A DNA stretch of 64,000 bases from Halobellus limi (lineage in GTDB: Archaea > Halobacteriota > Halobacteria > Halobacteriales > Haloferacaceae). The notes beneath the pieces were generated by a model, which saw nothing but the letters and a program-made list of their open reading frames with translations, searched no databases and was not told the origin of the DNA. The DNA is taken from the NCBI RefSeq assembly GCF_004799685.1, contig NZ_CP031311.1, positions 2,535,355 to 2,599,354 of the forward strand, given 5' to 3'. The first letter of the stretch is position 1. Each line of letters begins with the position of its first letter. The position numbers and the translations under genes are program-made. This document shows, piece by piece, positions 1 through 64,000 of the stretch.

Positions 1-144
1 CGGACGGTCACCGTCGCGACCTCCGACTCGGACATCACCCGCTGCAGCGTCGACGCGATGGTCGAGGCGCTCGACCGGCTGCTCGGGAGCGCCGCCGTCG
101 GGCCCGACGCCGAGTCCGAGGGCGCGACCATCGCCGACGACTGA
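1..144 (+). CDS. C-terminal fragment of an unidentified protein
   Basis: The window opens inside a reading frame that runs from base 1 to a TGA at 142-144, giving 47 residues. The fragment has a beta-strand-like start (RTVTVATSDSD), an amphipathic helix (VDAMVEALDRLL) and an acidic tail. I do not recognise the family. The strand-helix end vaguely recalls small KEOPS Pcc1-type proteins, but that is a guess. The codon use fits the host. The rest of the gene lies to the left of the window. Confidence 0.6.
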   Translation, partial: RTVTVATSDSDITRCSVDAMVEALDRLLGSAAVGPDAESEGATIADD

Positions 145-206
145 GAAGGCTGCCGTCGTCGCTCGCCGGCGGTCGTTGCCGCGCTTCGGCGATCGGTACC
201 GCCTCC

Positions 207-401
207 TCAGCGGTCTTCGACGAGATACGTCCAGCCGCCGCGCCGTTCGATGCGGACCTCCGCATTCGTGTCGGCAGCGCGGCGCTCGGCGTACTCGGCC
301 ACCTGCGCGGTCGCGACGTCGGTGACGTCGATCCGCCGGGTCGCTCGGGTGCGGTCCGCCTTCGAGTTCGAGTTCGACGTTTCGACTGCCGTCGCGTGCA
401 T
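207..401 (-). CDS. Small acidic/basic hypothetical protein, 64 aa
   Basis: The frame stays open upstream of the ATG at 401, but the upstream part (about 68 residues) is low-quality sequence rich in Ser, Thr and Cys that runs into repeat DNA, so I chose the start MHATAVETS. The C-terminal half (about residues 22-64) has an amphipathic helix (VAEYAERRAAD) followed by a strand ending RGGWTYLVEDR, which looks like a small folded domain. The family is unknown. It stands alone between the unidentified gene at the left edge and the tRNA-Ser region. Confidence 0.5.
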   Translation of the reverse strand: MHATAVETSNSNSKADRTRATRRIDVTDVATAQVAEYAERRAADTNAEVRIERRGGWTYLVEDR

Positions 402-506
402 ACCCCGACTGTCGCACGGAACCGGTATGTAAGCCAGCCTAGTAGAGTGAAAGTGAAAAGTGGTAGACTGCGACGGGGTCGGCGCCGAACCGGTGATCGC
501 GAGCCA

Positions 507-697
507 GCGCGACGAGACGCACCGCTCGGAATCGTTCTCAGGAGCGCCGAGGGTGAGATGTTGAACCACGGTCGCAGCAGAGCTGCTCCCTGATTCAAAT
601 CTCACGTAAGCGCGACAAAACTACTAACGCGTACTGCGGCGCGACGAGACGCGCCGCGCGGGTTAGTGCTCAGGAGCGCCGAGGGTGAGATTTGAAC
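507..697. repeat. Direct repeat duplicating the 3' end of tRNA-Ser
   Basis: Bases 507-565 and 639-697 are two copies of the same sequence offset by exactly 132 bases. Each begins with an identical 14-base stretch (507-520 and 639-652). Each then has a perfect 23-base core (537-559 and 669-691). The right-hand core contains the last 15 bases of the tRNA-Ser gene plus its 3' flank. Duplicated tRNA 3' ends commonly mark integration sites, but only about 110 bases separate the copies and no integrase is near. This may be an att remnant or a simple tandem duplication. Confidence 0.75.
552..606. other. Hairpin in the tRNA-Ser 3'-end copy
   Basis: Within the left repeat copy, arms at 552-564 and 595-606 pair almost perfectly (gtgagat-g-ttgaa against ttcaaatctcac, one bulge). 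The centre holds a further short palindrome (agcagagctgct). Read on the minus strand, the outer stem is the tRNA T-stem (GTGAG/CTCAC), with its seven-base loop replaced by about 45 bases. It therefore looks like a tRNA 3' end remodelled by an insertion in the T-loop. Whether it is transcribed cannot be seen. Confidence 0.55.
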
Positions 698-761
698 TCA
701 CGTGTCCGAATGGACAGCAGATTTCGAATCTGCCGCCTTGGCCAGGCTAGGCTACCTCGGC
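677..761 (-). tRNA. tRNA-Ser (anticodon CGA)
   Basis: On the minus strand the acceptor stem GCCGAGG pairs with CCTCGGC, followed by discriminator G. The anticodon stem GCAGA/TCTGC encloses the loop TTCGAAA, so the anticodon is CGA (serine). A long variable arm (about TGTCCATTCGGACA) marks a class II tRNA, as expected for serine. The T-arm is GTGAG-TTCAAAT-CTCAC. The CCA end is not encoded. No intron is visible. Confidence 0.95.
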
Positions 762-874
762 TACACCCACAGATGATCGGCGACGCGTTTAATCGGTTTC
801 GATTTTGACGGACGGCGGACGGCGCCGGTACGCGACGGTGCCCCCTGCGGGACGAGCCGATTCTCTCCACCGAA

Positions 875-2572
875 TCAGCGAGCGTTGTCGGGGAATCTGA
901 GAATCACGACGCCCGTCTCGTCGTCGGCGCGTCCGCCCTCCGGCTCGCGGTTGCCGCCGCCTCCGTCCCCGAACGTGAGCTCGCCGCCGTTCTCGATCAC
1001 GCACCAGTACGCGAGCCACAGCCCCAACCCCTCTGCGTGCTGCAGCGGCGTCTCCGATCCCGCAGCGAGCGTTTCGCGCTCGACAGCCGGGATCGCCGGG
1101 CCGTCCGACTCGACCCGGATCACGACGCCGTCGCGGCGCTCGACGCCGACCTGGATCGTGACGTCTCCGCGCTCGTCGTCCACCTGGCCGACGAGTAGTT
1201 CGATCAGCTCTTCGAGCGCCGTCGCGATCGATCCGGCGTCGCTGAGTTCGACCTCGACGCGCGGCGTCCCGAGGAACGCGAACGTCACCTCCGGGTACTT
1301 CCGTCTCGCCTGGTGGACGACGCCGGCGACGATCGCGGAGACGTCGTGGTTCGTCGCCGGCTGTGCGTGGGAATCGTCGAGTTCGGACACCTTTCGGGCC
1401 TTGTCGCTGACGGTGAGGAGGTCGTCGGTCCGGTCGAGGATCGAGCGTGCGGCCCGCTTCGTGTCTATATCGGAACCGCTGGCGACGATGTCGGCGTAGC
1501 CGCGGACGACGTTCATGTCGTTCCGGAGGTTGTGCCGCAGAACCCGGTTGGCGACCTCGAGGCGCTGCTCGTACCGGTGTCTCCCAGTGACGTCACGGAG
1601 CGCCAGCGCGTATCCGATCTCGTCGCCGCGTTCGTCGGTCAGTTCCGAGATGCGGATGTCGTACGCCAGGTTGTTCGCGTCCGTCACGGTGGTACCGTGG
1701 AGCTGTTCGAACGGCGTCCCGGGGAACGCCTCGTCGATCGAAGAACCGACGCTCGGGGAGGGATCGAGGATCCGACGGGCGATGTCGTCGACCTGGACGA
1801 CGGTCCGGTCCGAGTCGAGCACCACGAGGCCGTCGCCCATCGCCTGCAACGCCTGGCGACGCGCTATCGGAACCCGTTCGAGCAGGTCGAACTGGTAGAG
1901 GCCGAGCACCAGCAGAAGCCCCGTGAACGCGAACGTGAACGGCGTCAGATCGAGAGACGGGACCGGACTGACGCCGAACATAAAGGCGATGTTCGAGAGG
2001 AACGACGGCAGCGGAGCGACGAGCAGTACGAGCACCTGCTTCCAGTAGACGAGCGACCAGCGGATCCCGACGAGGAGGATCATCCCCATACCGAGCGCGA
2101 CGATGACGTAGGCGAGGAGCAGGTGTCCGTAGTAGAGCGGCCCGAACGCGAGTTCGACCGCCGAACCGGGCGTGGCGACGGCCTCCGGCGGGACGGTCCA
2201 GACGAGGCCGTGGATCGCGTTCGTCGCGATAGCGACGAGCATCACGAGCGGTTCGAGGGCGAGCGCCGCCGCCCGCCGCGACGTCAGCCACGCCGACCGG
2301 CTGACGTACTGCACGACGAACACGAGCCAGAGGAACGGGGCCAGCGTCGAGAGCGCGAACGTGAGCTCCCACCAGAACACCTGCGCCGCGACGACGTCGT
2401 AACCGAGTTGGACCGAGTACGTGAACGCCGAGAGACCGACGACGGCCATCATCACCGTGACCTCGGGCCCGCATCGAGCGGTCCAGTTCCGCCATCCGAC
2501 GAGCGCCAGCGCTGCGTAGACCGCGAGCGTCGCGAATCCGGCGGCCGACGTCGCAGTGAGTTCCCACGGCAT
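875..2572 (-). CDS. Membrane sensor histidine kinase (7TM-PAS-HisKA-HATPase)
   Basis: This 565-residue two-component kinase starts at MPWELTATS; the upstream in-frame extension to 2668 is charged and overlaps intergenic sequence, so I left it out. Residues about 1-230 hold seven hydrophobic segments typical of the HisKA_7TM sensory module. A PAS domain follows (about 240-330). The dimerisation helix carries the H-box RHNLRND with His347 as phospho-acceptor, then an HATPase domain (about 440-560) with a G-box around HAEGLGLWLAYW. The HATPase is degenerate in haloarchaeal style. No response regulator lies beside it, so the partner is probably encoded elsewhere. The ligand is unknown. Confidence 0.9.
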   Translation of the reverse strand: MPWELTATSAAGFATLAVYAALALVGWRNWTARCGPEVTVMMAVVGLSAFTYSVQLGYDVVAAQVFWWELTFALSTLAPFLWLVFVVQYVSRSAWLTSRRAAALALEPLVMLVAIATNAIHGLVWTVPPEAVATPGSAVELAFGPLYYGHLLLAYVIVALGMGMILLVGIRWSLVYWKQVLVLLVAPLPSFLSNIAFMFGVSPVPSLDLTPFTFAFTGLLLVLGLYQFDLLERVPIARRQALQAMGDGLVVLDSDRTVVQVDDIARRILDPSPSVGSSIDEAFPGTPFEQLHGTTVTDANNLAYDIRISELTDERGDEIGYALALRDVTGRHRYEQRLEVANRVLRHNLRNDMNVVRGYADIVASGSDIDTKRAARSILDRTDDLLTVSDKARKVSELDDSHAQPATNHDVSAIVAGVVHQARRKYPEVTFAFLGTPRVEVELSDAGSIATALEELIELLVGQVDDERGDVTIQVGVERRDGVVIRVESDGPAIPAVERETLAAGSETPLQHAEGLGLWLAYWCVIENGGELTFGDGGGGNREPEGGRADDETGVVILRFPDNAR

Positions 2573-2783
2573 ACGTAGGCGGGTCGTCTTGTCCCGAGGG
2601 ACCCCTGATACATCAAACCACCAGTCGGTCGATGAATCGGCGGATCGACTGACGAAGGTGGGAACCACCGGCGAGACAGCCGGTTCGTGATGGTTGGATT
2701 ATACAATTGCCCGTCCGGTGAGCGTCCGGACCATCGGAGGAATCTTTATTGCCGACGTGGACGACGCGAGCGACAGGACTCGT

Positions 2784-3479
2784 ATGAGCGGGAGACGCGA
2801 AACGGCGGTCTCGACACGCTTCGCCGGGCGCTGGAGCGCGCTCCGTTCGACGGACCGGCAGGTGATCGGCTGGATCGGGGTCAACCTGCTCGTCTTCGGC
2901 CACGTGGTCCTCTTCGAGACGCCGCTGTGGCTGACGTACGCCTACAACGGCCTGCTGTACGCCATCGGGGCCGGGATCGCCGTCCGCTCTGCGGCCGTGC
3001 GGGACGTGTTCGTCCTCGGCAGCGTCGCGGGCGTGCTGGAGGTCGGCGTCGACGCGTTCCTCGTCTCGACCGGCTCGCTCGTCTACCCGGACTCCCTGCC
3101 GATGCTCCTGGGGTCGCCCCTGTATATGCCGCTGTCGTGGGCGCTCGTCGTCACGTACTTCGGCTACCTCGGCCGCCGCCTCGACGAGATCGCCGGACCG
3201 CTCGCGGCGACGGTCGGGCCGTCGGTCGCCGCGATGGTCCTCGTCGGGTTCTTCGAATACGGCGCGCACTTCGCCGGGATCTGGCGGTACGAGTTCGCCC
3301 CGCTCGCGATGCTCGGAACGGTCCCGGCCTTCATCGTCGTCGCGGAAGGCGCGATGTTCGCCGCGCTCTACTGGCTGGTCCGGCTCCGACGGCCGCTGCT
3401 CGGCGGCGTCGCCTTCGCGGCCGTCATCAGCGTCAGTTACGTCGGCTCCTACGCGCTGTTTGCGGCCCTCGGCGCGTGA
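2784..3479 (+). CDS. Conserved membrane protein, about 7 TM, function unknown
   Basis: The gene encodes 231 residues with about seven hydrophobic segments after a basic N-terminus (MSGRRETAVSTRF). I chose the ATG at 2784; an in-frame start at 2694 would add 30 residues that do not look like protein. Notable polar or aromatic positions inside the membrane region are GYLGRRLDE and FFEYGAHFAGIWRYE. The Glu/His/Trp-rich stretch could be a binding or catalytic site. I cannot assign a family with confidence. It diverges from the histidine kinase and may share its control region (2573-2783). Confidence 0.8.
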   Translation: MSGRRETAVSTRFAGRWSALRSTDRQVIGWIGVNLLVFGHVVLFETPLWLTYAYNGLLYAIGAGIAVRSAAVRDVFVLGSVAGVLEVGVDAFLVSTGSLVYPDSLPMLLGSPLYMPLSWALVVTYFGYLGRRLDEIAGPLAATVGPSVAAMVLVGFFEYGAHFAGIWRYEFAPLAMLGTVPAFIVVAEGAMFAALYWLVRLRRPLLGGVAFAAVISVSYVGSYALFAALGA

Positions 3480-3574
3480 AAGAGACGAGCGCGGCGAACC
3501 GGCGGAGCGAACGCCCCGAATCCCGAGGCCCCGAACCCTGTGCCGGGATCCCCGAAGCGACGAGGGAACCGAGA

Positions 3575-4240
3575 TCACACCGCACGGACCACGACCGTGG
3601 CGGTCGTCGACTCGGCGGGCGAGACGAGTCGGATCCGGAACGCGGCGGCCACCGGCGTCGCCTCTCCGGCGCGCTCCTGCACGACGACGCCGTCGACGGA
3701 TCGGCAGGGACCGAACTCCCGGCCGGGGCCGCCCGGGCAGTTCGCGTCCGCCCACGCCGTCGCGGCCGCGTCGTCGAACCGCACATCGAGCGATCGGCTC
3801 TCCGCGGCGTGGCGCTCCGCCAATCGGTCGACGTCAGCCAGGACGGCCGCGCGGATCCGTTCGGCGGTGACACCGCGTTCCAGACGCCGCGGGCCGCCGG
3901 CCGCCCCGACGTCGGCGTCCGACTCGGCGTCGCCGTCGGCCTCCCCCGCCTCGTCGCGGACGGCGGCGCGGAACGACGCCGCGAGGTCGCCTTCGATCCC
4001 TCCGATCGAGGCGACCTCGACCGCGCCCGCCCCCGTCCGGTCGGCGTCGTACCCCAGTTGGGCGTAGGCGAGCGTCATCGAGAGGAACGCGACCGCGACG
4101 ACCGCGGCGGCGACGAGGACGACCTGTCCGCGATCCGCGTCGGAGCCGCGGTCGACGTCGGAGGCGTAATCGACGTCGGAGTCGCGGCCGTCGGTCACGC
4201 CCGGGCGAAACGGGGACGATCGGCGGCTCACACGTACCAC
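3575..4240 (-). CDS. Pseudopilin-like protein (probably DUF7261 type), last gene of pilus operon
   Basis: The 221-residue product has one hydrophobic helix (about residues 40-62, VVLVAAAVVAVAFLSMTLAYA) directly after the motif DRGQ, then a secreted acidic domain. This Asp-Arg-small-Gln plus helix pattern recurs in all five small proteins of the operon. It resembles the N-terminal assembly helix of type IV pilins. It overlaps the upstream gene by 13 bases. A likely role is as a minor or structural component of the pilus or secretion apparatus driven by the ATPase at 8725-11130. The domain name is from memory. Confidence 0.8.
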   Translation of the reverse strand: MVRVSRRSSPFRPGVTDGRDSDVDYASDVDRGSDADRGQVVLVAAAVVAVAFLSMTLAYAQLGYDADRTGAGAVEVASIGGIEGDLAASFRAAVRDEAGEADGDAESDADVGAAGGPRRLERGVTAERIRAAVLADVDRLAERHAAESRSLDVRFDDAAATAWADANCPGGPGREFGPCRSVDGVVVQERAGEATPVAAAFRIRLVSPAESTTATVVVRAV

Positions 4241-4731
4241 ACCCGGATCGTGACCGTACAGCGCCCCGTCGGAAGCGCCGCCCGGCCGCTGGGAACGCCG
4301 TTCGGTCGCGGCGCACCGACAGTGCCGTGTGGCGTCTCGACGCGACCGAAGACCGAGTCCGGAAGCACGACGTCGAGACGCTCGTCGAGCGCGTCCGACT
4401 CGATCGCGAACGCGCGCTCCGAGCGGCAGGCGGCCGAGAGACGGCTCCGACCCGCGCCGACGGGAGCCTCGGCGTCGAGAACCGCGAGCGCGTCCGCGGC
4501 GGTCCGATCGAGAGTCGCTTCGGCTGACGTCCCCGCCTGCCCGGCCGGCACCCAGAGGAACCCGGCCACGACCGAGAGGATCAACAGCGCCCCGACGGCC
4601 GCCTCGACGAGGGAAGTCGCAAGCTGGGCCCGATCACCGGTTCGATCGGAGACCGCGCGGACGGCGTCGCCGGCGTCCCCGCGCGCGGTGCGGTCGGCCG
4701 TCGGCCGAGCACTCGAACCGCCCTCACGCAC
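4228..4731 (-). CDS. Pseudopilin-like protein (probably DUF7262 type)
   Basis: The 167-residue product carries the motif DRAQ (about residue 33), a hydrophobic helix SLVEAAVGALLILSVVAGF and an extracytoplasmic domain ending CTVTIRVWYV. Two cysteines (in AACRSERAF and TGRCTVTI) could form a disulfide outside the cell. The start codon lies 8 bases inside the upstream gene, and the stop lies inside the next one. That gives tight translational coupling within the seven-gene pilus-type operon. Confidence 0.8.
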   Translation of the reverse strand: MREGGSSARPTADRTARGDAGDAVRAVSDRTGDRAQLATSLVEAAVGALLILSVVAGFLWVPAGQAGTSAEATLDRTAADALAVLDAEAPVGAGRSRLSAACRSERAFAIESDALDERLDVVLPDSVFGRVETPHGTVGAPRPNGVPSGRAALPTGRCTVTIRVWYV

Positions 4732-5413
4732 CGACGGTCACCACCAGTCGTTCGACGGTCCCGGTTCGCGGCGTCCACCGGACGGTCGCGGTTCCCTCCC
4801 CGTGGCCGCCGGACTCGAACGCGACGACGAGCGGCCGGCGCCGCGGGACCGAGACATCGTACCGACCGGCGAGCCCCGACGGGTCGTGGAGGACGACGCG
4901 GCCGCCGGCGCGGACGGTCGTGACGGTCCGCCGCGGGTCGGTCTCGACGCGTACCGACACCCGGCCGTCGTGGTCGTCGACGGCGACCTCGGCCCCGTCG
5001 CCCACCGCGACGCGTCGGGTTTTCGGCGTCGCTTCCACCACGCGCACGCGGCGCTCGATCCGAGGGGACCGGGCGTCGATCGAACCGTTCGCGCCCTCTC
5101 GTTCGAGGACGGTCTCGCCGCCCAGCGAGACGCGGACCGGCCGGCCCCGGGCCGGCGGCACCGCGTCGTCGAGGTCGGTCGAGCTGAGGTTCGAGACGGC
5201 GTCGGCGTCGAGCGCGTGCTGCCCGCTCGTGTGTGCCGCGTCCTCGTCGACGAGGTGCGCCGCGAGCGACTCGGCGGCACGGACCGACGCGGGATCGCGG
5301 TTCGCGTCGACGAGGGCGTCGTTCGCGAGCGTCGCTCCGGCGACCGTCACGGTCGTCACGACCACGAGCGCGACGGCGAACCCGATCAGGGTGGCCTGGG
5401 CGCGTTCGGTCAC
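4724..5413 (-). CDS. Pseudopilin-like protein (probably DUF7263 type)
   Basis: The 229-residue product has its assembly-type helix at the extreme N-terminus (MTERAQATLIGFAVALVVVT), with the same (D/E)RAQ motif as its operon neighbours. The rest is a beta-rich secreted domain with many valines, arginines and acidic residues and no cysteines. Its start overlaps the upstream gene by 4 bases. An extreme N-terminal helix without a preceding signal peptide is typical of pilin-like subunits. Confidence 0.8.
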   Translation of the reverse strand: MTERAQATLIGFAVALVVVTTVTVAGATLANDALVDANRDPASVRAAESLAAHLVDEDAAHTSGQHALDADAVSNLSSTDLDDAVPPARGRPVRVSLGGETVLEREGANGSIDARSPRIERRVRVVEATPKTRRVAVGDGAEVAVDDHDGRVSVRVETDPRRTVTTVRAGGRVVLHDPSGLAGRYDVSVPRRRPLVVAFESGGHGEGTATVRWTPRTGTVERLVVTVGA

Positions 5414-5958
5414 TTCGTCCCCTCCGTCGTCGCACCGCCGCCGGTCGGAGCCCGAGGTTCGCTTGCGTCGTCGCCGAGCGTGACGCGGGTTCCGCCACCG
5501 TCACCTCCGACGACGCGGATCCACGACGGCGACGTGCTCGTGACGGCGCCGCCGACCGCGACGTCTCCGGGGACGTCGAGGAGAAGCCGCCCGCCGATCC
5601 GTCCGTCGGGGTGGCGGAGCGTCAGGGCCGGTCCGCCGTCGGCCCGCCCGGCGACGATGCGGTACGGATCGCCGTGGATCGTCTCGGGGAGTCGGACCGC
5701 GACGCGGCGGTCGACCCGGAGGGCGTCGCCGGACGGGACCGCGGCCTCCGTCCGCTCGGCGGCCGCGACGAGCGTCCGGTCGCCGAGTTCGGTCCCGACC
5801 GACGCCCGGTAGTCGGGGGCGACGCCGCCGAAGAGCGTCGCCGTCAGCAGGGCGACGAACAGCACGCCGACGCCGAGTTCGAGCGTCTTCCCCACGACGG
5901 GCGAGAGCCCCCGATCGGCCGGTTGCGGTCCCGTGCGGCCGACGCGGTTCGGGATCAC
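5410..5958 (-). CDS. Pilin-like protein (probably DUF7266 type)
   Basis: The 182-residue product has an N-terminus (DRGLSPVVGKTLELGVGVLF) that closely matches the archaeal type IV pilin pattern. In that pattern a short basic leader is followed by (R/K)G, then LSPVVG and a hydrophobic stretch, which would suit the prepilin peptidase PibD. Of the five small proteins in this operon it is the best candidate for a processed pilin. The secreted domain ends in a Gly/Thr-rich tail (about residues 150-182). It overlaps both neighbours by 4 bases. Confidence 0.82.
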   Translation of the reverse strand: MIPNRVGRTGPQPADRGLSPVVGKTLELGVGVLFVALLTATLFGGVAPDYRASVGTELGDRTLVAAAERTEAAVPSGDALRVDRRVAVRLPETIHGDPYRIVAGRADGGPALTLRHPDGRIGGRLLLDVPGDVAVGGAVTSTSPSWIRVVGGDGGGTRVTLGDDASEPRAPTGGGATTEGTK

Positions 5959-6749
5959 CGTCCCACCGCCAGGTCGAGTCGGACGTCGTGGACGACGAGG
6001 TGGACGGCCCGCTCACCCCCGAACGACGCCACGACGCTCGGAACCCCGTCGCCGTCGATGTCCCGTCGGGTCGTGGTCGCGCCGCGCTCACGCAGGTGCC
6101 GTTCCCACGCCGCCGGCGTCGACGTCTCGATGCCGACGCGGTAGCCGGACGCCGGGAGTCGCTGCCGTGCGGCCTCGCCGTCGGTCCGGAGCGTCACGGC
6201 GAGCCGGTGGTTCCCGGTCGAGACGCCGTCCGCGCCGCTGGCGTTCAGGACGGGCACGCCGACGTACAACCGTCCGTCGGCGGGGGCGATCCGACTCGGC
6301 GCGGCGAGCCGGCTCCGGCCCGGCTCGCTCTGCACGACCGCGCCGGCGAAACCCGTCACCCGCTGGTCGCCGTCGGCGTAGACCACCGCGCCGGCGTGGC
6401 CCGCCCAGACGACGCCGTCGTCGTCGAGCAGCCACACCGTCCGGTTCACCACCTCGATCGTCCCGCTCGCCAGTTCGACGGTCGTCTCCCGCTCGCCGGT
6501 GCCGGGACCGAGCGCGGTTTCGAGGTCGTCGCCGACGCGGGTCGCCGACGCCGACGCGGCGCCGTCCTCGACGATCGAGCCCGCGGTCGCGGTGAGTCCG
6601 CCGACGGCGAGGACGGTGAGGCCCAGGAGGATCGCGACGCCGACGACGGCCGCCTGGGCGCGGTCCCCCCGACGGTCGGCGGCCTGGGCGCGGTCCTCCC
6701 GACGGTCGGCGGCCGTGACGGCGGGATTCGGACGTCGGCCCCGGCTCAT
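5955..6749 (-). CDS. Pseudopilin-like protein (probably DUF7289 type) with tandem N-terminal repeat
   Basis: The 264-residue product starts at MSRGRRPNP, with its ATG overlapping the upstream gene stop by 4 bases. A ten-residue unit (ADRRxDRAQA) occurs twice in a row around residues 14-34, matching a 30-base tandem DNA repeat near 6651-6712. The second copy leads into the hydrophobic helix VVGVAILLGLTVLAVGGLTA. The remainder is a beta-rich external domain. It is the largest of the five small subunits and the first after the platform protein. Confidence 0.82.
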   Translation of the reverse strand: MSRGRRPNPAVTAADRREDRAQAADRRGDRAQAAVVGVAILLGLTVLAVGGLTATAGSIVEDGAASASATRVGDDLETALGPGTGERETTVELASGTIEVVNRTVWLLDDDGVVWAGHAGAVVYADGDQRVTGFAGAVVQSEPGRSRLAAPSRIAPADGRLYVGVPVLNASGADGVSTGNHRLAVTLRTDGEAARQRLPASGYRVGIETSTPAAWERHLRERGATTTRRDIDGDGVPSVVASFGGERAVHLVVHDVRLDLAVGR

Positions 6750-8728
6750 ACCAACCCCGTCCCCGTGAAGACGACGTGACAGACGGCGACGAGACACCCC
6801 GAGTGCAGCAGCGCCTCGTACTGCCCGCGGCTGGCCACGCCGGCGAACCACCCGGCGGCGAGCATCGTCGCCTGCGTCGTCACGTACACGCGGTACTGGT
6901 CGCGAGCGAGGTCGACCGCACCGGGGTCGACCGCGACGCCAGAGAGCTCCGACATCGTCGAGAGGCGGTCGAACCCCGCGAAGACGTTGGCGCTCGTGGC
7001 GACGCTGATACCGATCACCAGCAGCGCGGTCGTCCACCCGACCGCGACGTAGACGAGCATCCCCGAGCGGAGCGCCCGCTTCTCGTGGTAGAGCCGCCCC
7101 ACCTCGCCCTGGAGCGTCTCGAAGACGACGCCGGTGTCGCTGCCGGCGTCGAGCGCGCCGATCACGAGGCCGACGGTCTGCTCGGCCATCGGCGTCCCGA
7201 CCCGCTCGACGAAGCGGTCGAGGGCGGCGGTCCGCAGGTCCGTCTCTCCGTCGCCGCCGGGCGTCGTGAGGTGGAGGTTCATCGAGAGGTCGGCGACGTC
7301 GCCGTCGAGCGGTCCCAGGTCCACGTCCCGCGCGACGTGGTCCACCGCCGCCGAGAACGGCCGGCCGAGGTTGACGTGCCCGGAGACGGCGTGGACGAAG
7401 TCCTTCAGTTCGTGGTCCTTCGCGTCGTCGAGTCGGGCGCGGCGGACGGCGACGACGCCGACAGGAATCGAGAAGCCCACGTAGCCGACGAGCAGCGAGA
7501 TCACGGTGTCGACGCCCAGACTGACCGCCGCGACGAAGGCCGCGATCCCGATCGGCGCGAACGCGACGGCCGCGCTCGCGGGGTTCGTCGTCGCCGTTCG
7601 GAGGGTCGCGAGCGTGCTCGCGGGCCGACGGTAGACGACGTGCTGGTCCGGCGGCCGGAGCCGGGCGACGAGCGCGGCGGTGGCGACCCCCACGAGGAGG
7701 ATGAACGCGGCGCTCCCGTAGACGACCAGCGCGCGGAGCGTGACCGGTCCGAGCGGCGTCCGCACGGGCGCGGAGAGTCCGGGCGCGACGATGCTCATCA
7801 CGGTGAGAACGATCACGAGCAGCGCCGGCAGGACGAGCAGCACCACGAACAGCTCCGCCAGCAGTTCGAGGAAGCCCGCCGCGCGCTGGCGGTCTCTGTC
7901 CTGCTGGTGACGCAGCATCCGGCTCTCCATCGAGAGGTACTCCCGGAGGGCGTCAGAGCCCTGGTCGGCGTGTTCGCGGAACTTCAGGAGGAACGGCGCG
8001 AGGCTGTCCTGCGCGGGGGTGTCTCTGGCGACCCGGCGCAGCCCCTCGTCGACGTTGCCCGTCATCGCGGCGGTGTTGAGCGCCTTCCGCAGCGCCACCG
8101 CCGTCTCCCCGTAGGCGTCGGTGTCGGCGACGCGTCGGAGCATCGCGCGTCGGCCGTCGCTGCCCGAGGCGAGGACGTTCAGGTAGCGGACGGCGCTCGG
8201 GAGCGTCCGCCCGATGTTCGCGCGCCGCGCGGCGGAGAGCCAGCGGAGGTAGCGACCGCCGGCGTAGACGACGCCGAATCGGACGCCCGCGGCGACGAGT
8301 GCACCGACGAGACTGACCGCACCGGCCACGTCCGTCCGAGAGAAGGCGAGCCGTTCCGGCACTGCCACCCCGCTCCCCGCACCGCCGAGACGGCCGACCC
8401 GTTCGAGGACGACCGCCGCAGTCGATTCGACGAAGCCAGTGGGAAGAAGCAGACCGATCCCGACGACGGCGCCGCCGGTGAGCAGCGCGAGGGTCCACGA
8501 GGCCGCGTAGACGCGAGCCAAATAGAGGTCGAACGCGACCGTCACGTTGGTGCCGCGGTACGCGCGCCGGTCCCGCTCGTGTCGCCGCGAGTCCGCGCGG
8601 CTGGCGAACACGGCGTAGGCCGCCCGGTCGAGCGGGCCGAGCGAGCGACCCCCGTGCGACGTCGACCGGTCACCGCCGCCTCGGGACCCGTCCGTGGCCG
8701 CCGACCGCGCCGCGTCAGACGATCTCAC
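6746..8728 (-). CDS. Type II/IV secretion platform membrane protein (TadC/PilC family)
   Basis: The 660-residue integral membrane protein has two T2SSF-type cytoplasmic domains separated and flanked by hydrophobic segments, the architecture of archaeal PilC/FlaJ/TadC platform proteins. Landmarks include a first T2SSF-like helical region near 190-290 (GSDGRRAMLRRVADTDAYG) and a second near 430-560 (FVHAVSGHVNLGRPFSAAV, then LDAGSDTGVVFETLQ). It anchors the assembly ATPase at the membrane and extrudes subunits. The start overlaps the ATPase gene by 4 bases, so stoichiometric co-translation is likely. Confidence 0.93.
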   Translation of the reverse strand: MRSSDAARSAATDGSRGGGDRSTSHGGRSLGPLDRAAYAVFASRADSRRHERDRRAYRGTNVTVAFDLYLARVYAASWTLALLTGGAVVGIGLLLPTGFVESTAAVVLERVGRLGGAGSGVAVPERLAFSRTDVAGAVSLVGALVAAGVRFGVVYAGGRYLRWLSAARRANIGRTLPSAVRYLNVLASGSDGRRAMLRRVADTDAYGETAVALRKALNTAAMTGNVDEGLRRVARDTPAQDSLAPFLLKFREHADQGSDALREYLSMESRMLRHQQDRDRQRAAGFLELLAELFVVLLVLPALLVIVLTVMSIVAPGLSAPVRTPLGPVTLRALVVYGSAAFILLVGVATAALVARLRPPDQHVVYRRPASTLATLRTATTNPASAAVAFAPIGIAAFVAAVSLGVDTVISLLVGYVGFSIPVGVVAVRRARLDDAKDHELKDFVHAVSGHVNLGRPFSAAVDHVARDVDLGPLDGDVADLSMNLHLTTPGGDGETDLRTAALDRFVERVGTPMAEQTVGLVIGALDAGSDTGVVFETLQGEVGRLYHEKRALRSGMLVYVAVGWTTALLVIGISVATSANVFAGFDRLSTMSELSGVAVDPGAVDLARDQYRVYVTTQATMLAAGWFAGVASRGQYEALLHSGCLVAVCHVVFTGTGLV

Positions 8729-11130
8729 GGGCGATCGCTCCGGCGCGTGTCGCCGCCGAGGTCGTCGAAGTCGCCGCAGGCGTCCGCACCGTCAGAGTCG
8801 TCGGTACCGGCCTCGACACCGCCGCTGGACTCGCTCGGCTCGGCGTTTCGCGTGCCCCCGTCCGTTCGAGTCCGGTGGGCCTGCTGTCGCCGGACGCGCT
8901 CGACCGTCGCGGCCTCGTCGGTCCGGAGGTCCGAGAGGAACCCGAACAGCCGGTCGACGTCGCGTTCGCCCTCCCGGAGGAGGTACTCGACGTACCCGCG
9001 CTTGCGCCGGAACTCGCGTTCGACGTCCGCGACGTCGCTGTCGGTCGCGGCGGCGACCCGGTGGAAGACCCGGAGCGCGCTGTGGTGGGTCTCGCCCGCG
9101 GTCGCCGCGCGCTCGCCGCCGAGTCGCGGGTGGTCGTACGCCATCGAGAAGGACCCGTCGGTCTCGCGCCACAGCAGCGTGTTGTAGTACAGCGTCGTGC
9201 CGTCCTTCTCGACGACGCCGGTCCGCGCGGAGGCCGGTAACTCCTCGTACTCGGACTCGGTGAGGAGTTCGACCGCCGAGCCGACGTAGCGCTCGCCGTC
9301 GACGCGTCGGGGAAAGACGACGAGGTCGAGTTCGCGCAGGAGGTAGACGGGCAGCCCCTGCTCGACGACCCGGTTGACGAGCGTCTCGATGTCCTCGGCG
9401 TGCGTGGTGCCCACGACGCCGTGCCCGGTATTGAGTACCTCAGCAAAGGTCTCGAACGACTCGGGCGTGTTGACCTCGGCGATGACCTCGACGTCGGGAT
9501 TCAGATAGTTCGCCTCGGTCATCAGGTCCGCCATCGAGACGCGTTTGTACGCGTTCTCGTGGTCGCGCGTCGTCAGCGAGACGCCCGTCTCGTGCGGCAG
9601 GTACACCTCCCGAGAGCCCTCGTCGATGCTGATCGGGCGGTGGTCGTAGGGAATAAAGGGCATATGCGCGTTCATCAGCGTCGTCTTGCCAGCGCCGGTC
9701 GGCCCCGAGAAGAGCACGACGCGGTGGTGTTCGTACAGCAGCCACAGGAGCGTCACCAGTTCGGTCGGGATCGAGCCGAACTCGACGAGGTCGATCGGCG
9801 TCAGCGGCGACGAGGCCTGCTTGCGGATCGAGACGTGCGGGCCGTCCTCGGAGATGACCGGTAGCGCGACGGCGCACCGGATCGTCTCGCCGTGGCCGGA
9901 GGCGTCGGGGGCGACGCCCTCGGGCCGGAGGTTCACCTTCGCCGACGGCTGGCTCGCGCTGAGTTCGACGCCGTCGGCGGCGGCGAGCTGGGTCACGACG
10001 TTGACGAAACTCGTCTCGTCTTCGAACGTGAGGTTCGTCGGAACGCGCTCGCCGGCGCGGACGACGTCGGCGCGGGGGACGACCTTGATCCGCTCGCCCA
10101 CCCGGTTCGCCTCGACGTCCTCGAGGTGGGGATCGCGGATCGGAACCGTGAGGACGCCCTCGCCGACGTAGTCGCGGAGGACGTAGTAGACCAGGTCGTC
10201 GAGGCGGTCCTGCGCGTAGCGGCGGTCGACGGGCGGGACGCCGAGGCCGTACGCCGAGAGCGCGTCGCGGACGCGGTACCGGGTCGCCTCGAACCACGCG
10301 CGGGTGTTGCGAGCGGTGAGCCGGCGGGAGAGGAAGTCGCGCGCCCGCTCGCGGATGAACGCCGTCCGGTCCTCGACGACCTCGTCGACGTTGGCCTCCC
10401 AGATCCGGTCTTTGCACTCGTCGATCAACTCCTCGTCGCCGGGGAGTAAGTCGGGTTCGAGGACGGCGTACTTCGCGTCGAAGCGGTCGTCGCCGAGGAG
10501 TCGGTCGCGGTGGACGACCACGTCGACGTCGAAGCCGGCGAAGGAGACGGTGTAATCGCGCAGTCGCTCGCCGGCGACCCGTGTCGCGAACGCGGCGTCG
10601 GCGCGGAACTCCGTCACGGCCGGGGCGTAGTTCTCGGTGTGGACGACGAGCGCGCCGTCGGTCTCGCCCTCGACGTCGACGACGTCGACGCGGTCGTCGA
10701 GCGCGATCGGCGTGACCGGGCCGAGCAGCCGCAGCTCACAGAGCGCGTAGTACTCGATTCGACGGCGTGCGGCGGGGGCGACGTCGAGCAGTCTGTCGAG
10801 GACGCGACGGTACTTCGCGGGCAGTCCCGCCGCCGCGCGCTCGGCCGTTCCCTGCCGGGTGAGCGGCCGCCGGACTTCGATGCTCGAGAAGTACGTCGTC
10901 ACCGACGCCAGCGCCCGTTCTGCGCTCGCCCCGAGCGCCGGCTCCCGGAGGTGATAAGAGAACCCGACGCCGTCGACCGCGTCGCGGACCGTCGCGACCA
11001 CGCCCGGCGCCACCTCGTACTGCGCTCGGACGGTTCGAGCGTACCACGCGTCGGCGCCGTCCGGGGGTTCGGGGGCAGGAACGACCAGCGCGTCGGCCCC
11101 GCTCGGTCCCCGTGTCGCCCCCGAAGTCAT
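8725..11130 (-). CDS. Type IV pilus / type II secretion assembly ATPase (PilB/VirB11-like)
   Basis: The 801-residue product heads the operon. Walker A (GPTGAGKTT) lies near residue 475. It is followed by the Asp-box, the Walker B/His-box region (VIAEVNTPESFETFAE, then GHGVVGTTHAED) and a C-terminal extension of about 200 residues rich in acidic and Ser residues. ATP hydrolysis by the hexamer powers pilus or pseudopilus assembly through the platform protein encoded next. I chose the ATG at 11130: a TATA element at 11185-11192 predicts a transcript starting near 11162, which rules out the longer in-frame start at 11199. Confidence 0.93.
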   Translation of the reverse strand: MTSGATRGPSGADALVVPAPEPPDGADAWYARTVRAQYEVAPGVVATVRDAVDGVGFSYHLREPALGASAERALASVTTYFSSIEVRRPLTRQGTAERAAAGLPAKYRRVLDRLLDVAPAARRRIEYYALCELRLLGPVTPIALDDRVDVVDVEGETDGALVVHTENYAPAVTEFRADAAFATRVAGERLRDYTVSFAGFDVDVVVHRDRLLGDDRFDAKYAVLEPDLLPGDEELIDECKDRIWEANVDEVVEDRTAFIRERARDFLSRRLTARNTRAWFEATRYRVRDALSAYGLGVPPVDRRYAQDRLDDLVYYVLRDYVGEGVLTVPIRDPHLEDVEANRVGERIKVVPRADVVRAGERVPTNLTFEDETSFVNVVTQLAAADGVELSASQPSAKVNLRPEGVAPDASGHGETIRCAVALPVISEDGPHVSIRKQASSPLTPIDLVEFGSIPTELVTLLWLLYEHHRVVLFSGPTGAGKTTLMNAHMPFIPYDHRPISIDEGSREVYLPHETGVSLTTRDHENAYKRVSMADLMTEANYLNPDVEVIAEVNTPESFETFAEVLNTGHGVVGTTHAEDIETLVNRVVEQGLPVYLLRELDLVVFPRRVDGERYVGSAVELLTESEYEELPASARTGVVEKDGTTLYYNTLLWRETDGSFSMAYDHPRLGGERAATAGETHHSALRVFHRVAAATDSDVADVEREFRRKRGYVEYLLREGERDVDRLFGFLSDLRTDEAATVERVRRQQAHRTRTDGGTRNAEPSESSGGVEAGTDDSDGADACGDFDDLGGDTRRSDRP

Positions 11131-11184
11131 CCCCGCACTCCGGGGGTGCTTCGATCGATCATACCGTCGCTTCTCTCGTGTTCG

Positions 11185-11192
11185 TATATAAA
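11185..11192 (-). promoter_or_regulatory. TATA box of the pilus-type operon
   Basis: On the minus strand TTTATATA lies at 11192-11185. Transcription about 26 bases downstream (near 11162) would give a leader of roughly 31 bases before the ATPase ATG at 11130. All seven genes down to 3575 overlap head to tail, so this one promoter probably serves the whole operon. The divergent terpene-synthase-like gene has its own TATA-like element near 11292-11298. Confidence 0.6.
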
Positions 11193-11322
11193 CGCTCACT
11201 CCGGTTATCGAACGGGAGAATCAGAGCGGCGGCGGGGACACATCGACGCCGTCGGGCGGAGACGGCGTCCGCTTGGCTGTCGATACCACACCGTTTAGGT
11301 GCGTCTGGTGTGATCCCCGGAC

Positions 11323-12423
11323 GTGACGCGCAGCAAGCCCGCCCAGAGTGTCGTCCGATCGGTCGACGGCGAGCGTGCGGCCGACCTCCTCCAGTCGGTC
11401 CGCGACCACGAACTCCCGCCGTGTCTCCGATCGCTCGTCGCCGAGTACCAGACGTTCGAGGGCGCACGCCCGCTCTTCATCTGGCAGTGGGTGCACCGCC
11501 TCGCCCCGAAGAACACGATGCCGGTCGTCGACGCCGAGTACCGCGAGCGAGTCGCGACGAACAAGACGATGCTCGTCCTGTTCGTCACGATTCTGGACGA
11601 TCTCGTGGAAAAGAAACGGGATTACGAGACGTTCGACGCGATCACCCGGCTCGTTCGCCTCCGGGGAGGCGACACCACGCCGGGATCGATCGACGATATC
11701 ACACCGACACTCGGCGACGACATAACGTCGGGCGAGACGTACGGAGACAGCGTCGATGAGACGTACGGAGACAGCGTCGACGAGGAGTACGTGGCCTTCG
11801 CGAAGAAGGTCTGGACGACGCTCGTCGAGCGGTTGGCGGACGCGCCGCAGTACGACCGGTACGCCCCGCTCTTCCGGTTCGACGTCAGACAGGTCTGTAC
11901 CGCGATCGAGTACAGCACGCTCGTCATCGACAGTCCCGAACTGGCGACGATGGCCGATCTGGAGCGCTACGAGACGCACAATATGGGGATGCACAGTTAC
12001 CTCGACATCGACCTGATGCACGCCTCGGCCGATCACACCGGATCGCTGTCGCTGCTCCGAGAGGCCGTCGACGCCGGCCAGCGGATGGCTCGGATCGGCA
12101 ACTGGCTCAGCACGTGGGAGCGAGAGCTCAGGGAGGGCGACGTCAGTTCAGGCGTCGTCGTCGCCGCCCTCGAACGCGGCGTCGTCGATCCGGCGGAACT
12201 CCCGGCGGCCGACGGCGAAGCGGACGTCTCGGCCGAGGCCGACGGGTTGATCGACCGCATCGTCGATCACGGATTCGAATCGGAGCTACTCGAGGAGTGG
12301 AACGAGGAGCACCGACGGCTCCGCGCGCTGAGCGAGCGGAGCGATGCGGTCGACCTCGGACCGTTCGTCGAGGGGACGAAAGACGTCCTCCGGTACCACC
12401 TGGCGAGCCGCGGGTACAAGTGA
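11323..12423 (+). CDS. Class I terpene synthase-like protein
   Basis: The 366-residue product shows every hallmark of a class I terpene cyclase at the expected spacing. There is an Asp-rich motif DDLVE (92-96) ending a hydrophobic helix, and a candidate pyrophosphate-sensor Arg215 45 residues before the NSE triad. The NSE-type triad N260-x3-T264-x3-E268 sits inside GNWLSTWERELREGDVSSG. An RY pair follows at 357-358. Family knowledge says these bind the Mg2+-diphosphate of a prenyl diphosphate. The exact substrate (GPP, FPP or GGPP) cannot be told. An eight-residue repeat (ETYGDSVD twice, about 138-153) lies between the motifs. The start is GTG, about 28 bases after a TATA-like GTTTAGG, which suits a leaderless transcript. 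Confidence 0.75.
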   Translation: MTRSKPAQSVVRSVDGERAADLLQSVRDHELPPCLRSLVAEYQTFEGARPLFIWQWVHRLAPKNTMPVVDAEYRERVATNKTMLVLFVTILDDLVEKKRDYETFDAITRLVRLRGGDTTPGSIDDITPTLGDDITSGETYGDSVDETYGDSVDEEYVAFAKKVWTTLVERLADAPQYDRYAPLFRFDVRQVCTAIEYSTLVIDSPELATMADLERYETHNMGMHSYLDIDLMHASADHTGSLSLLREAVDAGQRMARIGNWLSTWERELREGDVSSGVVVAALERGVVDPAELPAADGEADVSAEADGLIDRIVDHGFESELLEEWNEEHRRLRALSERSDAVDLGPFVEGTKDVLRYHLASRGYK

Positions 12424-12429
12424 GGGGGA

Positions 12430-13176
12430 TCAGACGCCGCCGAAGCGTTCGCGCTCGCGACGACACACCCGCTCCCAGACCGACAGGAGCGAGCTGCCCA
12501 GGCCGTAGCGCTCGTCGACCGCGCGCACCCACTCGTCGTCGGTGAAGAGCAGGTACTGCAGGCGGCGGACGGTGGGGTCCAGGTCCTCGATCGCGAGATC
12601 GCCGACGTAGTACCCGACCGTCTGCGAGCGCGTCTCCGCGATCAGTTCCGGCGGGACGCCGATCCCGCACTCGGCGGCGACGTAGTCGAACCACTCCAGG
12701 TGGAGGATCGCGTCGGCGAACGCGAACCGGTCGGCGAACCCCGAGACCGACTCGATCGCCGGCGCGCCGCGGGAGACGACATCGTCGGGGCGGCTGAACC
12801 GCGGGAGCGAGACGTGGTCGATCGCCGCGGCGTACTGGTCGGCGACGCGCCTGAGTCGCCACTCGGCGTAGGCCACGGGGGGCGTCAGCGGGAGTTCGTA
12901 CCAGACCGGCGTCCACTCCAGGAAGGGGAGGCCGAAGGCGGCGTCGGCGTACAGGTCCGCGGCGATCAGTCGGTTGACCGCGGGCGCGACGTCCGCGCCG
13001 GTCCGGCCCGCCCGCATCGCCGTCTCGGCCTCGTCGATGAACCCCGGGAGGTCCCCGGTGTGAAATCCCATCCCGTCGGCGACCCGGAGCAGGTACTCTC
13101 CGCCGGGGCGGAACCAGTCGGCGAAGTCCGACGCCGTCCGTGCGCGCAGCAGCGAGAAGACGCTCACGGGAGGCAT
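12430..13176 (-). CDS. Conserved haloarchaeal-type protein of unknown function
   Basis: The 248-residue soluble protein is rich in Trp, Phe and acidic residues (WFRPGGEYLLRVADGMGF, FLEWTPVWYELPLTPP, HLEWFDYVAAECG). It has no membrane segment and no motif I can name. It converges on the terpene-synthase-like gene with only 6 bases between the stops. The annotated ATG is at 13176, but a clear TATA (tatatat, 13190-13197) lies too close to it. An in-frame GTG at 13167 (SVFSLLRART...) sits about 27 bases from that TATA and may be the true leaderless start. Confidence 0.75.
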   Translation of the reverse strand: MPPVSVFSLLRARTASDFADWFRPGGEYLLRVADGMGFHTGDLPGFIDEAETAMRAGRTGADVAPAVNRLIAADLYADAAFGLPFLEWTPVWYELPLTPPVAYAEWRLRRVADQYAAAIDHVSLPRFSRPDDVVSRGAPAIESVSGFADRFAFADAILHLEWFDYVAAECGIGVPPELIAETRSQTVGYYVGDLAIEDLDPTVRRLQYLLFTDDEWVRAVDERYGLGSSLLSVWERVCRRERERFGGV

Positions 13177-13237
13177 AGGGCCGCCGATCGTATATATCGT
13201 CTCGTTTTCACCCGAGCGGTTCGACCGCGGCTGGGAG

Positions 13238-13792
13238 TCACGCGCCGTCGTCGAGCTGTTCGGAGAGCCCCCACTCGGCGGCGCGGGACTCCGCCTCCGC
13301 GCGGGCCTCCTCGCGGATCGCCTCGATCGACTCCGCGTCCGCGAGGAACGCCTCGACGGCGCTGGTCTCGCCCTCCGGCGTCAGCCGATCGTCCGGCGCG
13401 GCCTCGCGCGTCCGCTCGACGAGCGCCCCGTCGCCGACCAGCCGCCTCGCCGGCGCGAGCGGGTCGACGCGGAGCTCCTCGACCCGGTGGGCCGCCGCCA
13501 GGTCCTCGGGCGGGAGTTCGTACACCGCGGCGTGAAAGAGGCTCCCCGAGAGGGCGTCGAGCGCGTCGTCGCCGCCGGCGTCGCTCGCGGGGTGATACGC
13601 CAGGACGGGGACGCCGTCCTCGAAAGTCACCACCGCGCGTTCGCCGTCGCCGAGCAGGATGGACCCCTGCGGTTCGAAGACGACGTAGCCGGTGAGTTCG
13701 CGGTCGAGGACGTCCGAGAGCGTCTCGCCGACATCGGCGTCGGTCCGGGAGCGGCGCAGTTCGCCCTCGGGGATGTGACCGTCGACGAGCAT
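13238..13792 (-). CDS. Partner protein of MinD-like ATPase, function unknown
   Basis: The 184-residue product begins MLVDGHIPEGEL two bases after the stop of the MinD-like gene, so the two are almost certainly co-transcribed and coupled. Residues about 30-95 form alternating strands (TGYVVFEP, GSILLGDGERAVVTFEDG) followed by a helix (DALDALSGSLFHAAV). That layout resembles PATAN/DUF4388-type domains, an inference from pattern only. The C-terminal third is a charged helix (EAIREEARAEAESRAAEWG). It may be the effector or localisation partner of the ATPase. Confidence 0.75.
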   Translation of the reverse strand: MLVDGHIPEGELRRSRTDADVGETLSDVLDRELTGYVVFEPQGSILLGDGERAVVTFEDGVPVLAYHPASDAGGDDALDALSGSLFHAAVYELPPEDLAAAHRVEELRVDPLAPARRLVGDGALVERTREAAPDDRLTPEGETSAVEAFLADAESIEAIREEARAEAESRAAEWGLSEQLDDGA

Positions 13793-13794
13793 CG

Positions 13795-14568
13795 TCAGGG
13801 CCGGTCCGGGACGACCGCGCTCCGGAAGCGGTCGGCGACCCCGGCGGCGTCGCCCGCGCGGACGTCCAGGTTCCCCGCGGCCTCGTGGAAGGCGTCCGCG
13901 GCGGGGTCTCGCGGCGCGTGCGCGAGCAGGGGTTCGCCGGCGCGGCGGGCCGCCCGCACCGCGTCGCTCTCGGGGACGCTCGCGAGCGTCGTGCCGCCGA
14001 AGTAGCGCGCGGCCTGCTCGGCGATCGTCTCGACGTCCTCGTCGGGGCGGACGCGGTTGAACAGCACGCCCGCGGTCTCGGTGCCGTACGAGCGGGCGTA
14101 CTCCTGGACCTTCAGGCCGTCCGAGAGGGAGGGGACCGTCGGCTGGAGCACGACGACGACGCGGTCGGCGAGCACGACGGGGAGGACCGCGCTCTTCGAC
14201 CCGAGCGCCGCCGGCGAGTCGAGCAGGAGGACGTCCGTGTCGGCCGCGAGTTCGGCGACGACGTCCCGAAGTCGCGCCGGATCGGCCTCCTCGAACGCCG
14301 TGAGGCTCGTCCCGCAGGGGACGACCGACATCCCGAAGCGCTCGTAGACGGCCGCCTCGACCGGGACGTCGCGCTCGGCGACGAGCAGGTCGTGCAGGGT
14401 CACGTCCGCGTCGTCCAGCCCGGCGTGAAACAGGAGGTTCGCCATCCCGGTGTCGGCGTCGATGACCGTGACGTCGTACCGCTCGGCGAGCGCCATCCCG
14501 AGCGCCAGCGTGCTCGTCGTCTTCCCGGTGCCGCCCTTGCCGCTCGCGACGGCGAACGCTTCGACCAT
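13795..14568 (-). CDS. MinD/ParA-family ATPase
   Basis: The 257-residue P-loop ATPase has a deviant Walker A (SGKGGTGKTT, residues 9-18), a switch/Walker A' Asp in VIDADTGMAN and Walker B in DVLLLDSPAA. Such proteins cycle on surfaces in an ATP-dependent way to place other machines; haloarchaea carry several MinD paralogues. The C-terminus lacks an obvious membrane-targeting amphipathic helix, so it may bind membrane through a partner, possibly the protein encoded immediately downstream. It starts shortly after cbiP on the same strand but with 75 bases between. Confidence 0.88.
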   Translation of the reverse strand: MVEAFAVASGKGGTGKTTSTLALGMALAERYDVTVIDADTGMANLLFHAGLDDADVTLHDLLVAERDVPVEAAVYERFGMSVVPCGTSLTAFEEADPARLRDVVAELAADTDVLLLDSPAALGSKSAVLPVVLADRVVVVLQPTVPSLSDGLKVQEYARSYGTETAGVLFNRVRPDEDVETIAEQAARYFGGTTLASVPESDAVRAARRAGEPLLAHAPRDPAADAFHEAAGNLDVRAGDAAGVADRFRSAVVPDRP

Positions 14569-14643
14569 ACCCGGGAGTCGCGACGGGTGGATAAAACTCT
14601 TCGAGTCCGATTCTCGGCGGTGATTCCGTGCCGGCGGGACGGG

Positions 14644-16404
14644 TCAGCCGTCGGCGTCGGTGCGAACCGCGTCGGTTTCGGGACAGAGCGCGTCGAGCGG
14701 GATCGCTTCGACGAGGTCGGCGGCGTTCCGGTACGGGTCGGATTCGCCCCCGTCGACGTCGGCCTCGTCTACCGGCCGCGACACGCCCGCGCGCTCGAAC
14801 ACGCTGTCGAGGAACGCCTCGCGCGCCGCGTCGTTCTCGAAGAGGCCGTGGAGGTACGTCCCGAAGACGTCCCCCCGCGCCGCACCGAGCGTCACCGGGT
14901 CGCGGCCGTCGCTCGCGAACGGGAACCGGACCGGCGGCGGGTTCGGCTCTGGTCCTCCCGTCTCGGATGTCCGCGTCTCGGCCGTCCGCACCTCGGTCGT
15001 CCGCGTCTCGGATTCTCCCGTCTCGACCGTCCGCGTCTCGCCGGCGTGGATCTCGTAGCCCTCGACGGTTCCCGTCGCGCTCGCGAGCGGGCCGGCCCCG
15101 TCGAGCGTCCACTCGACCGGCGCGACGCGCTTCCGGCGCGAGAAGGCGGTCTCGACGGGGAGCAGACCGATGCCGGGGACCGTCGTTCCGGCGTCCGGCT
15201 CGGGTGCGTCACAAGCGGCGTCACCGCTTGCGACGTCGCGGGTCGCGTTGTCCGCGATCTCGCCTTCGGCGTCGCCGCCGGCGGCCTCGAGGTCGGCGGC
15301 GACGAGGCGCTCCCCCAGGAGTTGGTAGCCGCCGCAGAGGCCGACGACGGGACCGTCGAACTCCCGTAACCGCTCGTGTAGTCCCGCCTCTCTGATCGCC
15401 CGCAGGTCGTCGGCGGTGTTCTTCGTCCCCGTCAGGACGACCGCGTCGGCGTCCGACAGCGCCCCGTCGGGGGGAACGAACGCGACGCGGACGCCCGGCA
15501 CGTCGAGGAGCGGATCGACGTCGGCGGTGTTCGACGCCCGCGGGAGGCGCGGGACGGCCACCGTGACCGCGCGGTCCTCGGAGACGCCGTCGTCGGTCCC
15601 CCGAACCTCGCGTTCGCCCGCTGCCGGGAGCGAGACGCTGTCCTCCTCTGGAAGGCCGGGATCGTCGTACGGGAGCACCGCCAGCACGGGGACGCCGGTC
15701 CGGGACTCGATCTCGTCGACGCCCGGCTCCAAGAGGGAGCGGTCGCCGCGGAACTTCGTGATCGCGACGCCGGCGACGCGCTCGCGGACGTCCTCGGGGA
15801 GCAGTTCCAGCGTCCCGAGGATCGAGGCGAAGACCCCGCCGCGCTCGATATCGGCGACCAGCAGGATCCGCGCGTCGGCGAAGCGGGCGGTCTCGACGTT
15901 CGCGAGGTCGCGGTCGTGGAAGTTGATCTCGGCGATCGATCCCGCGCCCTCGGCGACGACGACGTCGTGGTCGGCCGCGAGGCGCGCGTGGGCCGCCGCG
16001 GCCGCGTCTCGCGCGTCCTCCCAGTGCTCGGCGTAGTAGTCGCCGGCGGCGTAGTGGCCGAGGGCGACCCCGTCGACGACGAGTTGGGATTCGCCCTCGC
16101 CGCGGGGCTTCAGGAGGACGGGGTTGTGGTCCGTCGTCGGCCGCACGCCGGCCGCGCGCGCCTGGACGGACTGGGAGACGCCGATCTCGCCGAAGGCCGA
16201 GTCGTCGCTGTCCGGCGCTTCTCCGTCGCCGCCGCGGACCGCGCCCGGCCTGACGACCGCCCGCGCCTCGTTGCTCATGTTCTGCGCCTTGAACGGCGCG
16301 ACGTCGACGCCCGCGTCGGCGAGGCGGCGACACAGCCCGGCGACGACGGTGCTCTTGCCGACGTGGCTGGCCGTGCCGGCGACGAGGATCGTTTCAGCGG
16401 GCAT
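14644..16404 (-). CDS. cbiP: Cobyric acid synthase (CbiP/CobQ)
   Basis: This 586-residue enzyme amidates adenosylcobyrinic acid a,c-diamide at four positions in cobalamin synthesis. The N-terminal synthetase domain has the P-loop-like [16 protein letters not shown] (about 6-21) and [12 protein letters not shown]. The C-terminal class I glutaminase domain has the nucleophile Cys ([10 protein letters not shown], about 353) and the His of GTYLHGLF (about 517). A Thr/Glu/Arg-rich repetitive insert (around residues 454-487, repeated ETRT/EVRT) interrupts the glutaminase domain. The start [10 protein letters not shown] was chosen because the eight residues upstream are not family-like. Confidence 0.95.
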
Positions 16405-16455
16405 CTCTCTCGGAGGTCGACGGATCACCGCCCGTCGGCTTCCGGCCGCGGGCCA

Positions 16456-17160
16456 TCAGTACTCCGTCCCCTTCCGCGCGCGGACGCCCTCGTCGAAGGG
16501 GTGTTTCACCTTCCGGACCTCGGTCACGAGGTCGGCCGCATCCAGCAGGTACGTCGGCTCCGAGTGGCTTCCCGTCAACACGAGTTCGAGGTCTGCGGGC
16601 TTCGAGTCGATCAGATCGAGGACGTCGGCCTCGTCGATCAGTCCCTGGTCGGCGGCGTAGAGGATCTCGTCGAGGACGAGCAGGTGGACGCCCGCCTCGG
16701 GGTCGCCGTCGGAGTCCAGCGGCGCGGTCAGGTCCGCGTCGCCGGCGGCCGCGACGAGTTCCTCCGCGCGGGCGAGCGCGCCGCGGGCCTTCGCGAGGTG
16801 TTCGTCCTCGTCGGACCCGTCGAGCATCCCGTGCCAGCCGTAGTGGCCGGTGTTCTCGTAGGAGATGCCCGGCACCGCCGCGATGGCGTTGTACTCGCCC
16901 CGGACGCTCTCGACGGAGTCCGCGCCGCCCTTCATGAACTGGAGGAGGTGCACGCGGTAGCCGTGCCCGGCCGCGCGGAACGCCATCCCGAGGGCGGCCG
17001 TGGTCTTGCCCTTCCCGCCGCCCCACCACGCCTGCACGAGGCCGAACTCCTCGGGCGCCGCGGGTTCGATGTCGTCGGCGGTCGGGCGGACGCCGCCGCC
17101 GGGGGTCGCCCGGCGCGTCTCCGAGGGGGTTCGGTCGGTCGCGTCGTCGCCGTCAGTCAT
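16456..17160 (-). CDS. cobA: Cob(I)alamin adenosyltransferase (CobA/BtuR family)
   Basis: The 234-residue product transfers the adenosyl group of ATP to reduced corrinoids. The P-loop WGGGKGKTTAALGMAF begins near residue 46, followed by LLQFMKGG, HLLVLDEILYA and TGSHSEPTYLLDAADLVTEV, all typical of the CobA/BtuR family. A roughly 38-residue acidic/Thr-rich N-terminal extension precedes the catalytic core. It lies 51 bases upstream of cbiP on the same strand, consistent with a small cobalamin operon. Confidence 0.95.
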   Translation of the reverse strand: MTDGDDATDRTPSETRRATPGGGVRPTADDIEPAAPEEFGLVQAWWGGGKGKTTAALGMAFRAAGHGYRVHLLQFMKGGADSVESVRGEYNAIAAVPGISYENTGHYGWHGMLDGSDEDEHLAKARGALARAEELVAAAGDADLTAPLDSDGDPEAGVHLLVLDEILYAADQGLIDEADVLDLIDSKPADLELVLTGSHSEPTYLLDAADLVTEVRKVKHPFDEGVRARKGTEY

Positions 17161-17250
17161 ACCCGAGGGTAGGCGCGGGCGGACAAGAAGGCGGCGGGAA
17201 GCGGCCGGCGGCGAAGAGCGGTGAGAACCGACCTCGGACGGGCAGCCGAA

Positions 17251-18246
17251 TCAGTCGTCCGCGGGAGCCGCGTCGCCCCGGAGCGCCGGCGGGAGGTCGG
17301 CAGCCAGTCGGTCGCGGTCGTGCGGCGCGGAGAAGTCGATGTCGGGGCCGGTCGGGACGAGGCGCTTCGGGTTCACGTCGCCGTGGCTCATGTAGTAGTG
17401 TCGCGTGATGTGATCGACGTTCACCGTCTCCGCGACGCCGGGGGTCTGATAGATGTCCTTCGTGTAGTTCCAGAGGTTCGGGTACTCGTGGATCGCCCGC
17501 CGGTTGCACTTGAAGTGGGTGTGGTAGACGTGGTCGAAGCGGACGAGCGTCGCGAACATCGCGACGTCGGCCTCGGTGAGCACGTCGCCGACGAGGTACC
17601 GTTGGTCATCGAGCACCTCCTCCCAGTGGTCGAGCGCCGCGAAGACGTCCTCGACCGCGTTCTCGTAGGCCTCCTGGGTGTCGGCGAAGCCGGCGCGGTA
17701 GACGCCGTTGTTGATCGGGTCGTAGATGTCGTCGATGGCCTGGTCGACCGCTTCGCGGTGACCCTCGGGCCAGAGGTCGACGCCGTTCGGCCCCTCGAAC
17801 TCCGTGTCGAGCATCCGCATGATCTCGCGGGACTCGTTGTTGACGATGGTTTCTTTCTCCCGGTCCCAGAGGACGGGCACCGTCACGCGGCCGGTGAAGT
17901 CGGGATCCGCGCGGACGTAGACGTCCCGGAGGAACTCCTCGCCGTAGAGCGGGTCGGGGTACTCCTCGGAGAACTCCCAGCCGTCGTCGTAGCGGACGGG
18001 TTCGACGATCGAGAGCGAGATGTCGTCTTCGAGGCCCTTCAGCCGTCGGGTCATCGCCACGCGGTGCGCCCACGGGCAGGCCCGCGAGATGTAGACGTGA
18101 TACCGGCCGGATTCCGCGGGGAACTCCGCGTCGGGATCGTCCTGGATCCGGTCGCGGAACGACGTCTCCTGTCGGTCGAACTCGCCCTCCTCGTTCGTGG
18201 TCTGGTAGGCGTCCGTCCGCCACTCGCCGTCGACGAGCATGTTCAT
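17251..18246 (-). CDS. Glutathionyl-hydroquinone-reductase-type (Xi class) GST family protein
   Basis: The 331-residue product has the Xi-class GST fold: a thioredoxin-like N-terminal domain with the catalytic CPWA motif (Cys57 in SRACPWAHR), then an all-helical C-terminal domain (YLVGDVLTEADVAMFATLVRF, and NLWNYTKDIYQTPGVAETV). The family reduces S-glutathionyl-hydroquinones. Haloarchaea generally use gamma-glutamylcysteine rather than glutathione, and gshA is 14 kb away in this window, so a gamma-glutamylcysteinyl substrate is a plausible inference. It is a single gene, with an open 310-base spacer upstream. Confidence 0.93.
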   Translation of the reverse strand: MNMLVDGEWRTDAYQTTNEEGEFDRQETSFRDRIQDDPDAEFPAESGRYHVYISRACPWAHRVAMTRRLKGLEDDISLSIVEPVRYDDGWEFSEEYPDPLYGEEFLRDVYVRADPDFTGRVTVPVLWDREKETIVNNESREIMRMLDTEFEGPNGVDLWPEGHREAVDQAIDDIYDPINNGVYRAGFADTQEAYENAVEDVFAALDHWEEVLDDQRYLVGDVLTEADVAMFATLVRFDHVYHTHFKCNRRAIHEYPNLWNYTKDIYQTPGVAETVNVDHITRHYYMSHGDVNPKRLVPTGPDIDFSAPHDRDRLAADLPPALRGDAAPADD

Positions 18247-18556
18247 CGGCGACCACCCCGGACCGCGGGCGGTCGGACGTTCGCGTCGGGAGTGTGAGCG
18301 GCGGCTACTGGTGGAATCATCGTACGTTCAGTAGGCACGCGGACGGGGTAAGTCGTTCGGCACTCTCGCGTCGCGCACGCACGACCACCAACGGGGGAGC
18401 ACCGGCGGCGGGACAAGTGGGATCGGCGGCGGGACGAGTGGGATCGGCGTCGAGAGCGATACTGCCGGTGGGGTTCACGGCGGGGCGGCGGACGCCCGCG
18501 GTCCAGACCGAGACAGCGAAACGGATTAGTAGTTGGTGGTAAAACTGAGTAATGGT
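18247..18556. other. 310-base intergenic region between GST gene and thi4
   Basis: No gene is seen. It must hold the divergent promoters of the GST-family gene and thi4. Near 18407-18450 a roughly 21-base unit (ggcggcgggacragtgggatc) is repeated in tandem twice. An A/T-rich stretch just before thi4 (18518-18550) is the likely core promoter, where the ThiR regulator would be expected to act. No TPP-riboswitch core is recognisable. Confidence 0.5.
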
Positions 18557-19480
18557 ATGGAGTTCGAAGGATTCGCGGACGTGAGCGAAGCACAGGTGAC
18601 CCGAGCCATCGCGACGGACTGGAGCGAGGAGTTCCTCGACCGCGTCGACACCGACGTCATCGTCGTCGGCGGCGGTCCGTCGGGGCTCGTCACGGCGAAG
18701 GAACTGGCCGAGCGCGGCGTCGACGTGACCGTCGTCGAGAAGAACAACTACCTCGGGGGCGGCTTCTGGCTCGGCGGCTTCCTGATGAACAAGGTGACCG
18801 TTCGAGACCCGGCCCAGTCGGTGCTGGACGAACTCGGCGTCCCCTACGAGGAGTCCGACGAGGCCCCGGGGCTGTACGTCGCGGACGGCCCGCACGCGGT
18901 CTCGTCGCTCATCGAGGCCGCCTGCGACGCCGGCGCGAAGATCCAGAACATGACGGAGTTCACCGACGTGGTCGTCCGCGAGAACGACCGCGTCGGCGGG
19001 ATCGTTCTCAACTGGACGCCGGTCCACGCGCTGCCGCGCGAACTCACCTGCGTCGACCCCGTCGCCGTCGAGTCCGACCTGGTCGTCGATTCGACCGGTC
19101 ATGAGGCCGTCGTGGTCTCGAAGCTCTCGGAACGCGGCGCGCTCGACGCCCCCGGGATCGAACACGCGAACGAGCACAACACGGGGATGGACGCGACGGG
19201 CGAGGACGAGTACGGCGCCCCCGGTCACGACTCCCCCGGCCACGACTCGATGTGGGTCAGCGAATCGGAGGACCAGGTCGTCGAACACACCGGCGTCGTC
19301 CACCCGGGCGTCGTCGCCACCGGGATGGCCGTCGCCACCGTCGAGGGCCTCCCGCGGATGGGGCCGACGTTCGGCGCGATGCTCCTCTCCGGAAAACGGG
19401 GCGCGCAGGCGTGCCTCGACGAACTCGGTCGCGAGGCGTCGCCGGTCGAGTTCACGCCCACCGCGCCCGCCGACGACTGA
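18557..19480 (+). CDS. thi4: Thiamine thiazole synthase (Thi4)
   Basis: The 307-residue FAD/NAD-binding enzyme makes the thiazole half of thiamine. It has the dinucleotide motif [11 protein letters not shown] (about 35-45), [14 protein letters not shown] and a His-rich loop around 213-226. With the start MEFEGFADV, the cysteine in RELTCVDP is residue 165. That is the position reported as essential in the Haloferax volcanii homologue, where this Cys is the sulfur donor of a suicidal enzyme. This match also supports the start over an upstream in-frame ATG. It converges on thiR with 9 bases between stops. Confidence 0.96.
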
Positions 19481-19489
19481 GTCGGGGTT

Positions 19490-20404
19490 CTAGCCCTGCA
19501 AGAGCCCCTTGACCGCCGTGACGACCGCGTCGGCGTCGGGACCGAGCACGTAGGTGATCGGTTCGATCCCGTAGCCGCCGGTCTGATAGCAGACGAACGT
19601 CGCAGAGAGGGAATCGGGGCCGCGCTCTTCGATCGCCTCGCGGATCGGATCGGTCGGCGCGTCGGGGTCGAACTCGACGGCGTCGTAGCCGGCGGCTTCG
19701 AGGTCCGCGACGATCTGGGAGTCGTAGCAGATGTTGAGCGCGGCGCGGGCGTCGCTGCCGGCCTCGCGCGCCGACAGGAGGACGCCGGCGACGTGTTCGC
19801 TGACCCCGAACTCCGGGTCGGCCGGGACCGTCGCTCGGCCCTTCACGTCGAAGATGCGTCCGGGGACGCCGGCGACGTCGTCGACGTCGGTCGCCTCCGG
19901 GAGGCACTCCACGAGGTTCGAGCCGACGTTCGGGATGAGGCCGGCGAAGCCGCTGGCGTTCGTGAGTCGGCGGAGCGCCCGCCGCAGCGACGAGCGCACC
20001 TCTTCGCTCGTCCGGAGCCCGCTCTCGGGGTCGTGGATCCGGACGTAGCCGTCGTGGTCTGCGAGTTCGGGCATCGCCTCCTCGTGGAGGCGCACGAGCA
20101 GGTCGCCCTCCTCTAACCGCCGGACGAGCACCTCCGCCTCGACGAGCGCCTGGACGCGGCTCATATCGCCCGTCGCGAGGCCGTCGGCGACGCGCTCGAC
20201 GAGTTCGGCGACGCGGTCGTCTTCGAGGACCTCCGCTCTCCGACTCACGTCGCCGTGGGCGTACTTCGAGACGGCGCTCTGGCTGATCCCCAGCGCCTCG
20301 GCCACCTCGTGCTGCGTCAGCCCCCGCTCGCGGAGCGCCTCCGCCAGCATCGAGCGGAAGGTGGGGAGGAACTCCTCGACGACGACCTCCTCGATGAACC
20401 TCAT
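19490..20404 (-). CDS. thiR: Thiamine regulator ThiR (HTH + ThiN domain)
   Basis: The 304-residue product has an N-terminal helix-turn-helix of Cro/XRE type ([25 protein letters not shown], about 29-53). Its C-terminal domain matches ThiN (thiamine-phosphate synthase-like), with [18 protein letters not shown] and [19 protein letters not shown]. In haloarchaea this fusion senses thiamine phosphate and represses thiamine genes; thi4 beside it is a likely target. The ATG overlaps the dcd stop by 4 bases, so it is translated in an operon with dcd. Confidence 0.93.
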
Positions 20405-21075
20405 TCGCCCGCGTCCCCGTGTCGCCCGTCGGCACTCCCGACGTCGCCGCCGCTCTCTACGTCGGTGTCGCCGCCCGCGTCGGGATCGGCCGACCCCGAC
20501 GCGAACTCGGGGTCGGCCCCGATGCGCGAGGCCTGCGGCCCCTCCTGGTCCTGGTACTTCGACCCGCGCTCGACGCCGTAGGGCCGCCCGGCGGCCTGGG
20601 TGAGTTCGGTGAAGACGAGCTGTGAGACCCGCATTCCGGGCGTCAGCGCCACCGGCGCGGTGCCGAGGTTCGACAGTTCGAGCGTGATCTGTCCGTGGTA
20701 ACCCGGGTCGACGATGCCGGCGGTCGCGTGGATCACGACCGCCAGGCGGCCGAGCGAGGAGCGACCCTCGACGGTCGCCAGGAGATCGGGGGGGATCTCG
20801 ACGCGCTCTTTGGTCGTCCCGAGGACGAAGTCGCCGGGGTGGAGGATGAACTCCTCGCCCTCCGGCACCGTCGTCTCGGTCACGTACTCGGAGACCTCCG
20901 ACTCGCGGTTCGGGTGGATACAGGAGATGTTCGTCCGCTGGAACTCCAAGAACTCCTCGCCGAGTCGGAGGTCGATGCTCGCCGGTTGGATCTGCATATC
21001 GAGGTCGTCGATGGGATCGACGACGAGGTCGCCGGCCTCCAGTCGAGCGAGGATGTCGTCGTCAGAGAGTATCAT
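20401..21075 (-). CDS. dcd: dCTP deaminase
   Basis: The 224-residue product converts dCTP to dUTP for thymidylate supply. Family motifs are present: PASIDLRLG, the catalytic-site block [16 protein letters not shown] with DPGYHG, and QITLELSN carrying the catalytic Glu. The start [16 protein letters not shown] is the family start; the upstream ATG at 21111 adds a basic 12-residue tail. Compared with usual family members it has an extra acidic Asp/Gly/Ser tail of about 35 residues. thiR follows with a 4-base overlap. Confidence 0.95.
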
Positions 21076-21216
21076 CGTCCGGGAGAGTGTGAGCGAGCGA
21101 CGTAAAGTCACACGCTTCCGACCGAGGCGGTCCGGGGAGTCGAAGGAACCGACGCGTCGCGGCCGGGTCGCTCCGGCGATCGGTCCCCCGCGAAATCGCT
21201 CGACTGGGAGACCGTC

Positions 21217-21693
21217 CTAGCTGTTCAGCGACGATCGGACGCGGGACCCGAGCGTGACGAGTACGATCAGGACCCCGATCCCCGCGAGCTTCAACGAATA
21301 CGTCGACCGTCGCTTCTCGAGGAACGCGTCGCCGGGCGCCGCCGGATCGACGTACGCGGTGACCGTCTCCCCGGATTCGTACTCCTGGGCGAGCGACTGC
21401 GCCTTCGAGTGAATCTCGTACTTCGGGCTCACGTCCGACGGGAAGATCCGGTCGCCGGTGTACGCCGTGCCGTCGTACCGGTACTCGAAGGACACGGTCG
21501 GCTTGTGGGACTGGTCTCCCTTGCTGGTGACCGTCTCGACGTCGGTCTCGACGATCGTCGCGTCCACGGCCACCGCGTCTTCGATCGCGTCCGACTGCTG
21601 GGTGTAATCGTACGCGCCGTACCCGGCGAGGCCGGTTCCGACGAGGAGCAATACTGCCGCGAAGAACGAACTGGGACCGATTGTGGAGGGCAC
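21217..21693 (-). CDS. DUF3592-like membrane protein
   Basis: The 158-residue product has two transmembrane segments (about 6-26 and 132-152) flanking an external beta-rich domain (PTVSFEYRYDGTAYTGDRIFP, ETVTAYVDPAAPGDAFLE) typical of DUF3592. The start is GTG at 21693, chosen because a TATA element (ttataatt, 21717-21724) lies about 27 bases upstream, the leaderless spacing. Longer frames to 22047 run through the pth2 region and are not real. Function unknown. Confidence 0.82.
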   Translation of the reverse strand: MPSTIGPSSFFAAVLLLVGTGLAGYGAYDYTQQSDAIEDAVAVDATIVETDVETVTSKGDQSHKPTVSFEYRYDGTAYTGDRIFPSDVSPKYEIHSKAQSLAQEYESGETVTAYVDPAAPGDAFLEKRRSTYSLKLAGIGVLIVLVTLGSRVRSSLNS

Positions 21694-21784
21694 AGATTTC
21701 GGTGAGTGAGACTCCTTATAATTATGACGCTTCCACCCCGCGGCAAAGCGAGGACATATACCGCATCGCGCGCCAGAGTCGCGT

Positions 21785-22123
21785 ATGAAGCAGGCCATCG
21801 TCGCGCGGACGGACCTCGGGATGGGCAGGGGAAAGCTCGCCGCGCAGGTCGCACACGCGTCGCTGTCGGCGTACGAGGACACCGACGACCGGACCAGAAA
21901 GGAGTGGAAGGGCGGCGGGCAAAAGAAGGTCGTACTGAAGGCGGACGGCGAGGAGACGCTGTTTCGACTGGCCGACGAGGCCGAGCGGCTCGGGCTGCCG
22001 AACGCGATCATCCGCGACGCCGGACACACCCAACTCGACCCCGGCACGGTGACCTGTCTGGCGGTCGGCCCCGCCCGCGAGGAGGACGTCGACCGGGTGA
22101 CCGGCGACCTCTCGCTGTACTGA
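21785..22123 (+). CDS. pth2: Peptidyl-tRNA hydrolase Pth2
   Basis: The 112-residue archaeal/eukaryotic-type hydrolase releases peptides from prematurely dropped peptidyl-tRNA. It shows the family pattern: [24 protein letters not shown] at the N-terminus (read in two parts, [11 protein letters not shown] and VAHASL), the Lys-rich [12 protein letters not shown], and the catalytic [11 protein letters not shown] followed by TCLAVGPA. Length matches the family. It is a single gene divergent from the DUF3592 gene. Confidence 0.97.
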
Positions 22124-22206
22124 GCTGAGGACGGGAGCGCGGAGACCGGACGGATAGACGGGAGCGGCCAAACGACTTACCACGGGTCCGTACGGAGGAG
22201 GTGCAA

Positions 22207-23268
22207 ATGAGGGATTTCGCGGACGAGCGTGTCGACGGCGCGCTCGCGCAGGTCGTCGACGGGATGGGCGACGCCGTGGTCGTCCGCGAGGTCGCGAGCG
22301 GCGAGGTCGTCGCCGCCAACGGGGCCGTCGAGGACGTGTTCGGACACGCTCCCGCGGACTTCCGCGAACTCGACGCCGAGGCGTACGCGGCCGACCCCGA
22401 GCGTGCGGGCGACGCGCGGGCCGCGGCGGATCGAACGGCACGGCAGGGCGGCGTGGGGAGGTTCCGCTGGGAGGCCGAACGGCGCGACGGCACGACGTTC
22501 TGGGCCGAATCGAGCGTGTCGTCGACGACCGTCGGCGACCGGGAGTACCTCGTGGACGTCGTCCGCGACGTGACAGAGCGCGCCGAGCGCGAGCGCGACC
22601 TCGAACGGTTCGCCGAGATCCTGACGCACGACCTCACGAGTCCGCTGAACGCCGCGCGGGCGCAGGTGAAGATCCTGCGCGGGGAAGTCGCCGGCGGCGA
22701 GGAGTTCTTGGACCGCCTGGACCGGGTGCACGACCGGATGGAGTCCATCATCGGCGACGTCCGGACGCTCGTCGGCGACAGGCATCGGGAGCCGGATCTC
22801 GGACCCGTCGATCTGAACCGCGTCGTCGTCGGCGCGTGGGAGGCCGTCGGCGGGGGCGGCGAGGAGGGCGAAGCGACGCGCGCGGACGACGCCGGCGGGA
22901 GCCTGATCGTCGACGGCGACCTCGGGACGGTCGAGGCCGACGACGGACGAGTGTGCCGGCTCTTCGAGAACCTCTTCGAGAACGCGATCCGACACGCGGG
23001 CGACGACACCGACTGCGTCACGGTGACGGTCTCGTCGATCCCGGGCGGGGTCGCCGTCGACGACGACGGATCGGGGGTGCCCGAGGCGGACCGCGAGCAG
23101 GTCTTCGAGTACGGATACACCACCGGGGACGGCGGGACGGGGTTCGGTCTCAACATCGTCGCCGCGACGGCCGAGGCCCACGGCTGGGACGTCGCCGTCG
23201 GCGACTCCGAGGCGGGCGGGGCACGGTTCGAGATCACCGGAATGCGGGAGTCCGACGAGGGGAGTTGA
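22207..23268 (+). CDS. PAS-domain sensor histidine kinase (soluble)
   Basis: The 353-residue cytoplasmic kinase has an N-terminal PAS domain (about 12-122, with [20 protein letters not shown]). A HisKA helix follows with phospho-acceptor His141 in [11 protein letters not shown], then an HATPase with N-box [10 protein letters not shown]1 DDDGSGVP and G2 [11 protein letters not shown]. It has no membrane segment. An in-frame GTG two codons earlier (22201) is possible. No response regulator is adjacent. Confidence 0.9.
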
Positions 23269-23352
23269 CGGGCGGTCGCACGTCCGTGCGTTCCCGACGA
23301 GGAGTGAACCGGAGCGACCTTACTCCCGAAGGGCGAAGCCGAGGGCAACCAG

Positions 23353-24797
23353 ATGCGCGAGGCCCACCCTCTCGAACGGCGCGTCGGCATCGAGCACTAC
23401 TACAGCGACGCCGACGGGACCGGCGGCCGCCTGCGGTCGACGCCCGAGGACTTCCGCGTCAGGGAACTGGAGGCGATGGACCCCGCGCCCCTCGACGCCG
23501 ACACGGGCGATTACCCGCACCTGCTCGTCCGGGCGACGCTGCGCGGATGGGACACCAACGACTTCGCCCGTCGGCTCTCGAACGCGCTGGGGATCAGCCG
23601 CGAGAGGGTCTCCTGGGCCGGTACGAAGGACAAGTACGCGGTCACGACGCAGCTGTTCTCGCTGGAGGGCATCGGTCCCGAGGAACTCCCCGACATCGAC
23701 GACGCCGACGTCGAGGTTCTGGGCCGAGTCGGACGCCGGCTCCACTTCGGCGACCTGGCGGGCAACGCCTTCGAGATCCGCGTCCGAGACGCCCACGTCG
23801 CGCCGGTCGAGGAGATAACCGCGGAGCTGCACGCGCGGGGCAGCGGAGCGGGCGCAGAGAGCGGTTCGGTGCACGCAAGCGGCGGAGACGGCGATGGGAC
23901 CGGCGTCGACGGCGACGAGGCCAGCGTCGACAGCGACGGGGCCGATATCGAGGTCGCCGTCCCGAACTACTTCGGTCACCAGCGCTTCGGGAGCCGCCGC
24001 CCCGTCACCCACGAGGTCGGCCTGTGCGTCGCCCGCGGCGAGTGGCGCGAGGCGGTCCTGACGTACGTCGGCAACCCCTTCGACGCCGAGCCCGAGGCGA
24101 CCCAGGAGGCGCGGGCGTTCGTCGACGAGCAGGCCGAGACGGACGATCCCGACTGGGGGCGGCGCTGGATCGGATGCCCGGCGCGCTCCGGTTCGAGCGG
24201 TCGATGTTGCACCGCCTGCACGAGGACGGCGACGGCGGTCCGGAGGAGTGGCGACACGCCCTGGAGGCCGTCCCGGAGAACCTCCAGCGGTTGTTCGTCA
24301 ACGCCGCGCAGTCGTACGCCTTCAACCGGATCGTCAGCGAGCGGCTCTCCCGCGGTCTCCCCCTCTCCCATCCGGTCGAGGGCGACGTCGTCTGCTTCGC
24401 CGACACCGACGCGCCCGGGGGACTCTACCGTCCGGACACCGACCGTACGCAGGTCGCGACCGATCGTCGCGTCGACGTGATGCGACGGCACTGCGAGCGC
24501 GGCCGGGCGTTCGTGACCGCGCCGCTGGTCGGCGTCGAGACCGAGTTGGCCGACGGCGAACCCGGCGAGATCGAACGGGCCGTCCTCGACGACCTCGACC
24601 TCGAACCGGGCGATTTCGATCTTCCCGACGCGTTCCACTCGACCGGCACGCGACGCGCGGTCCTGCTGCGGACGCGCGTCGAGACCGACGTCGATCCCGA
24701 CGAGGACGCGTACGACCTCTCGTTCTCGCTTCCCTCGGGGTCGTACGCGACCGTGCTGCTCAGAGAGTACCTGAAGACGAGCCCGACCGAACTGTGA
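23353..24797 (+). pseudogene. truD: tRNA pseudouridine synthase D (truD), frameshifted
   Basis: TruD modifies U13 of tRNAs. The N-terminal half (from [12 protein letters not shown]) carries the family motifs [20 protein letters not shown] with the catalytic Asp region, and [12 protein letters not shown]. The frame then breaks: after DDPDWG it continues in the +1 frame as [20 protein letters not shown] and on to [18 protein letters not shown] and the TGA at 24797. The total is 1445 bases, one short of a multiple of three. Restoring one G to the run at 24155-24159 repairs the whole gene. An acidic/Gly insert (about 160-195) precedes the YFGHQ block. A sequencing error is as likely as a true mutation. 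Confidence 0.88.
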
Positions 24798-24941
24798 GCC
24801 GTCGACGTCCGTCGTCGGCCGTGACGCGCCGCGTTGGACCGCCGTCGGTCCCGTCGCGAGCGGGCGGACGGTCACGGGCGGACAGCCAGGGTCGAATCGA
24901 TCGATAGCCGCGCTTTTATTTTCCCGTCGCCTTCGCCCGCT

Positions 24942-25667
24942 ATGGACTGTCGGCGGTGCGGCACGCCCCTCGAACGACCGGGCGACTACTGCCTGGTGTG
25001 CGACACCGCCAACTGCGACGCCGTCGTCGTCGACTTCGAGCGCGACCGCGCGGAGTTGACGATGCTCGACGGCGAGGAGGTCGTGGGGAAAACGACGCTG
25101 ACGACCGTCCCCGAGGACGACCCCGAGTCGGAGACCGTCGAACTGCGGAACTTCGCGGGACGCGTCGCCGACGACGTCCGCCGCAAGCGACCCGAGACCG
25201 TGTTCGCGGCGGGGAACCGCGACGTCCTCAGAGAGACGAGAGCGCAACTGCACCACGAGTTCTATCGCGTCGCGGCCGACGACCCCGTCGAGCGCGTGCT
25301 GGAGCGCCGCGGCGAGCGCTCGCTGGAAGTCGTCGAGACGCCGCCGCGGGAGAAACTCGGCGGGTCGCACTCGACGCTGATCGGCGGGCGGAACGGCCGG
25401 CAGGCCATCGGCGTCGTCGCCGACCACCCGCACGTCAAGAAGGTCGTCCCCGGCCCGATCGACGCCGGCGGGATGGGCTCGCAGACGGGACTCAGAGCGA
25501 AGGTGACCCGCGCCGACGACAACGGCAACGTCCGGCTGTTGCTCCGGGACGGGTCGAGCGTCCAGGAGAACCGGATCGTGACGACCGCGATGGACAGAGA
25601 GACCGGCGAGTTCGTTCGCGACGACCTCAACGAGGCGCTCACCGAGGCCGAACTGCGGGACGAGTGA
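24942..25667 (+). CDS. DUF2103-family zinc-ribbon protein
   Basis: The 241-residue product starts with a zinc ribbon (CRRCGTPLE, then CLVCDTANC; residues about 3-26). The C-terminal domain (about 125-241) contains LGGSHSTLIGGRNGRQAIGV and VVPGPIDAGGMG, typical of DUF2103, a predicted metal-binding family without assigned activity. The ATG is about 25 bases after an AT-rich TATA-like ttttatttt (24913-24921), consistent with a leaderless start. Confidence 0.88.
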   Translation: MDCRRCGTPLERPGDYCLVCDTANCDAVVVDFERDRAELTMLDGEEVVGKTTLTTVPEDDPESETVELRNFAGRVADDVRRKRPETVFAAGNRDVLRETRAQLHHEFYRVAADDPVERVLERRGERSLEVVETPPREKLGGSHSTLIGGRNGRQAIGVVADHPHVKKVVPGPIDAGGMGSQTGLRAKVTRADDNGNVRLLLRDGSSVQENRIVTTAMDRETGEFVRDDLNEALTEAELRDE

Positions 25668-25737
25668 CCAGTATGAGCGCGTCGGTGGAAGCGGGCTGTG
25701 AGCGCGTCGCGACGAGCGAGGGGCGGCGTGCCAACCG

Positions 25738-26499
25738 CTATTCGAGATCGCCCGACCGGATCGCGCCCTCGGCTGCCGACAGCGCCGCATCGGGATCGAA
25801 GTCCCCGACGATCGACTCCAGTTCCTCCCGCGACGCGTCGCACAGCGCCTCGGCGTGCCGGGTGACGTTCGGGACCGCACGGAGGATGTTGTCGACGATC
25901 GGGACCGCCGCCGCCTGGGCCGACCGCGACAGCGGGTTCAGATCGATCACGATCTCGGATTTCCCCATCGCCGCGAGCGCCTCCGCGCGGTCGCCGTCTT
26001 CGAGGGGGACGAGCACGACGTCGGCCGCGCCGATGCCGTCGGCGTCGACCTTCGAGCGCTCGTGTTCCAGCCCCGGGATGCGCGCGTCCGCGGTCAATCC
26101 CTTGATCTCGACGCCGGCCGCCTCGGGGTCGTGCTCGTGGAGGTGTGCGGCGATCGCTTCCATCCGCTCGTCCGTTCGATTGAACAGGTTCACTTCGACG
26201 TCGGCGTCGACCGCCGCGGCGAGTTCGACGATCTCGCCGGGGACGAGCGCCGCGACGTTGCCGTTGACCGAGAGGACGGGGCGGTCGGCCAGGAGCAGGA
26301 GCGCAGCGGCGGCGCGGGCGGCCTCGTCGGCCGATTCGATCGTTCGCTCGCCGAGGAGGTAATCGAACGCCTCGCCGCGGCCCTCCGCGATGAGCCCCTG
26401 TTTGCTCGTGATCCCCTTTTCGACCCCCTCCTCGATGCGGTGTCGCGTCAGGAGCGACTGGTAGCGGGGGTGGCTCTCCGGGACGTCGATCTCGCTCAT
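25738..26499 (-). CDS. 4-phosphopantoate--beta-alanine ligase (phosphopantothenate synthetase)
   Basis: The 253-residue archaeal enzyme joins 4-phosphopantoate with beta-alanine using ATP, the second archaea-specific step towards CoA. Recognisable blocks are HPRYQSLLTRHRIEEGVEKG, GLIAEGRGEAFDYLLGE, LSVNGNVAALVP, VEVNLFNRTDERMEAI and KSEIVIDLNPLSRSAQ. It lies 79 bases downstream of the pantoate kinase gene on the same strand, so the two consecutive enzymes are probably co-transcribed. Confidence 0.95.
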   Translation of the reverse strand: MSEIDVPESHPRYQSLLTRHRIEEGVEKGITSKQGLIAEGRGEAFDYLLGERTIESADEAARAAAALLLLADRPVLSVNGNVAALVPGEIVELAAAVDADVEVNLFNRTDERMEAIAAHLHEHDPEAAGVEIKGLTADARIPGLEHERSKVDADGIGAADVVLVPLEDGDRAEALAAMGKSEIVIDLNPLSRSAQAAAVPIVDNILRAVPNVTRHAEALCDASREELESIVGDFDPDAALSAAEGAIRSGDLE

Positions 26500-26578
26500 A
26501 CCCCGAGATCGACCGGCCGGGCGAAAAGCGGGGCGGTTTTGATTCGCCGATCTCGCGTTCGGCGGCGGTGCGGTCCGC

Positions 26579-27445
26579 TCAGCGTTCGAATCGATCGAGG
26601 CGGGGCGGCCGGAGCGTCGCCCCCGTCGGATGCACCGCACAGACCTCGGGGTCGTAACCGGCCGAAGAGAGGCCGTCGCCGAAGGCGAAGGCGGTGTCGC
26701 CGAGCATCGCCATCGCGGCGTCGCCGCCCTCGGCGCGGACCGCCGCGACGGCGTCGGCGACGCGGTCGGTGAGGAGGTCCGCCTCGCGGGCGAACCGCCG
26801 CGAGAGTTCGACGAGGCGATCGGTTGTCGGCTCCGCCCGGAGGTCCGCCAGCGCGCGCTCGCCCGCGGCGGTCAGCGTGCTGGTGTCCCCCGAGAGGACG
26901 TCCTCGGTCGAGACCGACCCGAAGGAGATGTACTCGACGCGGGGACTGGCCGGGATCCCGTCGAGACGGCCGTGCTCCGGCGCGCCCGGTTCGAGCCGGA
27001 TGGGAAGCCCTCCGCGGGCCTGTGCCACCACGTCGCCGAGACCGGTCCCCGCCTCGACCTCCGCGGCGTGGGCGAGGCCGACGAGTTCGTTCTCGCTCCG
27101 ACTGCGACCGTAAGCGGCGTTGACGGCGTAGGCGGTCCCGAGCGCCATCGCGCCCGAGACGCCGAAGCCCGCCCCCAGCGGCAGCGGCGTCTCGGCGACG
27201 ACGCGGGCGTCCGACGCGTCGAGATCGTCGAGGACGGCGGCGACGGGCGCGACGTCGATCGGGTCGCCGTTCAGCGTCACACCGACGTCGTTTCCGTCAC
27301 TACCGCGGACGACGCGGACGTCGACGCCGTGCGAGAGCGCGACGCCGGCGCCCCGGGAGCCGGCAATCGAGGAATCCTCGTCGGGATGCGCGCTGAAGAA
27401 ACCGGTGACGTGTCCGGGCACGAACGCCGCCGCCTCGTCGGTCAT
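26579..27445 (-). CDS. Pantoate kinase (GHMP kinase family)
   Basis: The 288-residue product phosphorylates pantoate, the first archaea-specific CoA step. It has the family N-terminus AFVPGHVTGFFSAHPDED, the GHMP ATP-binding loop PLPLGAGFGVSGAMALG, and the end motif CAVHPTGATLRP. I chose MTDEAAAFVPG; the 29 residues upstream in frame overlap the promoter of the divergent toxin-antitoxin pair. Its product feeds the ligase encoded next. Confidence 0.95.
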   Translation of the reverse strand: MTDEAAAFVPGHVTGFFSAHPDEDSSIAGSRGAGVALSHGVDVRVVRGSDGNDVGVTLNGDPIDVAPVAAVLDDLDASDARVVAETPLPLGAGFGVSGAMALGTAYAVNAAYGRSRSENELVGLAHAAEVEAGTGLGDVVAQARGGLPIRLEPGAPEHGRLDGIPASPRVEYISFGSVSTEDVLSGDTSTLTAAGERALADLRAEPTTDRLVELSRRFAREADLLTDRVADAVAAVRAEGGDAAMAMLGDTAFAFGDGLSSAGYDPEVCAVHPTGATLRPPRLDRFER

Positions 27446-27539
27446 TGCCGTCGATTGCGCGTCGGCCGTTAAATCGGGCGCGGTTTCGGTAGCCGGCGGG
27501 GATCCGCGGCGGCCGGTCGTCCACAGGTTCAAATACGAT

Positions 27540-27558
27540 TACGTTATAATACAACGTA
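27540..27558 (+). promoter_or_regulatory. Inverted repeat at the UPF0175 antitoxin start
   Basis: TACGTT (27540-27545) and AACGTA (27553-27558) form a six-base inverted repeat around ATAATAC, immediately before the GTG at 27562. A TATA-like ttcaaata (about 27528-27535) upstream would start transcription at the GTG. The palindrome therefore lies between promoter and start, a natural place for autoregulation by the antitoxin. Protein binding is inferred. Confidence 0.5.
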
Positions 27559-27561
27559 TAC

Positions 27562-27864
27562 GTGCCGTCGATAAGCGCCCGCATCCCCGACGACGAACGG
27601 GACGAACTGGAGGAGGTCGCCGCACTCCTCGGGGAGGACAAGAGTACGACGATCAGGAAGGCCCTGGACGAGGGGCTCAAAGAGCTGCGAATCCGCGTCG
27701 CCGTCGAGCGCTACCAGACCGGCGAAATCTCCGTGACGGAGGCAGCACGCATCGCCGGCGTTCCGCTCGCGGAGTGGCTAGATATCTGTCGAGAGCGGAA
27801 TCTGACGACGCAGCTTTCGGCGGCCGATCTCGAACGCGACGCCGAGGCGGCGCGAGATCTGTAG
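27562..27864 (+). CDS. UPF0175-family antitoxin
   Basis: The 100-residue product has an N-terminal ribbon-helix-helix-like segment (ARIPDDERDELEEVAALLGE, KSTTIRKALDEGLKELRI). It continues into a second helix-turn-helix (ISVTEAARIAGVPLAEWLDICRERN). UPF0175 proteins pair with PIN-like DUF3368 toxins. The stop codon is followed without a gap by the toxin ATG, so the genes are coupled. The start is GTG. Confidence 0.9.
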   Translation: MPSISARIPDDERDELEEVAALLGEDKSTTIRKALDEGLKELRIRVAVERYQTGEISVTEAARIAGVPLAEWLDICRERNLTTQLSAADLERDAEAARDL

Positions 27865-28391
27865 ATGGATATCTACGTGGACGCGACGACGCTCATCGCC
27901 CTAGAGAGCGTCGGCGAACTGGAACTGCTGACGAACTTCGACGGCGACCTCGTGATCCCGCAGGCGGTCACCGACGAAATGAGCGAGGGGCGCACGGAAC
28001 GGAACGTTCAGGGCTGCTCCGGAGGGATTCGGTCTCGGTGAAGACCGAGACGAGCACGGACGGCGGGCACCAGCGGAGCGCGATGGACGTGCTCGGCGAG
28101 GCGGAGCGAAACGGCGACGTCGCGATCGTCGCGGCCGTCCTCCGAGCGCGCGAACGGGACGAACCGATCGCCGTCGTCTCCGACGACCGACGCGTCAGGA
28201 CCGTCGCCGACGGATTCGACGCCACCGTCACCGGCACGATCGGCGTCGTGGTCCGCGCCGTCGACGAGGGAAGAGCGCCCGACGAGGCGAAGTCGCTCGT
28301 GCGACGTCTCGACTCGAACGGACTGCATCTGACCGGTGAACTCCGCGAGACGGCCGATCGACTGATCGACGAAGCCGCCGAGGAGGACTGA
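27865..28391 (+). pseudogene. PIN-like (DUF3368-type) toxin, frameshifted
   Basis: The first frame encodes MDIYVDATTLIALESVGEL with the PIN-type Asp near the N-terminus and DLVIPQAVTDEMSEG, then stops at 28041 after 58 codons. The rest of the domain continues in another frame (LLRRDSVSVKTE, DVAIVAAVLRARERDEP, IAVVSDDRRVRTVADGF with acidic residues, then IGVVVRAVDEGRAPDEAK) to a TGA at 28391. The span is 527 bases, one short of a multiple of three. One extra base at the ggg of 28011-28013 would restore about 175 residues. It is either an inactivated RNase-type toxin or a sequencing error. Confidence 0.82.
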
Positions 28392-28484
28392 CCCGGCCTG
28401 GTATGCCGTCGCCCACGGTGACAGACGCTGCCGGTCTGACGAGACTCGCTGGCGCTCGTCTCGTCGATTCGCCACGTCTTCGTC

Positions 28485-29789
28485 CTACGGACTCAGGCGT
28501 TGCCTGTCTCGCGGGAACAGCACCGCCTCGCGGATGTTGTCGAGGCCGAGCATCGTCATCACGAGCCGCTCGCCGCCGAGGCCCCAGCCGGCGTGCGGCG
28601 GCATCCCGTATTTGAACATCTTCGTGTAGTAATCGAACTGCGCGGGGTCGAGCCCCTGCTGCTCGAAGCCCTCGACGAGGTGCTCGTAGCGGTGCTCACG
28701 CTGCCCGCCGGAGACCAGTTCCATCCGCGGGTGCATCATATCGAAGCCCGTCGAGAGCTGCGCGTCGTCGTCGTGGTCCTTGATGTAGAAGGGCTTGATC
28801 TCCGAGGGCCAGTCGGTGATGAAGTAGTGCTCGCCGACGTCGTCGCCGAGGGCGCGCTCGCCCTCGGTGGGGAGGTCGTCGCCCCAGACGAGCTGCTCGT
28901 CGAGTTCGCCCGTCGCGTTGATCCGCTCGATGGCCTCCTCGTAGGTGAGCCGCGGGAAGTCGCCCTCGGGGACCTCGAACGCCTCGTCGAGGCCGAGCAG
29001 TTCGAGCTGACGCTCGCAGTTCTCCGCGACGCCCTCGTAGGCGCTCTTGACGACGTGCTCGCAGGCGTCCATCGCCTCGGTGTGGTCGACGAACGCCGAC
29101 TCGAAGTCGATCGACGTCGCCTCGTTGAGGTGCCGCGGCGTGTTGTGCTCCTCCGCGCGGAAGATCGGCCCGATCTCGAAGACGCGTTCGAGGCCGGAGC
29201 CGACCATCAGCTGCTTGAACAGCTGCGGCGACTGGTTCATGAACGCCTCCTCCCCGAAGTACGTGATCGGGAACAGCTCCGTGCCGCCCTCGGTGCCGGT
29301 TGCGACGATCTTCGGTGTGTTGATCTCCGTACAGCCCAGGTCGCGGAAGGCGTCGCGCGCGGAGCGGAGGACCTCCGAGCGGATCTCGAAGATCGCCTTC
29401 ACTTCCTCTTTCCGGAGGTCGAGCGTCCGGTTGTCGAGCCGCGTCGAGAGTTCGGCGTCGACCTTCCCGGAGGGGTCCAGCGGCAGTTCGGTGTCGGACT
29501 CCGCGAGCACCTCGATCGACTCGGGGACGATCTCGACGTCCGTCGGCGCGCGCGGCTCCTCCTTCACGTCGCCGGTGACGGTGACGACGCTCTCGCGAGC
29601 CACGCCCAGCCCGGTCTCGACGAGTTCGTCGTCCATCGAGTCCTCCTCGAGTTTGATCTGGATCTTCCCCGATTTATCTCGAAGAATGAGGAAGGCGATA
29701 CCGCCGAGGTCCCGCACCTCGTGGACCCAGCCGGCGACGGTGATCGCCTCGCCCGGCTCGGCGTCTGCCGTGTAGGTTCTGCCTTTCAT
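28485..29789 (-). CDS. aspS: Aspartate--tRNA(Asp/Asn) ligase
   Basis: The 434-residue archaeal-type class II synthetase has an N-terminal OB-fold anticodon domain ([21 protein letters not shown], about 18-38). Its catalytic domain has motif 2 ([17 protein letters not shown]) and motif 3 ([16 protein letters not shown]). The His in [10 protein letters not shown], rather than the Trp seen in discriminating enzymes, hints at a non-discriminating AspRS that also charges tRNA-Asn. That hint is from family knowledge and not proven here. The start [13 protein letters not shown] is the family start; the 61 upstream residues in frame are not conserved-looking. Confidence 0.96.
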
Positions 29790-29940
29790 ACCCGGTGTTT
29801 CCGTCCGCCCGGTCTTAAAAACGGTCGGTTCGGTCGCGGAGTGTGTCGTTCCCGCACGGGAGACCGAACGTTGAGGGGTGCTCGTCGTCCGAACCCGTGC
29901 GGACCGCACATTCGGGCGGTCGGTTCCCGCTTCCGCGCCA

Positions 29941-29948
29941 TTTTTAAC
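29941..29948 (+). promoter_or_regulatory. TATA box of the GGGP synthase gene
   Basis: The sequence tttttaac at 29941-29948 lies about 27 bases before the ATG at 29972, which fits a leaderless haloarchaeal transcript and supports that start. The same 182-base spacer (29790-29971) must also carry the divergent aspS promoter. Confidence 0.6.
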
Positions 29949-29971
29949 GTTCCCCGGGAGACGTACCTGCA

Positions 29972-30694
29972 ATGACCGGGCCTTGGACGGAGTGGGACCA
30001 CGTGCTGAAAGTGGACCCGGACAAAGACCTCGTCGACGGCGAGACGTTCGAGGACGTCTGCCGGACGGGGACTGACGCGATCGAGATCGGCGGGACGCTC
30101 GACATCACGACCGAGAAGATGGAGCGGGTCGTCGACGCGTGCTCGCGCTACGACGTGCCGCTCTACCAGGAGCCCTCGAACCCCGGCGTCGTGATCGAGT
30201 CGGACGACCTCGACGGCTACCTCATCCCGACGGTGTTCAACGCCGAGTCCTCCTTCTGGGTCACCGGCGCGCACAAGGAGTGGGTCCGGATCGACGGGCC
30301 GCTCGACTGGGACCGGACGTACACCGAGGCGTACATCGTGATGAATCCGGACGCCTCGGTCGCGGAACTGACCGAGGCCGACACCGACCAGACCGCCGAG
30401 GACGTCGCCTCCTTCGCCGCGGTCGCCGAGAAGATGTTCGGCCAGGAGATCGTCTACGTCGAGTACTCGGGGACGTTCGGCGACACCGAGAAGGTCTCGG
30501 CCGCCCGCGACGCCCTCGACGACGCGTCGCTGTTCTACGGGGGCGGCATCGGCGACTACGACGCCGCCTACGAGATGGGCAAACACGCGGACACGATCGT
30601 CGTCGGCGACCTCCTCCACGACGAGGGCGTCGACGCCGTCCGCGAGACCGTCGAGGGCGTCAAAGACGCACACGCCGAGGCGCTCGTCGAGTGA
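29972..30694 (+). CDS. Phosphoglycerol geranylgeranyltransferase (GGGP synthase)
   Basis: The 240-residue TIM-barrel enzyme joins glycerol-1-phosphate to geranylgeranyl diphosphate, the first step of archaeal membrane lipid synthesis. Family blocks are [58 protein letters not shown] and the phosphate-binding [14 protein letters not shown] with LFYGGGIGD. Length is normal. It stands alone, divergent from aspS. Confidence 0.96.
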
Positions 30695-30852
30695 GACCGC
30701 CAGGTGTCCGGTCCCCGCGACGTTCCGACTAACGAGCCGCGTGATTTTCTGAACCACCGACGGCGTCCCTTCGAGAGGGACGGCTGGACGCCGGAGCGAG
30801 TGGTGATCCCCGTCGCAGAAACCTCTATCCGGGTCCGGAACGGGGGAGGAAT

Positions 30853-31407
30853 ATGGACACCGAGCGGGAGAAGATGCTGCGAGGGGACCGCTACGACCCC
30901 ACTGACCCCGAACTCGTCGCGGATCGGAAGCGGGCACGGCGGCTCACGAACCGGTACAACCGTACGGAGGTGAACGAAGACGAGAGACGCCGCGAACTGC
31001 TCGCGGAACTCTTCGGGACGCTCGGCGAGGAGAGCTACGTCGAGCCGCCGTTCCGCTGTGACTACGGGTACAACATCCACGTCGGCCCGGGGTTCTTCGC
31101 GAACTTCGACTGCGTCGTTCTTGACGTCTGCCGCGTCGAGATCGGACGGAACTGTATGCTCGGGCCGGGCGTCCACATCTACACGGCGACGCACCCGCTC
31201 GACGCGAGCGAACGGGTCGAGGGACTGGAGTACGGGAAGCCGGTCACGATCGGCGACGACGTCTGGATCGGCGGGCGGGCGGTCGTCAATCCCGGCGTCA
31301 CCGTCGGCGACGACAGCGTCGTCGGTTCGGGCGCGGTCGTGACGAGCGACGTCCCCGAGGGCGTCGTCGTGCAGGGCAACCCGGCATCGGTGGTGAGGGA
31401 ACTGTAG
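30853..31407 (+). CDS. Sugar O-acetyltransferase (maltose/galactoside acetyltransferase type)
   Basis: The 184-residue left-handed beta-helix acetyltransferase has an N-terminal Mac domain ([25 protein letters not shown]). Hexapeptide repeats follow, with the catalytic His in [19 protein letters not shown], and [20 protein letters not shown]. It probably acetylates a sugar or a sugar-like acceptor from acetyl-CoA. A purine-rich ggggagga directly before the ATG (about 30843-30850) looks like a Shine-Dalgarno, less usual here. It is followed by a tandem repeat array. Confidence 0.93.
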
Positions 31408-31478
31408 TCGCGTCCGCCGGAAATCGTTCGACGGGATCGCGCGACTAGCACGGCCGGGCGCGCAATCGGATGCAGACG

Positions 31479-31612
31479 CCGTCAGCAGACCATCCAAACG
31501 CCGTCAGCGGATCACCCTTCAACTGGCACCGTCAGCGGATCACCCTTCGACTGGCACCGTCAGCGGATCACCCTTCGACTGGCACCGTCAGCGGACCACC
31601 TTCCGACCGGCA
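31479..31612. repeat. 28-base tandem repeat array, about 4.8 copies
   Basis: A 28-base unit (ccgtcagcggatcaccctt followed by cgactggca) is repeated head to tail at 31501-31528, 31529-31556, 31557-31584 and 31585-31612, with a diverged 22-base partial copy at 31479-31500. Copies two and three are identical and the outer copies have substitutions. There are no unique spacers, so this is not a CRISPR array. It fills most of the 337-base gap after the acetyltransferase gene. No gene is seen in the gap. Confidence 0.9.
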
Positions 31613-31744
31613 CCGTTGCCGCCACCGTCACCGTCTCGTGGGACCGTCTCCGCGTCGCCTCATACCGATTACTCTCACTTTTCGCCGCCGAGCGCTACCC
31701 CCGCGGCGCTCGGCGGGAAGAGACGAGAGTACTCATCATCAGAG

Positions 31745-32365
31745 TCAGTCGTCGTTCGCCGTCTCGCTCCCGTCTTCTCCTGCATCGTCGGCTTCCTCGG
31801 TCGCGTCGCCGGTCTCTTCCCCGGTCGCGTCGCCCGCCTCCTCGACGGTGATGCTCACCGGTCCGGTGTCGGTGGCGTCGCTGGTGTCGTCGGAGCCCCC
31901 GAGTCGGCTGTCGAGGTTGAACACCGTGTTCAGTTCCGACTGGACCTGCTCGGCGACGCTGCGCACGAGATCGCTCGGCGCGATGGCGGTGTACTCGTAG
32001 GGGTTGTTGCCCGCGCCGGCGCTCTCGCGCTTGCGACGCGCGACGGTCTCCTCCTCGTGGAGTTCGGCGAGCGCCTCCCGGACGGTGCTCGGATACAGCC
32101 CCGTCCCGTCGGCCACCTCCTCGCTCGTCGAGTGGGGGTTCTTGCGCAGGTACACGTAGATCCGCGCTCGGGTCTCCGTGTCGAGGAGCCACGCCAGGAG
32201 GTCGACGATCCCCTCGTCGAACTCCGAGACGGCGCGGTCGGCCTCGGCCTCCAGTCGCGCTCGCGCCCCCGCCTCGGAGTCGGCGTCCTCGTCGCCCCCC
32301 TCGATAGCGTCCTCGAAGTCTATGCGGCTCCCGTCGCTCTCGTCGGTGTGGTCGTCAGGAGACAT
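31745..32365 (-). CDS. Winged helix-turn-helix transcriptional regulator
   Basis: The 206-residue protein has acidic, probably disordered ends (about 1-45 and 155-206) around a winged helix (TETRARIYVYLRKNPHSTSEE, GLYPSTVREALAELHEEETV). A dimerisation-like segment with a partly hydrophobic face follows (DLVRSVAEQVQSELNTVFN). It lies 52 bases downstream of gshA on the same strand, so it may be co-transcribed and linked to thiol control; that link is inferred from position only. Confidence 0.88.
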   Translation of the reverse strand: MSPDDHTDESDGSRIDFEDAIEGGDEDADSEAGARARLEAEADRAVSEFDEGIVDLLAWLLDTETRARIYVYLRKNPHSTSEEVADGTGLYPSTVREALAELHEEETVARRKRESAGAGNNPYEYTAIAPSDLVRSVAEQVQSELNTVFNLDSRLGGSDDTSDATDTGPVSITVEEAGDATGEETGDATEEADDAGEDGSETANDD

Positions 32366-32417
32366 CGTGTTCTACCCGAAAGGTCAAAACTCGGCGGGCA
32401 AAAGCCTTTCTCAGACC

Positions 32418-33494
32418 TCACTCCAGACAGAGCGCCTCACAGAGCGCGTCGAACCCGGACTCGCGGCGGAGGCGTCGCTGCCGCGCCGTGCCGCTCTCCG
32501 CGTCGAGGAGTCGACGCAGTGCGTCGGTCCCGAGGCGGTCGGTCTCGGCCGCGACGAACTCCTCGAGCGTGATCGTGTCCTCGCAGTCGCGCGTGATGAA
32601 CTCCGCGTCGCGACCGTAGCGCATCGCGTGCCACTTGTTCGCATCCAGGATCTCCCGCCGGACGTCCGTCCCCGGCTCGCCGTCCTCGTAGCGCGCGGCG
32701 AGGTCCGCGACCAGGGCGTGGACGTACTCGACGAACGCGGCCGTAGCGGCGGGATCGGTCTGGGCGTCCGGCGTCCGGACCTCGACGGTCCCGTGGCCGG
32801 TGTGGGGCCGGACGTCGTACCAGAGTTCGCCGCGGTCCTCGATCGAGCCGAGTTCGACCATCCGGCGCTCGAAGCGCTGGTAGGCCGCGAAGTCCTCGAA
32901 GTGCGTCGGCATCCCCGTGTTGGGAAGCGCCTCGAAGATCTTCGCCCGGGCGGAGGAGAGCCCCGTGTCGTATCCGCACCAGAACGGGGAGTTCGCCGAC
33001 AGCGCGAGCAGCGGCGGGAGGTACCACCGGAGTTCGTTCGCGATCCAGGTCGCCTTGTCGGCGTCGTCGACGCCGACGTGGACGTGGAGGCCCGAGGTCG
33101 TGTTCCGGTGCTGCGGGTACTGGATCCGATCCAGTTGGGATCGATACCGCGGTTTCGTCGCGTGATCGAGTTCGTACCACTCGGCCGTGGGGTGGAGACC
33201 GGCCGCCGCGATCCGGTAGCCGTGTTCGGCCGCGTGGTCGACGAGCGCCGCGCGGACGTCGCGCACCACCGCTTCGACGCCGCCTGCGTCCTCGATCAGC
33301 GGCGTCTGCGTCTCGATCGTGAACTGAAACAGCTCGTGGTCGATTCGGTCCTCGAGGATCCCCGTCGGTGGGTGATCGTAGACGAGATCAGAGATACCCG
33401 ACGTCGGGCGACCCCGCTCGTCGACGATGTAGAACTCCTCCTCGACGCCGAGGGTACCCATCCGGTCGAAGGCGTCCGCCGACCCTAGCTCCAT
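32418..33494 (-). CDS. gshA: Glutamate--cysteine ligase, GCS2 family (haloarchaeal GshA)
   Basis: The 358-residue ATP-grasp-like ligase makes gamma-glutamylcysteine, the main low-molecular-weight thiol of haloarchaea. Landmarks are [31 protein letters not shown], the [11 protein letters not shown] metal/ATP-site block and [19 protein letters not shown]. Length agrees with the archaeal GshA family. Haloarchaea generally lack the second enzyme (GshB), and none is visible here. It is probably the first gene of a two-gene unit with the winged-helix regulator. Confidence 0.94.
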
Positions 33495-33576
33495 CGCCCC
33501 GTGGTTTGCGGCGGCCGATTAAATATGTCGCGGGCCGCGGCGAACGCCTCGCCCATCCGCGGTCGCGGGCTCCGAC

Positions 33577-34236
33577 TCACCGCGGGTCGGCCGCGTCGGC
33601 GCGTGGCTCGGCGACGACCGCGAGGTGGTCGTCGTGGAAGCGGTCCAACCGTCGGGTTTCGAGGATCTCGTACCCCTCGCGGAGTTCGTCGAGGGCGTCC
33701 TCGAAGACCGTCTCGGGGTCGTCGAGGACGTCCTCGCTGCGGGCTTTGATCGCCGCGAGCAGTCGGCCGTCCGGCGCGAGGAACTGCCGGTTGCGGAGCG
33801 CGACCGTCGCCTGCCCCCTGGTCGCGACGTCCTGGACGACGCAGTCGAGGTCGCCTTCGACGACGTGCGCGTAGGTTTCGGGGTCGCGGGCGTCCTTCAG
33901 GAGCGGGAAGAGGTTCGGCCGCGACTCCGCGACCGAGAGGAGGTCACGCGTCGGCCGCGGCGCGAACTCGACGGCGTACGTCGGCCCCGCGAAGTCAGCG
34001 ACGTGCGAGACGGTCGTCCCCGAGGCCGCCCCGAGGTAGAGGACTCCGTCGCCGCCGTCGAGACCGACGTCCATCTCTAACTCCAGCATCGCGCCGAGTT
34101 TCGAGCGCCCGGCGTCCCACGCCCGCCAGCCGTCGGCGTCCTGCGGTTCGCCGTACACCGGTTCCCCGCGGGTGGCGAGTCGCTCTCGCCCGTCGAACCG
34201 CCGCCGTTCGACGCCGACCGGGAGAGTGAGACTCAT
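33577..34236 (-). CDS. flpA: Fibrillarin-like rRNA/tRNA 2'-O-methyltransferase
   Basis: The 219-residue methyltransferase subunit of the C/D-box sRNP methylates ribose 2'-OH on rRNA and tRNA at sites chosen by guide RNAs. It has the SAM-binding GVLYLGAASGTTVSHVAD, VYAVEF-like (TYAVEFAPRP), DARDPETYAHVV and the catalytic Lys region LLAAIKARSED. It starts inside the nop5 gene with a 4-base overlap, the usual archaeal nop5-flpA pairing. Confidence 0.96.
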   Translation of the reverse strand: MSLTLPVGVERRRFDGRERLATRGEPVYGEPQDADGWRAWDAGRSKLGAMLELEMDVGLDGGDGVLYLGAASGTTVSHVADFAGPTYAVEFAPRPTRDLLSVAESRPNLFPLLKDARDPETYAHVVEGDLDCVVQDVATRGQATVALRNRQFLAPDGRLLAAIKARSEDVLDDPETVFEDALDELREGYEILETRRLDRFHDDHLAVVAEPRADAADPR

Positions 34237-35117
34237 TCGCCGACCTCCCGTTCGCGGATCGTCCGTATCCGCTCGTCGAGGTCGTCGTGGACGGACTGTC
34301 TGTACTCGCCGGAGTAGTGATCGATCCGGGCCGCGATCGCGAGCTTGCCGGCGAACGCCCGCGCGGCCGACCCGCGGTTCTCGGGGTGGGTCCCGCGGAC
34401 GTGCTCGTGGGTGAAGATGACGCCGTGCTTCGGCGAGGAGCCCCGTCCGCGGAGGTGCGCGAAGAGCGCGTCCTCCGCGCCCAGCACCTGCACCGTCCCG
34501 GCGGGTTTCTTCGCCAGCGACTCCAGTCCGCCGGCGAGAGAGAGCAGCCGCGCGGCGAGGACCGGACCGGCCATCGCGGCCAGGTTCGGGGCCACCTCCG
34601 GCGCGTGGGACTCGACGAACGATCGGAGTTCCGCACGCTCGTCGTCGAGGTCGACGACGCGTTCCGCGAGCGAGACGACCCGCTCTTCGGCCGGCGACTG
34701 CGGCGTCCATTCGGCGACCGCACGCGCCCCGTCGATGCCGCCGAGGTCGTCGGTGGACCGACTCTCGTCGTCGGAGCCGGACCGCTCCGCGAGCGACCCG
34801 GCCCACTCGGCGAGTCGCTCGGCGAGTTCGTTCGCGGTCCGTTCCGCGTCGTCCATCGCTCTGATGGCGTGCGTGAGCTGCTGGTCGTCCGCCCGCTCGC
34901 GGGACCGGACGGCCTCACGGGTCGCAGCGAGCGTCGCCTCGTGGAGGGCGTCGTAGTAGTCGTCCTCGTCGGTCGCGAAACCCGACTGGACGGCCCGTTT
35001 CGGCCAGTTCTGAGGCTGGTCGGCTCCTCCTTCGGCAATCGCGGTTGCCGCCGCTTCGAGGTCGCCCGGATCGAGGCCTGTGAACCATCCCGTGTGTTCG
35101 GGATTCGAACCGCTCAT
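34233..35117 (-). CDS. nop5: NOP5/NOP56-family C/D-box sRNP scaffold protein
   Basis: The 294-residue protein bridges fibrillarin and the L7Ae-bound guide RNA. It has an N-terminal fibrillarin-binding region (1-70), a coiled-coil middle (about 120-165), and the Nop domain with APNLAAMAGPVLAARLLSLAGG, KKPAGTVQVLGAEDALFAH and SPKHGVIFTHEHVRGT. Unlike many archaeal homologues it lacks a Lys-rich tail, as is common in halophiles. It precedes and overlaps flpA. Confidence 0.95.
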   Translation of the reverse strand: MSGSNPEHTGWFTGLDPGDLEAAATAIAEGGADQPQNWPKRAVQSGFATDEDDYYDALHEATLAATREAVRSRERADDQQLTHAIRAMDDAERTANELAERLAEWAGSLAERSGSDDESRSTDDLGGIDGARAVAEWTPQSPAEERVVSLAERVVDLDDERAELRSFVESHAPEVAPNLAAMAGPVLAARLLSLAGGLESLAKKPAGTVQVLGAEDALFAHLRGRGSSPKHGVIFTHEHVRGTHPENRGSAARAFAGKLAIAARIDHYSGEYRQSVHDDLDERIRTIREREVGE

Positions 35118-35180
35118 AGGGGTCCTTGATGACGGACTCGTATATGTATTCGCGAAAGGCGTGGGAAATCTACGAGCCTG

Positions 35181-36029
35181 TTAGAGACTCAGAGAGAGAT
35201 TATCGTACCCGACGATGACCTCTCCCTCGAAGACGTCCGCGGCCGCTTCCTCCATCTGCCGCAGGTCCCTGTACGGGAGGAGATGAGTGAGAACTAACGT
35301 GTCTACGCCGGCCTCGGCTGCAATCTCTCCCGCTTCACGCGCCGTACAATGGGTTTCGTGGAGCCGGTCCCACTGTTCCTGTGGATACGGTTCGGTAAGG
35401 CGGTCCCACACGAAGCCGTCCGAGCGGTACTCCTCGTCAACCGGCCCTAGACAGGCGTCTTGGACGAGGACGTCGGCGTCAGACGCAAACTCTGCGATTT
35501 CTGGTATCTTCCTACTATCAGCCGAAAAGACGAAAGTGTTCCCGGACTCTTTCGAGGTGAACCGATACCCGTAGGTCTCGATCGAGTGGTCGACAGGTAA
35601 AACGTCCACACGGAGCTGCTCGTCCTCCAGACGGAATTCCTCGCCGACGATTTCAACGCCGATGTCGTCTATTCCCGACGTCGAATACTCCATCTGCTTG
35701 CGATACTGAATGTCCTCGTCGTAGATCGTGTACAACGATTCCAGAAGGTGATCGGTTCCCTCGGGCCCATAGACCGTCAGATCTGTACGCCCCATCGACC
35801 AGCTTGATATCACGAAATTGTAAAACTCCGAATTATGATCGATGTGGTGATGGGTAAAAAACAGCTCCTCGATCTCACTGATATCGGTCTCGTTTTCGAG
35901 TAACCGGTGGACGGTTTTTTGTCCACAATCGATCAGAATGTTTCTCTCCCCTAGAGTGAGGAGAATAGCTGTGCCACCCCGTTCGAGGGTCGGTACTGGT
36001 GAGCCGGTGCCCAGAAGTGTGATTTTCAT
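35181..36029 (-). CDS. Metallo-beta-lactamase-fold hydrolase (RNase Z-like subgroup)
   Basis: The 282-residue hydrolase has the metal site THHHIDHN (about 59-66), further ligands in FSADSR and ETHCTAREAG, and TLVLTHLLP near the end. The N-terminus MKITLLGTGSPVPTLERGG is that of RNase-Z/arylsulfatase-like enzymes. Position next to a TctCBA transporter, in lower-G+C DNA, suggests it hydrolyses a compound imported by that system or its activated form, an inference. The coding bias differs from the surrounding chromosome. Confidence 0.88.
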   Translation of the reverse strand: MKITLLGTGSPVPTLERGGTAILLTLGERNILIDCGQKTVHRLLENETDISEIEELFFTHHHIDHNSEFYNFVISSWSMGRTDLTVYGPEGTDHLLESLYTIYDEDIQYRKQMEYSTSGIDDIGVEIVGEEFRLEDEQLRVDVLPVDHSIETYGYRFTSKESGNTFVFSADSRKIPEIAEFASDADVLVQDACLGPVDEEYRSDGFVWDRLTEPYPQEQWDRLHETHCTAREAGEIAAEAGVDTLVLTHLLPYRDLRQMEEAAADVFEGEVIVGYDNLSLSL

Positions 36030-36066
36030 ATTGTGTGATGATTTTCTGATTTTTACTGCAGCTATG

Positions 36067-37617
36067 CTACTTTCCGACGTTCAAGTTTTCTCGGGTCGTC
36101 CTAACTTCGGATATCAGCTGGTATACGAGCACGATACCTGCGATACCGATGATTGCGGCAGGTACCGGGGCAGAGACGACGGCGAGTTGATCGCCGCCGG
36201 CCGCCTGTACGGCTCGCAGATAGTACGTTTCCAAGATCGGACCCAGAATGAACCCGAAAACAACTGATATCGGCGAGTATCCGAGTTTCCGCATCGTGAA
36301 CCCCAAGATACCGAAGACGATCACTGCGATGGAGTCCAAGCCGCTGAAATTGTTGGCGAATCCGCCGAGGACCGCCAAGATAACGATCATCGGTGCGATG
36401 ATCTCGACCCGTATCTCGACGATGTTCTTGATTAACGACGACAGCGAGTAGCCCACGAAGAGCATCACGATGTTCGCGAACAACAGCGCGAGTACGACAC
36501 CGTACGCGAGTTCCGGCGTTTCGACGAACAACTGGGGGCCAACGCGGATATTTTTGAGTTGTAACACTCCCAGTAGAATCGCTGCAGCGATACCTCCGGG
36601 GACACCGAGAACCAACGTGGGAATGAGCGTGGCCGCCGTAGCGGCATTGTTCGAGGATTCCGCAGCGATGAGTCCTTCGATCGCACCCGTCCCGAAGTCC
36701 TCTCCACGTTTAGAGAACGTCTTTCCGACGTAGTACGAGACGAAGTTGGCGACGATCGAACCGGCACCGGGAACGAGTCCGATCCCGATGCCGATCGCCG
36801 ACGAGCGGAGGACTGAGACCGGGCGTCGAACGGTCTCGAGGATACCCCGGTTCATATCCTGCAACCGCCGTCGGAGTATTTTGCCCGTCGATGTCTCGAG
36901 CGACTCCTCGGTCTCTTCGTCGTCCTCTTCGATGCTGCCACCTTGGTACAACAGCATCATCGCCTCGCTGATCGCGAACAACCCGACGATCAGCGGAATC
37001 ATCGGAATTCCCTGTTCGAGGTAATCGACACCGAAAGTAAAGCGTTCGACGCCTCTGAACGAACTGTATCCGACGACAGACAGGAGCAGTCCGAAGGCCG
37101 AGGCGACGAGGCCTTTGAGCATCGACCCGCGCGAGACGATAACGAGAATTACGACGCCGGCGAGACCGATTGCGAACACGACGCTCGGGCCGATCTGGAG
37201 TGCGATCCGTGCGAACGGCGGTGCGATCAACAGCAGCGCGAGGACGCTGAGTATCCCGCCGATAATCGACGACGCTAGCGTGACGCCCAACGCGAGGACG
37301 CCGTCGCCGCGTTTGGTCATCGGATAGCCATCGAACGTCGTGACAGTGGAGGACGGATCTCCCGGCGTATTGATGAGAACGGCGGTCACCGATCCCCCGT
37401 AAACGCCCGCCGGATAGACCGACGCTAATAACACGACCGCGGGGAGCGGATCCATCGCAATCGTCAGCGGGAATAGGAGCACGATACCGATCACGGGCCC
37501 CAATCCCGGGATGACCCCGATGATAAATCCGAATACGACCCCCACGACTACCATCAACAGTACCTCCGGCGTGAGGACCTGTGCTAACGCGTCAAGGAGG
37601 ATGTTCGTTGTTGCCAT
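36067..37617 (-). CDS. tctA: Tripartite tricarboxylate transporter large permease (TctA)
   Basis: The 516-residue permease has about 12 membrane segments and the family signatures FGFIIGVIPGLGPVIG near the start and YPAGVYGGSVTAVLINTPGDPSSTVTTFDG (read in two parts) around residue 70-100. A second half has LVPGAGSIVANFVSYYVGK and ESSNNAATAATLIPTLVLGVPG. It imports small carboxylates delivered by the binding protein TctC. The acidic linker around residues 230-245 is cytoplasmic. G+C is visibly lower than in flanking genes. Confidence 0.96.
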   Translation of the reverse strand: MATTNILLDALAQVLTPEVLLMVVVGVVFGFIIGVIPGLGPVIGIVLLFPLTIAMDPLPAVVLLASVYPAGVYGGSVTAVLINTPGDPSSTVTTFDGYPMTKRGDGVLALGVTLASSIIGGILSVLALLLIAPPFARIALQIGPSVVFAIGLAGVVILVIVSRGSMLKGLVASAFGLLLSVVGYSSFRGVERFTFGVDYLEQGIPMIPLIVGLFAISEAMMLLYQGGSIEEDDEETEESLETSTGKILRRRLQDMNRGILETVRRPVSVLRSSAIGIGIGLVPGAGSIVANFVSYYVGKTFSKRGEDFGTGAIEGLIAAESSNNAATAATLIPTLVLGVPGGIAAAILLGVLQLKNIRVGPQLFVETPELAYGVVLALLFANIVMLFVGYSLSSLIKNIVEIRVEIIAPMIVILAVLGGFANNFSGLDSIAVIVFGILGFTMRKLGYSPISVVFGFILGPILETYYLRAVQAAGGDQLAVVSAPVPAAIIGIAGIVLVYQLISEVRTTRENLNVGK

Positions 37618-37620
37618 TTT

Positions 37621-38145
37621 TCAGAATAGCCTGAGTGGAATTCTGATCAGAATCCCGAACACGACGTACACGAAAGCAAATAACGTGACTGTACTGAGTC
37701 CCAGTCTCTTCGGGTCGCGAACGCCCAGTGAGTACGCGGCGCCGACGTAACAGAACACGACCGCCAACAGAACGTTGAACGTCCCAAATGCGAAGAAGAC
37801 GGCCGTCCACAGGCCCATCATCACGAGCCGTTTGACTCGCACGGGGAGCGGAAACGCACTCGCCGAACCGATTAGATGTCTCATCACCTCGTCGTCCGTC
37901 GAGGCGAGGAGGTCGGGTTTCACGAGGCGAGTAATCACCTCTTTCACTACCAGCCCGACGGCGGCGACGATCCCGATATGGATAACGACGGACGGGAAGA
38001 TCCGGGGGGTTCGACTGAACGCAGTCGAGAGTTCGCGGAGGTAGAGGAGCACCCCTAACGCGAGTGCAGCCGAGAGGACTGATCCGTATCGGAACAGCTG
38101 TGACTCAACCGACTGCGAACGCGTCTCGCCGGTTATCGAGCTCAT
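37621..38145 (-). CDS. tctB: Tripartite tricarboxylate transporter small permease (TctB)
   Basis: The 174-residue product has four membrane segments and the family layout. An early segment carries GSVLSAALALGVLLYL, followed by RIFPSVVIHIGIVAAVGLVV and a second pair near the C-terminus (WTAVFFAFGTFNVLLAVVFCYVGA in two parts). It pairs with TctA, whose gene begins 3 bases after the tctB stop. tctC ends 1 base upstream of its start, so the three genes form one operon. Confidence 0.9.
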   Translation of the reverse strand: MSSITGETRSQSVESQLFRYGSVLSAALALGVLLYLRELSTAFSRTPRIFPSVVIHIGIVAAVGLVVKEVITRLVKPDLLASTDDEVMRHLIGSASAFPLPVRVKRLVMMGLWTAVFFAFGTFNVLLAVVFCYVGAAYSLGVRDPKRLGLSTVTLFAFVYVVFGILIRIPLRLF

Positions 38146-38146
38146 T

Positions 38147-39208
38147 TCAGCGGTGTTCCGCGGCGAACTCTTGAAGCGTCGGAATGTACGGATCGAACTG
38201 AGACTTGTAGTCGTCCCATTTTTGTTCTAATTCCTCTCCGAACGTCGGAGTGGGGTATGACCCGATGTTCCGCATCTCCTCGTACCAGCCCGTGTCCTCC
38301 GACATTATGCTCCGTAAGGCCTCGACGAGCACTTCTTGAATATCATCTGGGAGCCCCGGTGGCCCCATCAGACCCTTCATAGACGTCATAAGCGGCGGGT
38401 TCTCAACGAGATCCGGGTACTCGGTGACGAACATATCCTCCGAAATGGAGATTCCCTGGGTCTCCTCGTAGTAGGAGATGAGCTCTTCGTTTGGCTCCGA
38501 AAGGATGCTCACAGGTTTCGTCCGTTCCGCAGCGAAGTTGTTCGCGGTGGTATCGAACGTGTTCGCGGCCACGTCCACGCGACCGGCCTGCGCTTCGGTT
38601 GCGAGTGCGCCGCCACCGCCGACAAACACTGGATCGATCGAGAGATCAACCGAGTCTTGGAGTTGTAGCATCGGGATTGCGACCGGTGCAACCGGTCCAG
38701 TGAATCCCATCGTGACTGCCTGCTCTTCGGCGAGGTCGACGATATCGGGAAGGCGCTCGATATCCGAATCGTAGCCGGTCATAATATTCAGCGGGACTTG
38801 CGAGAACTGCCCGAGGAGAGTGAACGCGTCGGGATCGTAATCGAACGAATCGAGCACCTGGGGATGCGTGGCGATAACGGGGTACCAAAAGGCGGAGAGC
38901 GTGTAACCATCGGGGTCTGCCGAACTGAACTGCTGGTAGTTTACCGCTCCACCCGCCTCGGGATTATTGGTCACCGAGATCGACGCATCGAGTTCGTCCT
39001 GCAGGAAATCTGCGATGAGACGCGTCTCGAGGTCCGTTTGTCCGCCTTTGCCGAATGGAATGTTGATCGTGATGGATTCCGATGGGTATTCGCTCCCACG
39101 TCCCGGGACGAGCGCAGAACACCCCGAGAGCCCCAGGACACCGCCGGTAGTTGCTATTGCTTTGAGCGACTTTCTCCTGGTAACTGACTGCATACCACTT
39201 GCATCCAT
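38147..39208 (-). CDS. tctC: Tripartite tricarboxylate transporter binding lipoprotein (TctC/Bug family)
   Basis: The 353-residue lipoprotein has a twin-Arg-like TRRKSLKAIATTGGVLGLSGC N-terminus (in two parts), with the lipobox Cys at about 30, as usual for haloarchaeal Tat lipoproteins. The mature Bug fold includes ITINIPFGKGGQTDLETRLIA, VTNNPEAGGAVNYQQ and GLMGPPGLPDDIQEVLVEAL. It captures an unidentified carboxylate outside the cell. A TATA at 39231-39240 lies about 27 bases from the ATG at 39208, which supports this start over the Met at residue 6. Confidence 0.94.
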   Translation of the reverse strand: MDASGMQSVTRRKSLKAIATTGGVLGLSGCSALVPGRGSEYPSESITINIPFGKGGQTDLETRLIADFLQDELDASISVTNNPEAGGAVNYQQFSSADPDGYTLSAFWYPVIATHPQVLDSFDYDPDAFTLLGQFSQVPLNIMTGYDSDIERLPDIVDLAEEQAVTMGFTGPVAPVAIPMLQLQDSVDLSIDPVFVGGGGALATEAQAGRVDVAANTFDTTANNFAAERTKPVSILSEPNEELISYYEETQGISISEDMFVTEYPDLVENPPLMTSMKGLMGPPGLPDDIQEVLVEALRSIMSEDTGWYEEMRNIGSYPTPTFGEELEQKWDDYKSQFDPYIPTLQEFAAEHR

Positions 39209-39230
39209 AACGGTCGTTAGGTATGTATAA

Positions 39231-39240
39231 TAGTATAAAT
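39231..39240 (-). promoter_or_regulatory. TATA box of the tctCBA operon
   Basis: On the minus strand ATTTATACTA lies about 27 bases before the tctC ATG, so the mRNA is probably leaderless. The surrounding 284-base spacer (39209-39492) is the most A/T-rich stretch of the window and separates the transporter from the divergent IclR gene. Regulator sites are expected here, but I cannot pick one out reliably. Confidence 0.65.
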
Positions 39241-39492
39241 AGATTTTGGTAGATGATATAGAAACGTGAGTTAGAAGCCCTGATATCGTATTTCTACCAT
39301 CTCGAATAACGGAATAAATTCGTATTTATATATGGAAACGGTCGAAGATTAACAATTCAACTTTTGCTACAATAAGTCACCTCTATTTGCTTCTTAATAG
39401 AGAAGTGCGATATATTCGTAGAATATCCGAATCTGGATGTCTTCGAGATACTCGAAGAAAGCTTATTGGACCGGGTGTTCAATGAACGACAA

Positions 39493-40251
39493 ATGAACGA
39501 ACCGCGTCGCCCTGTCACGACCGTCAATACAGCGGTAGAGATCATCGACGCACTTGTCGGATCGCCTGACCAGACGCTCTCGGAGATTTCTCAACAGGTC
39601 GGTCTCGCAGAGAGTACGACGCATCGTCACCTGGCAACGTTGGTTCAGAACGATCTCGTCGTTCGAGACGAGGACACGTACCGGCTCAGTTTCCGTTTCC
39701 TCGATATCGGCACGCAATCGCAACACCAGCATCCGCTCTATACGGCCGGTCGCGAATACATCGATTCGTTAGCCGATGAAACAGGCGAGCGAGTCTGGTT
39801 GGCAACCTGTGAAAACGGGTTCAGCGTGAGTCTCTACTGGGCGAGCGATCGAAACCCCCTCCACCAGCATTCGCGCATCGGAACGAGGCATCACCTCCAT
39901 ATGTCGTCACCCGGAAAAGCGATGCTCGCAGAACTATCTGATGAGGAGGTGCGATCCATCATCGAGAAGCACGGATTGCCGCCGCAGACAGAGGACACGA
40001 TCACGGACGAAGAACAGTTGTTCGGCGAACTGGACGAAATACGAGAGCGCGGCTATGCGACCAGTAGGAACGAAACCGTAGAAGGGATGAGTGCAGTCGC
40101 CGTCTCAGTCAGCGACGAGGTTTCGGGGATTCTCGGCGCGATTGGAATCGGTTGTTCGACGAGCCGGATGACCGAAGACCGCCAGAAACGATTCGTGAGC
40201 CGGTTGCTCGAAACGGCCGACGAGATGGCGATCCGGACGAGGTTTTCTTGA
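39493..40251 (+). CDS. IclR-family transcriptional regulator
   Basis: The 252-residue product has an N-terminal winged helix (QTLSEISQQVGLAESTTHRHLATL, about 29-52). Its IclR effector domain has SSPGKAMLAEL, RERGYATSRNETVEGMSAVAV and GAIGIGCSTSRM. IclR proteins sense small organic acids. It diverges from tctCBA and is the natural regulator of the transporter and of the hydrolase. I chose the ATG at 39493; a TTG nine codons earlier would add residues of no family character. Confidence 0.93.
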   Translation: MNEPRRPVTTVNTAVEIIDALVGSPDQTLSEISQQVGLAESTTHRHLATLVQNDLVVRDEDTYRLSFRFLDIGTQSQHQHPLYTAGREYIDSLADETGERVWLATCENGFSVSLYWASDRNPLHQHSRIGTRHHLHMSSPGKAMLAELSDEEVRSIIEKHGLPPQTEDTITDEEQLFGELDEIRERGYATSRNETVEGMSAVAVSVSDEVSGILGAIGIGCSTSRMTEDRQKRFVSRLLETADEMAIRTRFS

Positions 40252-40528
40252 GTCGTTCGTAGTTCTGCCAGCGGGTGATTTTTTCGAGTATTTCGAAACC
40301 GTATCGGTGATCGGACCCAAGTCGGGTATCTCGTGCGTTTCCCTACGAGTCTTGAGCAATGAGACGGTCCGATCGATCCGTGAATCCGCTGTAAGTCACA
40401 CAAGAAACGGTGGGACCCGAGGCGACGGAACGAGACCGCGGTTGTCACAGGACAAGGAGGGGGTTAATTTGCCCCGATCCGTAATTGGACGTGTTCGCCC
40501 GATCGCCGTCTCCGTCACGCCACCAACA

Positions 40529-41959
40529 ATGATCGACCCAGTCATCGCAAGCCGGCTTCAGTTCGCCCTCACGACCATCGTCCACATCATCTTCCCGGTG
40601 ATGAGTATGGGACTGGCCCCGTTCATCGTCTTTTTCACCTGGAAGGACATCCGGACCGGAAAGCCGATTTACGAGCGGTTACGCCGCTTCTGGACGAAGA
40701 TATTCGCGGTCTCCTTCGTCGTCGGGACGGTCACGGGCATCGTCCTCGAGTTCGAGTTCGGGACCAACTTCGCCGCGTTCTCGACGACCGCGGGCGAGCT
40801 GTTCGGCGGTCCACTCGCCATCGAGGGGATGATGGCGTTCATGCTGGAGGCGACGTTCCTGGGGGTGTTCGTCTTCGGACGGGAGAAGGTCGGCGACGTC
40901 CTCTACATGATATCCGCCGTCGCGGTCGGCCTGGGGACGTGGCTGTCGGCCGTGTGGATCCTCATCGCCAACTCGTGGATGCAGACGCCGCGGGGGTACG
41001 AACTCGTCACGGAGAACGGACAACAGGTCGTCCACCTCGTCGATCCGATCGCGGCGTATTTGAACCCGCGGTTCGGCTACATGTTCGTCCACATGCAGAA
41101 CGCGGCCGTCGAGTCGGTCGCGCTGTTTATGGCCGGCGTCGCGGCCTACTACGTCTTTCGGCACCACGTGTGGGGGTACCAGGTCGAGGACGTCGACTTC
41201 TGGGAGACCACGCTCAAGATCGCGCTCGTCGGACTGCTCCTCACGGCGCCCCTGCAGGTCGTCCACGGCGACATGTACGGTCGGCACGTCGCCGAGACGC
41301 AACCTCAGAAGTTCGCCGCGATGGAGGCGGTCTGGGAGACCGACTCGTACGTCCCGGAGTACATCATCGCCGTCCCGACCGACCTCGCTGACATCACGAA
41401 CCCGAGAGCCAAGGACCTGTTCGGGATCGGGATTCCGGGCGGTGCGTCGTGGCTCGCCAGTGGCGGCGACCCCACGGCCGAGATACGCGGCCTGAACTCG
41501 TTCGAGACCGAGGCCCCACCGGTCGCGATCGTGTTCTGGGCCTTCCGCGCGATGGTCGGTCTCGGGTTCTGGTTCGTTCTGTTAGCGTTCTGGGGCGGTT
41601 ACCGCTGGTACACCGGCGAGCTGTTCGAGGACGGGCTCCTGCACAAGGCCCTGATGGCGTCCTCACTGCTGGGAGTCCTCGCCACCGAACTGGGATGGAT
41701 CGTCACGGAGGTCGGCCGGCAGCCCTGGGTCATCCAGGGAGTGATGCGGACGAGCGAGGGCGTCTCGCCGGGGTTGACCGGTGCCGAGGCGACGCTCACG
41801 CTCGGCGGGTTCGCGGTGGTGTACCTCGGCTTGCTCGCGTTGTACACCTACGTCGTGGCGCGGATCATCCGGAGCGGGCCGCCGCCGCGCGAGGAACTCC
41901 GATCGACCGCGTCGCCGACGGGGGAGGTCCCGGCTTCGGGGGTGGCGAACGATGACTAG
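40529..41959 (+). CDS. cydA: Cytochrome bd oxidase subunit I (CydA)
   Basis: The 476-residue heme-bearing subunit reduces O2 with quinol electrons. Key residues fall at the same numbers as in the E. coli enzyme with this start: His19 (heme b595/d ligand), Glu99 and Glu107 (EGMMAFMLEATF). His188 in FVHMQNAAVES is the counterpart of E. coli His186. The Q-loop is of the short type. The longer in-frame start at 40307 is rejected for this reason. Upstream, a TATA-like ttaattt (about 40464-40470) could give a leader of about 35 bases. cydB overlaps the end by 8 bases. Confidence 0.96.
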   Translation: MIDPVIASRLQFALTTIVHIIFPVMSMGLAPFIVFFTWKDIRTGKPIYERLRRFWTKIFAVSFVVGTVTGIVLEFEFGTNFAAFSTTAGELFGGPLAIEGMMAFMLEATFLGVFVFGREKVGDVLYMISAVAVGLGTWLSAVWILIANSWMQTPRGYELVTENGQQVVHLVDPIAAYLNPRFGYMFVHMQNAAVESVALFMAGVAAYYVFRHHVWGYQVEDVDFWETTLKIALVGLLLTAPLQVVHGDMYGRHVAETQPQKFAAMEAVWETDSYVPEYIIAVPTDLADITNPRAKDLFGIGIPGGASWLASGGDPTAEIRGLNSFETEAPPVAIVFWAFRAMVGLGFWFVLLAFWGGYRWYTGELFEDGLLHKALMASSLLGVLATELGWIVTEVGRQPWVIQGVMRTSEGVSPGLTGAEATLTLGGFAVVYLGLLALYTYVVARIIRSGPPPREELRSTASPTGEVPASGVANDD

Positions 41960-42953
41960 TCTCGTCGCGCTCGGGGACGGACCCCTGTTCGGGCTCCCGC
42001 TGCCGGAGCTGTGGTTCGCGCTGCTGTTCGTGATGCTCGGTACGTTCCTGTTCCTCGACGGGTTCGACTTCGGGGCCGGCGCGATATTCGCCGCGCTCGA
42101 CGACGACACCGAGCGCGAAACGGTGCTCGCGGCCATCGGGCCGTTCTGGGACGGGAACGAAGTGTGGCTCGTGGTGTTCGGCGGGGCGCTGTTCGCGTCG
42201 TTTCCCTCGGTGTACGCCGACCTCTTCAGCCGGCACTATCTCCTGATGTTCGGCATCCTGGGAGCCCTCATCCTGCGAGGTCTCGCCCCCGAGATGTACG
42301 AACAGCGGCACGATCCGGCGTGGCAGCGCTGGTGGGGGCGGTCGTTCGTCGCCGGGAGCGTCCTGGCACCGTTCCTGCTGGGGGCGTTCGCCGGAAACTG
42401 GCTCGCCGGGAGCGCCCGCTCGTTCACCCTCGTCGGCGTCGTGGTCGGCGTGGCCGTCACGCTCCTGACCGTCGTCTCCGGCGCCGCGTTCCTCCGGCTG
42501 AAGACCGGGCGACGCCTGCCCGAGAGCGTCGCTCGGTATGGCATCGCGGCGGTCGGCGGCTACCTGCTCGCGGTGGTCGCGACGCTCGCGCTGCTCGCCC
42601 TCCGACTGCCGAACGGGCCCGACGCGCTGCTGAGGCTCCCCGTCGTCGTCCCGGTCGTCGCCTCCGTCGCCCTCGCCGCGGGGTACGTCGTCGCCCTCCG
42701 CCGCGGCGCGAACCTGGTCGCGCTCGGTGCGGCCGCCGGCCTCACTTACGCGTTGGTCTCGGTGGTCGCGGTCGTGATGTACCCGGCGGTCGACCCCGCG
42801 ACGGGCGCCACCGTTCGCGAGGCGATCGTCTCGACGCTCCCGCTGAATCTGATGTCGATCGGCGCGGCCCTGTTGTTACCGCTGATCACGACGTACTTCG
42901 TCGTGCTCTACTCGGCCTTCAGCGGCCCGATCTCCGCGGGGGAGGCGTACTGA
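41952..42953 (+). CDS. cydB: Cytochrome bd oxidase subunit II (CydB)
   Basis: The 333-residue subunit has about eight membrane helices and the family N-terminus LPELWFALLFVMLGTFLFLDGFDFGAGAIF (two parts), followed by IGPFWDGNEVWLVVFGGALFASFP. It pairs with CydA. The ATG lies in an 8-base overlap with cydA, so translation is coupled. It is of normal length for the family, with a C-terminus of TTYFVVLYSAFSGPI. Confidence 0.95.
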   Translation: MTSLVALGDGPLFGLPLPELWFALLFVMLGTFLFLDGFDFGAGAIFAALDDDTERETVLAAIGPFWDGNEVWLVVFGGALFASFPSVYADLFSRHYLLMFGILGALILRGLAPEMYEQRHDPAWQRWWGRSFVAGSVLAPFLLGAFAGNWLAGSARSFTLVGVVVGVAVTLLTVVSGAAFLRLKTGRRLPESVARYGIAAVGGYLLAVVATLALLALRLPNGPDALLRLPVVVPVVASVALAAGYVVALRRGANLVALGAAAGLTYALVSVVAVVMYPAVDPATGATVREAIVSTLPLNLMSIGAALLLPLITTYFVVLYSAFSGPISAGEAY

Positions 42954-42955
42954 CC

Positions 42956-43189
42956 GTGGTGAGAGCGCCGTCGTCGGGAGAGACGGACACCCGCGTGCGG
43001 TTGGCCTCTCGCGTCCTCGTCACCTGGGTCGAACTCGTCGCCGTCGGGTTCGCGGGCGCGGTGTTCGGGGAAGTCGCGTCCGGGCCGCCACAGCTGATCG
43101 GCTATCTACTGACGGTGCTCGCGCTCGTGGGGGTCTTTATGTACAACGTCGATCGACTGATCGTCGAGCGAGTCTCCGATGCGGGGTGA
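42956..43189 (+). CDS. Small two-helix membrane protein after cydAB
   Basis: The 77-residue frame begins at GTG two bases after the cydB stop (a second GTG follows at once). The N-terminus is polar (RAPSSGETDTRVRLA). Two membrane helices follow (VLVTWVELVAVGFAGAVFG, then LIGYLLTVLALVGVFMYNV) with a short loop, and the tail is charged. The spacing indicates it is the third gene of the oxidase operon. Bacterial bd oxidases need tiny helical subunits (CydX/CydH); this could play an analogous part, although it is not a recognisable homologue. Confidence 0.7.
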   Translation: MVRAPSSGETDTRVRLASRVLVTWVELVAVGFAGAVFGEVASGPPQLIGYLLTVLALVGVFMYNVDRLIVERVSDAG

Positions 43190-43309
43190 GGCCGGCCTGT
43201 CGGGTCGGGCTCTCGCGAGCGTTCACCCGGAACGCGACCGCCCCGTCGGTGGTGCGAGTCGCTCGGAAAGGGCGACCGACGCCGGAGGCCGCCGTGAACG
43301 TCGACCCGA

Positions 43310-43549
43310 TCAACTCGGCCGACGTGGAACCCGATCGAACAGGCCCCCGCGTCGTCTGCTGGCGATGCCGAACAGAATGGCCGCGCTCGGCACGAACAGC
43401 GAGGCGCCGAGCGCCGTCACGATGTCGTCGTTCGTCACTCCGTACGCGATTCCGGCGGTCGCGATCGCGAGCGCGACGACCGCTGGGAAGCAGAGTCGAC
43501 ACCGGAGTATCGCCGCGGTTCGACGCCTGATCACACCGAGTACGCGCAT
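43310..43549 (-). CDS. Small two-helix membrane protein, hypothetical
   Basis: The 79-residue frame starts MRVLGVIRRRTAA and has two hydrophobic segments (FPAVVALAIATAGIAYGV and IVTALGASLFVPSAAILFGIA) with basic ends. It is consistent with a real membrane protein and with host codon bias, but there is no homology I can name. It lies convergent to the cydAB unit and divergent from the HTH regulator. A longer in-frame start at 43663 would overlap the regulator start and is unlikely. Confidence 0.5.
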   Translation of the reverse strand: MRVLGVIRRRTAAILRCRLCFPAVVALAIATAGIAYGVTNDDIVTALGASLFVPSAAILFGIASRRRGGLFDRVPRRPS

Positions 43550-43665
43550 ACAGGAGGTGCTATGCACTGACCGGATATACGCACCACGTTGGCGTCGTAC
43601 AACGTCTGGGGACACCGCCCCCGGAAGAGTCGGTGCCGGCGTCTCGCCGCCCCGCAGCCACAACT

Positions 43666-44385
43666 ATGTACGACTTTAGCTTCACGATCACCTACGACGT
43701 CGGTGCCGACGAGTACGCGGACCAGTTCATCGACCGCGAGTCGCTCCGGTCCGAGGCGCTCTACGCGTGTCTGGACCCCTCGAGGATGTGGGTCCTGGAG
43801 CTGGTCACGGGCGATCCGGAGGACCTGCGGGCGATCGACGACCTGTTACTCGACGAATCGATCGATCGGTACTCCGTCAGTGGTCGGTCGTGTGAAGCGA
43901 CCCGTCGGGTGAGCCAGATAGCCGACAAGCGCCGTCAGCGGATGACCTACACCTACGTCTCCGACGTCTCCTACTGCGACGCCATCCCGTTGATCGCGGT
44001 CAAGTACTTCTCCGACGGCGTGCTGTTCAGGCGGACGCGGTCCGGCGAGACGGCCCAGTGGCACGTCCTCGTCCAGGACGACGAGAACGTCGGGATGCTG
44101 TACGACACGGTGAGCGGGCGACTCGCGGACGGGCTCCAGTTCTCGTTCGATCACCTGACCGAACTCGAACAGTGGGAGAGTCGGCTGCTGTCTCCGAGCG
44201 GGATCCGCGCCGAACAGCGGGAGGTGCTGACCGCGGCGGTGAACCGCGGCTACTTCGAGACGCCTCGGGAGGTCACCCTGGAGGAACTCGCGACCGAATT
44301 GGGACTCCCCCGTTCGACGGTGTCCTACCGACTCCGACGAGCGACCGCCGAACTCGCAAAAGCCTTTGTCGAACAAGAGTTATGA
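43666..44385 (+). CDS. HTH-10 (bacterio-opsin activator-type) transcriptional regulator
   Basis: The 239-residue product has a C-terminal HTH_10 domain (LTAAVNRGYFETPREVTLEELATELGL in parts, then PRSTVSYRLRRATAELAKAF) as in Bat and DmsR-type haloarchaeal regulators. Residues 1-170 form a sensory region containing three cysteines (YACLDP, RSCEA, SYCDA) that could be redox-active. Location between cydAB and a rhodanese/ferritin/ferredoxin set suggests control of oxygen or redox genes, by inference. Start chosen at MYDFSFTITYDV. Confidence 0.88.
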   Translation: MYDFSFTITYDVGADEYADQFIDRESLRSEALYACLDPSRMWVLELVTGDPEDLRAIDDLLLDESIDRYSVSGRSCEATRRVSQIADKRRQRMTYTYVSDVSYCDAIPLIAVKYFSDGVLFRRTRSGETAQWHVLVQDDENVGMLYDTVSGRLADGLQFSFDHLTELEQWESRLLSPSGIRAEQREVLTAAVNRGYFETPREVTLEELATELGLPRSTVSYRLRRATAELAKAFVEQEL

Positions 44386-44437
44386 TACAGAGTACCAGAG
44401 GATCGGCCCACGAGATCGCGCCGACGAGAGGAACAGT

Positions 44438-45307
44438 ATGACCGCATCGTCGTACCCCGAGTCCGTGTTGGTCTCCCCCGACTGGGTCGCAGAGAGGCTC
44501 GATCGGTTCGAGTCCGACGACCCCGGGTACCGACTGCTGGAAGTCGACGTCAACACGGCGTTCTACGACACCGGGCACGCCCCGGGGGCGGTGAAGATCG
44601 ACTGGGAGACGGACCTCCGCGCGGACGATCGACACGACATCGTCGGCGCCGACGAACTCGAACGGCTCCTGGGGGACTGCGGCATCACCGACGAGACGAC
44701 GGTCGTGGTCTACGGCGACGACTCGAACTGGTTCGCCGCGCACATGTACTGGCAGCTCACGTACTACGGCCACCCCGACGTCAGGATTATGGACGGTGGT
44801 CGTGGCTACTGGGTCGATCACGGGTACCCGCTGTCGACGGCGTCGGTCAGTCCGCCGACGGTGCAGTACGGCAGGTCGCTGTCGCCGCCGGCCGACCCGT
44901 CCATCAGAGCCTCTCGGGAGGACGTCCGGGACGCGATCGGGACGGACACGGTGTTCGTCGACGTTCGGCTCCCCGAGGAGTACCGGGGCGAGATCACGGC
45001 CCCGCCGGGGACGAACGAGACCGCGATGCGCGGCGGGCACCTCCCCGGCGCGAAGAACGTGTTCTGGGCCGACAACGTCCGGCCGGACATGCGTTTCAAA
45101 TCCCCCGCGGCGCTCCGAGAGGTGTATCGCGCACACGGCGTCGAGCCGGGTGACGACGTCATCGTGTACTGCCGCATCGGCGAACGGTCGTCGCTCACGT
45201 GGTTCGCGCTCTCGGAGCTCCTCGGCTACGAGTCGGTCCGCAACTACGACGGCTCCTGGACCGAGTGGGGCAACATGATCGGGACGCCGATCGAGACCGG
45301 CGAGTGA
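44438..45307 (+). CDS. Thiosulfate sulfurtransferase (two-domain rhodanese)
   Basis: The 289-residue product has two rhodanese domains. The N-terminal one (about 10-135) has GHAPGAVKIDW and VVVYGDDSNWFAAHMYW, with an Asp in place of the active Cys. The C-terminal one (about 150-285) has the active-site loop YCRIGERSS with Cys245 and the DGSWTEWGN end. It transfers sulfane sulfur from thiosulfate or a similar donor to a thiol acceptor. It follows the HTH regulator by 52 bases. Confidence 0.94.
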   Translation: MTASSYPESVLVSPDWVAERLDRFESDDPGYRLLEVDVNTAFYDTGHAPGAVKIDWETDLRADDRHDIVGADELERLLGDCGITDETTVVVYGDDSNWFAAHMYWQLTYYGHPDVRIMDGGRGYWVDHGYPLSTASVSPPTVQYGRSLSPPADPSIRASREDVRDAIGTDTVFVDVRLPEEYRGEITAPPGTNETAMRGGHLPGAKNVFWADNVRPDMRFKSPAALREVYRAHGVEPGDDVIVYCRIGERSSLTWFALSELLGYESVRNYDGSWTEWGNMIGTPIETGE

Positions 45308-45519
45308 TACCGCGGGCGCCGGTGCGCCCCGTCGGCGGACTCCGCCGACCGCTGTTTTTGCCCCGCCATCTCGGGGAACGAACGCGCGTTCGAGCGCGAG
45401 CTTCGATCCTCGAACTGGCAGTAGAAACGCCGATTGAGGCCGTTATCGCCGTCTGAGTGCGACGGTTGTCGAGTGACAAACGAACGGTGATGCCTCTGCC
45501 GGCGGTACGTTCTGTTGCA

Positions 45520-46179
45520 ATGTCCGACGGGAAAGAACACGACAGCGGTTCGGTGGAACCGGGCGACACGAGCAAACGAGTCGGGATGGAAGTCATTCGC
45601 GAGCGGGGCGTCGATCCCGAGGAACTCCGCGAGAAACTCGTCGACGCGATCGGCGCGGAGTTCACGACGTACTACTACTACACGAACCTCCGAATGCACC
45701 TCGCCGGCGAGGAGGACTACAAGGAGATCACCGAGGACGCGCGCCTCGAAGATCGGGCACACTTCGAACTCGTCGTCCCGCGCGTGTACGAACTCGAGGG
45801 CTCGCTCCCGAACGACATCCGTGAGTTCGCAGACCGGGCCTCCTGTCCCGACGCGGAGGTACCGACGCCGATGGACGACGACGGCGGCTTCGATACCGAG
45901 GATCTCGAAGTCGAGGACATTCTGGAGGTGCTTCTGGAGGCAGAGCGGTGCGCCATCCGGACCTGGTCGGAGATCTGTGACATGACTCGGGGTGCCGATC
46001 CGCGGACCTACGACATGGCCCAGCGCATCCTCAACGAGGAGATCGACCACGAGGCCTGGTTCATCGAGCTCCTCTCGAAGGAGCGCGACGACGAAATCAA
46101 CCCGGCCGGTCACTTCGCCCGCGGCGAACCGGGCGATGCGCCCTACTCGACGAACAACCGGTTCAACGACTCGGCCTGA
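45520..46179 (+). CDS. Dps-like ferritin-family protein
   Basis: The 219-residue four-helix-bundle protein has paired metal-site motifs ([20 protein letters not shown] in the first helix pair, [19 protein letters not shown], then [19 protein letters not shown] and [13 protein letters not shown]). The two cysteines of the third block (C-x7-C), with one in ASCPD, recall the thioferritin/DPSL subgroup; assignment to that subgroup is tentative. It would oxidise Fe(II) with peroxide and protect DNA. Start [10 protein letters not shown] was preferred over two upstream Mets that add non-family residues. Confidence 0.86.
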
Positions 46180-46214
46180 GCGACGATGGCCGATCCCACG
46201 GGCTCCCGTCCGAG

Positions 46215-46598
46215 ATGACAGGACGAGCGGACGACACGTGGACAGTCACCGTCGTCGTACCGGAGGAATCGTCACTGGACGCGGCGGGCGAAACCGTCGA
46301 ACTCGAGGTGGCCGAACACGAGACGATACTCGCAGCCGCGCGTTCGGCGGGGGTATGGCTCCCGGCGGACTGTCAGCAGGGCTGGTGTATCACCTGTGCC
46401 GCCCGACTCGTCGAGGGCGACGTCGTTCATCCCGACGCTCGTCGGTACTACGACGGGGATCGCGAGGCCGACTTCGTGCTCACCTGCACCGCGAAGCCGC
46501 GGGCCGATACGACCGTCGTCGTGGATCGGTACGACGACCTCCTCGAACACCGCGCCGAGCGCGGCAAGCCCCCCGGAAGCGCCAAAATTCGGGGCTGA
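46215..46598 (+). CDS. 2Fe-2S ferredoxin
   Basis: The 127-residue plant-type ferredoxin has the cluster ligands in CQQGWCITCAARL and a fourth Cys in FVLTCTAKP. The acidic N-terminal 35 residues are usual in halophiles. It probably passes electrons to or from an unidentified partner. It follows the ferritin-like gene by 35 bases on the same strand, so joint transcription is plausible, with possible use in iron release or redox buffering. Confidence 0.94.
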   Translation: MTGRADDTWTVTVVVPEESSLDAAGETVELEVAEHETILAAARSAGVWLPADCQQGWCITCAARLVEGDVVHPDARRYYDGDREADFVLTCTAKPRADTTVVVDRYDDLLEHRAERGKPPGSAKIRG

Positions 46599-47016
46599 CG
46601 CGGTCGGTCGCCGGTCGGGTGCCGGTTCGAGCGTTCCCTCCGGACGAAGCGGTGAGGGTCGAACTCGGCGGAGACCTCGCGGACGGTCGGCTTCGAGTTC
46701 CTTGCACGTATCGACCGCGATCTACGTCCGGTGAAGACGGCTGCTGACCTCACCGGAATTGTATTTTTCAATATATACAATACTATCGGTCGGGAGAGAC
46801 GACACGACTCGTATTGGCGAGGTGGTTGCGATGTATTCGATACAGATGCGGGATCAACGGTAAACTCGATATACCCCCTATTTCGGCAAATTCTGGTCGT
46901 CTAGAGCGAATCGGGACGTGATCCGACGAGATCCGCACCTGTTCGACCCCGGTGCGGTCGGAATGCCAACTGATATAATAGTGCTCCTAATAGGCAATAC
47001 TACAGAGCGAACAAAA
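46599..47016. other. 418-base A/T-rich spacer with an inverted repeat
   Basis: No gene is supported. ATTGTAT (46758-46764) and ATACAAT (46775-46781) form a perfect seven-base inverted repeat around ttttcaatat. The right arm overlaps a TATA-like atatataca. It may be an operator/promoter, but the nearest gene in the same direction starts 236 bases on. Only tiny frames (for example MYSIQMRDQR at about 46829) lie between. A second A/T-rich block sits at 46970-47016 before the next gene. Confidence 0.45.
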
Positions 47017-47277
47017 ATGGATGACGAAGAAAACACAGAAGCGAGAGCCGCGTCCGGTCGGCGGATCGCCGGGACAGTCGCCGGATCGTTCAGCGTCGTC
47101 GTCGTACTCGCCGCGGTATCGTACGCGGTGATGGTCAGCGTCGTCAACTGGGTGACCGTCGGCGTCCTCTCGTACCCCATCGGCGGCGTCGCGCCGTTCG
47201 TCGTGATAACCGGTGCCATCCTCACCATCCCGATCGTCGTTCCGACCGTTCTCGTGTCGGTGCGGATGGCGACGTAG
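47017..47277 (+). CDS. Small two-helix membrane protein, hypothetical
   Basis: The 86-residue product has a polar head (MDDEENTEARAASGRRIAG) and two hydrophobic segments (VVVVLAAVSYAVMVSVVNWV and VAPFVVITGAILTIPIVVPT). I chose the ATG at 47017; a TATA-like gatataat (about 46971-46978) lies about 40 bases upstream. Family unknown. A MITE-like element follows 51 bases after its stop. Confidence 0.6.
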   Translation: MDDEENTEARAASGRRIAGTVAGSFSVVVVLAAVSYAVMVSVVNWVTVGVLSYPIGGVAPFVVITGAILTIPIVVPTVLVSVRMAT

Positions 47278-47328
47278 TTCGGCGGCCCTGTCTCGGTCGA
47301 GACCCACAGCGGACACCGCCGCCGGGGG

Positions 47329-47533
47329 TGTTTAGTTAAGCGATTGCAGCCGTAAAACCGCTCTCGGGTGGGAATGGAAGGGGCCGCGCTCTCGGCGAAG
47401 ACGGGCGATGCAAGGACCGCAGGCACGAGCCCCGCGAGTGCCGAGGACCGCAGCGAGCCCATCGAGTCGAGAGCGCGGGGGCTTCCGAAGTCTTCACCAC
47501 AGCGATCTCGCCGGTTTCACTTCTAACTAAACA
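47329..47533. mobile_element. MITE-like element with 10-base terminal inverted repeats
   Basis: The 205-base element is bounded by TGTTTAGTTA (47329-47338) and its exact reverse complement TAACTAAACA (47524-47533). The interior has no intact gene, is very G/C-rich, and contains self-complementary runs (ccgcgctctcgg against cgagagcgcgg; gaccgcaggcac against the gccgaggaccgc region). The ends resemble remnants of an insertion sequence, making this a probable non-autonomous element. I recall similar sequences in many haloarchaeal genomes but cannot verify that here. Target duplications are not evident. Confidence 0.6.
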
Positions 47534-47631
47534 GTACTCCGCCGCCGCGAAGCAAACTATTAGTGTCGTCACGGCGGGAGTATCACTCGGACGAAACGAT
47601 GCGAGGATACCGGAGTGTGGTGAGTTGAGCC

Positions 47632-49071
47632 GTGACCGACGACACAGTTGTCGCGGGCGGGACGGCTGACACGGACGACGCAGCCGCGGACGACGACACC
47701 GTCGATTCGCTCTGGGAGTGGGACGCCGACCGACCCGAGCGGAGTCCGGCCCACTTTCACGAGTTCTGCTCGTTGAACCCGCTGGACACGACCGACGACC
47801 TCCCGTTTATGTTGGACTTCGGCGACGAGGAGGATCGCTGGGCGCGACGCGTCGGGCGGGCGCTGACGTACGCGCTGCGGCATACGCCGGTGATCGTCAC
47901 CGGCGTCGTCCTGCTGCTGCTCGTGCAGTCGGCAGCGACGGACCTGCACGGCGTCGAGCAGCTACTCACCGGACGACTCGGAGTCGTGACGAGCGTCCTC
48001 GGGGGAATGGGTGTCCTCTGGCTGGCCATAGTCGCCCTCGTCGCGTTCATCTTCAGCGCTGCGGACGGCGACGACAGACTCCGAGAGGTCACGGTCGACC
48101 TGCTGCACGTGGGGGTGGTGTACGGCGTGTTGGCGCTGCTGCTCGCCGGGGCCGCCTGGAGCGCCTGGACGGTGTACGACCGGCCGGTCGGCGCGTTGGA
48201 GCCGAACGTCGTCTACAGTTTCGGGTTCCTCCTCTTGGTGTACGTCGGCGGCCCGCTCGTGTACGACGGAATGCGACGGACCGAGAGCCTCTTCACGGAG
48301 CTCCACCGCTCCGACCTGTTCGGGACCCACGCGGCGGAGCGATCGTACGAACGGACGTTTCTCCGGCGGTTTCGGAAGGCGTTCGGTCTCACGATCCGGG
48401 GCGTGCCCGCGGTGCTTCTCGTCTCGGTGCTCTTCGTCGCCCAGTTCGTCGGCATCTGGATCGTGAGTCGGGGACCGTTCGTGCTCGGTACGCCGACGAC
48501 GCTCCTCGTCGTGACCGCCATCGACGTCGTCATCGTCGTGGTGGCGGTGCAGTTCGTCCTGCTCGTCCGCTTTCTCAACGAGTTGCTCGACGAGGGGGGA
48601 ATCACCCTCCGATACATTCCGGGCCACGAGGACGACGCGGGCGGGTTCCGCGACTTCGGACGGTTCGCGACGCGGGTCAACTCGCTTCTCGTCCTGGCCG
48701 GCGTGTATCTGGCCTACCGGCTGCACGTGCAGGGATCGCGCGACCCCCTGGGACCGAACACCGCGGCGTCGCTGACGGCGTGGGACCCGCTCATCTGGGC
48801 GGCGAGTTACGCCGTTCCCGTCGCCATTTACGGCGCGGTGATCGGCATCTGGCTGTACTTCTCGTTCTGGCAGATTCACCGGAAGATGGTCCGCGACAAG
48901 CGCCGAGAGATCCAGCGCGAGCGGTCTCCCGAGGGTCGCTCACGCGAGGACATCGAAACCCTCCAGACCTACCGAGACGCCCCCGAGTGGCCGATCAACG
49001 ACCGGCTTCTCGTCACCGTGTTCTCGATCGACGTCATCTCTGTCATCCTCTCGTTGCTGTCGCTGACGTGA
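47632..49071 (+). CDS. Large integral membrane protein, function unknown
   Basis: The 479-residue product has an acidic soluble N-terminus (about 1-75, with LWEWDADRPERSPAHFHEF). About nine membrane segments follow, in groups near 85-165, 175-215, 260-325 and 360-440, and a charged cytoplasmic segment (HRKMVRDKRREIQRERSPEG) precedes the last helix. No transporter or enzyme motif is recognisable. The start is GTG about 98 bases after the MITE-like element. It converges on the four-helix paralogue cluster and may be functionally linked, but that is unproven. Confidence 0.85.
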   Translation: MTDDTVVAGGTADTDDAAADDDTVDSLWEWDADRPERSPAHFHEFCSLNPLDTTDDLPFMLDFGDEEDRWARRVGRALTYALRHTPVIVTGVVLLLLVQSAATDLHGVEQLLTGRLGVVTSVLGGMGVLWLAIVALVAFIFSAADGDDRLREVTVDLLHVGVVYGVLALLLAGAAWSAWTVYDRPVGALEPNVVYSFGFLLLVYVGGPLVYDGMRRTESLFTELHRSDLFGTHAAERSYERTFLRRFRKAFGLTIRGVPAVLLVSVLFVAQFVGIWIVSRGPFVLGTPTTLLVVTAIDVVIVVVAVQFVLLVRFLNELLDEGGITLRYIPGHEDDAGGFRDFGRFATRVNSLLVLAGVYLAYRLHVQGSRDPLGPNTAASLTAWDPLIWAASYAVPVAIYGAVIGIWLYFSFWQIHRKMVRDKRREIQRERSPEGRSREDIETLQTYRDAPEWPINDRLLVTVFSIDVISVILSLLSLT

Positions 49072-49119
49072 GCGACGGCCGAAGGCCGAAGCGTCGGAGC
49101 AGTTCGCGCGTCGCAGGGA

Positions 49120-49539
49120 TCAGAGCAGTTCGCGCGTCGCACCGTAGTGGGCGATCACGTACCCGCCGAGGAACAGGGCGCCGCCGAGGTTGGTGCGCAG
49201 GTGATCGCCGCGGTTGATGTAGACCGCCCCGATGACCATCCCCGCGATGAGGACGCAGACGCCGAGGACGACCGCCGCGTACTGCCAGGTCGCCTCGAGG
49301 TCGAGCGCCTCGCGTCCGCCGAAGCCGTCCGTCGAACGGGACTCGCTGTCCAGCAGTCGCCCGGTGACCGCGTAGTGGGCCGCGAGGTAGCCGAACCACG
49401 CGGTCGACGCGGCCACCACGACGCGGACGGCCCGGCCCTCGGAGGCCCAGATGAACCCCGAGGAGAGGCCGAGAGACGTCGCCGCCAGGCCGAGCAGGAA
49501 TCCGACGTGCCGACGGTCCGGGAGAGATGCCGATGACAT
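49120..49539 (-). CDS. GY-x3-H four-helix membrane protein, paralogue 1
   Basis: The 139-residue protein has four membrane helices arranged as two similar helix pairs. Each pair ends in a Gly-Tyr-x3-His motif: FGYLAAHYAVTG (Gly50, Tyr51, His55) and GGYVIAHYGATR (Gly126, Tyr127, His131). The C-terminus comes exactly eight residues after the last His, as in its three neighbours. It starts two bases after paralogue 2. The function is unknown; the membrane-facing His residues could bind metal or heme, which is speculation. Confidence 0.82.
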   Translation of the reverse strand: MSSASLPDRRHVGFLLGLAATSLGLSSGFIWASEGRAVRVVVAASTAWFGYLAAHYAVTGRLLDSESRSTDGFGGREALDLEATWQYAAVVLGVCVLIAGMVIGAVYINRGDHLRTNLGGALFLGGYVIAHYGATRELL

Positions 49540-49541
49540 GT

Positions 49542-49934
49542 TCAAAAGAGGCTCTGGTGGATGACGACGTGCGTCCAGGCGTACCCGCCGACGCTGTAGA
49601 CGCCGGCCCGAACGGCACCCGCGACGCTGGGGTCGACGACGGTCAGAGAGAACTGCGTCACCCCCGCGGCGATCCCGAAGATCCCGACGAGTCCGAGGCC
49701 GCCGCGAATCAGCGGGTGTTCGGTGCGGACCGACGCTTCGGCGCCGTCGAGCGCGTACCCGGACGGCGAGAGAACGGTCCATCCGTCGCGAGCGACGAAG
49801 TAGCCCGCGACGAACAGGCAGAACCCGACGAAGACGATCGGAACGTCGCCGCTGAACGAGTAGAGTCCGGCGATGCTCGACCCGGCCACGACGAGCGCGC
49901 TGCCGGCGACGACGGGGCCCCACCTCCGCTGCAT
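49542..49934 (-). CDS. GY-x3-H four-helix membrane protein, paralogue 2
   Basis: The 130-residue protein has the same two-by-two helix layout. The first motif is degenerate (AGYFVARDG, His lost) and the second is intact (GGYAWTHVV, His122, eight residues from the end). A TATA-like tttattt lies at about 49963-49972, about 33 bases before its ATG. It heads the pair with paralogue 1, and just upstream lies the roughly 44-base repeat array. Confidence 0.8.
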   Translation of the reverse strand: MQRRWGPVVAGSALVVAGSSIAGLYSFSGDVPIVFVGFCLFVAGYFVARDGWTVLSPSGYALDGAEASVRTEHPLIRGGLGLVGIFGIAAGVTQFSLTVVDPSVAGAVRAGVYSVGGYAWTHVVIHQSLF

Positions 49935-49948
49935 ACTGTTCGTCGGTA

Positions 49949-50125
49949 GATTCCGGGGGACTCAAATAAATCTCCGGATGGCGGACCGGCAGACGGGAGC
50001 GTCGTGCGGTCGATAGATTCCGGATGGAAGTCGACCGTTCCGGCCCGGTGCAGTCGATCGAGTCCGGATGGAGGTCGATCGTTCCGGCCCGATTCAACCG
50101 ACAGATTCCGGACCGTGCGGTCGGT
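49949..50125. repeat. Imperfect tandem repeat array, period 44-45 bases
   Basis: A unit beginning g(a/t)ttccggatgg and ending in gttccggcccg(g/a) recurs at 50016, 50060 and 50104 (period 44), with a related unit at 49971 and a partial copy at 49949. The third clear copy is truncated and diverged. The array fills the 200-base spacer between the two pairs of four-helix membrane genes and may reflect the duplication that produced them. There are no unique spacers. Confidence 0.75.
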
Positions 50126-50134
50126 TCGACGGGA

Positions 50135-50527
50135 CTACAGCGCCGTCCCGGTCAGGAGCCAGTGGCCGGAGGCGTACCCGCCGACGAACGCGGTGGCCGC
50201 CGCGGCCAGGAGTACGACCGAGTCGACGACGAGCGCGTGGATCCCCAGCGGGAACGCGAGCGCCATCCCGACGCCGGCGACGACGACGCCGAGCCGTTTC
50301 GACCGCGAGGCCGGGACGTTGGGGTCGTCGCCGGTCCCGGGCGCGTCGACGAAGCGCCCCGTCTCGCCGTGGTGGGCGAACAGGTACCCGCTCCAAGAGA
50401 GCGCGACGGCGACGAAGACGGCGGGGAACGACCACCCCTGGGCGGACCCCCAGACGGCGGCGGTGAGTCCGACGACCGCCGCGAGGAGGCCGCCGAAGAA
50501 TTCGAGCGGGGAGCGTCGGCCGCTCAT
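50135..50527 (-). CDS. GY-x3-H four-helix membrane protein, paralogue 3
   Basis: The 130-residue protein carries both motifs intact: SGYLFAHHGETG (Gly47, Tyr48, His52) and GGYASGHWLLTG (Gly117, Tyr118, His122), with eight residues after the last His. Between the pairs is a polar cytoplasmic or external loop (about 56-80). Only one base separates it from the paralogue 4 stop, so the two are co-transcribed. Confidence 0.82.
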   Translation of the reverse strand: MSGRRSPLEFFGGLLAAVVGLTAAVWGSAQGWSFPAVFVAVALSWSGYLFAHHGETGRFVDAPGTGDDPNVPASRSKRLGVVVAGVGMALAFPLGIHALVVDSVVLLAAAATAFVGGYASGHWLLTGTAL

Positions 50528-50528
50528 C

Positions 50529-50915
50529 TCACAGCACCTCGTCGTTGGCGATCCGGTGGCCGATGACGTATCCGAGGACGACCGACACGCCCGAGAGGAC
50601 CATCGGCGTCGCCGCCGCCGTCCGGACCGCACGGCCCATAAGCACGAAGCCGTACGCGGCCAGGACGACGGACACGGCGAGTCCGCCCCCCTGCCGGAGG
50701 AGTCCGACCGTCCCCGCCGTCGAGACGCCCGATACCCCGATGTCCGGCCAGCCGTGGACCCCGTACTGCATCGTCCGGTAGCCGACGACGAAGAGCACGA
50801 AGCCGGCGACCACGTGCCACAGGCGGCCGGCGAACGCGTTCACGCCGACGAGCGCGAGACCGACACAGAGCACGAGGCTGCCGACGACGATCCAGCCGCT
50901 CCGTCCGATGGTCAT
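50529..50915 (-). CDS. GY-x3-H four-helix membrane protein, paralogue 4
   Basis: The 128-residue protein has a degenerate first motif (VGYRTMQYGVHG) and an intact second one (LGYVIGHRIAND; Gly115, Tyr116, His120), again eight residues from the C-terminus. A TATA-like cttaatacc (50947-50954, minus strand) lies about 35 bases before its ATG and probably drives the paralogue 4-3 pair. The pattern of degenerate-then-intact first motifs repeats in both gene pairs. Confidence 0.82.
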   Translation of the reverse strand: MTIGRSGWIVVGSLVLCVGLALVGVNAFAGRLWHVVAGFVLFVVGYRTMQYGVHGWPDIGVSGVSTAGTVGLLRQGGGLAVSVVLAAYGFVLMGRAVRTAAATPMVLSGVSVVLGYVIGHRIANDEVL

Positions 50916-51064
50916 AGCGCTGACGTCGGTACTGCCGGCACGCGAGGTATTAAGCCCCCCGGAGCCGGCACGGGGCGGTCGAAGCAGTCGGTGCGTAGGG
51001 CCGCACTGCCCGTCGGTTTCGCCCTCACGACGGGGGAGCGGCTCACGTTCCGAACGGGAGTAGC

Positions 51065-51148
51065 TATAGTAGCGTTTGCGGCTACTTGCTCATCCGATCG
51101 TATGCTGTCGTTCGATCGAGTGAGTGAAGACTTGCAAACGCTACTATA
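51065..51148. mobile_element. 84-base palindromic MITE-like element
   Basis: Perfect 15-base inverted repeats (51065-51079 tatagtagcgtttgc and 51134-51148) bound a core whose two halves are themselves imperfectly complementary, so the whole element could fold into one long hairpin. There is no coding capacity. It lies in the 430-base spacer between paralogue 4 and the lipoprotein gene, which otherwise holds no gene. It is probably a short non-autonomous transposable element; other copies elsewhere would prove it. Confidence 0.65.
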
Positions 51149-51345
51149 CCGAACCGCGAGGGCGACGACCGGCACGACGGCCGCGGGGTCGGACGCACCG
51201 TCAGCAACGCGGGCTGTGTCTTAAATGTGAAAAGCGTCGCGCTCGCACGCGATCGAGGGAGTCGTCCAGCCGACGGATATCCGCGTTTCCGCGGCTCGAA
51301 TCCCGACCCTCGAATTTAAATCCGATCGTGCGTGTAGTCTCAGTC

Positions 51346-51999
51346 GTGATATCGAACCGTCGCGCGCTGGCCGCCGTCGCGGTCGCGCTGCTCTTGGTGA
51401 CGAGTGGATGCATCGGCTTTCTCACCGGGGACGAACCGCTCACGTTCTCCGCCGAGCCCGCGGCCGCCGACGAGGCGACGGCGCAGGAGGCGGGGTACGA
51501 GCTGAACGGGACGCGGACGCTCGAGGTGAACGAGACCTTCGAGGTCGCCGGACAGGAGCGGCAGGTCGTCGCGACGAACTACCTGACCGACTACCGGAAG
51601 AGCGTCGAACTCGGGGCGCTCGGCGAGGCCGAGGTCGGCGTCTTCACCGTCGTCTCCACGCCGGCGGTCGAGATCGCCGGCCGGACGCTCAACCCCATCG
51701 GGAGCTACTCAAACGCGCGGTTGGTCCAGTTCGTCCAGGAGCAGTACTCCGGGATGAGCGACATCGAGCGGGTGAGCGAGCAGAACGTCACCGTCCAGGG
51801 GACCGAGACGACCGTGACGAAGTTCTCCGCGACGGCGACGATCGAGGGGCGTGAGGTCGACGTGTTCGTCCACGTGACGAAGTACCGCGACGGCGACGAC
51901 TTCGTCCTCGCGCTCGGCGTGTACCCCCAGCAACTGGACGGCGAGGAGGAGAACGTGCTCGCGCTGATCCGGTCGATCGAGCATCCGGTTTCGGAGTGA
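51346..51999 (+). CDS. Haloarchaeal lipoprotein (probably DUF6517 family)
   Basis: The 217-residue secreted protein has a signal peptide with lipobox (LLLVTSGCIG, Cys at about 23) and a mature domain that begins with an acidic/Ala linker. It continues as beta-rich sequence (TLEVNETFEVAGQERQVVATN, VFTVVSTPAVEIAG, VTKFSATATIEGREVDVFVHV). I chose the GTG at 51346 because a TATA (tttaaat, about 51314-51320) lies about 27 bases upstream, a leaderless arrangement. The role is unknown; the family name is from memory. Confidence 0.82.
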   Translation: MISNRRALAAVAVALLLVTSGCIGFLTGDEPLTFSAEPAAADEATAQEAGYELNGTRTLEVNETFEVAGQERQVVATNYLTDYRKSVELGALGEAEVGVFTVVSTPAVEIAGRTLNPIGSYSNARLVQFVQEQYSGMSDIERVSEQNVTVQGTETTVTKFSATATIEGREVDVFVHVTKYRDGDDFVLALGVYPQQLDGEEENVLALIRSIEHPVSE

Positions 52000-52164
52000 C
52001 CGCCGGCCTCGGATCGATTCTCACCGCTTCAGACTGAAACTCTCAGTTGGCATCGTCGAGCGCCGTCACCGGAGCGGCGCTCGGCGGTACGGAACGAGAG
52101 CGATCAGTATCGGGGGCCGCTCGTCCGAACAACGCTTTTGGTCTCACTCCGAGGAGTGGGTGGT

Positions 52165-52329
52165 ATGCGACGCACGCGGGCAGTCGGGATCCTGCTCACC
52201 GCCCTCGCGGTCGCGGGCTACGCGATCGGTGTCGCGGCACCGTATCCGGGGCGCTCGGCGAGCCTCGTCGGACTGATGGTCGGCGTGACGCTCTACGCGA
52301 TCGGGTACGAGGAGGGCGAGGTCGAATGA
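52165..52329 (+). CDS. Small two-helix membrane protein, 54 aa
   Basis: The product starts MRRTRAVGILLTALAVAGYAIGV (in two parts) with two hydrophobic segments joined by a short PYPGRSAS loop, and ends in an acidic EEGEVE tail. The basic start and acidic end follow the positive-inside rule for a helical hairpin. It lies 46 bases upstream of corA on the same strand and may share its transcript. Family unknown. Confidence 0.6.
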   Translation: MRRTRAVGILLTALAVAGYAIGVAAPYPGRSASLVGLMVGVTLYAIGYEEGEVE

Positions 52330-52375
52330 CGGACCGACGGCCATCGCGACGGTCCGAAGCGGAGCGTGAGACCCC

Positions 52376-53374
52376 GTGATCTCCGCGCTCGTCTACGACT
52401 CGGGAGGCGTCGAGCACCGGACGATCGAGGACGAGGCCGACCTCGAAGCAGCGCGGGAGGCGTCGGGAACGACGTGGGTTCGCGTGAGCACGCCGACGCG
52501 GGAGGAAGAGCGGGCCCTGACGGCGGCGTTCTCGCTGCACCCGCTCGAACTGGAGGACGTGCGGGGCGGCGTCAGGCCGAAGACCGAGGCGTTCGACGAT
52601 CACACGTTCGTGCTGATCAAGACCGTCGCGCTCGAACGCGGCGAGACGACGTTCGACGAGGAGGTCCGGACCCAACCGATCGGGCTGTTCCTCGGCGACG
52701 GGTGGCTCGTGACGGTGACCGCCGAGGACGACCGCGTCGCCGTGGTCTCCGACGTCTGGCAGTCGGTCGAGAACCAGGAGGGCCGGACGCTGAAGCAGGG
52801 ACCCGACTTCGCGGCCTACCGCGTGATCGATCACGCCGTCGAGGACTACTTCGACCTGCTGGACACCGTCGGCGACACCATCGAGGAGATCGAGGAGGCG
52901 ATCCTCGCGACCCCCGACGAGACGCTCATCGAGGCGCTGAACGGCGTCAGGCGCGACCTGCTGTCGTTCCGGAAGGTGGTCTGGCCGATGCGGGAGGCCG
53001 TCGGAACGCTCGCGCGCGGCGGCGTCGACGAGGTCGACGAGTCGACCGAGAAGTTCTACCGCGACGTCTACGATCACCTCGTCGAGATCGTCGATCTCAC
53101 CGAGACGTACCGCGACCTCACCCGCGGCACGCGGGACATCTACCTCAACGTCGTCTCGCAGTCGACGAACGAGGTAATGAAGCGGCTCACCGTCGTCGCG
53201 ACGATCTTCATCCCGCTGACGTTCGTCGTCGGCGTCTACGGGATGAACTTCGGCGAACACGCGACGAACCTCCCGGAGCTGACGTGGCCCTTCGCGTACC
53301 CGGCCGTCGTCGTCGGAATGGGACTCGTCACTGCGATCCTCCTGGTGCACTTCCGTCGGGAGGGGTGGATCTGA
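52376..53374 (+). CDS. corA: Magnesium/cobalt transporter CorA
   Basis: The 332-residue channel has a large cytoplasmic N-terminal domain (about 1-265), ending in long helices (YRDLTRGTRDIYLNVVSQ). Two C-terminal membrane helices follow, with the signature YGMNF at the end of the first (IFIPLTFVVGVYGMNFGEH). It forms a pentameric Mg2+ channel. The start is GTG shortly after the small membrane gene. The length is normal. Confidence 0.95.
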   Translation: MISALVYDSGGVEHRTIEDEADLEAAREASGTTWVRVSTPTREEERALTAAFSLHPLELEDVRGGVRPKTEAFDDHTFVLIKTVALERGETTFDEEVRTQPIGLFLGDGWLVTVTAEDDRVAVVSDVWQSVENQEGRTLKQGPDFAAYRVIDHAVEDYFDLLDTVGDTIEEIEEAILATPDETLIEALNGVRRDLLSFRKVVWPMREAVGTLARGGVDEVDESTEKFYRDVYDHLVEIVDLTETYRDLTRGTRDIYLNVVSQSTNEVMKRLTVVATIFIPLTFVVGVYGMNFGEHATNLPELTWPFAYPAVVVGMGLVTAILLVHFRREGWI

Positions 53375-53503
53375 GGACGATAGACCCGGTAGCGAAACCG
53401 ATATATACACTCGGATTCCGGCCGAGAGTACCCGTCGAGAGGCCTCGAAATCGCCCAGCCGTGGCGTATATAGCCATATCAAAGGTTATAGATGCACAGA
53501 AAG

Positions 53504-53573
53504 ATTTAAATACTTCACGTACTTACTGATGGTAAGGTAAGTGCCAGCCGGCCCGTCTTTTTTTCTGCCGGCT
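53504..53573 (+). promoter_or_regulatory. tfb promoter with start-site palindrome and leader hairpin/T-run
   Basis: The TATA atttaaata (53504-53512) predicts a transcript start near 53534. ACTTAC (53521-53526) and GTAAGT (53537-53542) form an inverted repeat straddling that point, an operator-like position. The leader then contains AGCCGGC (53546-53552) and GCCGGCT (53567-53573) flanking seven Ts (53558-53564). Earlier TATA-like stretches (about 53399-53407 and 53465-53472) hint at extra promoters. A T-run so close to the start could terminate some transcripts early. Confidence 0.55.
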
Positions 53574-53593
53574 CGGACGCGCCCACCCAACCC

Positions 53594-54589
53594 ATGAGTG
53601 ACACACGAACCCGAAACCACGTCGAGGACCGCGACGCGCGAACAGCCGAGCGAGCCGAGGAGGAACGGAGCGAAGAACACGAAGAAGAGCACGTCTGCCC
53701 CGAGTGCGGCGGAACGCTCGTCAGCGACGAATCCCACGGCGAGACCGTCTGTGCGGACTGTGGCCTCGTCGTCGACGAGGACTCGATCGACCGCGGCCCC
53801 GAGTGGCGCGCCTTCGACAGCGCCGAGCGAGACCGCAAGTCGCGGGTCGGCGCGCCGACGACGAACCTGATGCACGACAAGGGACTGTCGACCAACATCG
53901 GCTGGCAGAACAAGGACGCCTACGGCAACGCCCTGTCGTCGCGACAGCGCGAGCAGATGCAGCGGCTGCGCACCTGGAACGAGCGCTTCCGCACGCGCGA
54001 TTCGAAGGAGCGCAACCTCAAGCAGGCGCTCGGCGAGATCGACCGGATGGCCTCGGCGCTCGGCCTCCCCGAGAACGTCCGCGAGACGGCCTCGGTCATC
54101 TACCGCCGCGCGCTCAGCGAGGATCTGCTCCCCGGGCGCTCGATCGAGGGCGTCGCGACCGCCGCGCTGTACGCCGCGGCGCGACAGGCCGGGACGCCGC
54201 GCTCGCTCGACGAGATCGAGCGCGTCTCGCGGGTCGACAAGATGGAGCTGACGCGGACGTACCGCTACGTCGTCCGAGAGCTGAAGCTGGAAGTCGAGCC
54301 CGCGGACCCCGAGCAGTACGTCCCCCGGTTCGCCTCGGACCTGGGTCTCTCCGACGAGGCCGAGCGGCAGGCGCGACAGCTCCTCCGCAACGCGAAACAC
54401 GCGGCGATCCACTCGGGGAAGTCGCCCGTCGGCCTCGCGGCCGCCGCGGTGTACGCCGCGGCGCTTCTCACCAACGAGAAGGTGACCCAGAGCCAGGTCA
54501 GCGAGGTCGCGAACGTCTCGGAGGTCACGATCCGCAACCGCTACAAGGAACTCCTCGAAGCCGAAGACGCCGGCGGCGTCCTCGCGTAA
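53594..54589 (+). CDS. tfb: Transcription initiation factor IIB (TFB)
   Basis: The 331-residue protein has an acidic N-terminal tail (about 1-33), a zinc ribbon (CPECGG and CADCG, about 35-58), the B-reader/linker (GPEWRAFDSAERDRKSRVGAP) and two cyclin-like repeats (about 125-215 and 220-315). The second cyclin repeat has the HTH-like VTQSQVSEVANVSEVTIRNRYKEL that reads the BRE. Haloarchaea have several TFBs; this one's long leader suggests regulated expression. It recruits RNA polymerase at TBP-bound promoters. Confidence 0.97.
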   Translation: MSDTRTRNHVEDRDARTAERAEEERSEEHEEEHVCPECGGTLVSDESHGETVCADCGLVVDEDSIDRGPEWRAFDSAERDRKSRVGAPTTNLMHDKGLSTNIGWQNKDAYGNALSSRQREQMQRLRTWNERFRTRDSKERNLKQALGEIDRMASALGLPENVRETASVIYRRALSEDLLPGRSIEGVATAALYAAARQAGTPRSLDEIERVSRVDKMELTRTYRYVVRELKLEVEPADPEQYVPRFASDLGLSDEAERQARQLLRNAKHAAIHSGKSPVGLAAAAVYAAALLTNEKVTQSQVSEVANVSEVTIRNRYKELLEAEDAGGVLA

Positions 54590-54692
54590 CGCCCCCTCGA
54601 CGCCCCGTCGTAACGGACCGTAACGGATCGCGTAACGCCCCGTGACGGACCGCGCACCAACCTTTATTGACGTACCGGGAGTCGGGTAGGCT

Positions 54693-54872
54693 ATGGTCGA
54701 AGCGTTTGTCCGACTGCTGTGTCCCGAGTGTAAGAAAGACTGGCAGGCGGAGCCGACGTCGTTGCCGGATCACCGCCAGAACTTCACGTGTTCCTCCTGC
54801 GGCGCGACGCGCCGGCTCGCGGAGTTCATGCGGACAGAGCGCGACCTGAGTACCGTAAAGCAGTTCGAGTGA
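54693..54872 (+). CDS. Small zinc-ribbon protein (DUF7836-like), 59 aa
   Basis: The product starts MVEAFVRLLCPECKKDWQ and has a second knuckle FTCSSCGATRRLAEF, giving four Cys ligands for one zinc, with a charged tail ending VKQFE. A TATA-like tttattg (about 54661-54667) lies about 28 bases before the ATG, fitting a leaderless start. It is convergent with the aIF2 beta gene, 8 bases apart. It is probably a nucleic-acid or translation-related zinc ribbon; family name from memory. Confidence 0.8.
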   Translation: MVEAFVRLLCPECKKDWQAEPTSLPDHRQNFTCSSCGATRRLAEFMRTERDLSTVKQFE

Positions 54873-54880
54873 GACCGGCC

Positions 54881-55288
54881 CTACAGGTCGGGAACCGACG
54901 AGAGCGCCCCGCAGGCGTCGCACTTCAACACCGTCGTCCCCTGTTCTTCGACGAGTCGGGTGTCCGGCGACTCGCACTCGCTGCAGATGACGAAGCTCTC
55001 GACGTACGCGTCGAGCGCGTCGGCGACGCGCCGCTGTTTGAAATCGCCGGTGAACCGCGCGCGTCCGCGGTCGTCGATCTGCGCGCTCGTTCCGAGCTCT
55101 GACTGCATGAAGCGGACCAGGTGGTCCGGATCGCGCGCGAGCCGATCGTGGACCGCCTCGAAGTTCTCCCAGACGGTGACGTGTCCCTCCGGCCGGACGT
55201 CGGGGTCCGGGACCTCGAACCGTCCGCCGCTGTCGGTGATGTCCGGCGACTGTTCGAGTGCCCGATCGAGTTGATCCTCGTAGTCCAT
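54881..55288 (-). CDS. Translation initiation factor 2 subunit beta
   Basis: The 135-residue aIF2 beta has the alpha-beta core (HLVRFMQSELGTSAQIDD, GRARFTGDFKQRRVADALDAY) and the C-terminal zinc ribbon (CSECESPDTRLVEE, LKCDACGALSSV). With the alpha and gamma subunits it delivers initiator tRNA to the small ribosomal subunit. Length is normal. An in-frame start further upstream is not needed. Confidence 0.96.
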   Translation of the reverse strand: MDYEDQLDRALEQSPDITDSGGRFEVPDPDVRPEGHVTVWENFEAVHDRLARDPDHLVRFMQSELGTSAQIDDRGRARFTGDFKQRRVADALDAYVESFVICSECESPDTRLVEEQGTTVLKCDACGALSSVPDL

Positions 55289-55503
55289 ACCCGAGTTATC
55301 GTGGCGCGTCGTGTAAAGCGTTCATATCCGAGCGATCGGTGCGGCGGCGACCCCATCTGGAGCGCGTAGCCGTCGGCCGATCCTTCATGATTGAAGACAG
55401 AGATTCCGGCGAATCGAGGCGTTTCGGCGGGGAATTCGGGAGGTCCGTGTTAACGAGACTCAGGATAGTAATATATTCTTCCAGTCTCAACTGAGCATTG
55501 CTC

Positions 55504-55740
55504 ATGAAGAAGCAGGAGCTCATCCATCTTCACGGCCTGCTTGCAGAGGTACACACCCAGGTCGAAGCGTGGGAAGACGACGACGTATCACTCGAAGCGT
55601 ACAACGAACTCGGCGTCCGACCGACATCGATCCACAAATCGAAGACCGACCACAAGGCCGCTGTTTTCAAACTCGTCAAAGGAATCACCTCCTCGTTCGA
55701 GGAAGTCGAGCAGGACCGCGTCGCAGCCACTGCCGACTGA
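55504..55740 (+). CDS. UPF0058-family protein
   Basis: The 78-residue helical protein (MKKQELIHLHGLLAEVHTQ, YNELGVRPTSIHKSKTDHK, FKLVKGITSSFEEVEQDRV) matches UPF0058, a small archaeal family without a proven role. The ATG is about 30 bases after the TATA-like taatatatt (about 55469-55478). The extra in-frame TTG two codons upstream is not preferred. Confidence 0.9.
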   Translation: MKKQELIHLHGLLAEVHTQVEAWEDDDVSLEAYNELGVRPTSIHKSKTDHKAAVFKLVKGITSSFEEVEQDRVAATAD

Positions 55741-55871
55741 ATACGCCGACTCGCCGCATCCTCCCCGACCGTTCCGTACCGACCAGCGACAGCGCCCGCC
55801 CCGCGAGCGTCTCCGGTAGACCACACGGCGCGACGTACGCCGGAAGCCGCTCGGCTCCGTCGTGTGCGGAG

Positions 55872-56255
55872 CTACTCCGCTCCGCCGTCGGCCGGCCGGT
55901 CCAGAAGCTCCTCGCGGTGGGCCGCGACGGCGCCGACGACCTCCTCCGCGTCCGACTCGGGCACGTCGAACGCGTCGAGGCTGTCCGAGAGGTGTCCGAC
56001 CGCGCGCTCGATGTGGTCCTCGGTGAAGGGAACGTGCAGGTGGGCCTCTCGGACCGGTTCGGCGTCGTAGGTCTCCGGCCCGCCCGCGGCCTCACAGAGG
56101 AAGGCCGTCTGCGTCCGTCGGAGCCGCTCGACGTCCGCGTCCTCGAAGAACGGGGCGAGCTCCTCGTCGTCGAGCAGTCGGTCGTAGAAGTCGTCGACGA
56201 CGGCTCGGATGGCGTCGTACCCGCCGAGCCGTCCGTACAGGGTTTCGTCCGGCAT
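55872..56255 (-). CDS. Group I truncated hemoglobin
   Basis: The 127-residue protein has the 2-on-2 globin pattern: LYGRLGGYDAIRAVVDDFYDR at the start (two parts), ELAPFFEDADVERLRRTQTAF, and EPVREAHLHVPFTEDHIER with His72 as the likely proximal heme ligand. It binds O2 or NO and may handle oxidative or nitrosative stress. Start MPDETLYGRL; nine further in-frame residues upstream are not family-like. Confidence 0.92.
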   Translation of the reverse strand: MPDETLYGRLGGYDAIRAVVDDFYDRLLDDEELAPFFEDADVERLRRTQTAFLCEAAGGPETYDAEPVREAHLHVPFTEDHIERAVGHLSDSLDAFDVPESDAEEVVGAVAAHREELLDRPADGGAE

Positions 56256-56378
56256 ACGGAGACGTGAGCACTCGAAATACACGAGCGTAACGACTGCATC
56301 CCGCGGTCGTGCCGGCTGCGGAACGTCCGTTCCGACCGATCGAAGGTCCGGAACGCCCGACGAAACCGGGACGGCCGA

Positions 56379-56864
56379 TCAGCCGCCGTCGACGAGGTCG
56401 TCGAACTCCGGAATGAGGTCGTCGTCGCCGTCGTCCGTGTCCGCTTCCGATTGCGAACCGTCCGCGTCCTCCGTTGGCGACCCCTCGTCGACTGGCTGTT
56501 CTGAACCCGACTCGTCGTCTTCGTCGTCGCTCTCGATGGGCTCGACCGAGAGGACCTTCAGCGGGACGTTCTCGAGCCGTTGGCCGATCTCCTTGCGGGC
56601 GATTCGGGAAGCGTGCTCCTCCTGCTCGACGTTGAACACGGTCATCTCCAGTTCGAGGGCCACGAGCGCCTCGTCGGCGGCGATGAACGCCGGGGGGAGT
56701 TCCTCTCCGTCGGGCGAGGTCCGCGACCCCATCGAGATCTCGACGTAACTCAGGTCGGGGTTCAGCATCTCGCCCGTCTTCGAGATGGCGATGCGGATCG
56801 CCTCGTCGGGCGTCGTCACGTCGTACACCGGAATGGCGGCCTCGACGACGACTCTGCAGTCCAT
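56379..56864 (-). CDS. DUF555-family protein (UPF0212-like)
   Basis: The 161-residue product starts MDCRVVVEAAIPVYDVTTPDEA, followed by RIAISKTGEMLNPDLSYVEI and FIAADEALVALELEMTVFNVE, the DUF555 core (about 1-115). A highly acidic, probably disordered tail (about 115-161) follows. The family is found in archaea with no established activity. Its start lies 122 bases after the end of the OGG gene in the same direction. Confidence 0.88.
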   Translation of the reverse strand: MDCRVVVEAAIPVYDVTTPDEAIRIAISKTGEMLNPDLSYVEISMGSRTSPDGEELPPAFIAADEALVALELEMTVFNVEQEEHASRIARKEIGQRLENVPLKVLSVEPIESDDEDDESGSEQPVDEGSPTEDADGSQSEADTDDGDDDLIPEFDDLVDGG

Positions 56865-56986
56865 ACTGAGATGTAGGAGCGCCGGCGGCATCAAAGGTTC
56901 GCCCGTCGGGAGACGAGAGCGTGGAACGTCCGTCGACGACGGTTCGGGGACGAGCCCGCGGACCGAGAGCCGTGCGATCGCCCGCG

Positions 56987-57952
56987 TCACTCGTCGCCGC
57001 GGGCCCGCAAGTAGTAGAAGAGGTACGTCTGCACGTAGCCCGCGTACTCGCCGCCGAGGCGGTCGCGGAGCGCGCGCGACGTTTCGGCGTAGTTCCCGCG
57101 GTCACACTCGGGGAAGTGCTCGGCGATGGCGCTCCGGATCCACGTGTCGAGCGGGACGGCCTGGAGGTACCCCAGCGAGAACAGCAGGACGCAGTCGGCG
57201 ACCTTGTCGCCGACCCCGACGAACTGCGTCAGGTACTCGCGCGCGTCCTCGTAGTCCAGACCGGCCGCCTCGCGGGGGTGGGCCTCGCCCTCGGCGACCA
57301 TCGCGGCCGTCTTCCGGACGTAGGGCGCGCGGTAGCCGAGTTTGAGGTCGCGCAGTTCCGACTCCTCGCGGGCGGCCAGTTGCGCTGGCGTCGGGAACGC
57401 GGCGACGGCCTCGCCGTCGAACGCGTGGCGGTCGCCGAAGGCGTCGGCGAGAGACATCTGCATCCCGTGGATCCGGGAAACGCGCATCTGCGCGGAGCAG
57501 ATGAACGAGACCAGACAGGGAAACGGCGGGTCGCGGACGAGGCGCATCCCCCGATAGGCGTCGAACGCGCGCTCGAAGAGGTCGTCGTCCGGCGCCGCCG
57601 CGTAGATCGCGTCGAGGTCGTCGTCGAGGCGAAGCAGGTGGCGGAGTACTGGCACGGGATCGCCCGTCGCCGCCCACTCCAGTTCGTCGTCGCGCTGGCG
57701 GACCCGGACGGCGATCGACTCCTCGGAGACGCCCTCGATCGGCGGGACGACCGTCCGGTACCACGCGTCGCCGCCGCGGACGTCCATCGACTCGTACATC
57801 CGTCCGTCCGGGCGGTCCCACAGGTACGACTGGCCGCTCTCCAGCGTCGCCTGCAGGTCGAACGGGCCGGCGATCTCCGAGAGCGGGATCGCGCCGGTTT
57901 CCAGTTCGGTAACCGCGTCGACCTCGCCGCTCACGCTGGGTTCGGACTTCAT
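56987..57952 (-). CDS. ogg: 8-oxoguanine DNA glycosylase (OGG family)
   Basis: The 321-residue HhH-GPD glycosylase has an N-terminal OGG_N-like domain (about 15-125; FDLQATLESGQSYLW). The helix-hairpin-helix motif FVGVGDKVADCVLLF contains the catalytic Lys250. Asp269 in PLDTWIRSA completes the site. ESGQSYLW and SFICSAQMRVSRI are typical of OGG1-type enzymes. It excises oxidised guanine and probably also nicks the strand. It has both hallmark catalytic residues at the spacing of the eukaryotic homologue. Confidence 0.93.
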   Translation of the reverse strand: MKSEPSVSGEVDAVTELETGAIPLSEIAGPFDLQATLESGQSYLWDRPDGRMYESMDVRGGDAWYRTVVPPIEGVSEESIAVRVRQRDDELEWAATGDPVPVLRHLLRLDDDLDAIYAAAPDDDLFERAFDAYRGMRLVRDPPFPCLVSFICSAQMRVSRIHGMQMSLADAFGDRHAFDGEAVAAFPTPAQLAAREESELRDLKLGYRAPYVRKTAAMVAEGEAHPREAAGLDYEDAREYLTQFVGVGDKVADCVLLFSLGYLQAVPLDTWIRSAIAEHFPECDRGNYAETSRALRDRLGGEYAGYVQTYLFYYLRARGDE

Positions 57953-57989
57953 CGACAGTCGGGAGGGACGCGGCGCGTATGCCGGTTTC

Positions 57990-58102
57990 GATCAGCGGTG
58001 CCGGTCACGGCGGGTCCGACGGCGGTCAGCGGTTCCGGGTAGAGGGTTCGATGGTGATCAGCGGTGCCGGGTAGGGAGTTCGATGGCGATCAGCGGTTCC
58101 GG
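57990..58102. repeat. 32-34-base tandem repeats made from the mscS 3' end
   Basis: A unit starting g(a)tcagcggt(g/t)ccgg is repeated at 57990, 58024, 58056 and 58088 (periods 34, 32, 32). The last copy contains the stop codon and final codons of the mscS gene (stop at 58090-58092). The array therefore looks like slippage duplication of that gene's end, carrying pieces of the stop region into the spacer before the ogg gene. Confidence 0.75.
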
Positions 58103-59046
58103 CCCACCGGGAACTTCACGCGGTCGGGGTTCTCGTCGAACCGCGCGAGGATCCGCTCGTACAGCGCGTTTCTGTTCCGCGTCACCCGACGCGACGGCGA
58201 GAGGAACCGCAGTCGGAGTTCGACCCACGACTCCCGCTGGAGGACGTTCACCGTCGGTTCCTCCCGAACGTCGAGGTCGACCGCCGTCCGCTCCAGCCGA
58301 CTGCGATAGGTCTGCACCCCGCCACGCATCTCCTCGCCGAGGTGCTCGGTCGCCTCCTCGATCATCGCCTCGCGGGCGAAGGCGAGGTCCGTCTCGTAGG
58401 CGACCTGGACCGACACCTCGCTCCAGACGTACTCGAAGAGCGTCGTGTCGTTGACGACCTGCGCCGACAGGACCTCCGCGTTCGGGACGGTCACGACCCG
58501 GCCGGAGGGCTGCCCGGAGGTGACGAGCCGTCCCCCGACCTCCCACAGCGTCGTGGTGAGAAAGCCCACCTCGATGACGTCGCCGCGGCTGTCGCCGATC
58601 TCGACGCGGTCGCCGACGCCGTAGGGCCGCTTCGAGACGATGTATAGCCAGCCGACGAGCGAGAGCAGCGGCTGTTGTAACGCGAAGGTGATCGCAAAGC
58701 CGACAATCCCCAGCGAGAACAGGAGCCCGACCCACTGCGCGGTGAGGACGCCCGCGACGCCCGCGATCGCGACGACGCCGAACGCGAGCCGGAGGACGTT
58801 CCGCACGTCCTGCGTCCGGCGCCTGTTCGAGACGCGCGCGGCGAGCACCGACTCGACGACGAGGTACGTCCCGGTGACGGCCGCCAGGACGGCCGCCGCG
58901 AGCAGGCCCTGGGAGACCACCGGCTGAAGCTGCCAGCTCCCGACGGCGACGTCGGCGAAGACGTCCGCCGAGCGGACGGCGCCCGCGACGACGAGCAGTG
59001 CGGCCGCGGCCACGAGCGACAGATATCCGGCTGATCGGCGAACCAC
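58090..59046 (-). CDS. mscS: Mechanosensitive ion channel, MscS family
   Basis: The 318-residue channel has about four membrane helices. The pore-lining helix GIVGFAITFALQQPLLSLVG is followed by the MscS beta domain (GDRVEIGDSRGDVIEVGF, VTVPNAEVLSAQVVND) and an alpha-beta C-terminal region. It opens on membrane tension to release solutes during hypo-osmotic shock, relevant to a halophile. The start codon is GTG. Short tandem repeats occur just upstream (about 59068-59140). Confidence 0.93.
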   Translation of the reverse strand: MVRRSAGYLSLVAAAALLVVAGAVRSADVFADVAVGSWQLQPVVSQGLLAAAVLAAVTGTYLVVESVLAARVSNRRRTQDVRNVLRLAFGVVAIAGVAGVLTAQWVGLLFSLGIVGFAITFALQQPLLSLVGWLYIVSKRPYGVGDRVEIGDSRGDVIEVGFLTTTLWEVGGRLVTSGQPSGRVVTVPNAEVLSAQVVNDTTLFEYVWSEVSVQVAYETDLAFAREAMIEEATEHLGEEMRGGVQTYRSRLERTAVDLDVREEPTVNVLQRESWVELRLRFLSPSRRVTRNRNALYERILARFDENPDRVKFPVGRNR

Positions 59047-59178
59047 GTTCGGGTCTGGTGGCCACGGATGAAAAAACGAGCGGGCGATCGGGTTCGGAGA
59101 CGGGCAGGCGATCGGGGCCGAAAACGGGCGGGCGGGAAGATGGCGATTCGAGACACGGCCACGGGCGGCGGCCGACGG

Positions 59179-59682
59179 TCACTCGCGGTCGACCGTCAGC
59201 AACACGCCGCCGAAGACGAGGAGGAGCAGGACGCCGACGGGGACCGGGACACCCGGGAAGCCGCGGGTGACGAGCAGGTACGTCGCGGCCGCGAGCACGG
59301 TGCCGGAGAGCATCAGCAAGCCGCCGAGGAGCCGGACCGGGTCGACCGGGCCGGACTCGACGGCGTCCTCGTATCGGTAGTAGACCGCGGCGAAGACGAC
59401 CGCGATCGTGAGGATAGCCGCACCGACGGTCCAGACCTGATACGCCGCCTGGATCGTCTGTCCCGCCTGAAACGCGGTCGCCGAGAGCGGATCAGAGAGG
59501 CTGACGCGGCGGGCGGCCGGCACGCCGAAGGCGTACCGCACCTGGAAGAACGGGAAGCGGACGAACAGCACCGACCCGCCGGAGACGCCCGTCGAGTAGG
59601 TGACGTTCCAGGGGACGAGCGCGGCGATCCACGTCGAGACCACCGCCAGCGCGCCCGCGTACTCCGCGCGAACCCAGACCAT
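59179..59682 (-). CDS. Four-helix membrane protein, function unknown
   Basis: The 167-residue product has membrane segments near 10-30, 80-102, 117-137 and 143-162. A lumenal-type loop (about 30-75) contains VRFPFFQVRYAFGVPAARR. It has no cysteines or recognisable motifs. It belongs to no family I can name with confidence. It lies 41 bases from the end of the next upstream gene on the same strand. Confidence 0.8.
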   Translation of the reverse strand: MVWVRAEYAGALAVVSTWIAALVPWNVTYSTGVSGGSVLFVRFPFFQVRYAFGVPAARRVSLSDPLSATAFQAGQTIQAAYQVWTVGAAILTIAVVFAAVYYRYEDAVESGPVDPVRLLGGLLMLSGTVLAAATYLLVTRGFPGVPVPVGVLLLLVFGGVLLTVDRE

Positions 59683-59723
59683 ACCTGGTCAGCGTCGGCA
59701 GTTCTGTAAAAGCTACCGAAGAC

Positions 59724-60713
59724 TCACGCGAGACCGAGCAGGTCGAACCCGTATCCGTTGCCGCGCTCGGTCGCGTGTTCGTAGACCACGTGGGCGGCCG
59801 CGACGTCCTGAATCGCCAGTCCCGTCGAGTCGAAGACGGAGATCCCGTCGCCTTCGGTCCGGCCGGGTTTCTTGCCGGTGACGATCTCGCCGACCGACCC
59901 GTAGATGTCGTCGTCGTCGAGGACGCCCTCGCTCCAGGGGACGTTGATCTCGCCGGAGTGGGTCGTCTGCTCGTAGTCGTCGATCACGAGTTTCGCCTCC
60001 AGCAGGATCTCGTCGGCCAGTTCGTGCTTGCCGGCGGCGTCGGCGCCCATCGCGTTGATGTGCGTGTGATCGCCGACCGATTCCGGAGAGACGATCGGCG
60101 ATTCGACGGGCGTGACCGTCGAGAGCACGTCGCAGGCGGCGGCCTCGGCGACCGTACCCCCGCGGACGTCGTAGTCGTCCTCGAACGTCGCGACGAACTC
60201 GGCGACGCGTTCCTCGTCGAGGTCGGAGATCACGACGGTCTCGATGTCTCTGACCTGCGATATCGCGCGGAGTTGCGTATACGACTGGACCCCGGCGCCG
60301 ACGATGCCGAGCGAGTCGGCGTCGGGGACCGCGAGGTGGTCGGTCGCGACGGCCGCCGCCGCGCCCGTCCGGAGCATCGTCAGTTCACGGCCGTCCATAA
60401 TCGAGAGCGGCACGGCCGTCTCGGGATCGGAGTAGATCATCGTCCCCAACACCGTCGGGAGGTCGAACTTCTCGGGGTTGTCGGGGTGGACGTTCACCCA
60501 CTTGACCCCGGCGGCGTCCCACTCACCGACGTCCAGGTACGCGGGCATCGACCGGAAGTCGCCGTTGTACTGCGGGAGGTCCACGTACGACTTCGCCGGC
60601 ATCTGTGCGTCCCCGCGCTCGAAGGCGGCGAAGGCGTCTTCGATGGCGGGCACGAGTTCCGCCATCGACGCGTTCTCGCGGACGTCCGTCCCGTTCAGCA
60701 GCAGCGTTTCCAT
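59724..60713 (-). CDS. Ornithine cyclodeaminase / alanine dehydrogenase family enzyme
   Basis: The 329-residue NAD-dependent enzyme has AGVKWVNVHPDNPEKFDLPT with the substrate-binding Lys, DGRELTMLRTGAAAAVA with the conserved Arg-Thr-Gly, and a Rossmann motif GIVGAGVQSYTQLRA. It may deaminate ornithine to proline or reduce pyruvate to alanine; archaeal members include alanine dehydrogenases, so the reaction is not settled by sequence. The ATG at 60713 is the family start. Confidence 0.92.
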   Translation of the reverse strand: METLLLNGTDVRENASMAELVPAIEDAFAAFERGDAQMPAKSYVDLPQYNGDFRSMPAYLDVGEWDAAGVKWVNVHPDNPEKFDLPTVLGTMIYSDPETAVPLSIMDGRELTMLRTGAAAAVATDHLAVPDADSLGIVGAGVQSYTQLRAISQVRDIETVVISDLDEERVAEFVATFEDDYDVRGGTVAEAAACDVLSTVTPVESPIVSPESVGDHTHINAMGADAAGKHELADEILLEAKLVIDDYEQTTHSGEINVPWSEGVLDDDDIYGSVGEIVTGKKPGRTEGDGISVFDSTGLAIQDVAAAHVVYEHATERGNGYGFDLLGLA

Positions 60714-60898
60714 ACGCCCGCGTTCGTCTGTTCCGTACTTAATTCATCCCATTTCCGAATCAGATATCACTGGATGAGAAAAATAGAGATGTTTGTCTAA
60801 CTAATTTGGATGCGATCGGATATAACGGTGGCGACACGGAATCCCGTACCGGACCGTCACGTCGGGAGAGACGGATCGCTATGGGGTGAATCGAGTCG

Positions 60899-60905
60899 AA
60901 AAAAA
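60899..60905 (-). terminator. Likely thermosome-gene terminator (T-run)
   Basis: Read on the minus strand, seven Ts lie at 60905-60899, about 130 bases after the thermosome stop. T-runs are the usual archaeal termination signal. No stable hairpin precedes it. The rest of the 318-base spacer (60714-61031) holds the promoter of the downstream ornithine-cyclodeaminase-type gene and nothing else I can support. Confidence 0.45.
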
Positions 60906-61031
60906 CGGCGAGTTGCGATCAGTCGAGCCGACCGGGCTCGTCGTGAGAGGTTGCTACGGAACCGGGCGTGAGCCGTCAGGCGGACCCTGACGACCCGTGG
61001 GAGGTGGGTTGGAGGTGGTTTCCGACCGCTT

Positions 61032-62717
61032 TCACATCGCGCCGCCCATACCGCCCATTCCGCCCATACCGCCCATTCCACCGGCACCGCCGGGCGCGCC
61101 GCCCTCGTCGCCGTCGCCCTCGGTGCTCAGTTCGTCGGCGGCGATGATGTCGTCGATCTTGAGGACGAGGTTCGCGGCCTCGGTGGCCGAGGAGAGCGCC
61201 TGCTCCTTGGCGTGTGCGGGCTCGACGACGCCGGCCTCGAACGTGTCTTCGACGTCGCCGCTGAAGACGTTCAGGCCGGCGCGGGTGTCGCCGTTCTCGT
61301 GGGCCTCGCGGATCTTGACGAGCGTGTCGATGGAGTCGAGCCCGGCGTTCCCGGCGAGCACGCGGGGGACGAGTTCGACCGCGTCGGCGAAGGCCTCGAC
61401 GGCGAGCTGCTCGCGGCCGCCGACGGAGCCGGCGTAGCTGCGGAGCCGACGGGCGAGTTCGACCTCGACCGCACCGCCGCCGGCGAGGACGCGACCGTCG
61501 GAGACGGTCGTGGAGACGACGTCGAGGGCGTCCTCGACGCCGCGCTCGATCTCGTCGACGACGTGGTCGGTCGAGCCGCGCAGCAGCAGCGTGACGCCGT
61601 GGGCCTCGTCGCCGAGCCCCTCGACGTAGAACAGTTCGTCGTCGCCGTCGCGGCGGACCGAGCCGTAGCCCAGGTCGGCCCCGGTGAGGCTGTCGAGGTC
61701 GGAGACGACGTTGCCGCCGACGACGTCGCGGAGGAACGCGATGTCGGACTTCTTCGTCCGGCGAACGGCCAGAATGCCCTCCTTCGCGAGGTAGTGCTGG
61801 GCCATGTCGTCGATGCCCTTCTGGCAGAAGACGACGTCGGCGCCGGAGTCGACGATCTGGTCGACCTTCTGTCGCAGCTGTTTCTCCTCCTGATCGAGGA
61901 ACTGCTGGAGCTGGTCGGGGGACTCGATGTTGACCTGCGTGTCGACGTCGGTCTCCTCGATCTCGATCGGCTCGTCGAGCAGCAGGATGTCGGCCTCGTC
62001 GAACGCCGTCGGCATGTCGTCCTGGACGGGGTCCTTGTCGACGACGGCCCCGTTGAGGAGTTCGGACTCGCTCGTCGCGCGACCGGTCTGCGTCTCGACG
62101 TTGACGTTCGCGAGGTCGACGACGTAGGAGCCGTCGTCGGCCTCGACCGTGACGGCCTCGACGGTCTCGACGACGAGTTCGGCGAGGAGCTCCTTGTTGA
62201 GTTCGGAGCTCTTGCCGGTCATCGACGTCTCGGCGACCTTCTGGAGGAGTTCGGTGTCGCCGGGCTCGACGGACTCGGCGATGTCGTCGACCTGGTCGCG
62301 GGCCTCCTGGCTCGCGAGGTGGAAGCCCTTGATGATCGCCGTCGGGTGGATGTCCTGTTCGAGGAGGTCCTGGGCGTTCTTCAGGAGTTCACCCGCGATG
62401 GCGACCGCCGTCGTCGTCCCGTCGCCGGCCTCGTCCTCCTGAGTCTCGGCGACTTCGACGATCATCTCGGCCGTCGGGTTGTCGATGTCCATCTCCTGGA
62501 GGATGGTGACGCCGTCGTTCGTGATGGTCACGTCTCCCATCGAGTCGACGAGCATCTTGTCCATCCCCTTCGGTCCGAGTGTCGAGCGTACCGCCTCGGA
62601 GACCGCTCGGGCGGCCTGAATGTTGTATTCCTGAGCGTCCTTGTCCTTGACGCGCTGGGCGTCCTCGCCCATAATGATCATCGGCTGACCCTGCTGCATT
62701 CGCTGACTCATAGACAT
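61032..62717 (-). CDS. ths: Thermosome subunit (group II chaperonin)
   Basis: The 561-residue chaperonin subunit folds proteins in an ATP-driven double ring. It shows the CCT motifs [33 protein letters not shown] and [15 protein letters not shown], with later AEVELARRL-type ([13 protein letters not shown]) and [18 protein letters not shown] blocks. It has the Gly-Gly-Met C-terminal repeats ([11 protein letters not shown]) typical of group II chaperonins. The start MSMSQRMQQ lies about 25 bases after a strong TATA (62736-62747), so the mRNA is leaderless. Confidence 0.97.
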
Positions 62718-62735
62718 CGACTGATTGTTTGTGAT

Positions 62736-62747
62736 TCTATATAAAAA
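62736..62747 (-). promoter_or_regulatory. TATA box of the thermosome gene
   Basis: On the minus strand the sequence GTTTTTATATAG (62747-62736) lies 25-27 bases before the ATG at 62717. The preceding accgaa is a plausible BRE. The spacing predicts a leaderless start. Heat induction is known for this gene family but no separate heat element is visible. Confidence 0.7.
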
Positions 62748-62885
62748 CTTCGGTTCAGGGGAGTTAGAAGGACTCCGGGAAGAGCCACCGTACGCCGCGA
62801 ATAACGGCGAAAAAGGGACGCTATGCACTAGTATCGTGTGGTAACGATTGGCACTCTCGCTCCGTCTGAAACCGACTACGCTCGG

Positions 62886-62896
62886 TTTTTATATAT
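62886..62896 (+). promoter_or_regulatory. Strong TATA-like element without a gene
   Basis: The sequence tttttatatat at 62886-62896 has the same form as the thermosome TATA but points right. It would start a transcript near 62915, where no gene begins. Downstream there is a strong GC hairpin (gcgcgcgacgcagcgcgc, 62923-62940), and then the end of the convergent membrane gene. It may drive a short antisense RNA or be a chance match. Confidence 0.35.
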
Positions 62897-62966
62897 CCGG
62901 CTGTCCCGTCGAGCGGGTCGAGGCGCGCGACGCAGCGCGCCCCCGTGGCGAGAGCCGGACAGACCG

Positions 62967-63770
62967 CTACGCTGTCGGCGTCGTGTCGTCGATAGCCCGA
63001 TAAAACGCGACGGAGTAGGCCGCGTAGAACGCGCCGAAGACGGCGATCGCGACCACGTAGACGATGGCGGCCCCGACCAGGAGCGCGGTCGAAAGCTCCG
63101 GGACCGGAAGGGCTGTCGGTCGCGGTGACAGGAGTAGCGAGACCACGCCGCCGATGCCGCCGAACAGGACGCTCCCCACGAGGAGGATCGCCGTGTATCC
63201 ACCGACGCTCAGGAGGTTCCGCCGAACGAGCCCGACGCTTCGCTTGAAAGCCGCGACCACGCCGGCGTCACTCAGGACGATCGCGTGGGCGTAAAACTGG
63301 ACGAAGAAGGCGATCAGGAGATAGGCGAGGACGAACAGGAGGCCGACGGCCGCGAGCGCGCCGAGTCCCACCACGTTGGATGCCGCGTCGAGCGCAAAGA
63401 GGCCGGCGCCGCCGAAGATCGCCGCGAAGAACGCGGCGATCCCCAGCGTGAAGTTCACCGCGAGAACGACAAGGTACGCCACGAGGAGGCTGACGTAGTG
63501 GCGCTTCCCTACGGCGAGGAGCGTCTCGACCCTCGCGGTGCCATCGAGTGCCTCGTCCGCCATCCCGATGAGGCCGCCCTGAAAGAACGGCATAACGAGG
63601 ATCATCACCCCGGTCAATACGAGGGAGACGAGCGCGGCCAAGAGCGGCTGGAAGGCCTGCAAGGCCAGTTGTGGCAGCTGAATCAGGCCGAATATTCCGA
63701 CGAGAGCGGCGAGAATCGGGTTGCGAACCAGTGCACTGGCGGCTGGGCGGAGGGACTTCAGGGCAGCCAT
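62967..63770 (-). CDS. Six-helix membrane protein (DUF7847-like), function unknown
   Basis: The 267-residue product has about six membrane segments. Landmarks are LVRNPILAALVGIFGLIQLP near the start, the central FVQFYAHAIVLSDAGVVAAFKRSVGLVRRN (in parts), and an end helix AIVYVVAIAVFGAFYAAYSVAFYRA. Such proteins are common in haloarchaea, but no activity is known. Start ATG at 63770; a GTG two codons upstream (63776) is possible. DUF number from memory. Confidence 0.82.
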   Translation of the reverse strand: MAALKSLRPAASALVRNPILAALVGIFGLIQLPQLALQAFQPLLAALVSLVLTGVMILVMPFFQGGLIGMADEALDGTARVETLLAVGKRHYVSLLVAYLVVLAVNFTLGIAAFFAAIFGGAGLFALDAASNVVGLGALAAVGLLFVLAYLLIAFFVQFYAHAIVLSDAGVVAAFKRSVGLVRRNLLSVGGYTAILLVGSVLFGGIGGVVSLLLSPRPTALPVPELSTALLVGAAIVYVVAIAVFGAFYAAYSVAFYRAIDDTTPTA

Positions 63771-63887
63771 AGCCACACGGTCTCGGCCGAGCGTCGTAAA
63801 CGTTGGTAGCGGGAGACGATCCGCCGGAGTCGTCGTCTCCCCCGATTCGAGCCCGGCCGACCCGGACGTCGCGAGCGGTCGCAGCGC

Positions 63888-64000
63888 TCACGGATCGACT
63901 ACGAGAACGACCGGAGCGTGGCTGTCGCCCCCGAGACCGATCTCGACACGGCAGGGGCACGACGGGCGAGGACGGCAACGGCCCGGTCGCACACGACGCA
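63888..64000 (-). CDS. Possible C-terminal end of a protein truncated by the window edge
   Basis: On the minus strand one frame is open from the right edge to a TGA at 63888-63890. It encodes about 36 residues ending VEIGLGGDSHAPVVLVVDP. The last part alternates hydrophobic and polar residues as in a beta-strand/helix pair and looks protein-like, but the first part is Arg/Pro/Cys-rich and unconvincing. It could also be non-coding. No family is assigned. Confidence 0.3.
   Translation of the reverse strand, partial: RRVRPGRCRPRPSCPCRVEIGLGGDSHAPVVLVVDP

Follow-up and report, generated by a model that had tools for sequence, protein, structure and literature searches.

A probable class I terpene synthase gene in Halobellus limi and the mainly haloarchaeal subfamily to which it belongs

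Archaeal isoprenoids are known as lipids, quinones and carotenoids. An open reading frame within a stretch of 64,000 nucleotides of Halobellus limi DNA (contig NZ_CP031311.1; hereafter the window) raises the question of whether haloarchaea also encode class I terpene synthases, since a preliminary description ascribed to its product a complete set of the motifs of these enzymes. The analysis reported here, based on sequence comparison and structure modelling, leads us to conclude that the product of the gene is very probably a class I terpene synthase with an intact catalytic apparatus, representing a new, mainly haloarchaeal subfamily.

The gene and its metal-binding motifs

The features discussed below are as follows (positions are those of the window).

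11323..12423, + strand: predicted terpene synthase gene (P0001), 366 aa, GTG start
11596..11610, + strand: DDLVE, residues 92-96, putative first metal-binding motif, at the end of helix 71-96
11734..11781, + strand: two tandem 24-base units (ETYGDSVD twice), inside a low-confidence loop (pLDDT below 50 at 124-141)
11965..11967, + strand: Arg215, the sensor according to the preliminary description (Arg in 33/71)
11980..11985, + strand: Asn220-Met221, candidate linker and effector, at the break between helices 210-221 and 223-232
12091..12093, + strand: Arg257, candidate diphosphate sensor, three residues ahead of Asn260 (71/71)
12100..12126, + strand: NWLSTWERE, residues 260-268, putative second metal-binding motif (NSE type), in helix 239-270
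12391..12399, + strand: Arg357-Tyr358-His359 (Arg in 10/71, His359 in 67/71)

The open reading frame is a genuine gene and is subject to purifying selection. Comparison with six Halobellus orthologues gave dN/dS values of 0.17-0.48 and the GC3 is 0.87, which, together with the occurrence of the family in other genomes, rules out a chance reading frame. The start and the motifs of the protein are common to closely related Halobellus proteins, the closest being that of H. rarus (89% identity). The tandem 24-base units are missing in this relative, and probably represent a recent length change. On all five matching haloarchaeal plasmids the family gene is labelled "hypothetical protein", and none of the NCBIfam models matched the window protein or its paralogue encoded in the same genome.

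All of the residues listed in the preliminary description (DDLVE at 92-96, Arg215, Asn260/Thr264/Glu268 and the RY pair at 357-358) were found in the reading frame. Their conservation was assessed in an alignment of 71 rows, in which the window protein is accompanied by 70 relatives encoded on genome contigs. In the first motif, Asp92 is kept in 69 of the 71 rows, while Asp93 and an acidic residue ([DE]) at position 96 are present in every one; Asn260, Thr264 and Glu268 of the second motif are likewise invariant (71/71 each). The claim of a complete motif set therefore holds for the metal-binding motifs, which are conserved in the family, and fails for Arg215 and the RY pair, whose arginines are found in only 33 and 10 of the 71 rows, respectively. 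The RY pair near the C-terminus is typical of bacterial enzymes without being a defining trait, and, although present in the window protein, is ruled out as a feature of the family. Two divergent family members of Candidatus Halobonum tyrrellensis (L122:5953-6927 and L124:5947-6927) carry Asn in place of Asp92 (NDLSD).

By itself, the motif pair is weak evidence and merely suggestive: a DDxx[DE] motif placed 120-190 residues ahead of N-x3-[ST]-x3-E arose in 81 of 20,000 shuffles of the window protein (0.4%). It is therefore conservation and fold that carry the weight of the assignment.

Predicted fold and the candidate diphosphate sensor

The AlphaFold2 model, built from the 71-row alignment, is all-alpha and has a pLDDT of 91.0 and a pTM of 0.89, with low confidence chiefly in the loop at approximately 120-141. 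The preliminary description had proposed that a fold other than the all-alpha terpenoid one would speak against its claim; the terpenoid fold is what the model shows. The best 50 PDB entries found with VIA-align were all class I terpene synthases (Z 20.4-22.1; rmsd 3.0-4.3 Å over 263-290 residues), among them bornyl-PP synthase (Z 22.1) and Sat1646 (Z 21.6). The top Foldseek matches were also class I terpene synthases (E approximately 2e-4 to 1e-3), with FPP and GGPP synthases among the weaker ones. No prenyl synthase or squalene/phytoene synthase occurred among the best 50 VIA-align entries, which is no proof against either identity, and prenyl synthases do appear in the Foldseek list.

Sequence profiles gave weaker, consistent signals. 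When the family profile was compared with PDB sequences, the sole match was Sat1646 (E 0.014). The window protein matched the Pfam family PF19086 (Terpene_syn_C_2) with 17.8 bits, below the curated cut-off of 23.7; its paralogue in the same genome passes this cut-off (24.4 bits, scored with neighbours in frame), and 23 of 26 family members are matched at E values of up to 1, the best being 8.8e-7. In Haloferax volcanii, PF19086 had no match. The family thus resembles the class I synthases of PF19086 in a weak but consistent profile match, and differs from them in lacking a conserved helix-G arginine and the RY pair.

A diphosphate-sensing arginine on helix G, approximately 46 residues before the NSE motif, is typical of class I terpene synthases, though it does not define them. 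The spacing between Arg215 and Asn260 (45 residues) is close to the canonical 46, which explains why Arg215 was read as the sensor. Its conservation (see the list above) rules out this role, and the family as a whole lacks the canonical helix-G sensor. The residue likely to sense the diphosphate is Arg257, which is strictly invariant and lies on the same modelled helix as Asn260. There is a precedent for such a position in Sat1646 (PDB 7e4n/7e4o), whose sensor, Arg220, is located on helix H rather than helix G and acts with the linker N182 and the effector Y183 (PMC9814573). In the family profile alignment Arg257 is paired with Arg220 of Sat1646, and in both proteins the arginine precedes the NSE asparagine by three residues (R257/N260 and R220/N223); the NSE region of Sat1646 reads NDLASYERD (223-231) (PMC9814573).

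The linker and effector are less easily placed. HMMER pairs N182-Y183 of Sat1646 with R215-Y216, beside a four-residue gap. The distance to the NSE asparagine is 41 residues in Sat1646, compared with 40 from Asn220 and 45 from Arg215, and Asn220 and Met221 are kept in 69 and 71 of the 71 rows, respectively. We favour Asn220-Met221 as the linker and effector on the grounds of this invariance and of spacing, on which the match with N182-Y183 depends entirely.

Sat1646 and Stt4548 are actinomycete class I pimarane-type diterpene synthases that are active without a helix-G sensor arginine (PMC9814573). The window protein shares with them the fold and both metal motifs, with an identity of only approximately 16%. 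Another comparison is offered by the non-canonical terpene synthases of classes IB-IF, which also have a class I-type fold overlooked by ordinary homology mining; unlike the haloarchaeal family, which has both the DDxxD and the NSE motifs, these classes have neither (PMC11234867).

Distribution of the family and its gene neighbourhoods

Members of the family were found in 120 of the 391 sampled genomes of the class Halobacteria (approximately 31%), representing 39 of 86 genera. Further members occur in MAGs labelled Methanohalobium, Thermoplasmata, Patescibacteria, Paceibacterota, Lysobacteraceae, Anaerolineae and unclassified bacteria, labels that may be wrong. In the tree (midpoint root, SH-aLRT support only) the window gene clusters with its Halobellus orthologues (12 rows, support 100). 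Next to this group are relatives from SHRA6, Halovenus and Haloarculaceae, which have a BAT-cluster gene nearby, and the bacterial and non-haloarchaeal rows are set apart on a long branch.

The window gene is divergent from the type IV pilus/secretion genes T2SSE and T2SSF, and convergent with a gene at 12430-13176 (− strand). The flanking arrangement is common to most of the Halobellus relatives, H. clavatus differing upstream. The convergent gene, which has no Pfam or NCBIfam match, is 84-95% identical within Halobellus and is more conserved than the synthase. Neither a sensor or regulator gene nor a biosynthetic neighbour was found beside the synthase at the window locus; the window copy is a locally orphaned member of its family. 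The same genome encodes a bat-linked paralogue (C2:352011) and two polyprenyl synthetases, the latter away from the window locus.

Outside the Halobellus subclade of the window gene, linkage to signalling genes is frequent. A BAT-cluster regulator or a 7TM/histidine kinase lies within 3.5 kb in 54 of 82 family loci (within 600 bases in 36); these are rough counts, obtained by crude gene calling and clustering, and since the loci are related by descent, 54 is not a number of independent events. Among the 57 regulator candidates scanned, three of them doubtful genes that served as a check, BAT and HTH_10 domains were present in 33, HisKA in 14 and a 7TM kinase region in 8. The H. limi genome contains 24 HTH_10 genes in 3.75 Mb; we estimate that an HTH_10 gene would lie that near a random gene by chance in roughly 5-7% of cases. 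The arrangements vary: synthase and regulator are divergent in Halorubrum, the order is BAT-HalOD1-synthase in Haloarcula and synthase-BAT-HalOD1 in Halobaculum, and in bacteria the synthase is followed by a kinase. In a search for further biosynthetic neighbours at archaeal loci, covering 81 non-regulator genes with one per cluster, no Pfam family occurred in more than three.

In eight bacterial contigs (L107, L112, L113, L117, L118, L120, L125 and L127) a HisKA_7TM kinase gene begins 0-29 bases after the synthase, and in L112 it is adjoined by a response regulator gene. Five of these loci (L117, L118, L120, L125 and L127) have a polyprenyl synthetase gene in the neighbourhood, L127 additionally encodes an IPP isomerase (above the curated cut-off), and a methyltransferase is present in L113 and L117. 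Two archaeal loci are also informative. In L103 a gene for a FIST-domain protein overlaps the start of the synthase, and SHRA6 carries a single-frame fusion of Response_reg, HalX and terpene synthase (505 aa; L055:5422-6939, identical with L010:637-2154), which was found in this one genome only. These bacterial and archaeal neighbours support the assignment as a terpene enzyme, and they also suggest a tie with signalling. With the fold, the metal motifs and the genes for prenyl diphosphate synthase and IPP isomerase beside bacterial relatives all in agreement, there is good support for the original proposal of a class I terpene synthase.

A cytochrome P450 gene (L088:7931-9292) and its homologue (L073:3-1244) were observed near two members, the second of these being the L073 synthase, and may point to terpene oxidation.

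Proposed activity, possible role and alternatives

In the mechanism that we propose, Asp92, Asp93 and Glu96, together with Asn260, Thr264 and Glu268, would bind three Mg2+ ions, and these would in turn fix the diphosphate group of a linear prenyl substrate. The substrate is most likely GGPP, because this compound is abundant in archaea, with FPP as a second possibility. The diphosphate may be sensed by Arg257 on helix H, which, acting via Asn220-Met221 at the helix-G break, would close the site and bring about ionisation, leading to a cyclic or linear terpene.

Whether the product is cyclic bears on one enzymatic alternative, a non-cyclising class I enzyme of prenyl diphosphates, which converts GGPP or FPP into a linear alcohol or hydrocarbon, or performs prenyl coupling. 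The fold and the metal motifs cannot separate cyclisation from linear release, and FPP and GGPP synthases, which have the same fold, occur among the Foldseek matches; however, terpene synthases rank highest in the structural comparison and the second motif belongs to the NSE type, unlike the second DDxxD of prenyl synthases, and we therefore regard this alternative as unlikely. There is only a slim chance that the protein works downstream of a class II cyclase, as the class I member of a pair, on a bicyclic substrate similar to copalyl diphosphate. Sat1646, its only sequence match in the PDB and a protein with the sensor at the same position, does take copalyl diphosphate, as does Stt4548, but no partner matching SQHop_cyclase_N (PF13249) was found in the H. 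limi genome. The single match to SQHop_cyclase_C (PF13243) in this genome is a GH127-like protein in which no DxDD was seen by eye. This candidate partner (G000:C2:354331; L032:10834-12123, − strand), an alpha/alpha-toroid located approximately 1.2 kb from the paralogue, is probably not a class II cyclase: its match to PF13243 is above the cut-off, but GH127 is the Pfam family that it matches best, a UDP-glucose dehydrogenase is encoded in the same locus, and it resembles sugar enzymes of the GH127 type.

At the level of the family, the linkage to genes for one-component regulators and histidine kinases suggests a connection between terpene output and signal transduction, the terpene being either a signal sensed by the neighbouring protein or a regulated output. 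We tentatively propose the former, as a possibility with less than even prospects: members of the family would produce a hydrophobic terpene that is detected by the co-encoded sensor (PAS/GAF-BAT-HTH_10 proteins in archaea, 7TM or PAS histidine kinases elsewhere), in a system common to haloarchaea and a number of bacterial lineages, from whose sensor the window copy has become separated. This hypothesis draws on the gene neighbourhoods of relatives, and the window locus itself lends it no support. Somewhat better prospects, though still short of even, are those of ordinary regulated metabolism, in which the product is a membrane, pigment-related or protective terpenoid and the regulators beside the relatives control expression without anything being sensed. 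Such a role is compatible with the enzyme assignment; BAT-type regulators with PAS, GAF and HTH_10 domains are common in haloarchaea, as the number of HTH_10 genes in H. limi illustrates, and many of the synthase-regulator pairs are divergent, an arrangement often seen between regulators and their targets. It accounts less well for the bacterial partner, which is a 7TM membrane kinase encoded directly downstream in the same orientation and not a DNA-binding regulator, or for the archaeal member fused to Response_reg-HalX. The same fusion, with the regulator linkage, would suit a protein that binds GGPP or FPP merely to relay their level to a partner regulator, turnover being immaterial. We consider this improbable, since the metal ligands and Arg257 are essentially invariant, which is stricter than binding alone would require, and genes for making the substrate are present in the bacterial loci.

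The view that terpene cyclases are seldom described from archaea is borne out by the literature searched, and does not extend to the genes themselves, given how common the family is in Halobacteria. Searches confined to the open literature brought up no description of a class I terpene synthase from archaea, which is weak evidence of absence, and none tying terpenes to bacterio-opsin activators; the text on classes IB-IF makes no mention of archaea (PMC11234867). "Terpene clusters", two per genome, have been reported from genome mining of Halomicroarcula (PMC8600319), and are probably carotenoid-type phytoene synthase loci.

The presence of the family in approximately one third of the sampled Halobacteria genomes would add terpene chemistry to a whole archaeal class, and its conserved Arg257 is a candidate for a second, distant case of a helix-H diphosphate sensor. 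The recurrent pairing with sensors raises the question of whether these organisms use terpenes for communication or for self-sensing.

Follow-up and report, generated by a model that had tools for sequence, protein, structure and literature searches.

In Escherichia coli, cydX lies directly after cydB, and YbgE (PF09600) is another small membrane protein encoded with cydAB. The subunits of the CydX type are described as single helices of 30–37 residues (PMC6853902, PMC8585947), and the E. coli operon is given as cydABX (PMC8585947). In the passages of the same papers that deal with contacts, E. coli CydX and AppX touch helices 1, 5 and 6 of CydA or AppC (PMC6853902, PMC8585947), and a review lists helices 1, 4, 5, 6 and 7, near heme b558, as the contacts of CydX (PMC8951039). 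According to that review, CydH obstructs the access route to heme b595 at CydA TM1/TM9, and the mycobacterial bd functions with two subunits (PMC8951039). For the haloarchaea, the available part of a curated list names only cydA and cydB in Haloferax volcanii (PMC8305020). Full-text searches of open-licence PMC papers did not reveal any account of a third gene behind cydAB in haloarchaea; most subscription papers lie outside that scope, and an earlier mention there is possible.

The DNA analysed here, referred to as the window, is a stretch of 64,000 nucleotides from Halobellus limi. It carries a cydA–cydB pair with a third, small gene behind it (Table 1), the product of which is called the 77-mer below. 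No report of co-purification of the 77-mer with CydAB was found in the open-licence PMC literature.

The cyd locus and its third gene

The two larger genes are a true cytochrome bd oxidase pair: PF01654, PF02322 and the equivalent of E. coli H186, a ligand of heme b558, are all present. This equivalent is H188 of the window CydA, as counted in the alignment with 6rko_A. In the structural model of CydA (mean pLDDT 67, pTM 0.72), TM5 spans residues 180–213 and TM6 residues 222–257; the pLDDT is 91–97 for residues 191–240 and 75 for residues 241–250, and the Q-loop is poorly modelled. A gene for an IclR-type regulator (39466–40251) lies immediately upstream of cydA on the same strand. Further downstream, positions 43666–46598 encode, all on the + strand, an HTH_10 regulator with an HVO_2928 N-domain, a rhodanese, a ferritin-like protein and a 2Fe-2S ferredoxin.

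Table 1. Features of the cyd locus, in positions of the window.
Feature	Positions	Strand	Remarks
cydA, bd oxidase subunit I, 476 aa	40529..41959	+	PF01654, E 3.8e-145; aligns with E. coli CydA 6rko_A
CydA residues 195–251 (second half of TM5, short loop, most of TM6)	41111..41281	+	E195, F210, H212, H213, V214, W215, G216, Y217, E226, A235 and L242 specific to the clade bearing the 77-mer
cydB, bd oxidase subunit II, 333 aa	41952..42953	+	PF02322, E 1.5e-69; 8-nt overlap with cydA
77-residue two-helix membrane protein	42956..43189	+	GTG start, 2 nt past the cydB stop; homologues at 93 cydB loci
79-aa small membrane protein	43310..43549	-	two hydrophobic segments; motif [DG]D[IV]VTALG; transcribed towards the 77-mer gene; linkage to cyd in many haloarchaea

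The stop codon of cydB is TGA at 42951–42953, and the frame of the third gene opens with GTG at 42956–42958 and ends at 43189 after 77 codons. Its product has two hydrophobic segments (residues 20–36 and 47–63), and an AlphaFold2 model of modest confidence (mean pLDDT 73, pTM 0.41) contains helices at residues 8–39 and 45–76. These data bear out the earlier note on this DNA, which had described a 77-residue two-helix protein beginning two bases after cydB. As compared to the homologue of Halobellus rarus (L202), the 77-mer shows 87% amino acid identity over 70 codons, with a dN of 0.07, a dS of 0.25 and 8, 2 and 13 substitutions at the first, second and third codon positions, respectively; in a scan of named genomes, H. 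rarus was the closest named relative (83%). Against five more distant homologues, dN/dS was 0.24–0.35. Synonymous change thus exceeded non-synonymous change 2.8- to 4.2-fold in the six comparisons, revealing that the frame is a real gene under purifying selection, and no chance frame. In a genome of the same genus as the window (G217), the gene is split over two frames (L260), reflecting either decay or a sequencing error.

With starts set by script, the homologues are about 64–117 residues long. Across 35 aligned members, R19, T23, W24, L27, G34, G43, V58 and N64 do not vary, and S18, E26, G31, G38, P44, Y50 and L55 are almost invariant. E26 is kept in 57 of 63 distinct cores, a set for which S18 and R19 formed part of the search motif, from which L218, a row with TR, was left out, and in which at least two rows (L004 and L005) are out of register. 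The conserved residues of TM1 lie on one helical face (shuffle p 0.00035 for residues 20–40 and 0.03 for residues 18–38), and the same test found no conserved face in TM2.

The 77-mer matched no model of Pfam or NCBIfam above the cut-off (best E 0.13 and 0.02, respectively), nothing in PHROGs at E 0.1 and, as a 15-row profile, no PDB chain at E<1. Individual scans of the 35 family members gave one match to each of two unrelated Pfam families (E 0.007–0.009) and one to an NCBIfam model (E 7e-4); we take these isolated matches to be chance.

Among the described small subunits, CydX, CydS and AppX resemble the 77-mer in being small membrane proteins of the cyd operon encoded after cydB. However, they consist of one helix and 30–37 residues, whereas the window protein has two predicted helices and 77 residues. 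The CydX family model (PF08173) matched neither the window protein at E<1 nor any of the 35 members at E<0.01. In 60 relatives, no PF08173 match rose above the cut-off, although this model of 27 positions is insensitive and exceeded its threshold in just 2 of the 14 control genomes. By its predicted helices and the missing sequence match, the 77-mer is not a CydX. YbgE is likewise a small membrane protein, encoded together with cydAB in E. coli; PF09600 was absent from the matches of the window protein, matched none of the 35 members at E<0.01, and in the 60 relatives gave nothing above the cut-off and six weak matches below it (best E 6e-4). CydH/CydY (YnhF) of E. coli bd-I is likewise a small accessory subunit of CydAB. 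It is, however, described as having one helix, being encoded outside the operon and binding at TM1/TM9 (PMC8951039, PMC8585947), whereas the 77-mer gene always stands beside cydB at E<1e-7.

Linkage to cydB and distribution on the CydAB tree

A search with PF02322 detected cydB in 234 of 391 genomes of the class, above the cut-off in 224, and follow-up searches yielded 259 cydB loci, including a few fragments, in 224 genomes. In the same 391 genomes, the 77-mer gave 96 matches at E<1e-3 (one gene being counted as two pieces), of which 94 lay downstream of 93 cydB genes, on the same strand and within 2 kb; the two away from cydB had the poorest scores (E 2e-4 and 8e-4). All 92 matches that reached E<1e-7, from 86 genomes, were downstream of cydB on the same strand. 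The association is strong, and the 77-mer is dedicated to cydAB. Most of the genes (43 of 47) start between -8 and +5 nt from the cydB stop, in a set that has script-assigned starts and includes two loci held twice and five that are nearly identical.

In a scan of named genomes, which partly overlap the 391, 38 loci of the 77-mer were found, 37 of them under haloarchaeal names (among them Halobellus, Halorientalis, Natrinema, Haloarcula and Halonotius) and one labelled ‘uncultured archaeon’. Homologues thus occur in many genera, and also on plasmids. In the 20 plasmid records covered, out of 26, the homologue is called a ‘hypothetical protein’, coincides with no listed gene (the gene table being incomplete) or stands in an unannotated record; one plasmid record lists cydA, cydB and then, 3 nt on, a ‘hypothetical protein’. 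No match was found among phages. In 294 phylum-wide genomes, for which the share within and outside the class is not stated, all six matches were relatives within the order.

The remaining 166 of the 259 cydB loci have no match to the 77-mer. A profile search in all frames at 154 of these 166 loci found no diverged copy (the best match, at E 1.3, was misplaced or on the wrong strand); the stretches searched mostly extend about 1.1–1.5 kb past cydB, and a few stop sooner at a contig end.

To place these loci on a tree of CydA and CydB, we started from 299 loci, of which 261 had a near-complete CydA and CydB and enough downstream DNA, and 245 remained after the removal of identical pairs. Of these 245 pairs, 98 carry the 77-mer. 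In the FastTree phylogeny, 97 of the 98 bearers, including the split-frame gene, fall into a single clade of 105 (support 99), and the other 140 rows hold one bearer. An IQ-TREE analysis of 59 rows, from which that outlier was absent, recovered the clade (33 rows, SH-aLRT 96), and a tree of CydB only was less tidy, with 8 changes over 218 rows. The outlier (L295, G130:C103) is a remnant of the 77-mer with an in-frame stop; it lies 1.27 kb downstream of a cydB that belongs to the other deep clade. The earlier note had proposed to look for the gene after cydB in other haloarchaea, and would have taken its absence there in most relatives as a refutation. Class-wide, the gene is indeed absent from most loci, as counted above, which goes against the note; this absence is explained by its distribution in one clade, where 97 of 105 members possess it.

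Gene presence changed seven times on the tree, for which one gain and a few losses would be the simplest history. Eight of the 105 clade members lack the 77-mer, which is therefore not strictly required, and the oxidase can exist without it. Seven of these eight keep the CydA residue E195, discussed below. Four gene-less members that retain E195 (L068, L095, L198 and L200) belong to one genus (g69) and sit on more than one branch.

A second small protein, which the note on the 77-mer does not list, is linked to the same loci. When 381 genomes were searched with a four-row profile of the cyd-linked 79-mers, 48 matches reached E<1e-8. Of these, 43 are no more than 2 kb away from a cydB, and 28 of the 43 are convergent with it, being downstream and on the other strand. 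The dN/dS of the 79-mer is 0.23–0.53, indicating weaker constraint than that on the 77-mer. At Natrinema loci, a relative of the 79-mer follows the 77-mer. The linkage of the 79-mer strengthens the view that cyd loci recruit small membrane proteins.

At 13 loci of one genus (g6: L023, L024, L030, L063, L064, L066, L069, L073, L082, L083, L088, L094 and L120), a 68-aa relative of the 79-mer is encoded 23–87 nt behind cydB on the same strand, in the usual place of the 77-mer. We considered this protein as a diverged 77-mer and rejected the assignment, as the profile comparison gave a probability of 0.2%, with a 16-row alignment that included three unrelated 67-aa rows. A third small protein, of 67 aa with two hydrophobic segments and the motif NRTxSALLWG, is encoded about 50–790 nt behind cydB at loci without the 77-mer (L089, L108, L118 and others); two partial matches to it lie further from cydB.

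CydA TM5 and TM6 in the bearing clade

The CydA of the bearing clade is altered in TM5 and TM6. When the clade was compared with the other 49 rows of the large clade and with the other deep clade, 11 of the 14 most clade-specific columns of CydA and CydB fell within CydA 195–251 (Table 1), a stretch picked after the ranking had been seen, and in which several columns belong to one remodelled loop (HHVWGY) and are not independent. Under a uniform procedure, in which every clade of 15–130 rows was compared with its nearest sister group and all others, the bearing clade had 8 columns in this stretch, as compared to 0–3 in 33 other clades, of which many are nested; the two larger clades around the bearing clade had 8 and 6. 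The clade-specific columns of CydB scored lower and were scattered, and no clade-specific cluster at TM1/TM9 of CydA was found among the leading columns.

E195 is present in 97 of 105 pairs inside the clade (90 bearers and 7 gene-less members) and in none of the 140 outside, all of which have L, I or V. Six bearers that form a subclade have L195 instead, which shows that the 77-mer does not depend on E195. The spacing between TM5 and TM6 is 57 in all 76 measurable clade members (29 being unmeasurable). It is 50–85 in 38 neighbours, four of which have 57 (11 unmeasurable), and 50 in eight members of the other deep clade (83 unmeasurable).

E195 changed four times on the tree, and the gene seven times. 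We examined E195 as an independently repeated co-change with the gene, for which independent sister pairs give no support; the coincidence of the gene with the change in CydA therefore counts as one event. Mutual information between the 77-mer and CydA/CydB (96 rows, effective number 35) placed 36 of the 50 top pairs in CydB and none in CydA 195–251, where about four would be expected from its share of pairs. As the leading columns are clade markers, we regard this covariation as uninformative; at face value, it points to CydB, and not to TM5–TM6.

In bacteria, the CydX/CydS/AppX protein sits at TM1, TM5 and TM6 of CydA. Given that the clade that gained the 77-mer changed its CydA where the bacterial small subunit sits, we infer that the 77-mer may occupy the CydX niche. 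The earlier note had suggested an unrelated two-helix protein in this niche. The dedication to cydAB (92 of 92 matches), the lack of detectable kinship with CydX or YbgE and the altered TM5–TM6 agree with this suggestion, whereas the covariation does not support the TM5–TM6 site.

Role of the third protein

The 77-mer is probably part of the bd oxidase or a helper in its building. We favour, with slightly more conviction than doubt, the reading that it is a dedicated accessory subunit of one haloarchaeal bd clade, packed on TM5–TM6 of CydA in the niche of CydX and unrelated to CydX. As the start and stop codons abut or overlap, the protein would be made together with CydB from the same message. 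It would insert as a helical hairpin, with both ends probably cytoplasmic. The conserved face of its TM1 (T23, W24, L27, G31, G34 and G38) would then pack on TM5–TM6 of CydA, which is where CydX/CydS sits in bacteria and includes the helix carrying H188. In this position, the 77-mer might stabilize the helix bundles that hold the hemes and seal the side facing the lipid.

The genomic linkage would equally fit a dedicated assembly factor that inserts the hemes or pairs CydA with CydB and then leaves, being absent from the finished enzyme. The conserved R19, W24, E26 and N64 could serve transient contacts, and the gene is missing in 8 of the 105 clade members. Nevertheless, we consider such a factor rather unlikely, since the gain coincides with a change in the TM5–TM6 surface of CydA that is kept throughout the clade, which better suits a lasting partner. 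A different placement of a genuine subunit is suggested by the covarying columns, most of which are in CydB (36 of 50), and by the precedent of CydH, described as closing the path to heme b595 at TM1/TM9 (PMC8951039): the 77-mer might plug a gas or quinone entry, or sit on CydB. However, the most clade-specific columns of CydA are those of TM5–TM6, and the columns of CydB are lower-scoring and scattered, so that a task like that of CydH/CydY seems distinctly improbable.

The 77-mer could also be a passenger or stress protein that shares the operon, or a partner of the 79-mer rather than of the oxidase, as the 79-mer family also shows linkage to cyd (43 of its 48 strong matches are no further than 2 kb from a cydB) and losses of the 77-mer occur. 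Yet the 77-mer is never found away from cydB at E<1e-7, across many genera and plasmids, and relatives of the 79-mer are present at cyd loci without it; we regard this explanation as very improbable. A broader reading, which we hold only tentatively and with slightly more doubt than conviction, is that an archaeal bd accessory subunit was invented independently of the bacteria: one haloarchaeal clade would have gained a two-helix third subunit and simultaneously reshaped the TM5–TM6 hairpin of its CydA, with a membrane glutamate seven residues from the histidine equivalent to H186. Together with the 79-mer and its 68-aa relative, the haloarchaeal bd oxidases would then be enzymes with several unrelated small subunits.

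Some bd oxidases have extra small subunits and others, those of the mycobacteria, have none. With one clade possessing an unrelated two-helix protein, close relatives lacking it, and a CydA that is markedly altered where contact would be expected, the reason for this difference becomes testable by swaps and deletions among related enzymes. Expression or structure work on the bd oxidase of this clade should include the third gene.
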